Shown here piece by piece: positions 1 to 64,000 of a stretch of DNA of 64,000 nt. A program made the position numbers and the translations under genes. A model generated the notes under the pieces. It was not told the origin of the DNA and made no database searches. It was given only the letters and a program-made list of their open reading frames with translations. Each line of letters starts with the position of its first letter. The stretch's first letter is position 1. The stretch is from Umbilicaria muhlenbergii. Its lineage: Eukaryota > Ascomycota > Lecanoromycetes > Umbilicariales > Umbilicariaceae. Where the stretch lies: assembly GCA_000611775.1 (NCBI GenBank), contig KK106981.1, positions 9,448,497-9,512,496 on the forward strand. Direction: 5' to 3'.

Positions 1-1189
1 GTGACGGTGACGACAAATGGACGGGCTGTTCCAATCTATCATTACTACCAGATACGGTAAGCAGTCACGCAACTGCGTTTACCGTCACACTACTGTAATT
101 CAAGTTCTAACCAACCCTTTACCGTAATAGGGCACCTTATACTTCCGCTAAGGTAGTTTCCCGTACATCTTGCGAGACGCATCAGAGCTAAGAGAGGTGG
201 CATTGAATAGCGCTTGGCTATCATGTTAGATTGGCTGATCAACGAGTTCTTAGATCAGTTACGTCCTCGATACCTGGGCCAAACCCACGGAGCGACTATG
301 ATTCGTAATGAAAAAGAAGACTGAGACAAGCGAATTCAATTACACCGCTGCCTCCATCCAAACCCCGGGCTTGCCCCTGGCGACTTTTCACCACTACTTC
401 TTGCTACCGCTTTATAGTTAGTCGCCGCCACCATATCAGGGTGAGCCAGTTAGCGAACATCACAACTATAGCAGTATTCCCACGGAACTGTTGAATAACT
501 CTATAACTAAATCATATGCATAGAAGTATTCAATTACAAAGACACAGAGTTCACCAAATTCTGCAGTTCAATAATCAAAAGTCTCTTGACATATGTTGTG
601 ATTGTGAAGTTATTCAGTTATTTGGTTTCATTTAATGTCGCGTTGAGCAAAGCTGGCCTGAGTAGGCTGTCACACAGCAACAAAGCGACAGATTTTCAGC
701 TAAAGTTTTCAATCTGTTAAGAGGTGCTGATTTGACTGTTCTCAGGTCATGAACATGTTTACAGAGTCATCTGCTCTCATTGTCACTCTTACTGCTGCTG
801 CCATCAACTTCTCTCTTACAAGTTTAGGATATGCAGGGTCGTCACAAGGCTTGAGACGATACCTACTTTGATTGGTAAAAAGTAGGGGTGAAAACTCGCC
901 TTAGGCAAAGCCATCCGAAGCCCGCCATGATCTTGAACTGAGCCTCAATCAGGAGCCTTGCGTACCATACTGCTCCTAAGATGCATCAATCATCTGGCCC
1001 GCAAGGCTGGTACATCTGGCTTACGACATTTGTACCGAGCTCTTCCGCCATATCGACCAATATCAACTAAGGGGAAAGGATCTGAAATAGAGCCCTCAAT
1101 GCCAGAATGCGGAGTATATCTAATACAGGGGAAGGTTAGGCTCGCTATAAAGTCATATCCTTTGTGTGCTTTAGACTGAATTATTTTAG
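1..1189. other. Intergenic, 5' side of the NLR gene
   Basis: No open frame here is supported as a gene. The NLR coding frame is open back to a stop at 1177 but has no ATG there, and a pyrimidine-rich acceptor ends at 1189. One or more short 5' exons of that gene must therefore lie in this stretch. I could not place them with certainty. Confidence 0.5.
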
Positions 1190-4100
1190 GCCTGAGCACA
1201 CCAAAGACACTGTCGTCACGGTCGGAGAACCGGTACGAGGACTACACAGTGGGATGGATCTGCGCAATCTCGACCGAGTACGTTGCCGCCTGCGAGCTGC
1301 TCGACGAAGAACATCCTCTACTGCCGAGTCAATCGCAGTACGATAACAACGCCTATACGCTCGGTCGAGTGGGAGACCACAATGTAGTTATTGCGACGCT
1401 GCCTAAAGGGGAACACGGAACCGTGTCTGCCGCAGCGGTCGCAAAAGACATGATACGCAGCTTTACGGGGGTCCGAATAGGCCTGATGGTCGGCATTGGA
1501 GGCGGGGCACCAACCGCAAAGCATGATATCCGTTTGGGTGACATTGTTGTAGGTTCACCTTCAGGTAGCACAGGTGGAGTGCTTCACTACGGCTTTGGCA
1601 AGGCGATCCAAGACGAAGAGTTTCAGGTGAAAGGATCACTGAATTCTCCGCCACCTGTACTTCTGACAGCGCTCTCAAAGCTCGAAGCTTCCCACGAACG
1701 CAAAGGGCACCAAATCGCAGAGTCGGTCTCGGCAATGATTGAAAGGAATCCCAGACTGAAGAAAAAATACGAGTGCCCTGGTATAGAAGAGGATCGACTG
1801 TTCGAAGCATCATACGTTCATGCTAATGGCGGTCAAGCGTGCAATACTGGCTGTGATTCAACGGCACCGCCACTAATCGATCGGAGGATGCGAGAAGCAG
1901 AGGAAGATAACCCAGCGGTCCATTACGGTCTAATTGCATCGGCGGATAGGCTAATGAAAGACGCAAAGATGCGTGATAAGCTTGCTAACGCACATGACGT
2001 GCTGTGTTTTGAAATGGAGGCAGCAGGATTGATGGATAACTTTCCGTGTGTGGTGATTCGTGGGATTTGCGACTACTCGGACACGCATAAAAATGATACA
2101 TGGCAAGGATATGCGGCAGCAGTGGCAGCGTCGTATGCTAAAGAGCTCCTGCACAGCATGCCTGGCCGGCAGGTTAATGAGACTAGACAGCTAGGTATTC
2201 TTATGGCCGCATACGATTGCAGGATTGGTAAGCTTATGTTATGCAGTTGGGTCTGTCAAATCTACCGAGCAAGATCGGCTGCTAGGCAAGCTATCTCGTG
2301 CGAATGACGCCGCCTTTGACTCGTATTCTCGCCAGCACGACCCTCAATGCCTTCCAGATACTCGAGTCGATCTCCTGCACCAGGTCCAAGACTGGAGTAC
2401 CAATCACGATCAACGCGTCTTCTGGCTGAATGGGATGGCTGGGACGGGGAAGTCAACGATGGCTCGTACCATTGCTCGAATACTCCACGACCAAGGGACC
2501 CTCGGCGCGAGTTTCTTCTTCTCTAGAGGCGCGGGCGACCTTGGTCACGCCGCGAGCTTCGTCGGAACCATAGCCCACCAACTAGCGGACATGTCAGCAT
2601 CGCTCAAACGATACATCTGTGAAGCAATAATGGCGCATCCCGGCATATCTTTGCAAGGTCTACGCAATCAGTGGAAAGAGCTTGTTATCCGGCCACTCTC
2701 AAGACTGGACGGCCAATTCACAACTCTGAACCTAGTGGTTGATGCCTTAGACGAATGCGAGCAAGAGGAGGATATAAAAGTAATCCTCCAGCTCTTCGTC
2801 GAGACGATTGAAGTGCTCCCTGTCAGTTTTGGAGTCTTCTTGACTAGTAGACCGGAGACGCCTGTTCGGCTTGGTTTCAGGTATACGTCCGAAATCATAC
2901 ACAGAGAGCTTATACTGCATGATGTCCCACGTCCAATTGTCGAACATGACATTATGCTTTTCTTGAAGCATGAGTTCAGTCAAATTAGGAAGGCACACAA
3001 CCTCCAGAACTGGCCAGACGAGGACAAGATCAGGCTGCTCGTCCAGGCATCAGATTGCTTATTCATCTATGCTGCGACTGTATGTCGCTTCGTTGCAGAT
3101 TCGAGATGGCTTCCGGAAGAGCGCCTTGATAATGTTCTCCAGGGCGAGTCCATTGGTTTACAATCCACTGCCAAACTTGACGGCATGTATATCCAGGTTT
3201 TGAAATATTCTTTGATGAAGAATCAGAGTGAGGAAGAGGTTATTGAGCTTGGTAAGCAGTTTAGAAACATAGTTGGTTCGCTTGTCGTTTTGTTTGATGT
3301 GCTTTCCACACATGCATTAGCAGATTTACTTGCTATCCCAGTCAGAAAGGTAAACGTCATATTGAGTACCTTGCACTCTCTGCTAAAGGTCTCAGAGGAG
3401 TCAAGTTTTCCAATACGACTGCTTCATCCTTCCTTCCGCGACTTCCTGCTCGATCGGAGGAGATGTCAAAATGACCACTTCTGGGTCGATCGAAACATCG
3501 TGGATAAGAATCTTACAACCAACTGCTTACAGCTACTTTTCGAGACTTTGAAACGAGATATCTGTGACGTGAGAATACCAGGAATTTCCATAAACGAGAT
3601 ACCAGGGGATGCAAAAGATCTTCATATCCCCAAACCTGTGCAGTATGCTTGTCGCTACTGGATCCTGCACCTAGAACGCCTTAACCGAGATCACCGGAAC
3701 GAAGCTGGCCTATGTGACAAAGGGCAGATCCGTGACTTTTTCGAAACACACTATCTCCATTGGCTTGAAGCATTGAGTCTGATGGGTAAAGTGTCTGAAG
3801 GTGTATTGATGATCCTGAAGCTTTTGCGTATGCTTGAGGTCGGATATGTCTCCCCACACTGTCGCAACCTAAATCACTGACGCAATCTATTCTCAGCCTG
3901 ATCAGTGTCCTTATCTCCATCACCTAGTTCAAGACGCAAAGCGATTCATCCTCAGCAACAGAGCGATTATCGAGAAGGCGCCATTGCAAATATATGCATC
4001 TGCCCTTGTGTTCAGCCCAAACAAAAGCTTAGTACGGAAGTGCTACTTGGATCAATTTCCAACCTGGATAGCAAGATATCCACAAGTGGACGACGAATGG

Positions 4101-6215
4101 ACCCCTTGTCTACAGACGCTTGAGGGCCACACAGATGTGGTCACAGCTGTAGCTTTCTCTCGTGAAGGCACGCTGCTGGCGTCAGCCTCATGCGATAATA
4201 CAGTAAGGCTTTGGGATCCGGAAACAGGGATGCTGCGTAGCACGCTTGAAGGTCATACAGATTGGATTCAAACAATTGCGTTCTCCCATAACAGCATGCT
4301 GCTGGCGTCAGGATCAGATGATTTCACAATTCGAATCTGGAATCCAACAACAGGAGCGCTACGCAGCATGCTCAAAGGACATTTGGACAAAGTTCAAGCT
4401 GTAGTGTTTTCACATGAAGACACACAGCTAGCGTCAAGTTCATTTGATGGGACAGTTAAGCTCTGGGATCCAATGAATGGAACATTGCTTAACACGCTTA
4501 AAGGTCATGTTGGAAGAATCAACGCGTTGGCATTCTCACACAACAGTATGCAAATAGCGTCAGGCGCAGATGATCACGTTATACAGCTTTGGGATTCAGC
4601 AACTGGAGCACTACAAAATACACTTCAAGGCCATACAAAATCTGTTATGAAAGTGATATTTTCACATGATAATACACAATTAGCATCAAGCTCATGTGAT
4701 TGGACAGTACGGCTTTGGAACATGACCACAGGGCAGCTACGCAGTACATTTGAAAATAGCACTCATGCGTTGGCATTCTCCCGCGATGGCACGCAGCTGG
4801 CATCAGGCTCGCGCAATCATGTAGTACAAATTTGGGATTTGACTACATTAGCGCTACGCAGCTCGCTTGAGGGCCACACACAAAAGGTTCAATGTGTGTC
4901 GTTCTCACATAACAGCGCACTGCTGGCGTCAGGATCAAGCGATAGAACGATACGACTGTGGAATACAGTAACAGGGACGCTACATAGTCTTCTCAGTGGT
5001 CATATAGGTTATGTTGGTACCATGGAATTCTCACACGATAGCACGCAGCTGGCTTCAGGCTCAACTGATAAAACGGTGCGGCTCTGGGATCTTGCAAAAA
5101 GGACGTTACGCGGCAACATGCTTGCAGGCCGTACAGATCATTTTGGAAGAATAACATTATCACCTGACTGCACACAGCTGGCGTCAGAGACATATGGTTG
5201 TCCGGTTCAGTTGCGGCTTTGGGATGTGGCAACCGGGGCACTGCAAAACACGCTTGAAGGTCATATTGGCTTGAGTATCACGTCGACTTTTTCACATGAC
5301 GGCACTCGGCTGGCGTCATCCTCGATCCTTCGCGTGGTGGATCTCTTGCGAGACCAACCGATATTGCTACAGGATCCAGCAACAGGAGCACTGCTAAACA
5401 CGCTTGAGGGCCATACAGATTCTGTCAGGTCAATAGCATTTTCGCCAGATAATACACAGCTGGCATCAGGCTCAGAGGATAAAACAATACGGCTGTGGGA
5501 TTCAGTGACTGGAGCCCTGCGCAATACGCTTCAGGGCCATGAAGATCGAGTGACGCAAGTAACATTCTCACGTGATGGCACGCAGTTAGCGTCAAGTTCA
5601 TTTGATGGGACAGTTAAGCTCTGGGATCCGTTAAAGGGAGCACTGCGTACATTCAATGGCCATACTCGTTACGTCCATGTGGTTACATTCTCGCATGACG
5701 GTATGCAGCTGGCATCGGGCTCAGGTGACAAGACAGTACGAATATGGAGACTTGTTGCGGAGCCGCCATGTTCATGTTATGTGCTTGAAGGCCATTCAGG
5801 TTGTGTCACAGCCATAGCGTTCTCGCATAGTGGTACGCAGCTTGCGTCATATTCAGAAGATAACACAGTGCGGGTCTGGGACCTAACAATGAGGACGACC
5901 CTCCAGACCTTCGAAGTTTTAGGTGTCACTAAGCTATCTTTCTCTGCTGACGACGCATTTGTTCAGACGAACTGTGGTCAGATACAACTTACAAATACTT
6001 CCAATCATCAGAGCCAATTATTACTTAACAAGCGTTGGGTATTGAACAACGACTTCTTAATCCAGGATACCTGTAAGATGCTCTGGATTCCGCGAGACTT
6101 TCGACCTGATAGACCTGATGTCATGGACTCTAATGGCCATTTATTTGTGTTGGGCCTCGGATCACATCGCATAGTCTTCATCGGTGTTGACCCAGATTTT
6201 GTGCAGATGCGATAG
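1190..6215 (+). CDS. NLR-like STAND protein: PNP-NACHT-WD40
   Basis: This is a fungal NOD-like receptor candidate of the HET-E/HET-D/NWD class, about 1,630 residues over at least three exons. The N-terminal nucleoside-phosphorylase-like domain (about 1230-2160) opens with DYTVGWICAIS and contains GLMVGIGGGAP and CFEMEAAG. The NACHT domain follows (about 2400-3300), with Walker A GMAGTGKST and Walker B LVVDALDEC. Fourteen WD40 repeats run from 4119 to about 5910. Introns fitted by phase are 2195-2246 and 3839-3896; the second has a CTGAC branch site. The start is unresolved because the first exon lies upstream of 1190. In characterised relatives the WD repeats sense a ligand and the NACHT domain oligomerises, in heterokaryon incompatibility or defence; that role is inferred here. 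No frame break is seen after splicing. Third positions are less C/G-rich than in the core genes to the right. Confidence 0.9.
4119..5910 (+). repeat. Fourteen tandem WD40 repeats, about 126 nt each
   Basis: Each unit encodes about 42 residues of the form LEGHTxxVxxxxFSxDxTQLASGSxDxTVRLWDxxTGxL. Eleven units fit the consensus closely. Unit 6 lacks the GH pair and is shorter, unit 9 has GR instead of GH, and unit 10 carries extra residues in its second half. Units 3 and 12 share an identical 43-nt block at 4429-4471 and 5587-5629, which suggests exchange between repeats. Fourteen units would make two seven-bladed propellers. Confidence 0.9.
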
Positions 6216-7941
6216 TTGGGATGATGATTTGGACAGGAAATTGAGACCAATGCAGCCAGGTGGTGCAACTATATAAGATGCGTTTCTGTATACCAATACA
6301 ACATTACTGCGTGCTTAAAGAACCGCTTTATATAGCTCCAGAGAAGGAAGGAAACGGCGGAAGCAATGAATCGACGAGCGCTTGATGGACACGGGACAGT
6401 GGTCAATGATCATGCATTATGGGGTGTTGTTCGCAAACACATGAGTTGGTTGGCTACGTGTCCGATGTTCAAGGTGATCTAGGCATCTCTTGTCAATCTC
6501 TGGAGATAAAGTCGTCTCGCTATAAGTCAATCAGGTAGATCTTTTTCGCAACCACTCGTGGCGAAGACTTCAGACAACATGCGTGAAGACATAGGCGGAA
6601 ATCCTCCGGAGTCGAGCAGTCGAGGCTCATCGTCGTTGATGGAGAGGGTGGGGAAGTCCTGGGGAGGGCGAGGAGGCTCATCGGAGGAGGAGGACAGGCT
6701 GGGAAGTCCTGAGGAGGGTGGGAAGTCCTGAGAAGGGTTAAGAGGCTTAGAAGAAGAGAAGGAGCGCTGCTCAGCTGATGAAAAAGGGGTTAACAGGGTG
6801 CAAAGGTGGCTGGACAGCGAGAGGAAGGGTTCTCTGGGGGTGGACAGAGGAAGAGGTCCCTCAGGAGAGGAAGAGGAGGATTAATCAAAGGTAAAAGCCT
6901 TGCTAACCTCCACAGAGAAGAAGAGGTTCTGGAAGCTGTCATTGCTGTCATCACAGCTGTCGTCTCTGTTGTTACCGTCATTGCTGTTTTTGATGTCTTT
7001 CAGAGATAGACACCTCTAGTTTCACTGCTGTAAGTAAGTCACCGAATTGCAGTAGTGAAATCAGAAAAACATCTTTCACATTATACATCAAATCTCATTA
7101 TGGAGATGATGAGCAAGCCATGATTTACCCTGATATAAGTGCAGAAGCTAGTGTTAGACTATAATGTCCCTTACTAGAAAAGGAAGTATAGTCAAGGTAT
7201 GTGGCAGCGTGAGATATAGACGTGTATAGGGTATATAGTCCTAACTATATAGAACTAATAACTAAGGAGCGGAAGGGGGAGCGGCGCAGAGTTTTATTGT
7301 GTGCGCCGCCAAGTCGCTTAGGAAGCGCTAGCCCAGATGTGTTACTATATCGTGACAGCTAGCCATATATGAAAAATCTTGTCGTGATAAGAATTGTCTC
7401 AAGACAAGCTGTGCTCAGTTTGCTGAGTAACTGTGAAGGATAATCTTGCGCAAGAAGTGACCTTGTGAGGCTTTCTTCATACTGCCGGCTCAGCTCAAGG
7501 AGAGAACTACAAAGTAGCAACACTTTTTCAGTATATTTATTTGACTAGATCTGCTGTGAAGCTCAGAATTCTTTCACTGCTCATTAAAAAGACTTAATTT
7601 AAGATTTTGCTGCTAGTGGCCTTACAGTAGCACTGTGCAGATCTTCTTTGTAGTGTATTTTAACCAGCAATGAAATCAATATCATAAATCTTTTTAGAAC
7701 TTATGTTTGACATTATGTGCTATCTTTCACAGACTCATCTCAGGTTAATTAAGATGCATAATTCCAAAAAGATAAAGATGACGGAGGGTCAACTCGGTCT
7801 AAAATTAGTTAGCAGAGGTCATTCCAGTCAATCGTGCCGCAGAGATAATTCTAAATTTTCAAGGTTTCAATTCACAACTTACAAGAATCCTATCATTCAA
7901 GAGACCTTCCAGACATCTCTCAACTCAGCATCCTTCTTACT
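6216..7941. other. Intergenic with short G-rich repeats
   Basis: No gene is supported. At 6650-6745 there are three imperfect copies of a G-rich unit around gggaagtcctgaggagggt. From about 7020 to 7900 the sequence is A/T-rich with no long conserved frame. A weak LTR-like segment at 7165-7357 is discussed among the rejected items. Confidence 0.5.
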
Positions 7942-8535
7942 ATGCCTTTCATCTTACTTCAGTTTTTTTTGTTCGTCATCCCGATCACCGTAGCCACACC
8001 CAGTAGCCTCAACATCACCGCCATCTCCGCCAAGAACGGCGTATCGACCCTAGAATGCTGGCAGCTATCCTCCCCATTTGTGGAGTCAAGTCAGGCTGGT
8101 GTCTCCGGCGCGACATTCGCGCAGTTGGGCCGGACGGGAAACACGAGCTACGCCATCATTCCCGCGCGATTTGACGGAGGCTTGCACCGTGCGCCCGTCG
8201 TTCAGTAAGGGTTCCTTTCCTCGACTCTTGGTTGAACAGGGCCCGAAAATTGCTTCGTTAGCTAAAGAGTGCTTTCTCACAGATACGTTGTGTTCCTCTC
8301 CGGCCAAGCTGAAGTGTCATTGCCGAATTCGACGCAAGAGGCTACGATTCATGGCGGCAAGGAGGGGTTGATCATTGCGGCTGATACGGCTGACGTTAGC
8401 GCTCAGGGGCATATCACGAAGTACCCGAGCGAGAAAGAGACAACAGCTGTGCAGATACCGACGGCGGATGGGAAGGTGCCACCGCATATTGTACTATATC
8501 AGGGGCCGTGTAAACCCAGAGACTGGAACACTTAA
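7942..8535 (+). CDS. Small secreted cupin-like protein
   Basis: A two-exon gene of 171 residues: exons 7942-8204 and 8283-8535, with a 78-nt intron (gtaagg to cacag, GCTAA branch). Residues 1-19 form a clear signal peptide (MPFILLQFFLFVIPITVAT). The mature part contains SAKNGVSTLECWQL, PARFDGGLHRAP, YVVFLSGQAEVSLP and a C-terminal IVLYQGPC. This pattern matches a family of small secreted fungal proteins with a cupin-like half-barrel that I recall from many ascomycetes; none has a firm function to my knowledge. Two or three cysteines remain after cleavage. The join restores the expected VVQ-YVVF continuity. Confidence 0.8.
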
Positions 8536-8859
8536 TATCTTGAGTCTAGAGGTCAGCCATTGGACTCTTGTGTGCCTGATCACTATTTTTAATCATCTTT
8601 ACTACTTAAAAGTTAATATTATTAAATGATATATGATCTGTCAGATTTAATATAAATAACTAATTGATCTGTGACTACCTCCGTTGACTGGGCTGCTTTA
8701 CTCTGAGAATCATGAGATGCAACCGGAACAGAGTCGAGAGATAGCCGAGATCTGGCGCAACGGGCCGCGCCGCGTCTCAGCATCATCCTCCACCCACGCC
8801 GCCACGCACCCGTTGGAGATGTCTGCACTTCGTCTGATGTAACAAGAGCAGCGCTAACA
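8536..8859. other. Intergenic
   Basis: An A/T-rich stretch after the secreted protein, then the probable promoter and 5' UTR of the next gene. I see no specific elements. Confidence 0.5.
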
Positions 8860-9366
8860 ATGACAGCCATAATCTACATCCTCTACAACGCCAACGCCTC
8901 TATCCTCGGGAAAGTGCAGTACGCCTACCGCAAGCTCACGGCTCCCCCCACAGACTCGCCATGCGCCGCCTGTGATCTGACACACGGGGGATTGCGACTG
9001 ACCGAAACACCGAGATGGTCGAGCACCAAGAAGCGGATAGGAGCGGAGGTGCAGCAACTGCACAAGGACGAGGCTGATCGCACGGTTCGTGGACACTCCG
9101 GCTGCATGTCTGGAGCGAATCGCGCTATGAATGATGCTGACGATGGTCCTTCGCAGATCCTCGATTTTGTCCGCGAGCAACATACCACATATCCTCTAGT
9201 ACTTGGGCGAGAGACGCCTCAAGACGAATTGAAGATGATAATGACCACGAACGAGCTGGCTGCGTGCAGCAAAGACCACGATCTTTTCCTGCAGTCCTTG
9301 GCAAAGAATGCGGCAGCGGCGGGTATCCACATCGACATAAAGCCTGCGGGAGGTTCGAGCCTGTAG
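8860..9366 (+). CDS. Conserved small protein, IYxLYNAxxS family, function unknown
   Basis: A single-exon gene of 168 residues starting at ATG 8860. It opens with IYILYNANASILGKVQYAYR and continues with a CAACDLTHGG motif, then AEVQQLHKDE and a C-terminal segment with YPLVLGRETPQDELKMIM. From memory this layout (YNA near the start, then CxxCxLTxG, then LHxDE) also occurs in small uncharacterised bacterial proteins, so the family probably spans kingdoms. There is no signal peptide or membrane segment, so it should be cytosolic. The two cysteines could bind metal or act in redox chemistry, but nothing in the sequence settles that. Confidence 0.7.
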   Translation: MTAIIYILYNANASILGKVQYAYRKLTAPPTDSPCAACDLTHGGLRLTETPRWSSTKKRIGAEVQQLHKDEADRTVRGHSGCMSGANRAMNDADDGPSQILDFVREQHTTYPLVLGRETPQDELKMIMTTNELAACSKDHDLFLQSLAKNAAAAGIHIDIKPAGGSSL

Positions 9367-9496
9367 ATTGCGGTTGGGGTCAGCGGTGCTTGTAGATGGC
9401 CGTCATTTAGACCATGGCATGGAAGGCCAGATCCAGTAGTCTCAGTAGGGTGTTTCGACATCTAGACCCAATCCAGAGACTGCCGTTAATCCGTAC

Positions 9497-10129
9497 TCAA
9501 TCCAACCGCCTCAGCACCGGTACCAGATACGAAACCCTCTGCACGACACCCACCGCAACCGCCGCACTCATGCCCCAACACAGCAAAGTGATATATTGCG
9601 GCCAGATTAGCATAGCCGTAAAGATCATACCACTTTCAAACCCTTCAATCAACGCCGGTCGCATCGTCACACTAGTCAGCTCCTTCCTATCGCGCTTCGC
9701 CGCCACGGCCGCGATGTAGAAGAGCACGAAATTGTTGATATGGAAGCTAGCCTCCACCATCGCGACAGCCCTCCAATCGACTGTACTCGGTCCATATAAG
9801 CTTGTATCTTCGCCGTGCGCCACAGCGATGGGTAGTAAAGAGTAGATAACAAAGTCCCCTAGAAGATCTAAGAAGCCTCCCAACTCCGTAGCAGCTTTTC
9901 GCTCCCGTGCCAGCGAGCCATCAAGCCCGTCTAGCGCACGGTTGGCGAGCCAGAAGACAAGTGGCCATGTTCTTGAAGCGGGCGCGTCGAAAGCAGCTGT
10001 GAAGCAGGCCAGAAGTCCGGAAATAAATGCTACGAGGGTGATGGTGTTAGGGGTGATCCAATCCGGGAGAAGGTGGCAGATGAGTTTGGTGTAGTTGTCT
10101 TTCCATTGGCGGAGAGCGATGTCGTACAT
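9497..10129 (-). CDS. CDP-alcohol phosphatidyltransferase family enzyme
   Basis: A single-exon gene of 210 residues. It carries the complete family signature DGx2ARx8Gx3Dx3D at residues 70-92 (DG-SL-AR...G...D...D), which holds the catalytic and metal-binding aspartates that transfer a phosphatidyl or phospho-alcohol group from a CDP-alcohol. Several hydrophobic helices flank the motif, as expected for this integral membrane family of the ER or mitochondria. It is short, like phosphatidylglycerophosphate or inositol-phosphate synthases, but the substrate cannot be told from sequence alone. It is convergent with the small gene at 8860-9366. Confidence 0.88.
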   Translation of the reverse strand: MYDIALRQWKDNYTKLICHLLPDWITPNTITLVAFISGLLACFTAAFDAPASRTWPLVFWLANRALDGLDGSLARERKAATELGGFLDLLGDFVIYSLLPIAVAHGEDTSLYGPSTVDWRAVAMVEASFHINNFVLFYIAAVAAKRDRKELTSVTMRPALIEGFESGMIFTAMLIWPQYITLLCWGMSAAVAVGVVQRVSYLVPVLRRLD

Positions 10130-10342
10130 TGGAACGATCTAATCCAGAGATCGTAACATAGACATCAGCGCAATGAAGGATGAAAGAAAGTAAGGTAGAG
10201 GCGTAGAAGCCTTGAACGATTTTCTCAGTGATGGCGGGTAATAATTGCTAATTCCGGTGGATAAAGTATAGATTAAATGATGGATGATAAAAGCATAAAT
10301 GCTCGTCTAATTCGCCACACCTCCTCTCCGCCTCCTCCGCCT

Positions 10343-11754
10343 CTACCAAAAGGTCCAGGCTTTCGCTCTCTGATACCATCCTTTCTGCTGGCCTTTCCAA
10401 CCCACCCATCGGGCCCACGTCCGCATCGTTTGCGCACAATCCACCCCGAATTCCCAAAGCAAGCCTTCATCTTCTACCTCGTGCCCGAAGTTCGGTGATT
10501 CCTCCTCGGTAGTCTCGTTGGGCTTTCCCGCCGTCGTGCTCGGGAAGCCGCGTGGTCCATCTTCCTCGTTCCGGCCATTCTGCGCCAGCGCGAACAACTC
10601 GACCTCTCCTTCATCCGCGTCGAGATATTTGACGCAGAGTAAGCGTCGGTGGGCATACCTCTCCCCGTACCTGTTTGTCCGGCCTGGCTGGGTTGTGAAA
10701 CGCAAGCGGGCAGGAATGCGCATGGCGTTGGGATGATCTTTCTTTTCCTCGTCCCCGCTCATGTTGATCGTGATTTCCATTGCGCCGGGGATGTACCTGG
10801 CGAACCGGAAATCCCACTTGCATAGGTCGGTGCTCACCAACTGGGGGTCGTAGCGCATGCGTCCCCGTATCCCGGCGGGGTTACTAAAGGGTTCCGTCCC
10901 GGACATGCGGAATGCGATTCCTCCATAGTCGAGGGCGAGCGGGATGTGCCCGTGGCCGGTTCGCCAAATCCATCTCCACGTTCCCATTAGGTCTTTCACT
11001 TGGGGAGCGACGCTCTCCATTTCCTGTGAAGAAGTCATGTCAGCACGAGTCGTCTTTTGTACTCCTAGGGATGGAGGTTTGGTATACATACCGCGCCCTC
11101 GTTTATCACATGGTTGTCATCGACCCATTTCATTACCTCTGGGTTATCAAGCAAGTTTAACCCTGCCCCATTTTTGTTACCTCCCTCTGTGTCGTCACTT
11201 CCATCGGTGTCCGAATCAGAGTCGTCGGGAGAGCTTTCCTCGACATTCTTCTGAGGCCCTTTCTTTTTGCGTGTGGGCCCTCCCTTCCCGCTTGATGAAC
11301 CTCCCGATGCATTCTTGGAAGATCCTGTCTCAGCCGAGGTAGACCGCTGCCGTTCCTTTTCTTTTCCTTTGCCCTTGGTAGTCGATCCTTTGTCGCTGTT
11401 GTCGCTAACATCGCTCTCGGCCTCAGAGCCCTCTTGGGAGTGTTTCGCGGTGTTCAAAGGCCATTTCTTCCTGCGGCTCGACGCCCCCGGACCGCCTGAT
11501 TTGTTGGTTTTGGCAGCCTTGGATGGTTTTTTGGCGGCTGGACTGGACCGCTTACGTTTCGACGACGTTCCCTTGGGGGCTGACTTGGGCTGCTGGTTAC
11601 CTCCTGACGGCCCTGCAGCCTTACTTGTAGTTGTGCTTGGGTCGTTGCTCGCAGTTGTGTTCGGGGCGTTGCTAGCAGCGTTGCTTGCGGCTTGCCTTGC
11701 AGCTTCGGCTTCCCTTGCAGCCTTAGTAGCTGAACGTGTTACTCTCCCCGACAT
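10343..11754 (-). CDS. Basic low-complexity nuclear-type protein, unknown function
   Basis: A two-exon gene of 447 residues. Exon 1 (11754-11092) and exon 2 (11023-10343) join in phase 0 across a 68-nt intron (gtatgt to cacag). The first 220 residues are disordered and rich in Ala, Ser, Lys and Gly. They include a nuclear-localisation-like cluster (KRKRSSPAAKKPSKAAK) and acidic serine runs (DDSDSDTDGSDD). The second half is more ordered, with WRWIWRTGHGHIPLALDYGG and RFARYIPGAMEITINMSGDE. I do not recognise a family. The gene sits beside the mobile-element zone, so a lineage-specific origin is possible. Confidence 0.65.
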
Positions 11755-12563
11755 TGCTATCTTGGCTTGTTGAAAATATTAGGGCACTGGCTTTGATATC
11801 CAATGGTCGAGCCTCTCGGAGAAAATGAGAGAGGAGGAACGTATTCCATTTGGATTCATAAATCGTCGGCCACCTGAAGGGTTCGAGCAGTGTGTTATCC
11901 TGTTGGGACTGGATGCATGCGGCGTCGACCTGAAAGCATCGCTCGCAAGCCCTCCAACCCATTGTGGACGCCTTTGAAGATTCAAAGACTACTCTACTTG
12001 GTGTTAAACGCTTCCGGGCAGACTCGGGCCACCTCGTACCGTTAGAACAAGTCCTTGACAAAGGGTTCATTGCGAAGTCCTAAAATCAAAAGTCCTAGAA
12101 CCAAAACCCCGGGCGCCAATTGAATGGCAAAGGTTGCCTAATGCGGCAATGTGCAAGCATCGGTGAAAAGGGAAACTTCGGAGCTTAACGAGTCGAACAA
12201 GAACGCTGCCTCGGGGAAAGACGTAACAATTAACTACCGATAACTCAATTGAAGTTGATGGAGAATTTTGAGGACATGAACGTCATATCATGCCGGTAGA
12301 TCATATCCAACTGCAAGAGTTGTGGTGATTCCATCGTTGAGTACTATTCAATGTCGATTCGTCATCGTCTTTGAGAGTCAATTTTTCCTCAAGAACTCGC
12401 CTCCTCACAGAGCGGCCTTTGTCTCGAGGCTCGCATTGAGATGAAGTTTCCGCAAGCGGGACATGTGGAATGTCGATCCGAGCGATGGAATGCAAGAAAT
12501 CCCAGTCGTACAATGAAGCACGGTCCTTTGTCTGCAATCCCCTGCTTCGGGAAACGATGACCT
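11755..12563. other. Intergenic between the basic protein and the LTR zone
   Basis: Probable promoter of the upstream minus-strand gene, followed by unannotated DNA up to the first LTR copy. Short open frames here have no recognisable similarity. Confidence 0.45.
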
Positions 12564-12830
12564 TGTTGCAATGAGGCGATATAGAGGCCAAATAGATGTA
12601 TTATATCTAGCTAAATACCGCTCCAATTGATATAAATGAACGTGTAGAAGCAAGCAGTCTTCGTAGAAATCAGGGCACATTAAATAACCCCCCATATCGG
12701 CTTTCTCGGTGCTCGCCTACATTGACCGAGCGCCTATAGTCGGGCCGAGCGCATGTAGGCATGATGCCTGCTACGGGCATATATTGGCTGCTGCAGGGCG
12801 GGGCGGACGAACGATTTTCCACATGCAACA
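12564..12830 (-). mobile_element. Copia-type LTR, copy A
   Basis: A 267-bp unit with TGTTGCA...TGCAACA termini, in minus orientation. It differs from copies B and C at one visible position. It is identified as an LTR because copy B is followed directly by a primer-binding site. No matching target duplication is visible. The sequence next to its 5' end is shared, inverted, with that next to copy B. It looks young. Confidence 0.7.
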
Positions 12831-13825
12831 TCTAGGAGTGCTGTGAGCTAAATGAGCGAGTAGAAGTGGGAATATATGTGCTTACGAGGAATGTTGTCTC
12901 TGTGTATACTTGTGCGGTAAATGCCTAAAATGACCCCCCCCAACTTGTAAATTCCCGGAATAACCCCCAAAACTTCATAATTCCTCGTTTGACCCTCAGC
13001 CTTCTATAGAGGTGCTTTCAGGCTGACTTTCATGCATTTATTTGTATGACTCAGGTTGTTTAAAACGGGTCTGAACTCACTCTGATCTACAGTCTACTCA
13101 TCATTAACTCGCCTGCTTCTTTTCTTTGTGAAGCTCTTGATAGGTTCATGTAATCGTGCCTCGCCAACTAGAATTCAGCACTCTCCGGTTGAGTTTTCAA
13201 TTATAATCTTAACTAAACTTTTAATCGTGCTTTGCTTACTAATAATCGTTCACACGATTACTTAACAATGAACATCATAAGTATGCGACAACACAAATGT
13301 TTTCTACACCCACCTTTGAATCAATTTATCCCCTAATATTAATTTGATTGAGGAAAGAACAGTGCAGACATTTTTATTCTTCAATATTTTTAGGGGGTCA
13401 AACGAGGAATTATGAAGGTTTGGGGGTTATTCCGGGAATTTACAAGTTGGGGGGGGTCATTTTAGGCATTTACCGCACAAGTATACACAGAGACAACATT
13501 CCTCGTAAGCACATATATTCCCACTTCTACTCGCTCATTTAGCTCACAGCACTCCTAGATGTTGCATGTGGAAAATCGTTCGTCCGCCCCGCCCTGCAGC
13601 AGCCAATATATGCCCGTAGCAGGCATCATGCCTACATGCGCTCGGCCCGACTATAGGCGCTCGGTCAATGTAGGCGAGCACCGAGAAAGCCGATATGGGG
13701 GGTTATTTAATGTGCCCTGATTTCTACGAAGACTGCTTGCTTCTACACGTTCATTTATATCAATTGGAGCGGTATTTAGCTAGATATAATACATCTATTT
13801 GGCCTCTATATCGCCCCATTGCAAC
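12565..13825. repeat. 1.26 kb near-perfect inverted repeat (palindrome)
   Basis: The left arm 12565-12995 and right arm 13395-13825 are reverse complements over 431 bp with two visible mismatches, separated by a 399-bp A/T-rich spacer. The outer 265 bp of each arm are LTR copies A and B. The inner 166 bp, including a run of eight C or G, are another sequence shared only by the two arms. The arms are therefore not just two LTRs in opposite orientation. An inverted duplication of an LTR plus its flank fits best. Confidence 0.9.
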
Positions 13826-13826
13826 A
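13560..13826 (+). mobile_element. Copia-type LTR, copy B, a 5' LTR
   Basis: A 267-bp LTR in plus orientation, identical to copy C over its whole length. It is followed at once by ggttatgagccc (13827-13838), the complement of the anticodon region of initiator tRNA-Met. Drosophila copia and yeast Ty5 use that half-tRNA primer site. This fixes polarity and family. The element is broken: only a short internal remnant follows. Confidence 0.8.
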
Positions 13827-14200
13827 GGTTATGAGCCCGGTCAGTGCATAACTACCGCCTGTTGTCGTTGCTTTGCCCTACTACCCTACTCTGCCCTAAC
13901 CCTCGCCGACGAACCCTCGACCCGATTAGGCAATCGAAAGCCTACCACGCAAGCGGACGATATAAACGTCCATTTCCAGACGATAAAACATCGGTTTATC
14001 GCTCGAACCAAAGAGGTCGAAAAACTTCGAAAATCCACCCCCCCCACCTTCGAACCGTTATCCACGCCGCCGCAGACGCAGGAGCAGTCATACGGACTTG
14101 AAAGAGCATGGAATATTATTACCCGTATTAGTTCATCAACTGTAGAGATTGAACAATGTTTATATGTAAATATGTTCTCTATGCTTTGACGTTTTTGAAT
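13827..14200 (+). mobile_element. Internal remnant of the copia-type element
   Basis: This stretch follows LTR copy B: primer-binding site first, then a short region in the place where gag would begin. No pol domains (protease, integrase, reverse transcriptase) follow and no paired 3' LTR is found, so the element is a fragment. It is probably of the same recent age as its LTR. The right boundary is approximate. Confidence 0.5.
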
Positions 14201-16037
14201 AAAACAACGTTCTTCTTAAAAAACTGTTTAAAAACTGTTATTTCACTCAACGGTCTGAGGAATTCCACAGTCTTTTGTTCATTACAGTTAGACGTCATTT
14301 GACTGCATAGACGGTTGATATTTAGTTATTTAATTGTTTACAGTTGTATTACTGTAGACTGGAACCATAGCGATCCCTTAAGGTACCCGCGGCATACCCG
14401 CGTCCTCCCGCTGCGACGCCGGTGTCAATGTATATACCAAAATCGCTTCGCAAAGACCTTTGGAGTGGTCGAAACTGCAATATGAAGTTAAATCGTTGCT
14501 GATCATGCTACCAGTCTGGGAATCATACTCTGCCTTTGTGTGATTGAGTCAACATCTTGTTCCATGCACGTACAGGAACAAACAATGTCGCGGCGTGCCT
14601 CATAGGTGTTATCAACGTCATCAGCGCTGGTCTAACCCACCTCTGCTTATGCAGGGATTGGAATGTCGACAAGAAGTTCATGATGTGTTTACTGACATGT
14701 CTCAGCAGAGCGCTCCAGAAATAGAGAAGTTAGTCGGAACAAATTGTGCAGAGCTCCGAGGAAGGCAGACTCGCAGCCTAGTACCTACTAGAGAAGCTCA
14801 ACCAGTCACAAGGCAGGTCAAACCTAGACATAAGGATCTCATCCCGAGTCAGCCGCGTGCCGTGCAAGGATTTGTTAATCCATTAGGTAATGTCGCCAAC
14901 GATCTAGAGTGCAAAGGCCAGAGAGCCGGGTCCAAAAGCAACACAGATCAGCTTAGTATCAATTAGTAACCTCAACCTGCCCGCTGTAGCAGCCGCAGAC
15001 CGAAGACCACTCCGCGCAGTAGACTCATGAGAATTGTTTCCATAAGGATCGTTCTGTAGCTGAGAAGGTCCTCTGGCACTTCCCTTTACCTTAACCCCTC
15101 TTTTCGCTGGGGAACCGTGCCATTGTGGCCATTGCCAGACCGACTACTCCCCCGCGCGAAAATACCAACAACAGTTCGTTGGTGGACGAGGTAGACTAAT
15201 TCTTGGCTAACTTTGGCAGATATCGTGTCGAAACTTGGCAATATTGGGCGTAAAATGGTACCGAATTTGCGACCCTGACTGAGAACAAGCTAGGCTGAAT
15301 TGCGTCTACAACCATTTCTCGGGTGGCCGTGCCGAGGCCCTAGCCAAGGGTCTATCCAGCTCTCCGTATCTCAAGCGGTCTGGTAGCAATAGAACACGTC
15401 TCTTACCCTCATACACCGAGTTTCTAAGTTGCGTTGTATTTTTCCACCAGGCCTACCGGCGACAAGACAAACCGAATATGGTCAAGACGTCACAGCCACG
15501 CGCAGGAATGATGGGTTTGCATTGGATCTCTCTAAGGCTGATTCTGACATTGGTTGTTGTATTCGCGAAATCTCATGGACGATGACTCATATTCTCAAGA
15601 ATTGATTGATCAATAGTTATGAAAAGCGGGTGAGATACGGTGCATATACAAGCGCCATGAACTCGGTTACACTTCCTCGCAATCGTCAGCCTCAGGCTCG
15701 TGTTCAGGGCTGCGGTTAGGACATCAGGGTTCGTTGACCCAAGCAGCTCAAGGTATCATCCTGATCTTTTGAGGCGTTTTCTTGCGCTGCATATACGAGC
15801 GCCGTGACTTTGAGGTACACTCCTCCACACGCTCCGACCTTGATCTCACATCAAGACCAAATTTAGACATCAGCTTTCTTTAGCTGCATCGGACTGAGAT
15901 GCCTTGATGCCTTTGCTGGGGTTTTGTTCGTGTCCTATAAGATCACTGTCTTTCCGACTGTGCTTTTGGTTCTGACAGTTGGCCTTTAAAATCTCACGGA
16001 ATAGATCCCTCTGGCAGAATCTAGCTTTCACACCGTC
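14201..16037. other. Gene-poor stretch
   Basis: About 1.8 kb with no supported gene. A 140-codon open frame near 14544-14966 lacks an ATG start and any recognisable motif. The last 200 bp are the promoter and 5' UTR of the secreted protein at 16038. Confidence 0.45.
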
Positions 16038-17142
16038 ATGTTCATCATGAAACGTTCGCATACCTCTTTGCCGGCAGCTTTTCTGTTTCTTCTAGCCAGC
16101 TTTGCACTTTCAAACGCTCAGTGTACCTTCCAAGGCTCTCTAGCACGTCGCCAAGAGCCAGCTTCTCCCCTTCTCCGACATCGTGAGCTTCCCGTGGAGG
16201 AGAAGAGAGATGCATCGGGGCTTGAACGATCAGAGGAGCTTGGACAAGCTTCGGCCGAGAAGAGAGCCGGTTGCAACAGCGACAATGTGCTGAGAGCTTT
16301 GCAAGCTCATAGCGCAGCGGCGACCACATTTTGTGAGACCTTTATCAACATTCCCACTGTTACGAAAACGGCCACAGTGCCTGGAGTGACAGCATCCGTG
16401 TAAGTCTGAAGCATCTAGGACTGTCAAATTGCTGCTTCTCCTAAGGAACTGGCATGGGCCCCATCAAATGTCCATGATCTTGTTACGGGACGCTGCATTG
16501 CTAACTTGAGTGCTGCTTCTACTGTTTAGCTTTACCCAAACAGTCGGAGTCAATCGGAACTACTACCCCAATGGCGCCCACATCGAGTCTATTTCTATCC
16601 CAACATCTGTGTCAAAGTATCCGGTCGCAAGAATCTCAAGTGCCTGCACTTGCTTGTCCATCCCGACCCAGACAACAACTACTACGTTCAGCTCCAGCAG
16701 TGAGGTAGAAGCGCCATTTCACGTGTATTCTCATTGACTACAAACATACACGGAGGCTAATCAGGAACAACTTCTCCAGGTAGTTTATACGACAAACACC
16801 TTTACGTACACTGTCAGCGGCCTCTGCGCGACTCAAACCCCTTACGTTGGCGGTTATGAGCTGGGAGCCTCTTCGCCCCAATTTTCAGTCGTACCAGGAC
16901 GAGCAAACAATGCTTACGACTGCTGTTTTGATTGTAACATCATCGCTGGATTCGATAACTGTGCTGCATGGATTAGTGAACCCGGAAGCTGTCTTGTCGT
17001 CAAGGGCCCCTTGTCATATCTTGGGCCTCCGTGCCCTAGCGGTACCGGCAACGGTGCCGTTGGTGTTAATCCTACAGCTCATCCAAATAACCTTGGTGGA
17101 CCAGGAAGGTGTGCCGGCAATATTGTGGTATGCCAGGAGTAG
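16038..17142 (+). CDS. Secreted Cys-rich protein with Kex2 sites and PAN/apple-like tail
   Basis: A three-exon gene of 299 residues: exons 16038-16399, 16530-16704 and 16780-17142. Phases 2 and 0 are kept across gtaagt...tttag and gtagaa...ctccag. A second acceptor at 16764 would add five residues, and a second ATG at 16047 is possible. The signal peptide ends near FALSNAQ. Dibasic sites EEKR and AEKR (before AGCNSDN) suggest Kex2 maturation. Exon 2 has a Thr/Ser-rich stretch. Exon 3 has NNAYDCCFDCNIIAGFDNC, AAWISEPGSCLV and a C-terminal CAGNIVVCQE, a cysteine spacing typical of fungal PAN/apple-like secreted proteins. The role is unknown; an extracellular or wall-associated protein is likely. 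It sits between mobile elements. Confidence 0.75.
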
Positions 17143-17739
17143 AAAGTAGAGAATGCACTCTACGCTGTTCTCATTTTCACATTGGAGAGATGTATCTCTT
17201 TGTGTTGATCGCTGTCTGACCATTCACACAAATCATTTAGTCTCTGAAGTCGAAGCTCTCCATGATCAAAATCTTATTAAAAGTATATAGCTGTTGACCA
17301 TTGGTACTTTTTTATAATAACTTACCACAGAGCCAAAAACAAGGAGGTAGGAGAAAGTAGTGGACATTCAGTAATGACATGAGGGTGAGCTGATGAGGAC
17401 CCTTCTCGCGGCGGTAAGAAGCTCACTGTGGAAAGCGGCACTGTTTCCCGCCGAAGCTTGCGTATGATATTCCGCACTCCGTCAAAGTAAGGTACCTAAA
17501 GTACCTCAAACCCTTCAGCTCGTTCCTTGAACACCACCTCATCAGAACATCTTGAGGCTAAAGTGAGTTCAACGCAGCCAAGCTTGACTTTCCCACTGAA
17601 AGGGATGCATACAGCGGTACGGAATGGCGATCGATACCTTCTTCTACTCGATGTAAGCCACTTTATGAAGATTTTACCAGTTGCGGTGAGTAAGAATGAG
17701 CTTCGGCTCGCAGAATGGTTTCAGCTCAGTACGATAGCT
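17143..17739. other. Intergenic
   Basis: 3' flank of the secreted protein, then about 400 bp of unannotated sequence up to LTR copy C. Nothing recognisable. Confidence 0.5.
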
Positions 17740-18006
17740 TGTTGCAATGGGGCGATATAGAGGCCAAATAGATGTATTATATCTAGCTAAATACCGCTCC
17801 AATTGATATAAATGAACGTGTAGAAGCAAGCAGTCTTCGTAGAAATCAGGGCACATTAAATAACCCCCCATATCGGCTTTCTCGGTGCTCGCCTACATTG
17901 ACCGAGCGCCTATAGTCGGGCCGAGCGCATGTAGGCATGATGCCTGCTACGGGCATATATTGGCTGCTGCAGGGCGGGGCGGACGAACGATTTTCCACAT
18001 GCAACA
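17740..18006 (-). mobile_element. Copia-type solo LTR, copy C
   Basis: A 267-bp LTR in minus orientation with TGTTGCA/TGCAACA ends, identical to copy B. No internal sequence follows, so it is a solo LTR. It ends only 7 bp before the piggyBac terminal repeat, so one element probably inserted beside the other. No clear target duplication. Confidence 0.75.
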
Positions 18007-18013
18007 GACCTAA

Positions 18014-19994
18014 CCCTTCGACGGCCACTCCAGCAGCCATGGTCCGTGCTTGAAGGCTCTACGTATATAGGTTTAGCTTCCGTGCGGCTGCTTAGTCAAG
18101 TCTACACCCTAAACCAATAATAGACTAGACAAAAAACAGTCACAAAACCCCGGAGAATAGAAATAATTAAAACATTATGAATGGAAAGCCTCCCAACAAG
18201 ATGGTTCTCGGCAGCATGCACTGCCCTCACATCCTTTACATCCCCACAATGTCTGAGGACCTCGCTGTCGCTTCTTCTTGACATTATTGCCCTCAATTTC
18301 AGTCATTGGCTTCCGTTTTCGTTCTCTCAATGGTCGGTCTTTATTCAGTTGACAAACCTGACAGTATGCCCTCTTCTTCAACTGAACCCACTCATGTTCT
18401 AGGTTTTTCCAGCCCTTTACCCCTATAACTTCCACCTTTGTAGCTCTTTTCCGGTCTGTTCCAGCTGGATCCTGAATCAATGATATGGCCACTTGACGCT
18501 GAAAGTCCACATGGCTCAATTGTGAGTCTGGAAATTGCAATCTCCAGAATATGTAGGCGTTCAGAATAGAGACGTCCAGAAGAAACTTGAATAATGGCCA
18601 TCAGTAGCGAAAAGAGCGAGTTTCAGGGCTATAATAAGCTCTAACTTGAGCATTGCCGTCAGACCCCCCCCATGTGCTTGTTGTATAGTCGTACGGCAGT
18701 AGGAAATGGAAGACCCCGCTCAATATATGGCTGAGAATGAGCGTGGACAGAGGGTAGCGTGTAGAATAAAGGGGTTTTAACCCTTGTAGTGCTGGATTTG
18801 ACTGGAATTCCATGACGTTTAGTCTTTGAACTTATGTCGTAGGCTTCCAAATCGCTGGGAGTGTGAATTGTAGTCATTAACTGCCTGTATTGTTGTCCTG
18901 CCAGGCCAGACAAAGCACTGAGTCCTCCACTGTAGAATAAGCCTTTATTCCCCAGTCATTCTTCTCTGATAGAACTTCTCGAAGAGTTAACAACTCAACT
19001 GGAAATCCAGACCCATTCTTAGCAGATCCACACGCCCCAATTTCAAGCTCTTTCACGGCAGTATAAAGCTTGACATTTGTAAAGAAATTGTCCATATAAA
19101 CCACATGATTGTAAGACTTTGGAAGCGAAGCCATGACCAGCCGCCTTTGTTCCCATATTCATGGAATTTTTAGAACAGCCTTTAAACAGTATTAACTGCT
19201 CATCCACAGAGACATCTCGTCCAGGAACCATATATGTGCAACTAGACTTGACAAAATCACTGTATAATGGCTCCAGTTTGATGTACCATTGCGGTCCAGA
19301 GGAGTCCAGGCCGCTAGTAGGGTTTGAGACCTTTAAGTAACTCTTTATTTGGTGCCAGCGCTCCTTAGACATGGCCGTCAATATGGGCAGATGAATGGCC
19401 TTATCTATGGCTTCATCCCAGTAATCAGTGGTTTTTAAAAGCCTGCACTCCCCCTGGAGCAATAAGACTCCCAAAAACACTCCAATTTCTGCTTCAGTAG
19501 TGTCTCTCCAAGCTCTAGCTTTTCCTTTCTCTCCACCTGTCTCCGTGGCCTTGTTATGCTCCGCATTGATGTTTGTATGACGGGCGATAAGCTGAAAATG
19601 GGCAGGTGTAATGAACAGGCCAAAAAAAGCCTCTGGAGTGTCAATATGAGCTGGAGTTTGAGGCTTTGAAGGGCGTTGTGGAATAGATAAAGGCTTGTAC
19701 GAAGCAGAGCAGGCTGGAACGTCATTAAGCACCTCTGAAATGGGCCGTTTGCGCTTTAGTTGAGTCTTTACAGCTGAGGGTAAAGTATCAGAGACACCCT
19801 GAACTTCTTCTTCATTGACACGCATTGGATTGTTGATAGATACATTTAGAGGCACTCAAAAAGCAGTACAAAGCTTTGTACTGAGCATCATAACAACAAA
19901 CAAAGCGGAAATTGATGTTCCTCCCCCCCCTTTCGCCTAACCCTTGTCTAGGGTGAATGCACGGACCATGGCTGCTGGAGTGGCCGTCGAAGGG
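18014..19994 (-). mobile_element. piggyBac-type DNA transposon, decayed
   Basis: A 1,981-bp element bounded by a perfect 36-bp inverted terminal repeat (18014-18049 and 19959-19994) that begins ccctt, as piggyBac ends often do. The flanks are ctaa on the left and atat on the right rather than the expected TTAA duplication, so either a flank has changed or the true ends differ slightly. It encodes a broken transposase on the minus strand. The intact repeats suggest it could still be moved by an active transposase elsewhere. Confidence 0.88.
18181..19825 (-). pseudogene. piggyBac transposase (DDE_Tnp_1_7), degenerate
   Basis: The first in-frame ATG is at 19825 (MRVNEEE). The three catalytic aspartates are recognisable: VSVDEQLILFKG, VYMDNFFTN and the MGG-x-D region before VRAYYSPE. 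Breaks are a frame change near 19135 with loss of roughly 70 residues between the first and second Asp, a frame change near 18890 after AWQDNNT, a frame change at the eight-base C run (G on the coding strand) near 18665, and a stop replacing one Trp of YWWPLF near 18606. The Cys-rich C-terminal zinc-binding tail (CQVCQ, CKGCEGSACC) is readable. The copy cannot encode an active enzyme. Confidence 0.85.
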
Positions 19995-20205
19995 ATATCC
20001 AAAACATATGCTGAAAGTATATACATGTAGCGCACAACGGTGTCGATGACATCGCCATAGCTACTTTGCCATTGGGCATAGTGGACGAGCTCCCCCAAAA
20101 CTCGGCCAGAGCAAAGACCAGAGAAATGTACCCAGCGCCGGCCAGCATCATTGGCCGGCTAACATTTGCAGGATTTCAACCTACATCTAATGAGTATATC
20201 GACAT
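19995..20205. other. 3' flank between piggyBac and the Ato gene
   Basis: Short intergenic stretch with no recognisable feature. Confidence 0.4.
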
Positions 20206-21343
20206 CTAGACGGCAGCCCCGCCCCTCTCAATAGCAGCAGCTTGTGACCCAGGGAAGACGAGGTGACCCAGATCCATGGCAGGCAAGGGGCACGGAACAC
20301 CTGTAGAGGCGCACGCGAGAGCAATAGCGAGATACCTATCCGAAGTCAGTATGTAAGCACGACTTTCTGGCCATGACGGATAGGAGTGGAAACTCACCAT
20401 CCGCAAATAGCCGTCACGAGTCCGAACCCGCCGGCGATCTTTAGCAGCTTGAGTATATACGCGCCATCTGCCGCCGTCGTAGCAAAGGGAGTCAAGAAGT
20501 TTGCGGCGGCGATAAACGCAAAGAGGAAGATCAGGCAGAAGATGGCGAGAGCGAAGGGGGCGTTTGTCCGCATGGCGCCGAGGAACAGAACGAATGAGAT
20601 CAATGTCCTGTGGGTACGAGACTTTGTCAGCACACTGGACATTTGATAGAACGACGAGAGACCGTCATACAGAGTCACGTTGTACATGCCCTGGCCAGAG
20701 TTGTACGGGATGCTCTCGGCGCCGGGAACTTTCCCTTCGGCATAGGAGGCGACGATGCCCTGGAGCGGGTCTTCACTGTAGGCGATTTGGCACCAGTGGC
20801 AGCCGTAGATGACAAAGACGGCGAAGGGAAAGGCTGTGGAGTGGTGTCAGTTATACAGTGGCAGGAAGAAGTAAGAACGGGGACATGATACGTACTGTTG
20901 CCAAGGATAAACTCGCAGACACCGGCGATGTTCATAGCGATGCCGCCAAGGAAGTAGTATGCGCCGCTGACGGCAGTGAACGCTACAGTCAAGACAGTCA
21001 GCACCCAGCTCATGAGCTCGACGATAATAGCCGCAAGACATTTAACTTACAACCCGGACCCGCTCCATGCCATTGTAGGAGACAGAGAATAGTCGTGTTG
21101 AAAGGTATCAAGAATCCCAAGACTCCGAGCAATGTTGGGTTACCTATTCAGCTGCGTCAGTGCAAACCCAATCCATCAGAAATATCACGACGTACCGAGC
21201 CGTCGAGCAAGATCACCGCGAGCGGGAGTAGGTTGGAAGAAGAGCTTTTCGTACTGCTCCGGGCTCATCTGCACCGTCACCTGCCGGCTGAGCGGATTAT
21301 CGGTGCCGCCATTAAGTTTTTCGACATCGCCGTTGGAAGACAT
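20206..21343 (-). CDS. GPR1/FUN34/YaaH (Ato) acetate transporter
   Basis: A five-exon gene of 297 residues: 21343-21196, 21143-21051, 20982-20896, 20833-20398 and 20335-20206. All joins keep phase, and introns 1 and 3 carry CTGAC branch sites. The N-terminus MSSNGDVEKLNGGTDNPLSR is hydrophilic, as in the family. The NPTLLGVLGFLIPFNTT segment corresponds to the NPAPLGL signature, here with LL in place of PL. Six hydrophobic segments follow, including SGAYYFLGGIAMNIAGVCEF and ALRTN-like GAMRTNAPFAL. Family members carry acetate or ammonium across the plasma membrane. A loop in exon 4 (SSVLTKSRTHR) is longer than usual and could be a retained or misplaced intron, though the frame stays open. Confidence 0.88.
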
Positions 21344-22799
21344 GATCCCTGACAGTATGAAAAGACAGGGAACTGGAGACCGTTGATGCAATTGGACTCA
21401 ATAGAAGATAAAAGAGAAGGGACAGCTTAATAGACTGACGACGGAGGAAAAGCAGAATAGGATGCGAGGAGACCCGGGGAATTAATACACAACGCACTCA
21501 AAGTCGAAGGCAGCCACAGATCCCCGTGCTGGGGATCCACCGGTTCACTGTATCCCAGAATCCAACGTAGGCATCTCAGCTCCGTACAAATCAGAAGCAG
21601 AGACCTCCTTCCCCCGGTCCAACCCCTATGCGAACCATTGGAGTACAGGCGTCCCCCTTACGTATTCGACTCCCCCCAGGCCCGGGACACCCTTGTCTTG
21701 GCCAATGAGAGCGTCACCGCATGCATTCCCCATACCCCACAAAAGCGACCCGGCCCCATCCCCTCCCATGCATCCATCGCAGTGTCATCTCATAAAGCGT
21801 GGACTGGTCTCGAACTCGGCTCCCATCCATCACCGCTTTGAATGACTTCCTGGGGGAGCATAGACCGGAACAACCATCATGTGTAAGAGTACAGATCGGA
21901 ACAAATCGCATATGTAAGACTAGATGGAGGAAGTCGGATTTGGAATGATTTGCATGTCGACGGACTGCGACACCATGGGGATAAAGGAAATACTCTAAGG
22001 GGAGGGCTGGAGGATCGGGAGTTGGTGGCGGGCGGGTGGGAGTTGGAACCGAGGTTGTTTTGAACCAGAGTGTTGGGGTCGTCCCGTCATTTGAGGGAGG
22101 GTTTCGTTACGGTAAGAGCTTGCGGTAGGATCTCACTCATGCGTACTGTGTCTTCGAGAAAGATCCAATAAAAAGCCGCGGAACTCATGCCCGTCGAGAG
22201 AGTATCTGCAAATAAATAGAGATCAAGCACGTGTAACACCCGAGCAGCGACTTCCATTACCGTAAAGTTACAACTACCTTAGCTATCCCCCACAAAAACC
22301 GATGTCGGAAACCGAGGAGCTTTCTAAGTGACTCGTTCCCGGCCGTGTGGCGGAAGTCGATCTGCCGTTCTAGAATTCTAGATAGGCGGGGTAGAAGCCT
22401 CACGCCCGACGCCATGTTACAATGCTTGATCCGGCCCGCCATGGCGCTTTACCCTTTGTAGGTGACTCCGGTAATCCTGAGGCGTGTTTCGGAAGCTGCA
22501 GGATGGTTACGGGGCACGATCAGAAGGCGTTCGGTAGATTGTGCAGATGGGTGTAGTTCAGACACTGTAATAACTCACAATTCCAACAAGTAGCAATCAC
22601 GATGAATCTATCATCGCCATCATTCCAAAAGGTGCAGATCGAGCGGAATCCTTGGCAGGGGCGAAAGAGGTGTGTGGTCCGGACCGGCGGAAAGACATCC
22701 AAGGCTTACTTCCACTTAAGCTTCTGCCCAGCTTTCCAGCCAAGACGCTGATTGGCGCACCTCTCAGCTAGCAAGCACACCAGAACGGAGCCTCATCTG
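21344..22799. other. Intergenic
   Basis: About 1.45 kb upstream of the Ato gene with pyrimidine-rich tracts and no supported gene on either strand. The proximal part is the Ato promoter. Confidence 0.5.
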
Positions 22800-23575
22800 T
22801 ATGCCGACACAGCGCATACAGTACGAAACCGATTCGCAAAGGTACGCTACATCTCTGCATAGACGAGATGGATACCGGCGCAAGCACGAGTCCCATTGCC
22901 GAATAGGATCATCAGTAGCGATGCAGGTACTGAAGAGCCACCATTGCCTAGAGTCTACCTTGACCCACGTTTCAACCAGCGCTTTGGATTAACTGTACAC
23001 GGGCTTAGGAAGATCTCCAGTTCGTTGTGCATGAGCACACTCGTCATCGACACAAGAGTGCCCCGCAATATTGTCTAGGCATTGGACTGCAAAGCGCGGT
23101 CTGGAGGCCCCGCGTTGAAGCCGGCGCGAGGCGCCATTCTCCCGTTGGAGTAGACTCAGAGATCGCGGCGGAGAGGTAGGGTAGCCACTCCAGCTCCCGG
23201 GGCGGAGTAGCGACAGCGGGGTCTGGAATGGCTTGCCTCGGCTCGGTTGTGAGGTTCTTGAGTATGGAGGCTTCAGCGAGGAGGTGATGGGTGCTCACTC
23301 TAAGCACGTTGGGTGTTGTGATCGTCCCGGCATTTACAACGACGGCTTGCGCTTCGCCATAGAGTGCTACATTCGTGAGGTGGGATGGAGGCGTGTCGCT
23401 GCTTAGAAGAGCGTGAAGAATGGTGTTTCCGAGACGTCGATTTGACAGCCCATCAAGCCTATGTCTAAAATAAGTGGCAGTCTCCATTAGGGCGCCTTTG
23501 GATATTACAATAGGGAAAGCGATATATCTAAATCGTTGGACGTTATGGCTATCCATGGCCTTTATCATCTCCGCA
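22800..23575 (-). pseudogene. Cytochrome P450 relic, C-terminal half
   Basis: On the minus strand the frame 23568-23044 keeps P450 features: TILHALLSSDTPPS, an I-helix-like VVVNAGTITTPNVL and LEWLPYLSAAISE. The normal ExxR helix does not follow intact. In other frames downstream come TSVLMHNELEIF and the haem loop LFGNGTRACAGIHLVYA, which still has its cysteine, and then a stop after VYAEM. The N-terminal half is missing. The gene needs at least two frame changes to be read and carries stops, so it is dead. It resembles fungal secondary-metabolism P450s. Confidence 0.75.
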
Positions 23576-26500
23576 TTGATTGGTTCTCAAAGTTTGTTAT
23601 GATTGTTGAGTGGTTGAAGGGACCCTCAGCTGAGGACTGTCACTTATTTTGTGCAAACGCCTTGCGTTTGATCTGTGTTATGATCACCGGTTTACGCTGA
23701 CATGTCCTAAATGGGGAATGATCTAGGCCAGCTTGCTTTATTCATGGAAGGGAATCCTTAGCGACGACAGGCACTTCGTCTGGTAATCAAGACTCCCAAT
23801 CCTGGAGCATTTCTTCACAGGACTCGAGCGATTCCACTTGGCCCGAGACTGCTTGGCCGTGCGCGTTGGATTTTCTCAATGAATCGCCTCATTATCTTCG
23901 AGAAATTGCTGAGATTCAAAACATATAAAAGCTCAACTTTCTCTTGGACAACAAATGCTTGACGGCCAGGATGCAGTATCTCTTCGAAAACAGCCTCCTC
24001 AAGCGGCTCCACATCGCAATCCTTAGACGCATATGCACCAATTTGCCCAGCGCTGCAGCAGCTTGTTTGTCTTCAGTAAAGAGCGAGCACCATTCCCTCT
24101 TTCACAAACACTGGGTTCTTATGCTCATGTGCGAAGGACGGAGCGAGCGATGCATTCCGGGAGTTAAAGCAAGCTAGTCATAATTCCAAGCCAGTGCCAC
24201 GTATCTATCTGGTCTGTCGAACTATATCATCGGAAATTCATGAGGAATAGTGAGTGCACGATTGCCAACTTGTCTGGCTCATGGTCTGCATCATATATGA
24301 CTGCTTTTCTCTTGGAACGCGTCATGCGCGCTTCTCGCCTTGATTTAAAGGAGGAAATCTGGAGCCGGAAGACCTCGCAGTGGCCCGCGGCCATGAAAAG
24401 GACTGCTCGCACAAGGAGATACAAAAGAACGTTGGGTAAGATTACGGTACCTTGAAGCAAATTCCTGGCGGTCTAGGGTAGGATAACGAGGATGCACGTA
24501 CATGAAGCGAACATGAAGCTACTCTTGGCAAACCTCAGGCACCAGCAAGGTGGTAGCTCCCTGCTGATCAAGCAGTGCCGGTGTCGAATCATCTTCATCT
24601 CTACGTTCTTCTGTTGACTCCTGCTTGATGTCAATGGCAAGTGGTAAAGGAGCTTATTTGCTGGTTGACGGGATTTGGGGTTGGCCTGCTGCGCCAAATG
24701 AGGGACCCGAATGTCATGCCCAGATAGACAACCGGTCGCGCTGGCCTCAAGATTCCGCCGCTTGCTCTGGCTCTAAGTCCTCCTTATTGAGTTTTCACTG
24801 TCGCCTGCTTAGTGGCTTGGCATCCCCCCTCTATATATTCGCACCACTTTTCGTAGCAATCGAACTCTAGTCAATCCGTTGAATAAATTCAACAGTCCTT
24901 ACGCATTTAGACACACAGAGTTTCTAGCCCTTGGTTACAACTGCGATTAACCTCCAGTGCCAAGCTTTATTGACCAGCATTGTATCAATCACTCCCCAAT
25001 AGTATTAAGTCTAAAGAAGCGTTCTTGAACGAAAAAGGCTTGATGACATCTGTTGGCGTCGTTAGGGCTAGCTTTTGAGCGGGCGTAGGTGCAACCCTTT
25101 CCGTTCGGCCTCGTCTTGGCTCAATCAGGCGGCATTCAAGATTCTCTCCTTCACATTTAGAACTTAGGAGTGTTACTCTCGGACAAAACCCTTCCCCTGG
25201 AGGACATTACCGATAAGTTTGAAGACGAGGTCATCGTACGCTTCGCCGATGCGACGCAGAAGCAGCGCTCGAGTCTTATAGCGGCAATGGTGGCTGAGGA
25301 CGAGGAGAAGAAATGCAGTGCAAACAACCTAGAGAAATCTCCCAAAAGTACCTCTGTGCATGTCTAAACAGGGCAATCATGAGGTTACATGACGCCTACA
25401 GAGATATGTTATTCTGCGATTATCTATGAAGGAGGTGGCAGAATGGCTGTTCTCGCTAGTGATATTGCAATTGTCTTATTATACCAGTGTCTCTAAAAGA
25501 TTTTTTATTTAATACATATAACGTGGTATGCTTGCCCAAAAAGGAAGCTTGCGATAACACCGAATATGCCGCTTATATAGCAGATGAACAAGCCAGATAC
25601 GTGCTTGCCTTTCGGGGTGTAATCATTCAATGTGGGTAAGCGATAAAAAGCAGAAACGTTGAGAGAACGGGGCGGCTATACCTTGTGTAACCCTCTCATA
25701 CCGCTCATGCACAACTTCCTGGAGGATTCTCTCGTTCACCGCAGTGCATATCCGCAGCTCAAAGGTCGTTCAAAGGGGAGAGTGGGGTTCTGGTATGCAT
25801 GTCAGCTTGCGATCAGTGACTGTTGTGTGAAACCCCTCTTCTTGTTCTCATGAGCTTGAAAGCTACAAGGAGCTTTCATCACACTTCCAAAATTGGAAAG
25901 CACTAAATGTCCTCTACAATATTTCCACAGCGGCAAGGTAGGAGTTTGAATCACATACAACTACAAACATCTATTCATAAATGTGATCTAGCTTTGCACA
26001 GCTCAACCAGCCATGGAAGATTGCTGAACACGACTCACTTGCAAATATTCTTCTTTTTGATGTGGTTCGATGCGTTTGGGTCTGATTATTTCTGACCTCC
26101 ACGAGAGCGTCAAATCAAACGCTACTGCAGATGGCGGGCCGAGAGCTTAGATGGAACAGCCAGACCCCTTCTTGGCAAGGCGTGCCTATAATTCTCTTTT
26201 TTTCGCCATCTTTCAAGTCCAAGAGATCAGGTGCTCTCTCTTCAGTCTACCAACCGACACGCGCAGTCCCTCCACGATGCAATTTCCTTCGCGAGGCAAG
26301 TTCGAGCCTGGGATTAGTTCCTGTTGGAAGGTACCCCTCGATCCCCGAACATCAAGCTATCCAGTAAGCTTGGACTGGCCCCATGGGGTTGAAAGCGTCT
26401 CGGGGCGAGTCGATTATTCTAAGTCCAGTGCAAAGGTTAAGACCGACTGGCTGGATCGAATTGGACTACTACTAACCCTGCCGAAGAAGCCAGAAGTCAT

Positions 26501-26867
26501 CCTTCCCGGCCAAGTCGAAAAGGATTTTTGATCAATAGAGCCTTATTCCTGGATCGCTCGACTCTGTGCGGGGTACTTGAACCTGATATCATGCATAAGC
26601 CATGCAGAGGAGCCGGCAACCCAAATATTGGGGCCAAGGGGCCAACGGCTGTAACGACGCCGCTAAGGCCGGGCTAAGCCAGCGCGGGACGGCATTGATC
26701 GGTGTTGAGTCGTGCCATAACAAAACCGCCATCATATTCCCGAGGCTTGGTTACCGACGAACCAGAATGTGTGAGAAGAGTGCGTTCTATAAGATGGCTG
26801 ATGAATTCATGGGCCCCTACGACTGTGGCTAAGCTTGCTGTCTGACACTACGCCCAGGAGCGACATA
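23576..26867. other. 3.3 kb gene-poor stretch
   Basis: No gene is supported. On the minus strand around 25510-25640 one frame reads like a membrane-protein end (GKHVSGLFICYISGIFGVIASF), possibly the tail of a decayed transporter, but no start or upstream domain is found. A 65-codon frame at 25170-25367 (plus strand) has no recognised relatives. The last 250 bp are the promoter of the Ayg1-like gene. Confidence 0.4.
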
Positions 26868-28568
26868 ATGGCTGAGATAGATACGAACCCCCAGGCGAAG
26901 CCTCCTAACGGAAGCCTAAATGGAAATGGTGTAATTAACAGCAGACCCAAAAACGACCTAGAACTCTTCAAGAAGACTCCAGCGAAATGGACAATGGGCG
27001 ACAGCTTCACTACCCGGGCCAAGCATCATGAGTCCATCAAGGCGTTGTGGGAAACAAAGTGGAAGCCCATTGTAAGCATTATCATCTTTGCTTTCGTTCC
27101 ATATATATCAATGTAGTTCTCACGAAGAGTATAGTGCCAAAGGGGTGTCTATCCTTTCCACGACAGCAAGTTTGAAGACTTCGAGAGGGTCTTCGACTTT
27201 CTCATCAAGGTAAGTAGATGCTCGCAGTTTACCAGTCAAGACCTTCCGAGAACTGAACAAAGCACTAGAATAACATCAATGACGGCTACGGCGACGCCTA
27301 CACCAAAGCTTTCTTCCCCGTGTGCGATGACCTTCTCAATCAAGCTGCATCATATGCAGCTTCTGGAGATACAGAACGTGCATCTGATATCTACCTCCGT
27401 GTAGCCTGTCTCTACCGCATCTCACGCTTCCCCATCATGAACTCGGCCGTGAGATGGAAAGCCTGGGAGGCGCAAAAGGAGACGTACAAGAAGGCAGCAA
27501 GAACATGGGCCGAGCCCGTTCACGAAGAGTTTATCCCGCACAAAGCTGCTGCCGGCGCGGATGGTCCTACAATACCGTTATACTACCGCATTCCCAATGG
27601 CACGACCAAGGAAAACCCGTGTCCAACAATCCTTCTCATTACGGGTCTGGACGGGTACAGGCCCGACAACACGCAGCGGAGTTCCGAGTTCCTAAAAAGG
27701 GGCTGGGGATGTGTCATTGCAGAGATACCCGGAACGGCAGACTGTCCAGCGGACCCCAAAGATCCCAAGAGCCCAGATCGATTATGGGATAGCGTGCTCG
27801 AGTGGATGGCTAACAAAAAGATCTTCAGCATGCCAAATATCGTGGTCTGGGGTCTAAGCACCGGTGGCTACTACGCCGTGAGGATTGCTCATACGCATAA
27901 GAGCTGGTTGAAGGGGTCCGTGGCGCAGGGGGCGGGGGTGCATCATTGTTTCGACCGGCAGTGGCTGGATAAGGCGGACGATCATGAGTATCCTTTTGCG
28001 TAAGTAACTTTGTGGAGCTCCTCATACCAAGAACTGGAAAAGCATCTGGGAGGGTAATTAACGCTGCCTTATAGTATTTGCCGCGCCATGGCTCAGAAGT
28101 TCGGCTACGACAACGTCGAAGACTTCAAGGAACACTCACAGAAAACGTTCTCACTCGCGGAGACAGGGGTTTTGGAACAAGAATCCACTCGGCTCTTACT
28201 GGTAAACGTAAGTCACTGTCTTATCCGAAGAAACAACTCTCTTCCTTGTCCTTTGTTCATCGAGCCAAACTTTCGTCAACTGACGGCCCAATGTGGAAAT
28301 AGGGAACGCACGATGGTCTCATGCCTATCGAGGACTCGATGCTTCTTTTCACATATACCAACCCAAAGGAAGCGAGGTAAGCCAGTTCTGACAGACTGCC
28401 TTCAAAACCCTGTCTCCTCTTCCCTTATACACTTGTATCTGCGGTGCCAAGCTCGGTACTGCTAACACTATCTGAATCGATAGATTCATTTCCAACTGCG
28501 AGCACATGGGCTACCCCGCCGCCAACGAAAGTGTTTACACCTGGTTGGAAAGTATAATGGCATCATAA
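26868..28568 (+). CDS. Ayg1-like alpha/beta hydrolase
   Basis: A six-exon gene of 433 residues: 26868-27071, 27135-27209, 27269-27999, 28075-28207, 28303-28376 and 28484-28568, all in phase. It matches the Ayg1 family along its length: VYPFHDSKFEDF, ITGLDGYRPDNTQR, EIPGTADCPADP and SPDRLWDSVLEWM. The catalytic triad is visible as the nucleophile Ser in GLSTGGYYA, Asp in GTHDGLMP and His in CEHMGYP. Aspergillus Ayg1 shortens a heptaketide naphthopyrone for DHN-melanin; other members hydrolyse polyketide or related acyl products. No polyketide synthase or melanin gene is in this window, so the substrate is open. The N-terminal 40 residues are Asn/Pro-rich and not conserved. Confidence 0.93.
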
Positions 28569-29037
28569 CACCATACCCTGAGTTGTAGATATCCGAGCAG
28601 CGAATCGGTTTCATTTTGTCCCACACGAAACAATAGAAGCAATGAAAATCAGCGTTTCCCGGGAAAACATCATGGGTCCTCATTGTATAAGAACGCGGTC
28701 CTGCCACATGCTAGAATTGATTTCGCAAAACAGGATTTGTAGTACTAAGAGCGCGCCAATAGTAATGTGCCTGGCGAATCCTACTGGATCGTGCCTCGCA
28801 GGTGACACGAAGCAAGTCAACGGATGGAAAACAAACGCCCATAGCGTAGAACATCTAGAGGTAAGGCGTTGAGATTGTTACAGAGGATCGTGATCCCCGT
28901 TCCACCCCGTGCCGCTTACGGGTCGGCCCATGATTAGCCCCCAACGCTTTACAGAGGAACAACTCCAGAAACTACAATGGAATCCACGACGCATCTATTA
29001 CTACATAGCGGGCCACGTCAGCAAAAGGAACCATTAC
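28569..29037. other. Intergenic
   Basis: 3' flank of the Ayg1-like gene up to the MITE. The left flanking copy of ccattac is at 29031-29037. No gene. Confidence 0.5.
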
Positions 29038-29405
29038 TGTTTAAAACAGTGTTCCTAATAGCCTAGCCTAGCCTAGACCGAGCCTCGGTCTAGGCTAGGC
29101 TAGCCCGTGAAGAGCTCGGTCTAGGCTAGGCTAGCCCGTCTAACAGTCTAGTTAGACCAGCAGGGGGTATAAGGCTAGGTCTGATAGAGAAGGTTAAACT
29201 AAATATCTGCCTACATAGACTAAGTGAAGCGACATTTCAGCCTTACACCTCAGCCTCATGAGGCACTCTGAGAATCTGTCAGGGCTAGCTAGACCGGCTA
29301 GACCACTGGCAATTCAGTCTAGCCCGCTGACAGGAGCCGTCTAGGCTGGTCTAACTAGCCGGGCTAGCCCACAGGCTAGCCCGGTCTAGGCTATTAGGAA
29401 CACTG
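29038..29405. mobile_element. CTAG-rich MITE, hAT-like
   Basis: A 368-bp non-coding element. A perfect terminal inverted repeat of about 20 bp (cagtgttcctaatagcctag, 29047-29066 and its complement at 29386-29405) bounds it, and ccattac occurs directly on both sides (29031-29037 and 29406-29412). The CAGTG ends and a 7-8 bp duplication are hAT-like. The interior is full of short palindromes built from GCCTAG, GGTCTAGGC and GGCTAG, so the single strand should fold extensively. The left end carries nine extra bases that pair with the start of the repeat. Confidence 0.75.
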
Positions 29406-29412
29406 CCATTAC

Positions 29413-31009
29413 ACCATTCGAACGCAGTTCTGATGGCCTACACACACCAAGAACCAACCCCACCGAACCAAACAACAGGGATAATGGCGCACTGCCTGCA
29501 TTCCCGTCAAGCCTGACTCGTCTGTTTCCCCGATGTAGGCAGAACATTTAATTGTTCCTAAGGATGACTTTTTGTCGAGTAGCTCGCCCGTGTGGTGTAG
29601 TGGCAGAAAGCACCACCTTAGTCCAGGCCAGCACCGACTACGGGGACCCCCCACTTCATCTCCACCCCTCAGACATCCCCTGCGCCCAATAAACCCCCCC
29701 CCGTCACCTTCCCCGCCGGCAAAGCTTGTCTCGTCCTAGTGGGATCAATATATTTGACCCCATGTACTACACTCCAGCCAGTCGTACCACACAACGTCCG
29801 AACACCCCCTATACGCATCCCAACACCTTCCAAACACGCCCCCAAAAAAAAAACCCACACACAGCCACTCACCTCCATTATCAACACCCCCATCCCCCTG
29901 ATCTTGTGTCATACCAACAAGAGACAGACTCATTAATATTACCACCCGCTCCCTGATCCTCTCCTTCGCTTCAACGGCAACATAATCAGACACCCAAATC
30001 TAGTACGCGAGAAACCCCTATTTGATATCGTGGCACCCCCCGCATCTCGCAAGCAGTGTCCAAAAGAACATCAGCCCTTCTAAACGGCCCAAAGCTTCCC
30101 ACTCCAGGTCCAGTAGCGGATCTATCTGTGAGCATCAACCGCTCCCCGAGCCGTCCGACCGTCCATTCCCCCATCCCTGCGAGCCGATTCCCACGTCGAA
30201 TCCAGGACACCAAGCCCCCAAATTCGGTCAAATATCCAGCAGGGTCGACTCAGGGAATGGCTCCTCCACAATCAGTAGCAAGCCATATGCAAACGAGAGC
30301 CACTTCTCTTGCCGGGGTTGTGTAAACCGGCTCGTCAGGCGCGCGACGTGTACGCATTGGAAAAGGCGAGCGCGAGCACGAGCACGAGCACGAGGCCTCC
30401 CCGCGATTTTGCCGACTGCGGGGAAGGCCTAAGGAACCCTGGAGCATCCTCATTGAGATCTGAAACAACGAGAATATCGACGTGCTATGGTTCGTCCTCG
30501 GGGGCTAACAAGCGGAACGAGCATTTGTGGCGGGTTCTCGCACCACGACACCCCTATTGCATACATTGACACCCCCCGCGTATATACATCGAACTCCAAT
30601 CATCGTACCGCATGCTGCGCTGACCCCTAAGCTGAGCCTCCAGTATAGACAGCCTCAGTAACCTGTTATCACAGATTTATCCACAGAATCCAGCGTTGTG
30701 CGTGGGTGGAGTGAGCGCGAAAGCATTCAGGCTTTAAATGTTGACTTTAGTTGAGGATTTAGGTAGGCCTTTAACCGAGTGTCTTGTGTTTTAGGGATTG
30801 GGGGTGTCCGTTTATGAAATAAGGGTGTCGTTCTACGAGAACCCGATCAAAAATGCCGGCTTCGAACAGAAGAAGCTTTTCCGCTGCGAATACTCAACAA
30901 AGCCAAGAATTCCATAGCGACTGGTTGTACTTAGTAACTACAGTTGAGCCAAGGATTGATAAGTTGAGCACACATTTACGGACTTTCCATCTCAAATGCT
31001 TGACGGTTT
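29413..31009. other. Intergenic
   Basis: About 1.6 kb with C-rich stretches, an A/C-rich run near 29820-29870 and a gagcac tandem near 30370-30390. No gene is supported on either strand. Confidence 0.5.
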
Positions 31010-32510
31010 TCAAACTCGCCAGTGCTCCCTTTCCCCCGGGCCCAGCTGGGAACTCGGAGGACTATCGGCATTCCGCATGACAGTTGCATGCGAGTCCAGC
31101 GCACTCCAACCAGACTGCAGCTTCTCAATTCCCATTCGGAACATCTTTCCAAACCGGATGTCTTCGCGTACCGGCTCCTTGAGGGCTGGAGTACCAGAGT
31201 CACTACGCTCGGAGCGACTAGAGATAGCATCTCGAGGGGTGGAATCGCTTTGGCGAGTTCGTCGAGTAAGTCGAGACAATATTCGAGTGAGGGATGGGAA
31301 GTGTGGTAGCTTCAAGTTGAGTTGCCTGAAAACGGATGGTAGAGATGGCATGCAGCTGCACATGATTCCCACATTGATTTCGACCGCTCTGAAGTTGGTG
31401 AGCTGATTTCACACTTCAGTATTTCGTACAAGAGGTACTTACGAAGTAATATAATTTGGGATCAGAATCCATGATGTATCAGTTGAACGCAATGCCATGA
31501 CCCTATAGTATAAACCTAGGATAGTAGTGACACAGCCGCTGTTTGGTTCAGATAGGCCTCTTAATAGCTAATGGCAGAAAAGCGGAAATGACTTACAGGA
31601 AACCCGTCATGAAAATCGCGGTTACACCAATTTTCTTCTGAAACGAGAGTTGTAGCTTCCAGATTACGGGCACAGGCGTGAGAAGGAGATAGAAGTCGCT
31701 GATAATATTGGCGACACCTTGAGCGATGCCTAGTCTGATCGCATCCCCCGCACAGCTGGGGGCAGCGAAACTCATCAGGAAGCTCTGTCCTCGCCGAGGG
31801 TAACAGAACACAAATTCGAGCACAAAACTTGTTGTGTACAATACTAAGTGAAACGCTATACCTATAAAGATCAAAATTCTGATATGCCGAAATACTGCGA
31901 AAATGCGAAGGTAGAGTAGGGACAGGGACAGTTTGACAAGAAGCATGACGGGTGGGTAAACGAGCTGGCCAGCAAGAATTTTCTATTTATTATGCTAGTC
32001 AGATACATTCCTGCGACTGGAGAAATGAGCTGGTAGCGTTACCTGGAAAGCTGATGGCTTGAATGAACTCAAAAGCAGATCCCACATGTGCGGACCAACA
32101 CCATCTGTAGCCGCTGCAGAAAATGAGCAGCGAGGACGCTCAGGAGGAGCTAAGAGACTCACAAAGAAGGATAGCACAGGTGTAGCCTATTGATCCAACC
32201 TGTGAAGCCATTAGTGGCAAATCAAGATTACTGGCATCCTTTTCTAATTTACCATCGCAAAGAGGCACGTATCTAATAGGGTTAGCTAGAACTTCATTCC
32301 TGATGAAGATAACTTACAGTCATCATATCCAAAAGAACGTGTAATTCTGAGCCTTGCGTACACTCGCACAGCGAAGAGAATGAAGGTAACCACCAAGCTC
32401 GCGGTACATACAGCCACAGCTACATTGCTTCGAGATGGAGGGTGTGTGAAATCAGGAGTGACGCCCGGCGGAGGAGCTGCAACAGGGATGGGAAGATTGA
32501 GATAGTCCAT
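31010..32510 (-). CDS. Fungal rhodopsin-like integral membrane protein
   Basis: A seven-exon gene of 381 residues: 32510-32318, 32272-32253, 32199-32163, 32113-32043, 31982-31597, 31502-31443 and 31388-31010. Every join keeps phase; exon 2 is only 20 nt. The start MDYLNLPIP was chosen as the first ATG in the frame. About seven hydrophobic helices are readable, with family hallmarks RSFGYDDYTCLFAM, GVGPHMWDL, LLYLRIF, a long membrane segment with LEFVFCYPRRG, DFYLLLTPVPVIWKLQL and AVEINVGIMCSCMPSL. This is the fungal rhodopsin-domain family (PTH11-like, PF20684 type). The C-terminal 80 residues are a Ser/Arg-rich cytoplasmic tail. Most members are orphan receptors or membrane proteins of unknown function. 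Confidence 0.88.
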
Positions 32511-34050
32511 GAGATGACTCTGTAGATCGGTATCGCGACAGATGTTGCCCCAAAGATGAAAACAGAACGAAACGGCGGCGAGTGCTTCAAATAGAATCAA
32601 GATAGTGGAGTAATGTTTGGTGACCGATGTCAAAAACTCTGCACATATCAAGGGACTCGTGCTTGTCTAAAGCAAGGCCAAACAAGGAGGGCAACACGGC
32701 ATTATATCTAAGGTCAGAAAGCACAAACTCTTGAGTGTGGCATAGCACAAATTTAGCGGCATTTTTGTTTCAAAAATGGGCATGGGTAAGATAACATGTA
32801 ACTGGCCAAATCATCATTCACACTTGGGAGGTGTGATATTGACTGTGCCATTTCAACCACCCCACCGTGCCCGTCAAGGAGAAATACCGTTACAGCGAGC
32901 TGAAGATTGGCTTAAACAATTGGCTAACGGTCTTGCAGCGGAAACGTGGCTCTCGCTGTGCCTCGAGACAAACCTTATCGAGCAGACTCCATCAGTAAAG
33001 CCATACAAGTAAGAAATGTGCCTTTCCGCAAGCTGAAAATAGATTTAGGATAATAATGAGTTCATCATGCTTCGCGGGGAAAGTGTGGCGACTGACATGG
33101 CCCTTCCATTGAAAGGCTGAGAAGGAAGCCAAAATGAGGGATGAAGGTTGACCGAGGAAGATCGAAGAGATGCTGCTGCCGATGGGACCAAAGCAATGTC
33201 AACGCAAATTGGAAGTCGAGGACGAAATGGTAGGACACGGTCCAAGCGTGACGGCAGCTAGCGAGGTACGTGGGGAACGCGGGGGGCACTCAGCCACCAC
33301 GCGGCAGCATCAATTCGCCGAGAGAGCCCCAGAACAAGCGGCGCATTGGCGAGCCTTATCTTTGCATCCTTACGGACGACCAGTAAAGGTGCGACACGTT
33401 ATTCGAATTGTAGATCAATGATATTTACGGAGCCGTTAAGTGATGGCCTGCGCCTTGATACTGCATCCGTCACATGCAGTTGGGTTGCAGCGGGTTTGCA
33501 CAAGTCGGGGCAGAAATAGAGCAGATGCGGGAATTTCTCCGGCAGTGAGGCGGGGGCGGCGGCGACAGCGAGGCAGCTGCCATGAGGTGGTTGAGGGTGA
33601 AGGGTGATGGTGTGAGCAGCAGGTTTCATGCGTGTGGCACATACATGCAGTCACACATGCAGCACCGAGGCGCGAGTCATCACTTATGATGTCTGTACGT
33701 CTGTAGATCTACTTGATTTATTCTGAGGGCTTCTTATTTCCGTACTCTAGATGAGAAACGATTTCTACAGGCTTCCGGGCTACATGAGATTGGGGTAGTA
33801 CATAACCCTTCCCGCCCCCCCAGCACCCAATGAGGTCCATACGACCTACAGTACACCGACAGCTGAAGAGGTCAACACAAAGACGCGAAACTTCACTCCC
33901 GAAGGCACAGCCCCAATTTCAGGGCTTTCGTTTTCGTCCCCTAACTCTTCGTTCATCTCGACTAGATACGCTCCAGCAAGCCGATGCCAAACCTCAGATG
34001 TTAAAAGCTTCTTGTCCCATCACGTAGCAGCCTATGAACTCGAGTCAGCT
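32511..34050. other. Intergenic between divergent genes
   Basis: About 1.5 kb separating the minus-strand rhodopsin-like gene from the plus-strand P450. It should hold both promoters. No gene is supported inside. Confidence 0.5.
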
Positions 34051-35652
34051 ATGTTTGTGGACGCGGTATACGACGTGTTTCTGAAATTTACCTCTTCTGC
34101 AAGACTATCTCAGACAAGCTTACCTGTATCGATATCCGTGCTTTTTGGTACACTATGGATTACATGGAGGATCTGGAGGTTTACTATACGCCCTGCTCTA
34201 CATCCAAATGAACCAAAAGAAATCCCGTATTTGGTACCTTTTGTCGGTCACGCTCTCGCGTTTTACAAAAGCTTCAATGACCTCGTGGCGCATGGCCGAC
34301 AGTACTTAGGAAATACCAACGAGCCGTTCACGTTGACAATCGCTGGGGAGAGAATATATATCGTATTCTCCCCAGAAGATGTCTCGGCGGTTTACAGGAA
34401 TAACACAACCCTTGAATTTGATACTCATGTCCAAGATCTATTCAAGTCGTTCGATGGGTCATCTGATGGGATCAGGAAACTCCGTACGCCTTATCACTCG
34501 AAAGGAACCGAGTCAAATTCAGCGATAGAGTCGGACGCACTCCCTCCCTCGCAAGATAGCGTTGGCTTGTACATCCGACAGTCGTATAAGCAGCAACTGC
34601 AGCCTGGGGATAAGCTCGACATCCTCGAAGTCAAGATAATGCAGTCTCTCACCAAGTCTCTCGATATCGTCCACAAGAAATGTATCTCGCACGGGGAAAC
34701 CACTCTCTCAGTTCTCCAACTAACCAAAGCCACCCTCCTGGACGCCGGAACCGCTGCCCTATACGGCGACCAACTAATCTCCATCTCCCCCAATTTCATC
34801 ACCCACTTCTCCGCCTTTGACACCAACAGCTGGATGCTCCTATACCACTACCCGACTCCCTTCGCCGCCCCCTGCAATATCCCCAAACGCAAAGTCCTCT
34901 CCGCCTTCACGGCCTATTTTGCCCTCCCCCCCTCCTCCCGCAGCGAAGTGGCGCAATTCCTCCAAACAATCGAAGCCGAACAGCGGAAAATCTCCCTCTC
35001 CAACGCGGACATCGCCAGCTCCGCCTTCATCTTCTACTGGGCCATCAACAGCAACCCGTGGAAACTCGCCTTCTGGCTTCTTTCCTACATCCTCTACGAC
35101 CCGCACCTGCACGCCAGCATCCTGGCCGAAACGAAAGCCGCCATCCGCCCGGACGCACCGGGGGGGGTGGACGTCCAGTACCTCGTGACACACTGCCCCG
35201 ACCTCGAAGCGACCTTCAACGAAACGCTCCGCCTCGTCGCAGCCTCAACCTCCATCCGCAACGTCATCGCCCCCACTTCCATCGGCTCCAAGATCCTGCT
35301 GCCGGGCTCCCGCCTCCTCATGCCCTACCGGCCTATGCACTTTTCGGCCCAAATCTTCGGTCCTCACACCGATCAATTCGACCCAGGTCGTTTCGTTCGG
35401 AACCCAGGACTGAGTAAACACGCAGGATTCCGACCATGGGGCGGGGGCTCGACGTTTTGCCCCGGAAGATTCCTGGCGAGGAGGGAGATCTGTGCGTTCG
35501 TAGTCGGCTTGTTGCAGCGGTTTGATGTTGAGGTTGTGGAGGGAGAGGCGTTCCCGAGGAGGGACGAGGTGACGCCGAACTTGGGGATTATGGAGCCGCT
35601 AAAGGGGGATGATTTGAGGGTCCGGTTTAGGGTTAGAGGGGAGGGGCGGTGA
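34051..35652 (+). CDS. Cytochrome P450, CYP7/CYP8-like type
   Basis: A single-exon gene of 533 residues from the first in-frame ATG. An N-terminal membrane anchor (residues about 20-38, SISVLFGTLWITWRIW) is followed by a proline hinge (PNEPKEIPYLVPFVGHA). The K-helix ExxR is E391-T-L-R394, and the haem loop is FRPWGGGSTFCPGR with ligand Cys470. The I-helix reads FYWAINSNPWKLAFW and lacks the usual acid-Thr pair, as in the CYP7/CYP8 (prostacyclin synthase-like) group common in fungi. The substrate is unknown, probably a sterol, fatty acid or secondary metabolite. A flavin monooxygenase lies 450 bp downstream on the same strand. The coding strand is C-rich in the middle and G-rich at the 3' end. 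Confidence 0.9.
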   Translation: MFVDAVYDVFLKFTSSARLSQTSLPVSISVLFGTLWITWRIWRFTIRPALHPNEPKEIPYLVPFVGHALAFYKSFNDLVAHGRQYLGNTNEPFTLTIAGERIYIVFSPEDVSAVYRNNTTLEFDTHVQDLFKSFDGSSDGIRKLRTPYHSKGTESNSAIESDALPPSQDSVGLYIRQSYKQQLQPGDKLDILEVKIMQSLTKSLDIVHKKCISHGETTLSVLQLTKATLLDAGTAALYGDQLISISPNFITHFSAFDTNSWMLLYHYPTPFAAPCNIPKRKVLSAFTAYFALPPSSRSEVAQFLQTIEAEQRKISLSNADIASSAFIFYWAINSNPWKLAFWLLSYILYDPHLHASILAETKAAIRPDAPGGVDVQYLVTHCPDLEATFNETLRLVAASTSIRNVIAPTSIGSKILLPGSRLLMPYRPMHFSAQIFGPHTDQFDPGRFVRNPGLSKHAGFRPWGGGSTFCPGRFLARREICAFVVGLLQRFDVEVVEGEAFPRRDEVTPNLGIMEPLKGDDLRVRFRVRGEGR

Positions 35653-36105
35653 GGCGGTGGTTTGGGTAGAGTTGAGGGGGGGTAAAGGGGGTTGGAGGCG
35701 CGAGCCGAGAGGTGTCGTCGGTATATGAGGAAGTTATGCTACACTTAGGGACCGCATGAGTATTCTTTTCCTTGCATTGAAGAGTTGGAACTTCCCAAAA
35801 CCAATCATTTTCTGGGTTACTCGTGTTGCCGTGTTTACTTTCTGACCCCGCATGTTGGTATGACATCATCATATCACAGCTGCACGTTGGTTCAAGCATC
35901 CGTTTCCTCCAGCCTCTCTCGTCTCAATGAAATGGCTTGTACTTTTGTTGTGTCGCTCTGCGGCTAGATATTTGGAAATATAATAAAGATGTGATTTGGT
36001 GGTTGGACTTTCGTGCATTTGCCATCTGTTCGAAACTCAAGAGCTCTGTAGAGATCTAGCAGATATGCAGCGTTACCACAAACCTTGATCGTAAACATCA
36101 TCAGC
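35653..36105. other. Intergenic between the P450 and FMO genes
   Basis: 3' flank of the P450 and promoter of the FMO. An aatataataaaga stretch near 35970 may be a polyadenylation signal. No gene. Confidence 0.5.
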
Positions 36106-38124
36106 ATGGGGGACGATTATAACTTGATCATCGCTGGTGCAGGCAAGAAAGAAAATGCTTCCCAGCTTTGCAAGGTACACGTTGCTGACCAGATAGACAA
36201 CTAGGTCTCTATGGCATCCAAGCGGCCAGGACCTACTTGGAGGTCCATCCGACGTTTAAAGTCGTCATACTGGAGGGTGATTCTTGCCTAGGAGGAGCCT
36301 GGAGCTCAAGCATGTTTCTCTTCCGACCAACCACCTTCCGAGGGTGATAATAACCTCTATGACGCAACAGAGAGAATGTACGACGCCTTCTGGTCGCAAA
36401 CCCCCGTCGGAATGGCCGAATTCTCCGACAAGCCTCTCCTTCACCCTCCTAAAGAAGAAGATTACTACGGCTTCTTCCCAGCCAAGTACGTGACAAAGTA
36501 CATAGAAGAGTACGCCGACGATCACGTGTATGCGGGGCGAAGCCTACGTGATCGGATCCGGTTCAACTGCTACATTAAAGCTGCAAGGAGAGAAGGCGCA
36601 AAGTGGATTGTTTCTTGCGAAGAGAAGGGGAGCCCTCGGGTCTTTACCGCTCCTAAGCTGATGGTTGCAACTGGTCTCTCGTCGAAGCCTAACATGCCTG
36701 TGTTTCCGAACCAAGGCGCTTTCAAAGGGCTCATAATGCACCACAAGGACTTTGGGGAGTCTTCTGTCTTAGCATCGTCAGATGCCGAACGTGTCTGCAT
36801 CATTGGTGGAGGGAAATCCGCAGCAGACGTCGTATATGGGTGTGCCAAAGCGGGGAAGACAGTGTCTTGGATCATCCGCAAGAATGGTAGCGGTCCATCA
36901 GCACTTGTGCCGGCGAAGGGGAATGGGCCATATCGGAACGCCAATGAGACAGTAGACACACGGACGTTTTCGCTCTTGAATCCATCTCTGTTTGTACCGC
37001 AGATATGGGTGACCAGGTTCCTGCATCAAAGCCGGATAGGAAGAAGACTTGTGGGTTGGATCTGGGATAAGGTAGACGCGAAGAACCGCCGAGTGGCCGA
37101 TTACAGGAGGCCCGACGGTCGAGGCAACGGCTTTGAGAAATTGGAACCTGATACGCCGTAAGTTGTCTTTGCTATTCATGGTTCGCATTTCACATGGGCC
37201 TTGTCACAACCGCACACCTCTTCCCCCGACCGTGCCTCTTACCCTACAAACAGCCTTGTGCTTTTCAAGATCTGCGGATCCACCTCCAGTCCCCGTACTT
37301 GCTAACCTGGAGCACTCCTCATCGCACGCTCCTCATCAACCGAGATCACGCTTACAGTCAGCAGCCTGTTCTGGCAAAACGACAGCGCAGGCACAAACCA
37401 ACGACCTGACTACTGGGACACAATCGCGCAAAACGTCCACATCCACCGCCAAGACATCACCTCTCTGAACCTGACATCGATCGCTCTCTCCGACGGCACC
37501 AACATCCCAGCGGACGTCCTGATCTGCGCAACCGGCTGGCGAAACTCCCTCTCCATCTTCTCCGCCTCGGACACCGCCCGACTTGGCCTCCCCCATCCAA
37601 TCTCTTCCCTCCCTCCCAAAACCGCCTCAAAATGGGACCACCTAAACGCCACAGCCGACCGATCCATCCTCTCCACATTTCCCTCCCTAGCCCACCCACC
37701 ACCGCACCACGAGACCCCCCCGACCCACTCCCCTTACCGCTTGTACCGAATGCTCGTCCCCACGTCCGACCCCGACCGCAGCATCGTATTCCTCGGGCAC
37801 ATGGTCGTGGGCAACAATTTCCGGGCCGCCGAATGCCAAGCTTTATGGGCGACTGCATACCTAGACGGCAGCCTTTCTCTACCGTCGACAGCGGCGATGG
37901 AAGAGCAGATCGCGGTGAGTAATGCGTGGAACCGACGGCGGTATTTGGCGAAAGGGATGGCTGGGAATTGGTTTTATTACGATTTGATTCCGTACACGGA
38001 TCTACTTTTAAGGGAGGTGGGGGTGGGGGTAAGGAAGAGAGGGTGGTGGGGGAGATGGTTCGGGCCGTGCGTGGCGGGGGATTTGAGGGGGGTTGTTGGG
38101 GAGTATAGGACTTTGTATAGTTGA
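36106..38124 (+). CDS. FAD-dependent monooxygenase (FMO/BVMO-like)
   Basis: A four-exon gene of 563 residues: 36106-36142, 36205-36313, 36375-37157 and 37362-38124. The first intron begins with GC rather than GT (gcaaga, CTGAC branch), and this gives the FAD motif IIAGAGLYG (GxGxxG). The second intron (gtttct...cagagag) restores GGAWSSSIMYDAFWSQTP. The third is long (204 nt), and its exact acceptor near 37361 is less certain. NADPH motif: CIIGGGKSAADV. The FMO-type ATG motif is LICATGWRNSL. The family inserts oxygen into carbon or heteroatom substrates; fungal members often belong to secondary-metabolite pathways. With the P450 just upstream it may form a small oxidative gene pair. The 3' end is strikingly G-rich. 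Confidence 0.87.
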
Positions 38125-38379
38125 TATAAGAATGCGTCTGCAGTCCTAAAGTAATCGGGGTCATACCGGTCTTCTGCCTTGCCCAGGGCTACCTTATCCT
38201 GTTATCTTAAGCGAAAGCGGTCAACCACCTTCCCCAGCTTACCTCTCCCCTACCTTGAACACCACATCTAATACTACACCATCAGACCGCCCGCCACTCC
38301 ACGACCTCCATCCCTCACCACGACCTCCTCTTCATCACACCCTCACGCACCTCATCACCATTGACACCTCCAACCAACC

Positions 38380-38779
38380 ATGTCCGCCGCCCCCAACCCC
38401 CCCACCAAAACCACAACCTCCACACCCGCCCCCGGCCCCCGCGCCCCCAAAAGCGAATACATCTCCACCGACACCGGCAACAAAATCTCGCGGCGCTCCC
38501 AAATCCACGGCACGCAAAACATAATCCTGGGCGGCCGAACCGTGATCCAAGCGCACGCCATCCTCCGCGGGGATCTAGTCCGGCTCCCTTCCTCCACCAC
38601 CACGTCGAACGCCTCGTCGACTTCGAACCCTTCTACCGCCGCCGCCGCCGCTGCTCCGACCAGCACCCAGAACAAACCCGCCATCTCCATCTCCCTCGGC
38701 CGATACACCCTCATCTCCCCACACACGATCCTGCACCCGCCCCTTCTCCCCTCCTCTACCCCCTCTCCCTCATCCACTT
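38380..38779 (+). pseudogene. Dynactin subunit p25 (DCTN5-like), 5' half only
   Basis: The ATG at 38380 opens a clear dynactin p25 N-terminus: [43 protein letters not shown], then a low-complexity Ser/Thr/Ala insert and [17 protein letters not shown]. p25 is a left-handed beta-helix protein of the dynactin pointed end, normally about 180-230 residues. Here homology stops after about 125 residues in a Ser/Pro-rich low-complexity run, and the rest of the helix is absent. Reading on in the p25 frame gives 30 unrelated residues and a stop at 38850. The next recognisable sequence is the end of NudC, in another frame. No splice site lies at the junction. Confidence 0.8.
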
Positions 38780-38968
38780 ACGCCCGAGAACAGCAAGCTG
38801 AGCGATTTGGACGGCGAGACGAGGAGTATGGTGGAGAAAATGATGTATGATCAGCGGCAGAAGGAGATGGGGAGGCCGACGAGTGATGAGGAGAAGAAAC
38901 AGGATATGTTGAGAAGGTTCCAGGAACAGCATCCCGAGATGGATTTTTCGAAGGCGAAGATCGGGTGA
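38780..38968 (+). pseudogene. NudC C-terminal end, fused to p25 remnant
   Basis: From 38780 one frame reads [45 protein letters not shown] and [15 protein letters not shown], then stops at 38966-38968. This is the conserved C-terminus of nuclear distribution protein NudC, whose p23-like domain should come before it. That domain is absent; the upstream sequence is dynactin p25 in another frame. Both proteins act in the dynein/nuclear migration pathway. The join is either a deletion between two neighbouring genes or an assembly error at the low-complexity run. Confidence 0.85.
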
Positions 38969-39387
38969 GCGGGGTGGGGGTGGGCAGGGAATCGAGAGGG
39001 TTGGGGGGGGGGGGGGGGGGGGGGTGGGGGAGGGGGGGGAGGGGGGGGAGTTGCGGGAGGTGTGGAGGGGGGTGGGGTGAGGGGGTGGTGGGTGGGTTGT
39101 TGCTCCGGGGGCGGGGGGGGATGGAGGGGAAGGGGGTGGATGGGGAAGGAAGGGGGAAGAGGATGGAGAGGAAGGGGGTTCGATGAGGAAGGGGGGAAGA
39201 GGATGAGCTACTGGGGTTTGAATGCGAGGATTGGCTGATTGATTGGAGCGACGTGATACCCCCCCGAGAGCGGAACGTTACTTTAAAGAACCAGAGAGAG
39301 ATACGGGAAAAGACTTTTGTTTGAGAGTCAAGCTTTGGTTTTGAGCTCAGAAGCGCTACATGTCTTCCACATTGTTGCCGAAAGTTC
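38969..39387. repeat. G-rich low-complexity tract with a run of 22 G
   Basis: The stretch 38967-39205 is almost only G with scattered T and A on the plus strand. It includes 22 consecutive G at 39003-39024 and many GGG/GGGG runs, so G-quadruplex structures are likely. From 39206 to 39387 there is ordinary 3' flank of the phosphomannose isomerase gene. Confidence 0.9.
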
Positions 39388-41086
39388 TCACATCTTCGCC
39401 CCATGCGCGCTCTCCTTCCCGCTCAGTTCGCAAAACGCCTTGAATGTTGTAAAGTCACCCTCGCCCTTACTCTCAAGCACACACTCTGCCGTCGCGCCGA
39501 CGAAAAACACGTACCCAGTTTTGATATCCTCCCTCTTGGGACCTACACTGATGGTGCCCTCACCATTCGTACAAATAATGATACTTGGGCCCTCAATACC
39601 TTCAAAGGTAGCCTTTGCTCCACTCTTTTTCAGCTCTGTCTTCACGACACTGAACTCTTCAATGGGCGGGTCGTAGAGAATGGCGCTGCTGGAGGAGCTA
39701 TAGGCGGTTTGGTTGAGGGTGCAGTAGGGGTAGTCGACTGGGGACATTTTCTGCTCCGAGGGCGGAGAGTAGCTATATGTCAGCATGGAGGTTAGGGTGG
39801 GGATATCTTGGTATTTGGGTGTGAAGCCTGCGCGGACGACATTATCGGAGGAGGCCATGCATTCGATTATGTCTGGGAAAGGAGTGGGCGTTAGTTACGG
39901 TCGTAGGTTACTGAATTGGAGTATAGCTATAGCAAAAGAAAGAGATTGGGATAGATGGAAAATAGAGGAACAAATATCTAGACTTTGCTTACCTCCACTA
40001 AGATAGGCATGGATGTCGTCCGCTTTTAGAAACATTCCTTCCCCAACTTCGAGCTTTACGTAGTTGAGGAAGAAGAGCACGAAAAGTCCAATGTCGCCCT
40101 CGAATTGGCTGTTGAGTCGCACCACGAGGTCTGCGAGTTCCTTTCCACCGTTGGATGGTCCCCCACCCCCAGCAAAGTCTTCGCCGTCCTTCTTTGCCGA
40201 GGCGACAAGGTCTTTGGCTGCGGAGGCTATGGTTTCCTTGTCGGTGTTCATGAGGGTGGAAAAGAGAGACTGTAAAGCTTTCTTATTCTTCTTGACGTCC
40301 TCGTCTTTATCCGATGTCTCATGGCCTTTGACCGAGTCTTCGAATTCTTTGGCTGCCGATTCACCAACAAGCTTCCGAAGGGAAGGAACAGTGCTTAGGA
40401 AGTGTGATAGTTCTTTCAGAGGTCGGAACCCGCATAGACCGTCGAATGGCGTGATTGCAATGGTCATCTCAGGCTTATGGTTATCGTCTGCACATGGAGC
40501 TTAGCGCAGCCTTCTAACCCTCGTGACACACGGCTTCATACCAGGGTAGTTCTTGGAGTCCTTCTTATGCAGCTCTTCCGCAAGCTTCTTGTTCGGATGT
40601 GCTTGTATACTCAATGCCTTGCGGATGGAGAGCACCTTGAAGAGAAAGGGAAGCTTTTCGCCGTACCGTGTGCTGATCTCCGTGGACATCAACGCTTTGT
40701 TATCTTGAACTAGGTCGAGAAGTGTCCGTTTCGTCTCAACGTCCTTCGATGGCAGGGAAGGATGCGTGCCCATCCATAGCTGCTTCTCATTAGTTGTTGC
40801 TCTTTGCGTGAGGCTTGCGACTCAATGGCACACTTCAGCATATGGCTTCTCTTCCTCTATCGAAAAGTCATTGGAGGGAGTCGCGGTTGCGAACTTGGCC
40901 GCCGCTGACTCCTTCCCTACTTTGCCTATAGATTGTCTAAGCCTGTCTTCTTTCCTTGCATGCCACTGCAGTGATACACACCCCATTCATAGCTGTTTAC
41001 TCCTGAGCATCTATCATCAGCACTGCAGCATTGTTTGTTCCCGTCGTATACGTACCGCACTGCAGTCGGAGGAGTGGTACTTGCAT
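39388..41086 (-). CDS. Mannose-6-phosphate isomerase, type I
   Basis: A six-exon gene of 453 residues: 41086-41056, 41002-40982, 40925-40834, 40779-40542, 40487-39993 and 39872-39388. Two tiny 5' exons give [21 protein letters not shown]. The enzyme interconverts mannose-6-phosphate and fructose-6-phosphate for GDP-mannose, protein mannosylation and the cell wall. Zinc ligands are visible: Gln and His in IQAHP, Glu in DNHKPEM and His in DDIHAYLSG. Other signatures are [24 protein letters not shown] and [12 protein letters not shown]. The length is normal for fungal PMI. It is divergent from Sgf29, with a shared upstream region. Confidence 0.95.
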
Positions 41087-41740
41087 ATCGCCGGCAATTC
41101 ACACCTAAAGGGAAACACGACTGTGCGGTAAAGACTCCACCTGTCTAAGCTTCCTTCGGCTAACAATAAAGTGGAAGAGTCTGAGCCCGTGCGCGAGAAG
41201 GTTCTGGCACTCCTCCAGTCAATTGTCTCTCTCTCTTTCTCTCTCCAACGAGGATAGTCGTACGTCAGGCCAAGAAAAGCGCACGGACGTGGGATTGCTG
41301 CTTCTGTTAGCCCTGTGAGCAGCCCTGTCGGCGGACGGAACGGCATATCGCCGCCATCGGCAGGACGTCCAATCACCTCAGCGATGTCCGACAAGGATGT
41401 CCCTGTTCCAGGAACACCCTTGACCCCGCTGCCCCCCACTTCGGCTTCTCCCCGCAAGGTCTTGGTCCTCCGCCTGCCTCCTGGGCCTAACCCTTTCGGT
41501 AAGAATCGTGGTGGGCGTGGTGGGCCTGAGACCTTCGGGGCAGAAGATTCTTCATCTTCTTCTACTTCGAGGGGAGGAACAAAGACCTCTTCTCCTTCCT
41601 CTTCTTCGACCCGCCGTGGCAAGCAGCGGAAGAAATCCCAATCCCAATCCCAATCCCAATCTCACTCCCAGATCAGCATCTTATCTAGAAAACCTGAGTT
41701 TGGTCTCACCGATATTGAGCCGGCGAACATCCTTCCACCC
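41087..41740. promoter_or_regulatory. Shared upstream region of PMI and Sgf29
   Basis: A divergent intergenic region of about 650 bp between the PMI start (41086) and the chosen Sgf29 start (41741). Its right part, from 41384, is an open frame continuous with Sgf29: a Pro/Ser-rich stretch with an SQ repeat coded by tcccaa tandem units near 41641. It could be a 5' UTR, a longer N-terminus or an upstream exon. No core promoter motif stands out. Confidence 0.4.
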
Positions 41741-43617
41741 ATGGCTGCACGCAACAGGCCTCGTGGGCCGCCTGCGAAGGAAGATACTGCTGATGCCCAT
41801 GAAGAACGTAATATGTGGACTCAGATCGTCAGTGATTTGAGAAGACTGAAAGTCATCAATGCCAAAGCAAAGGAGGTTGCAGACCAGATCATTAAGATGG
41901 AAGCCGAAATGGGTAGCTGTACGTGATCTCTCGATTTGCACCAATCTGCCTCTTCTGCCTTTGCCTTTCGTTACCTTTGTTTGCATCGACGAGACCTCCC
42001 CAACCCACTACACCCTCGCTCGCTGCTCCAACTCCTTGCTCCAACTGGATATCTACTCCTTGATATCTCCTGGCTGCGCCAAACGCTGCTACGTTACATA
42101 CATCAGACCCCAAGCTCTCCCAGAGCCTCCACCCGATCACAACGCACGCTACGCCCCTCCATCCGGGCGGCCAGGCATGCAACACCCAGTTTGGATAGGC
42201 CATCCTCACTTTGACCGCTGTTCTGGCTTGGGGCAGGGTCTCCGCGTCGTTTTCTGGGCATCTTACATATTCTTCTTCCTCTACCTCTTCGCCAATTATC
42301 CGTCAATACGGTCGTGGGGCCTCTCAATCCCTGCAGGCCTGATTGTCATCTATTTTACCCTCACCCTACTGGTTTTGCCATTCATAGGAGTCTATCCCCG
42401 CCGCGATGCTCCTGCTTCCGCTCTTCTGCGTGGCTTTGCTATCCGTTATTACATGTACAAGTGCGCAGATCGCAGCGCCTGGCTGCTGCTTGCCTTACCC
42501 CTCCACGCCTGGCAACCCTTTGTCCCCGTCCTTTCCTTCCTCTATTTCGACCTCCTGCGCAACCCAGCTGTTTCGCTCGCCTTTTGGCTATTCAATAACT
42601 GGGTGGGGCTCACCGAAGTATTGGAAGGGAACGCTGGTATCGCCCATGAGAGATACGATGACCTGTTGTTCCCGTTCATGTTTCCAATGTCTATCCTCTC
42701 ACGCGATTGAATCTATTCCCGGGGGAGATACGTCCGCGGGATCAACTAACGTGCTTGGCCTCGCAGCGCCGTCCTCTGCCGAACTCGGTGCACTTGAAAA
42801 CCTCTACCGCGAAAACCTCAAGCTCTCGGAGGAAGAACAGAAGATCCTCAAAGACGAACCCAACGACGTGATCAAGAATGTGGGCATTCTCACCGCTTTG
42901 CGCACCGCCAGTGAAAGTGAGCCTCCGCGCAATCCAGCAAACTCCAAGTCCCGCAATCAGAAGAGACAGAAGATTGAGAAGATCGAGATGATGGACGGCG
43001 CGGCCGACTCTCCTGGTCCCTCTCCGGTTGCAACATCCGCCGCGGCTTCTAGACTCAAAGGCAACTCCGTCCGGAGCGTATCGGTCCCAACTACCAAGGA
43101 GATCAAAGAGGTCCCAGTCAAGATCGAAGAGGGCGCGGAAGGGAGTAAAGGACCGTCGGCGGAGCGAGCAGGAAAGTTCTTTGTGGGAGCCGAGGTGGCG
43201 TACAAGCAAGCCAAGATGAAGGAAGATGGAAGCCAGTGGATCCAATGCAACATCATCAACATCACTGACATTGGCAACAAGAAGCGGTAAGTGATGTCCG
43301 GAATTCTTTCCTACGAATGACGTACTCATTGTCACAGGTACGAAGTGCAAGACCCCGAACCGGACGAAGACGGGGCTCCCGGACAAATCTACAAGACTCC
43401 GGCCGCGGCCTTGATCGCCATCCCCCAGCAAGGCACGCCTCTTCCCGACTATCCGATCGGCAAGCACGTCCTGGCGCGATATCCCAACACGACGACCTTC
43501 TACCGAGCCGAAGTGACGGCGATGAAGAAGGGGCTGTGCCGCTTGAAGTTCGAGGAGGACCAGGACCAGGAGATGGAGGTGGACCGGAGATTTGTGTTGG
43601 AGTTCAGCGGCAAGTGA
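41741..43617 (+). CDS. SGF29: SAGA-associated factor 29 (Sgf29), tandem Tudor protein
   Basis: A three-exon gene of 325 residues: 41741-41918, 42767-43286 and 43338-43617. The start MAARNRPRGPP was chosen because ascomycete Sgf29 proteins begin this way; an in-frame ATG at 41384 would add 119 low-complexity residues. The N-terminal coiled coil (EERNMWTQIVSDLRRLKVIN) continues across the first intron into LGALENLYRENLKLSEEEQ. The C-terminal double Tudor domain has GAEVAYKQAKMKEDGSQWIQC, YEVQDPEPDED and VLARYPNTTTFYRAEV. In the SAGA histone acetyltransferase complex it reads H3K4 methylation. The first intron is 848 nt, very long for this genome; its branch site ATCAACTAAC and both phases support it. 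Confidence 0.92.
42177..42710 (+). other. Open frame inside the Sgf29 intron, membrane-like
   Basis: A 177-codon frame from ATG 42177 to a stop at 42708-42710 lies entirely within the 848-nt first intron of Sgf29, on the same strand. It reads hydrophobic segments VVFWASYIFFFLYLFANY, SIPAGLIVIYFTLTLLVLPF and WLLLALPLHAWQPFVPVLSF. I recognise no family. It may be a nested gene, an alternative 3' end of Sgf29, or chance in a pyrimidine-rich intron, where T-rich codons read as hydrophobic residues. Confidence 0.3.
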
Positions 43618-44760
43618 TGGGGTGGGGGAAGCAGTCACTTGAGCAAAGGCCGCACGCAATCATTCGTTGAGTCTACGGGCATCACCGCGGTCATCCGCCG
43701 CAATTCAGGGCGCATTGGAAAGGGCATTGGCTAGGTGTGGGGGGACACTCGCATGGAGATACCCTGGTGCATGTGCGGCACCGTTGTCTTTCATCTCATA
43801 TCAGGTCGGGAGGAGGTTATTCTGTGATATACTATGCGTCAGCTGCCCACCAAAACGGGTGCTCTAGTCTGTAGGATAGAAAACACAATACAGACCTTGT
43901 TCCACAACAAGGTTCCCATGGAGGGTATAATGTCGAGGCGGCCTGCAGTTCGGTTCGGGCCGTGGTGGGGATGGGGGATGAGAGATGGTGGAGGGGGAAT
44001 TACAGGGCCGGTGCATGGAATAGGGGGACGGGATTCTTGAGGTCGATCGACCACTCGAACCGACTGAATGTTGTAGATCAAAGCGCCGTAAATGAAGGCC
44101 ACCGATGCCCTCATGCTCCTACAGCCGCTCTAATTCCACATGCGGCCACGAAGGAAGTCATCCGACTCCCCCTCGTTCCCCAGCAAACCCCACGCTAATG
44201 ATTACGCGAAGCAAAAGCCTCAGGTACATGTACCTCATACTTACCCCTGACTAAAGTACCGAGCTAGCCGGAAGCGGGGGAGTCACGTTCAGGATGATGT
44301 TGGATGTTTGACGTTTCACCACCATCAGCCCCAAGCGAGTTTCAGCTCGATCGCGTGGCTGAGAAAAGGTGGCCCAACTGTGCGCCGTCCTAACCCGTCT
44401 CAGATCAATCAATTTCAATCCCCACCACCGACAGGCACCCACGTCGCACAGTGACGATACTTCCAAATTGCTGCATTAACGCTGAGATTGGCTCGGCCAC
44501 TGCGCCTGCTTCTCCTGACGAGTACTGATCCCTCGAGGTAAAGAAGAATCAAGATCAACGCTTCCTCTCCGCGTCAGCCCGCAAGGCTTCAGTTGAAAAG
44601 GACCATCGCACTCTAGGCACAAGACCTTTCCAGCAACCATCGCAGCCATTGCGACGCCGGCGCATCATCGTCATCTAGCAACCACGAATACGACTTCCTT
44701 TCCACACCTTACCAACACCCACCTGCGCGCGCCCTATTCCTCTCCCCGTCTACCACCACC
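43618..44760. other. Intergenic
   Basis: About 1.1 kb between Sgf29 and Arf6. It holds the Sgf29 3' flank and the Arf6 promoter. Short open frames show no similarity. Confidence 0.55.
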
Positions 44761-45883
<1,123 letters not shown>

Positions 45884-47633
45884 GAACTCCTCCTTCTACT
45901 GTTCCTTTGACCCGACGAATCCCTCCTCCCCCACCCCCTCCCTTGTGGAAGCTTCCTCGTTTCGCTAGCTGAGGGATGACGATCCAGTATATGGCGGATA
46001 ATTTTCTATTTGTTTGCTGATACCCTTATCGTTTACTAATCACTGGCACCTTTTTTTAATTTCGATTTTCTGCTCGGACGGTCTACTTCCACTTCTACTT
46101 CCACTTCCACTTCCACTTCCACTTCCACTTCCACCACCATCACCACCACCGTCCCGCCTTTTCTTTTTCTGCTTCAACCAGCCATCCCAGCGCAGTTCCC
46201 CATTTCGAATATACCCCCCTGTAATACCAACCCGGCCGGCCGTTGACCTTCTCCCTTTCTTTCCTTTCCTTTCCCTTGAAGTTATGATATCCACTTGTAA
46301 TACCAGTTCATTGATTCGAATTTTTATTATCATCACTGCTGGAAGCGAAAGCGGGTATGGGGATTTTTGTGTGATGGGCGGTAGCTTATGGCTTATGGCT
46401 TGTGGCTTGTGGGCTTGTTTGAGCCGGGTGTGGCGGCAACACGATGAAAAGATTCCCCCCGATCGAGGTTCAGGCACGCATAGATAGGACGAGTGATTCT
46501 TTGCGTGTGCGTGTGTTTTGAAGGGAGTGGCATGAGCAAGCAAGCCAATTAAGTCCTCTCATGAAACCCTGGTAATCACTAGATCGACACCCATACCGCT
46601 GCTGCCAAGCCGTTCACGACGCACGCACGCACACTCCTTCCCCCCCTTGGGTTGGTTCTCCCATCGTCTCACCCATCCCTCGGGTCCCTGCTTCGATCAT
46701 ATCATATCATATCATATTACTACTACCCTCCCCATCACACCCATTGCCAATCCACCCCCCTTCCACTTTCCCCTTCCCCTTCTGACTCTCTCCTCTCAGC
46801 ACCCACTGCACCCTTCTCTCTTCCCCCTTTTGCCTCCCACTGCCCCCCGACCCCCCGACCCCACCCCATCAACTCTCCATCAACGGAAACAGTTGAACTT
46901 CCCCAAGCTCAGCCGCCACGGAGCGCGTCTGGCGCCGTGTTTGTCGACGACGACGCCGCCGCCGAAGTGGCGCCCGCCGAAGCCTTTGGAGTAGAAGAAT
47001 GGCATTGGGGCGGTGATCACGTGGGGTGGTGGTGGGAATTGGGAGATGTGCGTGGGTTGGTGAGGTGGTATGGGACGGAAGTGCGTACGGGAGAGTGGGA
47101 GCTGGTGGTGGTGAGGGTGTGTGGATGGTGTAGGTGCGGCGGTGATACTTGTCAACGTCGGTGGTTTGATCTCGAGTGAGGAAACGCGATCGACGTGTTG
47201 CTATGTATGTCTGGGTTAGTGGAACCCCCGATCGCAATTTGTGAGAGCAGGGGCAAATATCGCTCACCTGTTAAAGTGTCGGACACTTTCTCGTGATGCT
47301 ATCGAGGAGTGTATTGCTGGGTTCGTCACTCCTGGGACGAAGGTGTTGTGATGAAGTTGTTGGCGTTGTCGCTGACGCAGTACGGTAGCAGGCGAAAACA
47401 GGTTCGAACGTCGGTCCCAAGACAATCCCAAGAGCTTGGCGCCAAGCATGCAACGAAATCGAGTTTCACTTCCAAGCCTGGCGCCCTGGGAAGCGACGAG
47501 TGCCGACCTGTCCCTTCACTTTCATTTCTTTTCCTTGGCGACTCGTGACAATCCCCACTCCTACCTCTTCCCAGCCATGCCGCCGTTAATCGCACATGTC
47601 CACCGCCAACGCCACCGCCACCGACTCCAACCC
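45884..47633. other. Intergenic with microsatellites
   Basis: About 1.75 kb between the convergent Arf6 and Ssn3 genes. It holds a (cttcca)n run at about 46086-46136 and an atcat run at about 46677-46710, with C-rich low-complexity DNA in between. A 175-codon frame at 46652-47179 has no conserved motif and is not called. Confidence 0.6.
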
Positions 47634-49249
47634 CTACCCCTCCTTCATCCGCTTAGTCGGCCTCCCCAAACTATCGTCCGGCAACCCGCCCCTCTTCGTC
47701 CCCGGCAAACTGGTGTCGCGAATATCATTGTCGTCCTGACTGACCCTCCGATGCGGATACTGCACCACCATGCCCTCGAAGCAATTCGCGCTGACCTTCT
47801 CCCCGTTCGCGCTGAAATACGGATGCTGCAACGCTTCCTGCGCCGTCAGCCGTTTGGCCGGGTCGTACTCCAGTAGTCTCGAGAGCAGGTCGAAGCCTTG
47901 CTGGCCCGGGTACGCGGACGGGGGCTCGGTGGGGTAATTCGAGCTTTTGAGGATGGTCCAGTACCACGTCTCGAGCCCTCTTACGTTGCTTGCATCACGA
48001 GAGGAATAAGGGAGACCCTGAAGCTGGCTGTATTCCGGTTGATGAACAAGACCCGGCCAGAGTTCCTTCGTAGGAATACCGAGAATCTCCACAATCTTCT
48101 GCATCTGGTTGCGTTGAAAAGGCACGGCTTTCTTGCTGTCCATTTTCGCTTCTTCGCCCTTGAAGATGGGGCGGAGGGAGAGGAGTTCGGCAAAGATGCA
48201 GCCGACGGCCCAGAGGTCGACGGCGGGGGTGTAGTGGCGGCTTCCGAGGAGGAGTTCGGGAGCGCGGTACCAGATGGTGACGACGACTTTGTCGCCGCTG
48301 AAGAGGTGGTGCAGGGGTTTGTAGAAGAGGCGGGCGAGGCCTAGGTCGCCGATGCGGACTTCGCCTTTGGAGGTTACCATTATGTTGGCTGGTTTTAGAT
48401 CTCGGTGGAGTACCCAGTTGCTGTGGAGATAGAGGAGCCCGTTGAGGAGCTGGAAGAGGATGGATTTGATGGTGGGTGCTGGGATTGGGTATCTGGTGGG
48501 CTGCGTGTGGTGGTGGATGATTTGGAGGAGGTCATGTTCGGCGTACTCAAAGACCATGTAGATGCATTTGTCTTCGAGGATGATCTCGACCAGGTTGATG
48601 ATGTTTGGATGAGATAGTTCTGAACACAGAGCCATCTCACGGCAGGCCGATTGCGATATACCAGTGTACTGGATTACTTCGCCTTCCTTGTCCGGCTTGA
48701 ACCTAGGTCAAGTTTAGTGAATAGCTAAAAGGCAGGCTTCAGGATTTCTACTTCTTGATAGCAAATTCGCCGGACTGACCATTCCTGCCTGTAGCCTTGT
48801 AGACTCGTCCATAGGTGCCGCTACTGATGAAGCCGACAACCTTGTACCGGTCATGCACCTTGACCTTGCTGATGTAGCCGGGAGAAGGCATTTTCCTGGA
48901 ATCCGAGGGTTCTGAACAACGGGAGTAAGAACGAGATCACAGAGCAGCGCACAGAAGAAACTGCAAGAGTGAGGCTACTCAATGATGATGCGAGGCATTA
49001 TTTGTGAAACTCGGGACAACATGTCTACAGGGAGGACACATTCTATTCTGTCTCACAAGCAGGGACTTGGCACGTTTCAAAGCACCGAGACTATAAAAAC
49101 CCAAACCGGAAGAAGTCCTTACCATCAAAAGCAGCCTGAACACTCCTCTTCAGGTTCTGCGTGGCCGAAGCACTGACAGCAGCAGCTCTAGCAGTAGCCG
49201 CAGCAGAGGGTGGTCCTCCGGCGGAGGAAGGCGGATTGGTCCCACTCAT
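47634..49249 (-). CDS. ssn3: Cyclin-dependent kinase Ssn3/CDK8 of the Mediator
   Basis: A three-exon gene of 451 residues: 49249-49123, 48911-48752 and 48702-47634, all in phase. Exon 1 is an Ala/Ser-rich leader ([15 protein letters not shown]... [11 protein letters not shown]). Exon 2 joins it through [16 protein letters not shown] to the kinase core. Key elements are the glycine loop [19 protein letters not shown], the CDK8-type cyclin helix [40 protein letters not shown] and [16 protein letters not shown] replaces the DMG of animal CDK8, as is usual in fungi as far as I recall. With cyclin C it forms the Mediator kinase module and represses or tunes RNA polymerase II. The 211-nt intron 1 is long. 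The 3' end ends in a basic [10 protein letters not shown]. Confidence 0.95.
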
Positions 49250-49806
49250 CTCTCCAATCCTGATCCAGGCACGGAGTACACCGGTGTCGTCAAACAAGAT
49301 TCCGTCAGTCTAAGGTCAGGGTCCGTTGGTCACCGCATCTTTACTCGTAATGCGATGCTAAGAGCCGTCGGATCCAAGGCTGCGCAGCCCGATGTGCCCT
49401 TTGCTGTCACTGCTGATGGACAGCAATGGCTTCTTGCACACTGTAGCGTAACCGGGCAATTCAAATGAGGGTGCCTACCACCGACAGAACTGGGTGGAGA
49501 ACGAATTGAAGACGTCTCTAGGCGCAAGGCTGAAGAGGCCTGCAGTCTGGATCTCGTAGGCCTGCTTACTAATGCCCTATGACATGGTCGCGGCGGAGTC
49601 GCATCACATGCCTTTCTAATCTTCTCTCCAAGCTTGTCTGGAAGCGCCAACCACACATGAGACTCTAATTCGCCCTCCTTCTCAAGCCTTTTCAGGCCTT
49701 TCACCGATCTCCAAGAGACGGGATCACCGATTGTGCAGTTGTCGAGTCCTGCACTCGAGCGTGAAATTGAGCCTCTTGACAGGCTTAGGACGAACAGCTA
49801 CTCAAG
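49250..49806. other. Divergent promoter region of Ssn3 and the sugar transporter
   Basis: About 560 bp between two divergent starts. No gene is supported inside. Confidence 0.6.
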
Positions 49807-51585
49807 ATGGCCACCTCCGACTCCCCCAAGAACTCATGGACCCAGAACATAACTCCCTACCTGGTCTACCTATCTCTGATAACCGCCATGGGTCCCCTCC
49901 ACTTCGGGTATCATTTGGTACCGTCCCCGTTCCCACCGCACTCCCCCCCCCAACTCTCCCCCGCCACATCCACGCCCCAAAGTCTCCCAATAGCTAACCT
50001 CTCCCCTCACCCTACCAGGCCGAGCTCAACGCCCCCCAAGAAGTTCTAACCTGCAAGGCCAAATCCTCAACCTCCACATCCCGCACCTTCCTCTCCCGCC
50101 TTCGCACCTCCTCCGTCACAACCACCACAGCCCCCACCCTCGCCGGCCTACCAACCTGCATCCCCATGAACAGCACCCAATTCGGTCTCGTGTCCTCACT
50201 CTACACTCTCGGCGGTCTACTCGGCGCTCTTGTAATCGGCATGCTGGCCAGTAACTCTTCCAACAAAGGGATCCTCCCCAAGTCCAACTGCGGAGACTCT
50301 CTATTCTCGAAACTGCCCTCCCCGCCCTCCGGCCGTCTAGCGCAGATGCGGCTGATCACCATATTCTTCGTCCTGGGCCCGCTGTTGGAGTCACTCGCGC
50401 CCGCAATCTGGGTCCTTGTGATCGGGCGATTCATCAGCGGCCTGGGTTCCGGTGCAGCGCTGGTGGTAGTCCCGATCTACATTTCGGAGACGGCGCCGCC
50501 GAGTGAGAAGGGGTTGTTTGGCGCGCTGACGCAGGTGATGACGAATGTGGGGATTGTGCTGGCTCAATTACTCGGATACTTTCTGAGTCATGGGAATATG
50601 TGGCGAGTGGTGTTTGCGGTTGCGGGAGCGATTGGACTGGTGCAAGCGGTGGGGTTGTGCTTTGTGCCGGAGAGTCCGAAGTGGTTGGCTGAGAGGGGGC
50701 AGGTGGAGAAGGCGAGGAGGATCTTAAAGCGGGTGAGAGGGAGGCGAGTGAATATAGAGGAGGAGATGAGTGGGTGGGAAGTGGGCGGCGAGGAGAGAGG
50801 TATGTTATTCACATCTCACGGCTGAAACCATATTTCCGACTATCCATAGCTAACCCCACCCCCCTACAGAAGAAGAAGCTTCCCTCCTCCTTCACTCCTC
50901 GGACCGCCCCCGCTCCCCTCCCAAGAAACCCCCGCCCACCGCCCCCATCGGCATGTTCGACGTGCTCGCGCACCCCGACCATAACCGCGCCATTATCGCC
51001 GTCATCGCCGTCATGCTGGCCCAACAATTGTGCGGCATCAACAGCGTAGTCATGTACTCGGTCTCGATCCTCTCATCCATCCTCCCCACCGCCGCCGGCC
51101 TCATCACCGTCGCCGTCGGCGCCGTCAACCTCGTCGTCACCATCGCCTGCGCCCCGCTCGCCGACCGCCTCGGCCGCAAAACTTGCCTCTTGCTGTCGAT
51201 TGCCGGTATGGGCACGAACGCGCTGCTCCTCGCGCTGGGGATCATCTTCGACGTCAAAGCCCTCTCCGCGGTCGCCACTCTACTGTTTGTGGCGAGTTTC
51301 GCCGTCGGGTTGGGGCCGGTGCCGTTTATACTTGCGAGCGAGCTGGTGGGGCCGGAGGCGGTGGGCGCGGCGCAGAGTTGGGGACTCGCGGCCAGTTGGA
51401 TCGCGACCTTTGTGGTTGCGCAGTTTTTTCCGATGCTGAATGAGCGGTTGGGGGACGGGAGGGTGTATTTTTTGTTTGCGGGGTTGGCGGCGGGGTTTGC
51501 GGGGTTTGTCGGGTGGTGGGTGCCGGAGACGAGGGGGAAGAGGGATGCGGATGAGGTTTGGGGGAGGGTGAGGAGGGAGGATTGA
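49807..51585 (+). CDS. MFS sugar transporter, Vps73-like
   Basis: A three-exon gene of 535 residues: 49807-49917, 50019-50799 and 50870-51585. Sugar-porter signatures are FGLVSSLYTLGGLLGALVIG, IGRFISGLGSGAALVVVPIY (the RxxxGxGxG motif), PESPKWLAERGQ, QQLCGINSVVMYS, ADRLGRKTCLLL and VPETRGKR. About 12 membrane segments are readable. The luminal loop between helices 1 and 2 carries extra Ser/Thr-rich sequence, and a Pro-rich cytoplasmic loop (PRSPPKKPPPTAP) spans the second intron. It resembles yeast Vps73 and relatives, which are probably vacuolar hexose transporters. The C-rich to G-rich switch is strong here. Confidence 0.92.
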
Positions 51586-51702
51586 AATGGGGGTGGGGGA
51601 TTGGCGTTGTGCTAGGGCTAGCGAGGGGGGATTTACTTTGGCGGAAGGGGTGGGCTGTCTATACACGCTGCGGTTAGGCCCTACGGGGACAGGCTGCTGG
51701 TA

Positions 51703-52077
51703 CAGTAAACCTCGGCTATAACGAACTTGGCAGTAATGAAATCCGGGTTATAATGAACTGACATTGAATCCCTTGAGAAATTGGTATGTAAAATAACGAA
51801 ATACTAGTTATTACGAATTCGTTAGCATTTCGCCGAAGATTCTCTAGGGTTCGTTACTATCCAGGTTAGTCTGCGTGAGATCTGACCATACAAATCCGTC
51901 TGAGAACAATGACTCAGCACTGAAACGGGTAAAATTTCTTAAAAATCCCCCCGTCAACCTTGGCATCGTATGATACTGAGGCCTGCCACTGCTTACTAAG
52001 AAACTGTTATCACGAAACCCAGTTTATAACGAACTGCTGAAGCGGAATTTTCAATTCGTCATAGCCAGGGTTTACTG
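51703..52077. mobile_element. pogo/Fot-like MITE
   Basis: A 375-bp non-coding A/T-rich element between TA dinucleotides (51701-51702 and 52078-52079). The imperfect inverted termini of about 28 bp both begin cagtaaacc and continue ggctat.acgaa. This is the end type and TA duplication of pogo/Fot elements of the Tc1-mariner group. Several internal copies of ataacgaa-like words repeat the terminal motif. Confidence 0.8.
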
Positions 52078-52079
52078 TA

Positions 52080-52952
52080 TACCTTTCCCGCAGAAGTTTG
52101 GGGATATGAGATCAGCAGTTGCTTCCAAAGTCCCATATGCAGACCAAGCAATCGCTTTCCCATAACTAACCTCAACATATACCCCCCCCAAACAAGCAGA
52201 CAATCGTAAATCGGCAACAACCACTCGAAACCCCCGGCCACACCTCCGAAGACTCTACCCTCCCTCCTCTATTTCCCACACCCCACTCCATCCCCCACCG
52301 GCATCAGCCAACCCACATTTACACAAAACCCCCTCCTCCAACGGTCCACCCGCGCCCATGCTCCACCCGTGCATCTCCCACCTCCATCCAATTCCTCTCC
52401 AACGAAAAATCCAAAAGAAAACCGCCCCGGGTTTCCCCAATCCTCACTTCTACGTCCGAAAATCTCTCGGTGATATAACTCGACTAACCCCGACGACCCC
52501 GCCTTCCACTCGCGACGCTGAAACACGCACACGCGCCCTGCCATTCCTTGCCTCATAGCCGATAAGCGGGGCTCAGGGGCGGGCATCCCAGCATTGCAAG
52601 TGGCATTATCGCGCACGGTAGATCTGCCGCACAGTCCCAAGCGGCCTTCAAATGCCGATGTGTTCCCCAACCCCAGGTTTCATGGCTTTGCGGCTCTAGG
52701 GTGCGGGTTAACTGTGTGTGCGGCTAGGGTATTATCTGCGGCTGCAAGAATAGCGGCATAGAGAATGCAGGGCCTAAACGCCCAGAGGGGGGTTGTACAT
52801 AAGGAGGGGTTATAGAGCCGTCTTTGAGATCGGAATTTTGGTTGTTGGAAAAAGAGTAATCCACGTCCCCGAACAGAGTCTCCATCGGACACCCCAATCC
52901 GGTCACCTAACCCCCGAACACAGCTCCCCAAGAACAGAGACAACACACCACC
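52080..52952. other. Intergenic
   Basis: About 870 bp with C-rich stretches and no supported gene. The right end is the promoter of the secreted protein at 52953. Confidence 0.5.
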
Positions 52953-53702
52953 ATGCGCCTCTCCAACCCCATAAGACTAGCCGCCCTCGCCAGCACGCTC
53001 GCTCCCATCCTCGCCCTCCCCACCATCAGCGACGACCCTCCCTCCGCCCTATCCGCCCGCGTTGTCCATTGCGACAACGCCCCCGGCACAGTAGCCGGAA
53101 CGTAAGTCCCTCCTCTCCACCCACTCCTCCCCACACATCCCATTCCCATTCCCCACCCCCAGATCCCCGCTCCCCGCTTCCCAACTCCCGCAATCAGCCT
53201 AACGAAACCCCCTCCCCACAACAGCCTCCTCGCCCGCCGCACCTTCCCCGAACCCCTCTCCCCCTCCCTCCTCCTAACCCCCCGCACCGCCACCGCCCCC
53301 CTTATATGGTGTCTCCACGCCTCAACCACCTACCTCTCCATAACCCTCACCCCCCACGCCTCCTCCCGCGCCAGCGCCGAAACATTCCCCCTCCTGCTCC
53401 ACAGCGCCTACCTGCAGACACAGGAGCGGGTGAAAACTGGAGTGGGCGACCTACCGAGCGCCGGGCTGTACGCATCGCAGAGCGGAGCGACGTTGCAGGT
53501 GCGGCCGGTAGCGGTGGGGAAGACGGCGGAAGGGGTGACGGTGGGGGGGGTGACGGTTGGGGGGCGGCCGATGACGTGGAGGGTGGTGGGGGATGCGATT
53601 AGGACGTTGGCGGATATGATGAAGGTGAAGGGGGGGACGGCGTGCTCGTTTGTGGTGTTTAGTGGGGCGAGTCTGGTGGGGCAGGGGAGTGTGAGGGTGT
53701 AG
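52953..53702 (+). CDS. Small secreted protein, unknown function
   Basis: A two-exon gene of 208 residues: 52953-53101 and 53225-53702, phase 2 across gtaagt...caacag. A signal peptide is clear (MRLSNPIRLAALASTLAPILALP). The mature part has HCDNAPGTVAGT, IWCLHASTTYLSITLTP and a Gly/Val-rich end (GGVTVGGRPMTW). Only a few cysteines are present. I do not recognise a family. Exon 2 starts almost purely C-rich and ends almost purely G-rich on the coding strand, which forces a Thr/Leu/Pro-rich first half and a Gly/Val-rich end. Confidence 0.7.
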
Positions 53703-54107
53703 GTGGGGGAGGGCGGAGGCACCGAGGGTGGGGTTGGACGAGGGTGTGAGTTTGCTGGTTCGAGGTGTCGAGGCGAAGGAGGTGCGTTTTGAGGTAGCGA
53801 TCTGGAGAAATTTCTGTGGTATGGGAAAATAACATCGAGAGCGGATCTGAGCTGCCGATAGGTGACAGAAGTCTTGTAGTGATTTCTTGCCTCCTACGTA
53901 AGCAGTATCGAAGGACTTCGGCTCACGAACTTGGCCGGCGTCTATTAAACGTGGATTTCAAGGAAGGATTTCCATCAACGGTCGAGGCGGGTGACAATTG
54001 GAAGACCTTATGTGTAATGCCGCGACGTGGACAGGAACTACCCTAGTGGTCAGATTCGTCACGGTCTCGAATCGGTCAAAGGGATTTGCCAACCGGATCC
54101 TCGTGAA
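53703..54107. other. Intergenic between convergent genes
   Basis: About 400 bp of 3' flanking sequence with no recognisable feature. Confidence 0.5.
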
Positions 54108-55274
54108 TTAGATCGTGTTCACGACAGGCTCCGGTGTTGGGTCTAGCGACGAGTCTCTTCTCCAACGTCCCCCGCCACATCGGCGCCAACCCTGCAGCAT
54201 GTCTTCAAATTTCGTATCGAGAGTTGGGCGAAGACCTTCCATTGCGTAGTCAAGGCTTTCAAAGCGCTTGAGCCTGACCATTTTCTTGATGGTGTGTAGA
54301 ATCACCGCATACCCGGTATCGATTTCCATCCACATGTCAGCAGGAAGGTTCTTTCCCATCCTCGTCTTGTCTTCGAGGACCTTGCTAGAAGGCTCAGGAG
54401 CGAGTTGTACGCGGAAGTCCTCCAAGTTGGGCATTGCCAGGAAAAGTCTCGAGATGTCATAGGTGTGATTGTGCAGTGGAAAGATAGCAATGTAGTCGAA
54501 AGACGTAAACGATGTCACTACATTAAGAGGATGCAAAGGTGCAATGGAAGGAGTGGTCTTCAGAAAATATTCATAAGTGCTGTACACTTTCAGCGAAGAG
54601 CCTTCGTTTAGGGTGCAGTGAGACCAATCTCGGAGGTGAAATAGATCAGCTACCCGGGGCGGTCCCCATGAGCCAACAGTAGGAGTAGTGTCCGACTGTT
54701 TGAAATGGAGAATGTGGAAAGGCATATCAAAAGCCCATGCGTCGCGTTGCTTGCAAAAACACGAAGACAGAAGCGCTAGTGTTGGCGGCGGAGCGACCAT
54801 AGTAATGAAAACGGGATTGAGGGCTGTTAGAAGGTTCCTCCATAGATGAGCAAATTCAAAGAACCCCACTTTATCGAAGGCGTCGCTCAATTGCCTGGGT
54901 CCCGTCGGACTCAGCTCCGTAATAAAATTGACTTCGGTGTACAGTACCAGGCCTTTGATGTACGAACGCAGAGCGTTGAGACGGACAAAGTCGAAGAAGT
55001 CATTGATATCCTCACTGCCGGAGGACAACTCGACGATGTCCTGCATAGAGAGGCGGTTCAACCGGATGCGCGAGAACTTGAACAGACGAAAGATAGTCAG
55101 ACGCCGCAATGAACGGGATGTAAGAGACAGGGACTTTAACGGCTGCGCGTCCGACTCGGTCAAGGTGATGTTAGGTTCCTTGTGCAGCGCCTGCAACGAT
55201 GGAGGCTCAACATCGAGGTAAGAAATGATGTGATCGAGGAGCTCCTCTGGGCAATCTAAAAGCTTAATAGCCAT
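54108..55274 (-). CDS. F-box-like protein, unknown target
   Basis: A single-exon gene of 388 residues. The N-terminus IKLLDCPEELLDHIISYLD with LKSLSLTSRSLRRLTIFRLF forms an F-box-like motif of the kind that binds Skp1 in SCF ubiquitin ligases. The rest matches the layout of the many ascomycete F-box-like proteins: SYIKGLVLYTE, an FFEFAHLWRNLLTALNP helix and a late PNLEDFRVQLAPEPS segment. No other domain is recognised. The substrate is unknown, and a role outside SCF cannot be excluded. It is divergent from the MetE-like gene. Confidence 0.75.
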   Translation of the reverse strand: MAIKLLDCPEELLDHIISYLDVEPPSLQALHKEPNITLTESDAQPLKSLSLTSRSLRRLTIFRLFKFSRIRLNRLSMQDIVELSSGSEDINDFFDFVRLNALRSYIKGLVLYTEVNFITELSPTGPRQLSDAFDKVGFFEFAHLWRNLLTALNPVFITMVAPPPTLALLSSCFCKQRDAWAFDMPFHILHFKQSDTTPTVGSWGPPRVADLFHLRDWSHCTLNEGSSLKVYSTYEYFLKTTPSIAPLHPLNVVTSFTSFDYIAIFPLHNHTYDISRLFLAMPNLEDFRVQLAPEPSSKVLEDKTRMGKNLPADMWMEIDTGYAVILHTIKKMVRLKRFESLDYAMEGLRPTLDTKFEDMLQGWRRCGGGRWRRDSSLDPTPEPVVNTI

Positions 55275-55999
55275 CTTGAGCGTGGCGTAGAACGAAGCAG
55301 TGGCTAATTGTTGATATCAAACGGATATTGGTCTTGAGCTTGATGATAGGGGAGCTGTGAGGTCAGGCGTGGTGCGGTAAACGATTGTTCTCCACTGTAT
55401 ATCGCGGGAGTGCCCCCCATCCTCTCAACGGCCCCCTCCCTCGAAATGTAACCCCGCAGTTGCAGCTGCTAGACATGGATGATAAACAGTCATTCCCCTC
55501 CACAACTTCTTTGTGTCAGAACAACATCAATTGACTCATTTCCCTTCATGACAAAAGCCTGTTTGACTGTAAATCAACACGCTCAACGATAAGACCTGTT
55601 TTACAAGCGTAATCAAACTCGTAGGATGCTTGACGTTGCGGTCTTGGCCGCCGATCTTGGAAGCAACTCCGCCGCCCAATGATGTCCGGGCTGGAACGTT
55701 CACGAATCACAGCCGAGACTTGCTCAGTCCTCGCTGTACGAGGCAATAATAGGTCCGGCTTCATGAAACGCGAATCGGGATGGTGAAATGCGGACCAGTA
55801 GGGCAGAGTGTTCCCCGCCCTCTGGCTTTCGGCATCTCTCTCAGCGTCAATGCCGCGCAAAGGGCAGCGTATAAAGATGCCCGGTGTCAGTAGGATGATC
55901 TCAATAAATCGATCTTCGTACTTGCGCGTAGATTTGGTAAGTGGTCTTTGAGTCAACAGCGCATCTTCACTAACGCCTCTTGCAGGACAAACCCTCAGT
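55275..55999. promoter_or_regulatory. Divergent promoter region, F-box-like and MetE-like genes
   Basis: About 725 bp between two divergent starts. The sequence just before 56000 (gcaggacaaaccctcag) could be an acceptor of a 5' UTR intron. Open frames on the minus strand here have no recognisable domain. Confidence 0.4.
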
Positions 56000-57313
56000 A
56001 TGGCCGCAAAATTGCACCAAAGACCCCCGTTTAGGGCAGAGCACCTGGGCTCCCTCCTCCGCCCCGACGACCTCCTCAAGATTCGCGACGCCGTTGACAA
56101 AGGTACTGCGACTGACCAGCAATTGAAGAGCGTCGAAGATACCGCCATACAAGACATAGTAAAGCTTCAGATCAATCTCGGCTTCCACCCCATCTCTGAT
56201 GGCGAATATCGCCGACACAGTGCGTCCATCCGCGCCCCTTCTTCCCCGTCGCACTAACACGTCCCGTCAGTGTTCTGGGGCACTTTCTTCCCCGGGCTCG
56301 AAGGCTTCAAAGAGATCCAGAACCCTGACCCCTCCATCTTCCGCGAATACATGCCCGACATTCCCGCGTTCATAGAAAAGGGCCACAAGTCTCTGGAGAG
56401 CGTGCTGTGCACGGGCAAGATTAAACACGTCGGCAGCACATATTTAGACCAATGGAACTACCTGAAGAAGCTCGTCCCCACGGACCGTGTCCACGAATGT
56501 AAGCTGACGCTGGCGGCTCCGAACTGGTACCACATGCGCTACAAGGAGGGCCTCGCATACCCAAAAGATGTTTATTCCAGCGATGAGGAATACTTCGCCG
56601 ACATCGCCAAAGCATACCAAGATGAGCTGAAAATCCTCTACGACGCCGGTCTCCGCAACATTCAATTCGACGACCCCAACCTCGCATGTGAGCTTTATCT
56701 TCCTCCCGTTCGTCTCAACCCCCACTAACTGATCGCCCGAGACTTCTGTTCCGAAAAAATGATCGCAGGTTGGAACGCCGACCCACTGAACGCGCACACG
56801 GTCGAAGAAACGCTCGACACCTACATATCCCTCTACAACGCCTGCATCTCTGCCTGCCCGCCCGACATGCACATCGGCGTGCACCTCTGCCGCGGTAACG
56901 CCGTCAACTCTCGTCATTTCAGCGAAGGTGGCTACGATCGCATCGCCACGAAACTATTCCGTGACCTCCACATGCACACCTACTACCTCGAGTACGACAC
57001 GGAGCGCTCTGGCACATTTGAGCCGCTGAAATCGCTGCCGAAGAATAAGAATGTTATATTAGGTGTTATCACGAGTAAGTTTCCGAAATTGGAGGATGTG
57101 GGGGAGATGCGGGAGAGGGTATTTCAGGCGGCGGATATTGTGGCAGAGGGGAATAGGGAGAGCAGGGAGGAGGCTTTGAAGAGGATGGGTGTCTCTCCAC
57201 AGTGCGGTTTCGCGAGCCACAGCAGTGGAAACGCGGTCAAGAAGGAGGATATGGTGCAGAAGTTGACGTTAGTCAGGACATTAGCGGATAGTATCTGGCC
57301 AGGTGAGCCATGA
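56000..57313 (+). CDS. UROD/MetE-like zinc enzyme
   Basis: A three-exon gene of 402 residues: 56000-56219, 56271-56687 and 56742-57313, all in phase; intron 1 has a CTAAC branch. It is a single-barrel protein like the C-terminal catalytic half of cobalamin-independent methionine synthase: FRAEHLGSLLRP, ISDGEYRRHMFWGTFF, IQFDDPNLAYF, then the zinc site HxC in GVHLCRGNAV, Glu in YYLEYD and Cys in SPQCGF. It lacks the N-terminal MetE half, so it is one of the short MetE-like proteins common in fungi. A methyl transfer to a thiol is plausible, but the donor and acceptor are unknown. Confidence 0.9.
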
Positions 57314-58097
57314 GAGTGGTAACCTTAGAGATACCAAGGACGTTTGATCGCTGTCTGTAGCAGTCGAACACTCTCTCGGATTTTTTTTTTTGGTCTAGGA
57401 TAAGGAGACAGTACCGTAGAATGGTAAGGTGGAAACACTAGGGTCATGTCCCTAGTCTCATAAGGTAGGCGCGGGGTGGCGCGGGTATCAATGTCACATG
57501 ATGATGCCATTGATACTCCTGAGCCTTCCGGGGGCCACAAAAGGTAGGATCGCAGTATTAAACAGAGAAAAGGTGCCCAATGTACTCAATTGGTTGGAAG
57601 AGAAGAGTAAAAGATTCGGCGTCATAGTGGAGGGGTGGATCCATTAGTGTTTCATGTAGGGCTGATGCTGACTAATGGCCACAGCCCTCATCCGACATCG
57701 CCAAGCTCGTTTTCTCCCTTTCAATTTGAATTCCTCCAGGCTTGTCCTCGAACGCCGGCTCCATCTTCATTGGCTGACGAAGTATCCTCCCTGGATATCT
57801 GGTTAGCTTCCCGGCCCAGGGACCGGAAGCATGTAGATTTCTAAACAACCGGGCCTAAAGGCTTATTGCCGCGGCATCACGATGACGTACCCGTGGGAAA
57901 TGCTGGCCGTAGTCTAACTGTATAGTAGGACTTGCTGACAATTCAGAGATGCATCTAGAATGATGACTTGGGGTTTTTACAGCGCTGATACAAAGTATAT
58001 AGTTGCCGGAGTCCAAATTCTTCCCCTTAACAACAGACCTTTTCCATTTAGCATACCTTCTTGACCACACAACTTCAATCACATCAATCTTTCTACA
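57314..58097. other. Intergenic
   Basis: About 780 bp. A run of T near 57381 lies in the 3' flank of the MetE-like gene. The right half is the promoter of the OYE gene. No gene. Confidence 0.55.
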
Positions 58098-59441
58098 ATG
58101 GCACCAGGAGCCCGTTACGAGTCCGACAATGTCGACGCCTCTCCCCTGGGTAAACCTCTTCAATTCGAATTCTCCGGCAAAACAGCCCCAAACCGATTCC
58201 TCAAAGCCGCAATGACTGAGCGTATCTCCTCATGGGACCCCAAGAACTTCGAAGCCCGCGGCATTCCCTCCTCCAACCTCATCAATGTCTACAAGCGTTG
58301 GGGTGAAGGCGACCTCGGCACCATCTTGACCGGCAACATCATGATCGAATATGACCAACTCGAAGCTGCCGGCAACCCAATCATCCCCCGCACCGCCTCC
58401 TACTCGGGCGAGCGCTTCGATGCTTTCGCCAAACTCGCCGCCGAGAGTAAGAAGCACGGCAGCCTAATCGTCGGCCAGGTGTCGCACCCAGGCCGACAAG
58501 TCGAATCCCGCATTCAAAAGAACCCCGTTTCTGCCAGCGACGTACAACTCGAGGGCAACATCATGGGCATGACCTTCGAGAAGCCACACGCCGCCTCCTC
58601 TGAAGAGATTGAGCGCATCATCGATGGCTTTGCCCACGCTGCAGAGTACCTCCACAAAGCAGGCTACGACGGCATCGAGTTGCACGGTGCCCACGGCTAC
58701 CTACTCGCCCAATTCCTCTCACCCACCACCAACAAGCGGACAGACAAATACGGCGGCAGTTTGGAGAACCGCTCCCGTCTGATCATCGAGATTGCTCAAG
58801 AGATCCGCAAACGCGTGCCGTCATCGTTCATCGTCGGCATCAAACTCAACAGTGTCGAGTTCCAAAACAAAGGCTTCGAACCCGAAGAATGCAAAGCCCT
58901 TTGCGCCTCGCTCGAAGCCAACCACTTCGACTTCGTCGAGCTCAGCGGTGGCACATACGAGTCATTGGCATTCGCGCACAAGAAGGAAAGCACGAAGAAG
59001 CGGGAGTCGTTCTTCCTGGAGTTTGCCGAAGTCATCACACCCGCGCTGAAGAAGACGAAGACGTACATCACCGGCGGATTCAAGACCGTCGGCGCCATGG
59101 TCAAAGCGCTCGACGTCGTCGACGGTGTCGGCCTCGCCAGACCTGTCTGCCAGGAACCCAGACTTTGCAGCGATATACTGTCCGGGAAGGTCAAGGGCGC
59201 TATCCAGCAGCAGCTAGACGAGGCGAACTTCGGGTTGACGAATGTGGCGGCTGGAACGCACATCCGGACCATTGGCAAGGACTTGGAACCGATCGATCTG
59301 AGCAAAGAGGAGAATGTGAATGCGTTTATGAAGGATATGGGGGATTGGAGTGATAAGATGTCGCATGATACGGGCATGTATAGTTTTGGGTATATTGATA
59401 TTGAGAGTGTGAAGCCGGAGCCTTATGGTACTGCTTATTAG
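58098..59441 (+). CDS. NADH:flavin oxidoreductase, Old Yellow Enzyme family
   Basis: A single-exon gene of 447 residues. It is an FMN-binding TIM-barrel ene-reductase. Signatures are NRFLKAAMTERISSW, GQVSHPGRQ, the catalytic pair His196/His199 in ELHGAHGYLLAQFLSP, DKYGGSLENRSR and GLARPVCQEPRLC. The His-His pair in place of His-Asn is seen in part of the family. These enzymes reduce activated C=C bonds with NAD(P)H and take part in detoxification or secondary metabolism. The C-terminal extension beyond the barrel (about 60 residues, ending VKPEPYGTAY) is typical of the fungal group. There are no introns. Confidence 0.93.
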   Translation: MAPGARYESDNVDASPLGKPLQFEFSGKTAPNRFLKAAMTERISSWDPKNFEARGIPSSNLINVYKRWGEGDLGTILTGNIMIEYDQLEAAGNPIIPRTASYSGERFDAFAKLAAESKKHGSLIVGQVSHPGRQVESRIQKNPVSASDVQLEGNIMGMTFEKPHAASSEEIERIIDGFAHAAEYLHKAGYDGIELHGAHGYLLAQFLSPTTNKRTDKYGGSLENRSRLIIEIAQEIRKRVPSSFIVGIKLNSVEFQNKGFEPEECKALCASLEANHFDFVELSGGTYESLAFAHKKESTKKRESFFLEFAEVITPALKKTKTYITGGFKTVGAMVKALDVVDGVGLARPVCQEPRLCSDILSGKVKGAIQQQLDEANFGLTNVAAGTHIRTIGKDLEPIDLSKEENVNAFMKDMGDWSDKMSHDTGMYSFGYIDIESVKPEPYGTAY

Positions 59442-59817
59442 GGATGACCATAGATGATATAGACTATTAAGAGATGGTATAGACTATGATAGATTAGTAT
59501 AGACTCCACGTTTAGAAGGATCTTTGGAATTGGAACCAACACTGCCAAACCTCATCTCATGATGATTTTCCACCTGACTGCCGGTCGGCTTGACATTTCC
59601 TCGACCATCAGCCCGCCTGTCCATTCCCACATACAAGAAGCCCTTTCCTCCTGACGCCTGAAACTCCCCCTTACCCAAAGCCCCCAGCACCAGTCCCAGC
59701 CCGAGCTCCAGCCATCACCCCCGTCCCCGTTGTCTTCCTCACTCCGCGCCCCCCAACCCTAGCTCCAGCCCCAGCACCCCCCCCCAGCCGCCACCCCCGT
59801 CCCCATTGTCTTCCTCC
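59442..59817. other. Intergenic, C-rich
   Basis: Short stretch between convergent genes. From about 59650 it turns into C-rich low-complexity sequence with ccagcccc repeats that continues into the racemase 3' end. Confidence 0.6.
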
Positions 59818-60701
59818 CTACGCGCCCCCCAACCCCCCCCTCACCAACGCGACCAGCATCCCCACCCCCACCCTAACCCCATCCACAACCCTAACCCCCC
59901 TCCCCTCCACCCCCAACGTCTCCTCAACCGCCTCCCTGACCCAACTCTCCATCCCGACCATACCCGCACACCCCAAACAAACCGCCCCGACCTTCCTCTT
60001 CTCCTTCCCCATCTCCCCCTCCACCCCCCCCTCTTCCCCCCTCTTCCCCACCAACCTCGCCGTCGCAGCCATCACCCTCCTCCTCACCTCCCCCCTCGGC
60101 GCCCCATGCAACTCCCCCGCACCCAACCCCGTGCTCTCCACCCCCTCAAACCGCGCACTCTCCCGCACCCCCAAAAACCCCTGCACCGCCTGCGTCAGCA
60201 GCGCCTCCCACACCTTTCCCGTCGAGACGATGCCGAAGGCTTCGCCCTCTCTGAGCGCGAGCAAGGAAGCGGCGACGCTGGCTTCGAAGATGCCGAGGAC
60301 GGGTTCGGCGGCGGGGACACGGGCGCGGAGGAGAGGGATGAGCGGGTGCGCGGAGTAGCAGGCGATGAGGAAGGCGTCGTGGTGGGGGAGGAGGGGGAGG
60401 AGGAGCGGGAGGCAGATGGTGGCGGAGAGGTGGGCGTCGTGGGCGTTGTTGATGGAGGCGGGGCCGGAGGGCGGGGTGAAGAATGAGGGGGTGATCTGTG
60501 GCGAGGGGTGGGGGGGTTAGTGGGGAGTGCGGGGGAGGAGAGGAGAGGAGGAACCCAGAAAGGGGGGGAAAGGGGGAAGGAAATGGGGGGGAGAACATCA
60601 GTGAAGCCGAGGTTGTGGATGACGGGTTTGAGGGCGTCGGTCATGGAGGTGGAGGAGTTGGGGTTGATGATTAGGATGCGGATGCGTCCGGGGGCTGCCA
60701 T
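59818..60701 (-). CDS. Asp/Glu/hydantoin racemase family protein (Dcg1-like)
   Basis: A two-exon gene of 260 residues: 60701-60597 and 60495-59818, phase 0. It opens with RILIINPNSSTSMTDALKP. The two catalytic cysteines of the family are in AFLIACYSAHPL and VCLGCAGMVGM. Other signatures are ITPSFFTPPSGPASINN, GIFEASVAASLL and FGIVSTGKVWEALL. Yeast Dcg1 lies in the allantoin pathway cluster, and bacterial relatives racemise allantoin or hydantoins, so a role in purine-nitrogen use is likely. The 101-nt intron is almost pure pyrimidine on the coding strand. The gene end is extremely G-rich. Confidence 0.9.
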
Positions 60702-60945
60702 GGTGGAGTTGGTGTTGAGGGTTTTGTAAGAGTGGGGTCGAGAGGGGGGCCGTGAAATTGAATGTTATGGTTGCAAAAGAAATCATCGGTGGTATGTGAT
60801 TGGGCGGGCTACAAAAGCAGCCGGGAGAGGATTCCGAGAACGCCGTTTCGAAAATGCCGTGGCTACTTTTGGGTAGGACGCCGAGAAGCGACGCTATATT
60901 TACAGGAGACGTCGAGTCATGAGAGGGAAGAGGAACAAAAGAATG
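60702..60945. other. Short intergenic region
   Basis: Upstream of the racemase and 3' of Arp2. No distinct element. Confidence 0.4.
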
Positions 60946-62469
60946 CTATCTAGGCCCAAGCTTTTCTAATACCCGCGGCCCTTGCTCGTCCCATTCTTGT
61001 TTCGATATCCACATGTTCTCTTTATCCGCCATCTGCACCCAGTACGTTAGTGCCGAGGTCTTGCATCACTACAGGGGAAGGGAAACATACAATATTCGCC
61101 AGTACTGCGCCACCTAGGAAAACCATATGCCGCCGCCTTGGTGGATCCTCAATCCGTACCTTGAATTTCTGCGTGGTGTTAGTATGAACCGGGTGCGGAT
61201 CCGTACCAGAAACTTACGTTTAACCGTTCCGGGTTGCCTTGCAACACCTTTGTCAACCATAGCTGCTTGATTTCCTTCTCTAGCCTCGATGGTAGGCCGG
61301 GGTACATGCTGCTTCCTCCTGAAAGAACAATGGCCTTGTATAAGCTACTTCGCACGTCGACGTCCGCCGCCTGTATCGTGTTGAACAAGAATTCTGCGAT
61401 TCCTGGCTGCTCAACATCCACTAGATGTGGCTGAAACAAGCACTCTGGTGCTTCGAACCTCTCGCTCCCCACTCGAATCACTCGCCCGTCCGGTAAGGTG
61501 TACGATTCAACCAATACCGTTGTGTCTTCGCTTAGCCGTTGATCAAGCTCCAGGTCGTAGCTGACATAACAGAGCTTCTCTTTGATCTGGCGCACAGTTT
61601 CGAAATCGGCGGTCCGATTAAGCGCATAACCCCGTCGCAGTAGAAGAGCGATTAAATTGCGTGTTACATCGCGCCCTGCAACGTCGAGACGGCGGGTAAG
61701 GTGGTTAAGAACGGTGGATTCGTAGACAGGTACGATATGTGTGACGCCGTCTCCGGAGTCGACAACCACACCACTGCTGAGACCTACAACACGACTTCTT
61801 AACTTGTTCCACAACCACCCGATACCCCAATTCGAGCTTACCTTGGGCGTATAAGGCAAGAACGGCTTGTATAGCCACGTAGACACCCCCAAAGTTGTAC
61901 TTCTCGAACATGACATCCACCATCTGTTCTCGATTTTTGAGTGGGTTCATAGGTGGTTCAGTCAGGAGGATCTTGCGGCCGGTAGTGTCAATCTTCATCT
62001 TCTCGTGGAACGTGTAGTTCCAGAGATGCTCCATGTCATCCCACCGCTTCACTATGCCATTCTCCATCTACGTCCGCAGACCGTTAGCCCCGACCTATCG
62101 ATGTAGCAGCTGACCCAAGAAAGGTGCCGGTACCGGATACGTTATCTGTAACATCGACCGAGCCGCGGCTGCCTCATCCCCACACATGATATCCTTCACA
62201 ACGATGTCGCCAGACCGCTCTTCGGATCGTAATATGGGCCGGCCAACGATCGAAGGGTATTGATGCTCGGGAAAGTTCTGCGTCGCGGAGTCCCTCAGCT
62301 CAATGCCCATCACTGCCCTGCAAACTCGTGGATACGTTGCTTACCGTGGCCGCGTAGCCAACCTTGAGGAACCCTGTCCCTCCATCGAGGACTGAAGGAG
62401 TCCGCAATTAGCAGGATTTCAAAATCAGGTTGGAGAGGGTATGTACGTACCTATGGGTGCCTCCGCCAT
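60946..62469 (-). CDS. arp2: Actin-related protein 2 (Arp2/3 complex)
   Basis: A seven-exon gene of 388 residues: 62469-62451, 62391-62345, 62277-62134, 62067-61842, 61783-61218, 61168-61091 and 61032-60946, all in phase. The first exon is only 19 nt (MAEAPI). Nucleotide-binding motifs are [31 protein letters not shown] and [13 protein letters not shown]. Arp2 hallmarks include [53 protein letters not shown] and [20 protein letters not shown]. It nucleates branched actin for endocytosis and polarity. The length and C-terminus ([15 protein letters not shown]) are normal. Confidence 0.97.
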
Positions 62470-63933
62470 GATGAAAATAATTCTTGTTGTATCTTGTGGT
62501 CAGATGTGTCCGGGTCGGTGATTTGCCTGGGTTGATGCGGCTTGAGGGTTTGCCAAGACTCGGAGTGTGGGTATCGCCGGCACCGGCACTAGGTAAGACG
62601 CGAGGTTAAATCCAACCCTTGAACCGGGCACGCACGTCTCTCTTCCTTCCCATTGCTCTTGCATCTTCACCAAAGTCATGTGCGAATGGACGAGCATTCA
62701 TTGCTGGAATCACCGGAACCAAAAGGTTCATGATTGGGACACTGGGATCAAGAATGGCTCTCAAGGGTTCGTCTGAGCGGCGGTGGCAGGGGCAGGAGCA
62801 GTCTCCGGTACCATGAGAGCATCAATTGAGAGCATCAGTTGATATGTTAACCCATCTATCGCAGTTCTGCCTGTAGCAAGTCTAGTCTATCACAGTCATG
62901 TCAATTAAGTCTTGCCAAGGTCGTTCCTTTGCAATCTGCTACCACGTCACTTTGGTGCGTTCTGTTGACTTCCCCTACCCTTCCTACTATTGGCTCATCG
63001 AAAGACTTGAATGGAGAAAACCGACTTGCAGAGCCCAGTTTCCTTGACCACATGTCTTTGATTTGATTGATGACGTCTGCATGTTGACTTGAATACGGTA
63101 AGGTATATGGTGACGTTCAGGCCCTCGCCAATAAGATCAACACCTCGGTAAGCCCTAATCTGTTGGTACAGTCAGGCAGCGAGATTGATCATGCAGCAGT
63201 GAATCTCGAGAAGGATCCGGTGGACCACGCGAACAGCCGCGTGATACACACTATGCGTCCTCTCACCGCTTGTTCTCTGGTACCCCATGACTATAACTGG
63301 GGATGCCTCCACCTTCAATCTGCCTTTTCTCATTGTTCCAGCGTGGCGAGAAGGACAGACGCTTCTACAGATTTGACTCACCTCTCAAAGGGCTGCCTAC
63401 CAGTGTACGCTACTACAGCTCAAACTTTCTTATCGCTATCGCAAACACGTCTTGGATTTGTCAGGCCTCGTGTGTTGACGCGGCTCGTCCGAAATTAGCC
63501 ACCCGTTCGGCCATTCTCGGTCGAGGCAGGCCAGCAGAAGTCAATAACTCGCTCTCACGATACTTTTCCGGATCGGGCACAAGTTAGCCGATCATCTCCA
63601 TTCACTCGCCTCGAGCGGAGTCCCGTCGAGGCCGAGCAAAGATTGCGCTCTCCTCGGCAGCTACGTATATATTCTCCCTCCGCACCTGGGCCTTCCCATC
63701 TCTTACATCACCTGTACGCCATCCCTCCTTCCTGCACTGAGAAGCTCCAATCCAGCGCAACATAGCTCCGGACAGATCGTCATACCAAGGAACCCGAAGC
63801 CGTCCAATAATCAAGCACCCTACCGGCAATTCCGGTTCGTAAAGGTCAGCTTACCACATTTAAACCCGAAGCTAGAGAGTGACGACTGCGGCTGACAAAC
63901 CGCAGCTTCTGTAGCCATCAGTACCTCAGAGAC
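62470..63933. other. Intergenic
   Basis: About 1.45 kb between the Arp2 start and the gene at the right edge. Both promoters should be here. Several 60-110 codon frames exist on both strands, but none has a recognisable motif. Confidence 0.5.
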
Positions 63934-64000
63934 ATGGCTTCTCCCCCTCCACCGTATACCCTACGGACCCTCTCCGAAGAGGACACCCCTAGCATTGCTG
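63934..64000 (+). CDS. Start of a gene running off the window (partial)
   Basis: The ATG at 63934 opens a frame of 22 codons to the window edge, reading MASPPPPYTLRTLSEED and on. The codons are well biased (C-ending) and the context gagacATGG is favourable. The product cannot be identified from so short a piece. Confidence 0.45.
   Translation, partial: MASPPPPYTLRTLSEEDTPSIA

Follow-up and report, generated by a model that had tools for sequence, protein, structure and literature searches.

As assembled, the 64-kb stretch of DNA analysed here (the window) carries a gene for the dynactin subunit p25 (DCTN5) within which lies a fragment of a second gene, encoding NudC. Over its 244 bases the fragment shows no difference from the 3' end of a NudC gene that is itself intact, and since that gene is located on another contig (C3, at about 5.45 Mb, with the window on C1) and only these 244 bases were copied, a deletion fusing two neighbouring genes, as proposed in an earlier sequence-only reading, is not supported. 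We consider the join to be probably a fault of assembly or polishing, because the copy is perfect, a homopolymer marks its right join and searches did not recover the conserved middle of p25.

The p25 and NudC parts of the locus

The frame that begins with the ATG at 38380 matches the Pfam family DCTN5 (PF21711) over its residues 24-69, with an E value of 5.9e-11 (profile positions 10-55 of 182) and a score of 42.8 bits, above the family cut-off of 40 bits. The same frame matches the mammalian dynactin subunit 5 chains in the PDB (E 3.5e-11). Residue 69 is followed by a low-complexity Ser/Thr/Ala insertion and, further on, by a 15-residue segment GRY...HPP (38698-38742), which we take to align with GRH...RPP of human p25. 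The Ser/Pro run previously noticed at the join is present, but it still belongs to the p25 frame (Table 1), and C makes up 53 of the 100 bases in 38700-38799. On entering the NudC copy, the p25 frame is out of phase with that of NudC and soon meets a stop, giving 156 residues if unspliced. As assembled, such a product would be a truncated p25 that reaches no further than the beginning of the beta-helix, and would not be a fusion protein. A complete left-handed beta-helix was not found, given that the DCTN5 profile has no match beyond position 55 at the window locus. Compared with p25 of other organisms (DCTN5; ropy-12 in Neurospora), the window gene is alike at the N-terminal residues 24-69 and differs in lacking most of the beta-helix and in carrying the low-complexity insertion.

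The second part of the locus is an exact copy: window positions 38780-39023 correspond to 5027-5270 of the NudC locus on C3 (L003), with 244 of 244 bases identical, and the two loci no longer agree at the base immediately to its left. When the assembly was searched with 38300-39000 as a DNA query, two places were obtained: the window, and a C3 segment of 221 bases with 100% identity, a match that cannot be due to chance (E 1.9e-110). In translation, the last 62 residues of the frame 38579-38968 (TPENSK...SKAKIG) are identical to the C-terminus of the C3 protein. Thus a p25 start followed by a NudC C-terminus in another frame, as first read from the letters, is borne out by the DCTN5 match and by the exact block. 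The NudC part does not, however, finish at its stop codon (38966-38968): the identity covers 55 bases past it, made up of 34 bases and then the G tract that marks the right join.

On C3 the NudC gene is intact, with two exons, a 73-base intron and 192 encoded residues. Its protein contains a CS domain (PF04969, E 7.8e-21, residues 29-108) and matches solved NudC chains in the PDB, the best being 1wfi, a NudC homologue (E 8.4e-39), with 3qor at E 6.5e-29. The first base of the window copy corresponds to a point 165 bases inside exon 2, from which the copy extends through that exon into the sequence beyond; it is devoid of the CS domain: it begins at codon 131, past that domain, and its 63 residues gave no CS match.

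Table 1. Features of the p25 locus, in positions of the window.
Feature	Position	Strand	Evidence
Dynactin p25 (DCTN5) gene, 5' part, from ATG to HPP motif	38380-38742	+	Pfam PF21711; PDB dynactin subunit 5
Ser/Pro-coding, C-rich run before the join, still in the p25 frame	38743-38779	+	Translation; base counts
Exact copy of the NudC 3' end (codons 131-192, stop, 34 bases, 21 G; 244 bases)	38780-39023	+	Exact block with L003
Stop codon ending the p25 frame, inside the NudC copy	38848-38850	+	Translation
Right join, in a tract of 22 G	39003-39024	+	Comparison with the NudC locus (21 G)
G-rich stretch readable as VGEGGEGGELREVWRGVG-stop, possible last p25 codons	39024-39080	+	Score against a fungal p25 tail (weak)

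The joins, the sequence to their right and the search for p25

The two joins are of different kinds. At the left join (38780) the sequence changes abruptly after the C-rich run, with no low-complexity likeness to the donor and no shared sequence on the donor side. The right join falls in the G tract, within a block in which 79 of 100 bases are G. To the right of the exact block, blastn extended the likeness between the two loci by no more than about 18 bases, in which there are 4 mismatches and a gap; of a 91% match spanning 52 bases, 34 belong to the exact copy, so that it is no sign of likeness beyond the block. Quadruplex-type patterns are found at both loci, at 38998-39039 in the window and at 5245-5276 of L003, and within the window as a whole 8 such patterns are on the plus strand and 22 on the minus strand.

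The locus is flanked upstream by a flavin monooxygenase-like gene (36292-38124), whose first frame matches the Pfam FMO-like family (E 4.2e-11) and whose second frame has no family match, and downstream, on the opposite strand, by a mannose-6-phosphate isomerase gene (from 39388) with PMI type I domains. The coding strands within 37600-39200 shift from strongly C-rich to strongly G-rich, and in the monooxygenase-like gene the composition goes from 49 C to 55 G per 100 bases.

The G-rich stretch that follows the exact block may represent the surviving last codons of p25 itself, which we treat as a lead. Its reading resembles the end of fungal p25. Across the six frames of the 64-kb window the stretch was the top place for a fungal p25 tail chosen after the stretch had been seen, by a small margin over the next independent place (54 against 49 with a longer query, 47 against 38 with a shorter one). 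A Pfam search gave no match for these bases. If the tail is right, only the middle of p25 would be missing; by the length of the human protein, which we take to have 182 residues with RPP near residue 72, this would amount to about 250-290 bases, close to the size of the NudC piece. The p25 protein of A. nidulans is given as 202 residues (PMC6065395).

Intact copies of both genes had been expected elsewhere in the genome if the junction was real, and the assembly searches returned one for NudC, on C3, and none for p25. With the Pfam DCTN5 profile and E values up to 10, only the window exon was matched in the assembly. The C-terminal half of human p25 found no p25, an empty result that carries no weight by itself, and the C-terminal part of a fungal p25 gave nothing convincing, its best match being a 648-codon frame on C6 (E 0.03, 35% identity). 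The fungal query is sound by Pfam, scoring 125 bits against DCTN5 (E 3.1e-36, profile positions 58-163). All these searches proceed exon by exon, so that a heavily split gene could escape detection; within that scope, the conserved p25 middle with its beta-helix was not found in the 34.8-Mb assembly outside the window exon. The pointed-end partner subunit p62 is present (E 1.3e-116). Considering the presence of p62, and that dynactin5 is counted within the conserved core of dynactin (PMC3583065), a natural loss of p25 is unexpected.

Probable misassembly and its alternatives

An assembly error at a low-complexity run had already been suggested for this junction. It is the cause that we hold probable, although only the right join has a homopolymer, the left one being an abrupt change that follows a C-rich run. 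Several observations speak for it: the identity of 244 out of 244 bases includes the 55 bases after the stop and thereby the G tract, the right join lies where a false overlap is easy, in a 22-G tract within the block of 79 G per 100 bases, and the composition turns strongly, from 53 C to 79 G per 100 bases. When 12,001 bases around the join were searched against the assembly, one of the 13 matches listed elsewhere was more than 95% identical, namely the NudC copy (98%, 263 bases), and the remaining ones listed were ten places of one diverged repeat (65-85%) and two G-rich places. Other parts of the window do have short matches of near identity, as at 13393-13476.

In this explanation by misassembly, the true p25 gene probably runs on through the beta-helix repeats to the tail at 39024-39080, its middle having been swapped in the assembly for a fragment of the C3 NudC gene. 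The gene would change from C-rich to G-rich midway, as does the upstream monooxygenase-like gene, and would be hard to sequence there. A chimeric read or a local reassembly would have produced the abrupt left join, and a false overlap would have joined the NudC G tract to the end of p25, itself rich in G. Local misassembly and chimeric gap filling at GC-extreme, homopolymer-rich sequence are known kinds of fault, with which the locus shares the abrupt switch to foreign sequence, the identical donor elsewhere, the homopolymer at the other join and the loss of an expected gene segment. Our literature search returned no paper on poly-G misassembly.

Against a fault stands the rest of the assembly, which looks well resolved. 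Its seven contigs, the lack of any N in the window and the placement of G/C tracts of up to 46 bases together with many similar repeats give it a good appearance and suggest long reads. Genome searches with other G-tract loci, described below, also showed no like fault. A false overlap would moreover have only G runs to go by, because the two loci are alike for no more than those 18 or so bases past the block, and the left join has no low-complexity likeness to the donor. Should the fault be confirmed, gene catalogues drawn from this genome are wrongly without p25 and contain a false p25-NudC chimera, and the genes of this genome with G-rich 3' ends deserve checking.

The main alternative, which we regard as possible but not probable, is that the sequenced strain itself underwent the change, very recently, by a template switch that left p25 as a null or truncated allele. 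Replication or break repair would have come to a halt where the end of p25 is rich in G and, by way of the G tract common to both genes, moved onto the NudC 3' end; it would have copied 244 bases from the other chromosome and rejoined p25 without visible homology, with loss of the p25 middle. Template switching at G-rich DNA, through MMBIR or polymerase-theta end joining, is a known source of templated insertions; the locus resembles these in a short copy from a distant locus, an intact donor and what appears to be a short shared tract at one join with none seen on the donor side of the other, and differs from them in having also lost a large part of the recipient gene and in a copy so free of divergence that it must be very recent. 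A right join in a shared G tract together with an abrupt left join may be the trace of a template switch, although both joins fit either explanation. The quadruplex-type patterns at both loci and the good resolution of the assembly also favour a real event, but such patterns are common, 30 being found in the window on both strands. A real event further requires that conserved coding sequence was lost and that the copy, homopolymer included, remained free of mutation; the partner p62 has been retained, and events of this type would be rare a priori.

The loss of either gene had been described as usually severe, which does not hold for p25: the delta-p25 strain of A. nidulans forms colonies, and its defect concerns the transport of early endosomes, not the distribution of nuclei (PMC6065395), so that a p25 null is viable in that species. 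It is with some doubt that we entertain a wild filamentous fungus carrying a natural and very recent p25 null that arose by a template switch from the G-rich p25 end to the NudC G tract. Under such a natural null, two genes of the dynein pathway on different chromosomes would, just as doubtfully, owe their chance connection to the richness in G of their 3' ends. If the event is real, a filamentous fungus would carry p25 as a natural null, with early-endosome transport expected to fail and nuclear movement to persist, and the locus would be a clean case of G-tract template switching between chromosomes.

A retrocopy, or a NudC fragment carried into p25 by a transposon, would explain why the end of a gene recurs at a distant place. 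Nevertheless, we judge it very improbable, since the copy has no A tract at its end and finishes in a non-coding G tract; the loss of the intron is uninformative here because the copy starts within exon 2. Least credible of all is a fusion of p25 and NudC, whether as a working gene or through a deletion between neighbours. The adjacency of both sequences on one strand might be invoked for it, but the two frames differ, the p25 frame meets its stop within the copy, the copy is without the CS domain and NudC is intact on another contig. The observation that there is no splice site at the join holds, as no GT occurs in 38700-38799. Five GT are found in 38380-38699, none of which resembles the fungal donor consensus. 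A fusion protein is rejected on account of the frames and of the lack of GT near the join, with a cryptic intron inside the copy being formally possible by virtue of the GT at 38826, 38831 and 38845, before the stop. Among the literature matches listed, no title or abstract opening contained a p25-NudC fusion.

Other G tracts and repeats

The assembly has at least 17 separate runs of G or C that are 18 bases or longer, including the two of the NudC/p25 finding. The other 15 loci were inspected and three of them were used in whole-genome searches, which gave no like fault at two, the third being uninformative by its location in a dispersed repeat; a systematic fault at such tracts thus gained no support. 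Stretches of N are present at three of the 15 loci (L026, L052, L061) and were not taken as evidence of gaps. Near-identical sequence (95-100%, 56-379 bases) abuts the tract at L024, L053, L056, L057 and L061; at these five loci, tracts of 18-19 G or C lie beside GCAACGCCGCA or its complement, and the 95-100% sequence is common to several of them. We tentatively take the five for a single inverted-repeat element (GCAACGCCGCA...TGCGGCGTTGC), perhaps a homopolymer-centred mobile or hairpin element, and not for faults like the one discussed above.

An Rfam search of the window gave no match. The window contains several dispersed repeats, among them a near-identical one of 84 bases at 13393-13476, which is 98.8% identical to 2389-2472 of L024 (C1, about 6.01 Mb). 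A repeat of about 265 bases at 33426-33692 has inverted ends (TAAGTGATG...CATCACTTA) and resembles a MITE; among the matches listed it recurs, whole or in part, in at least 10 other places with 65-85% identity. Finally, a 110-base repeat at 24784-24894 has about 50 matches in the assembly among those listed, some of them paired about 425 bases apart, and may be part of an LTR.
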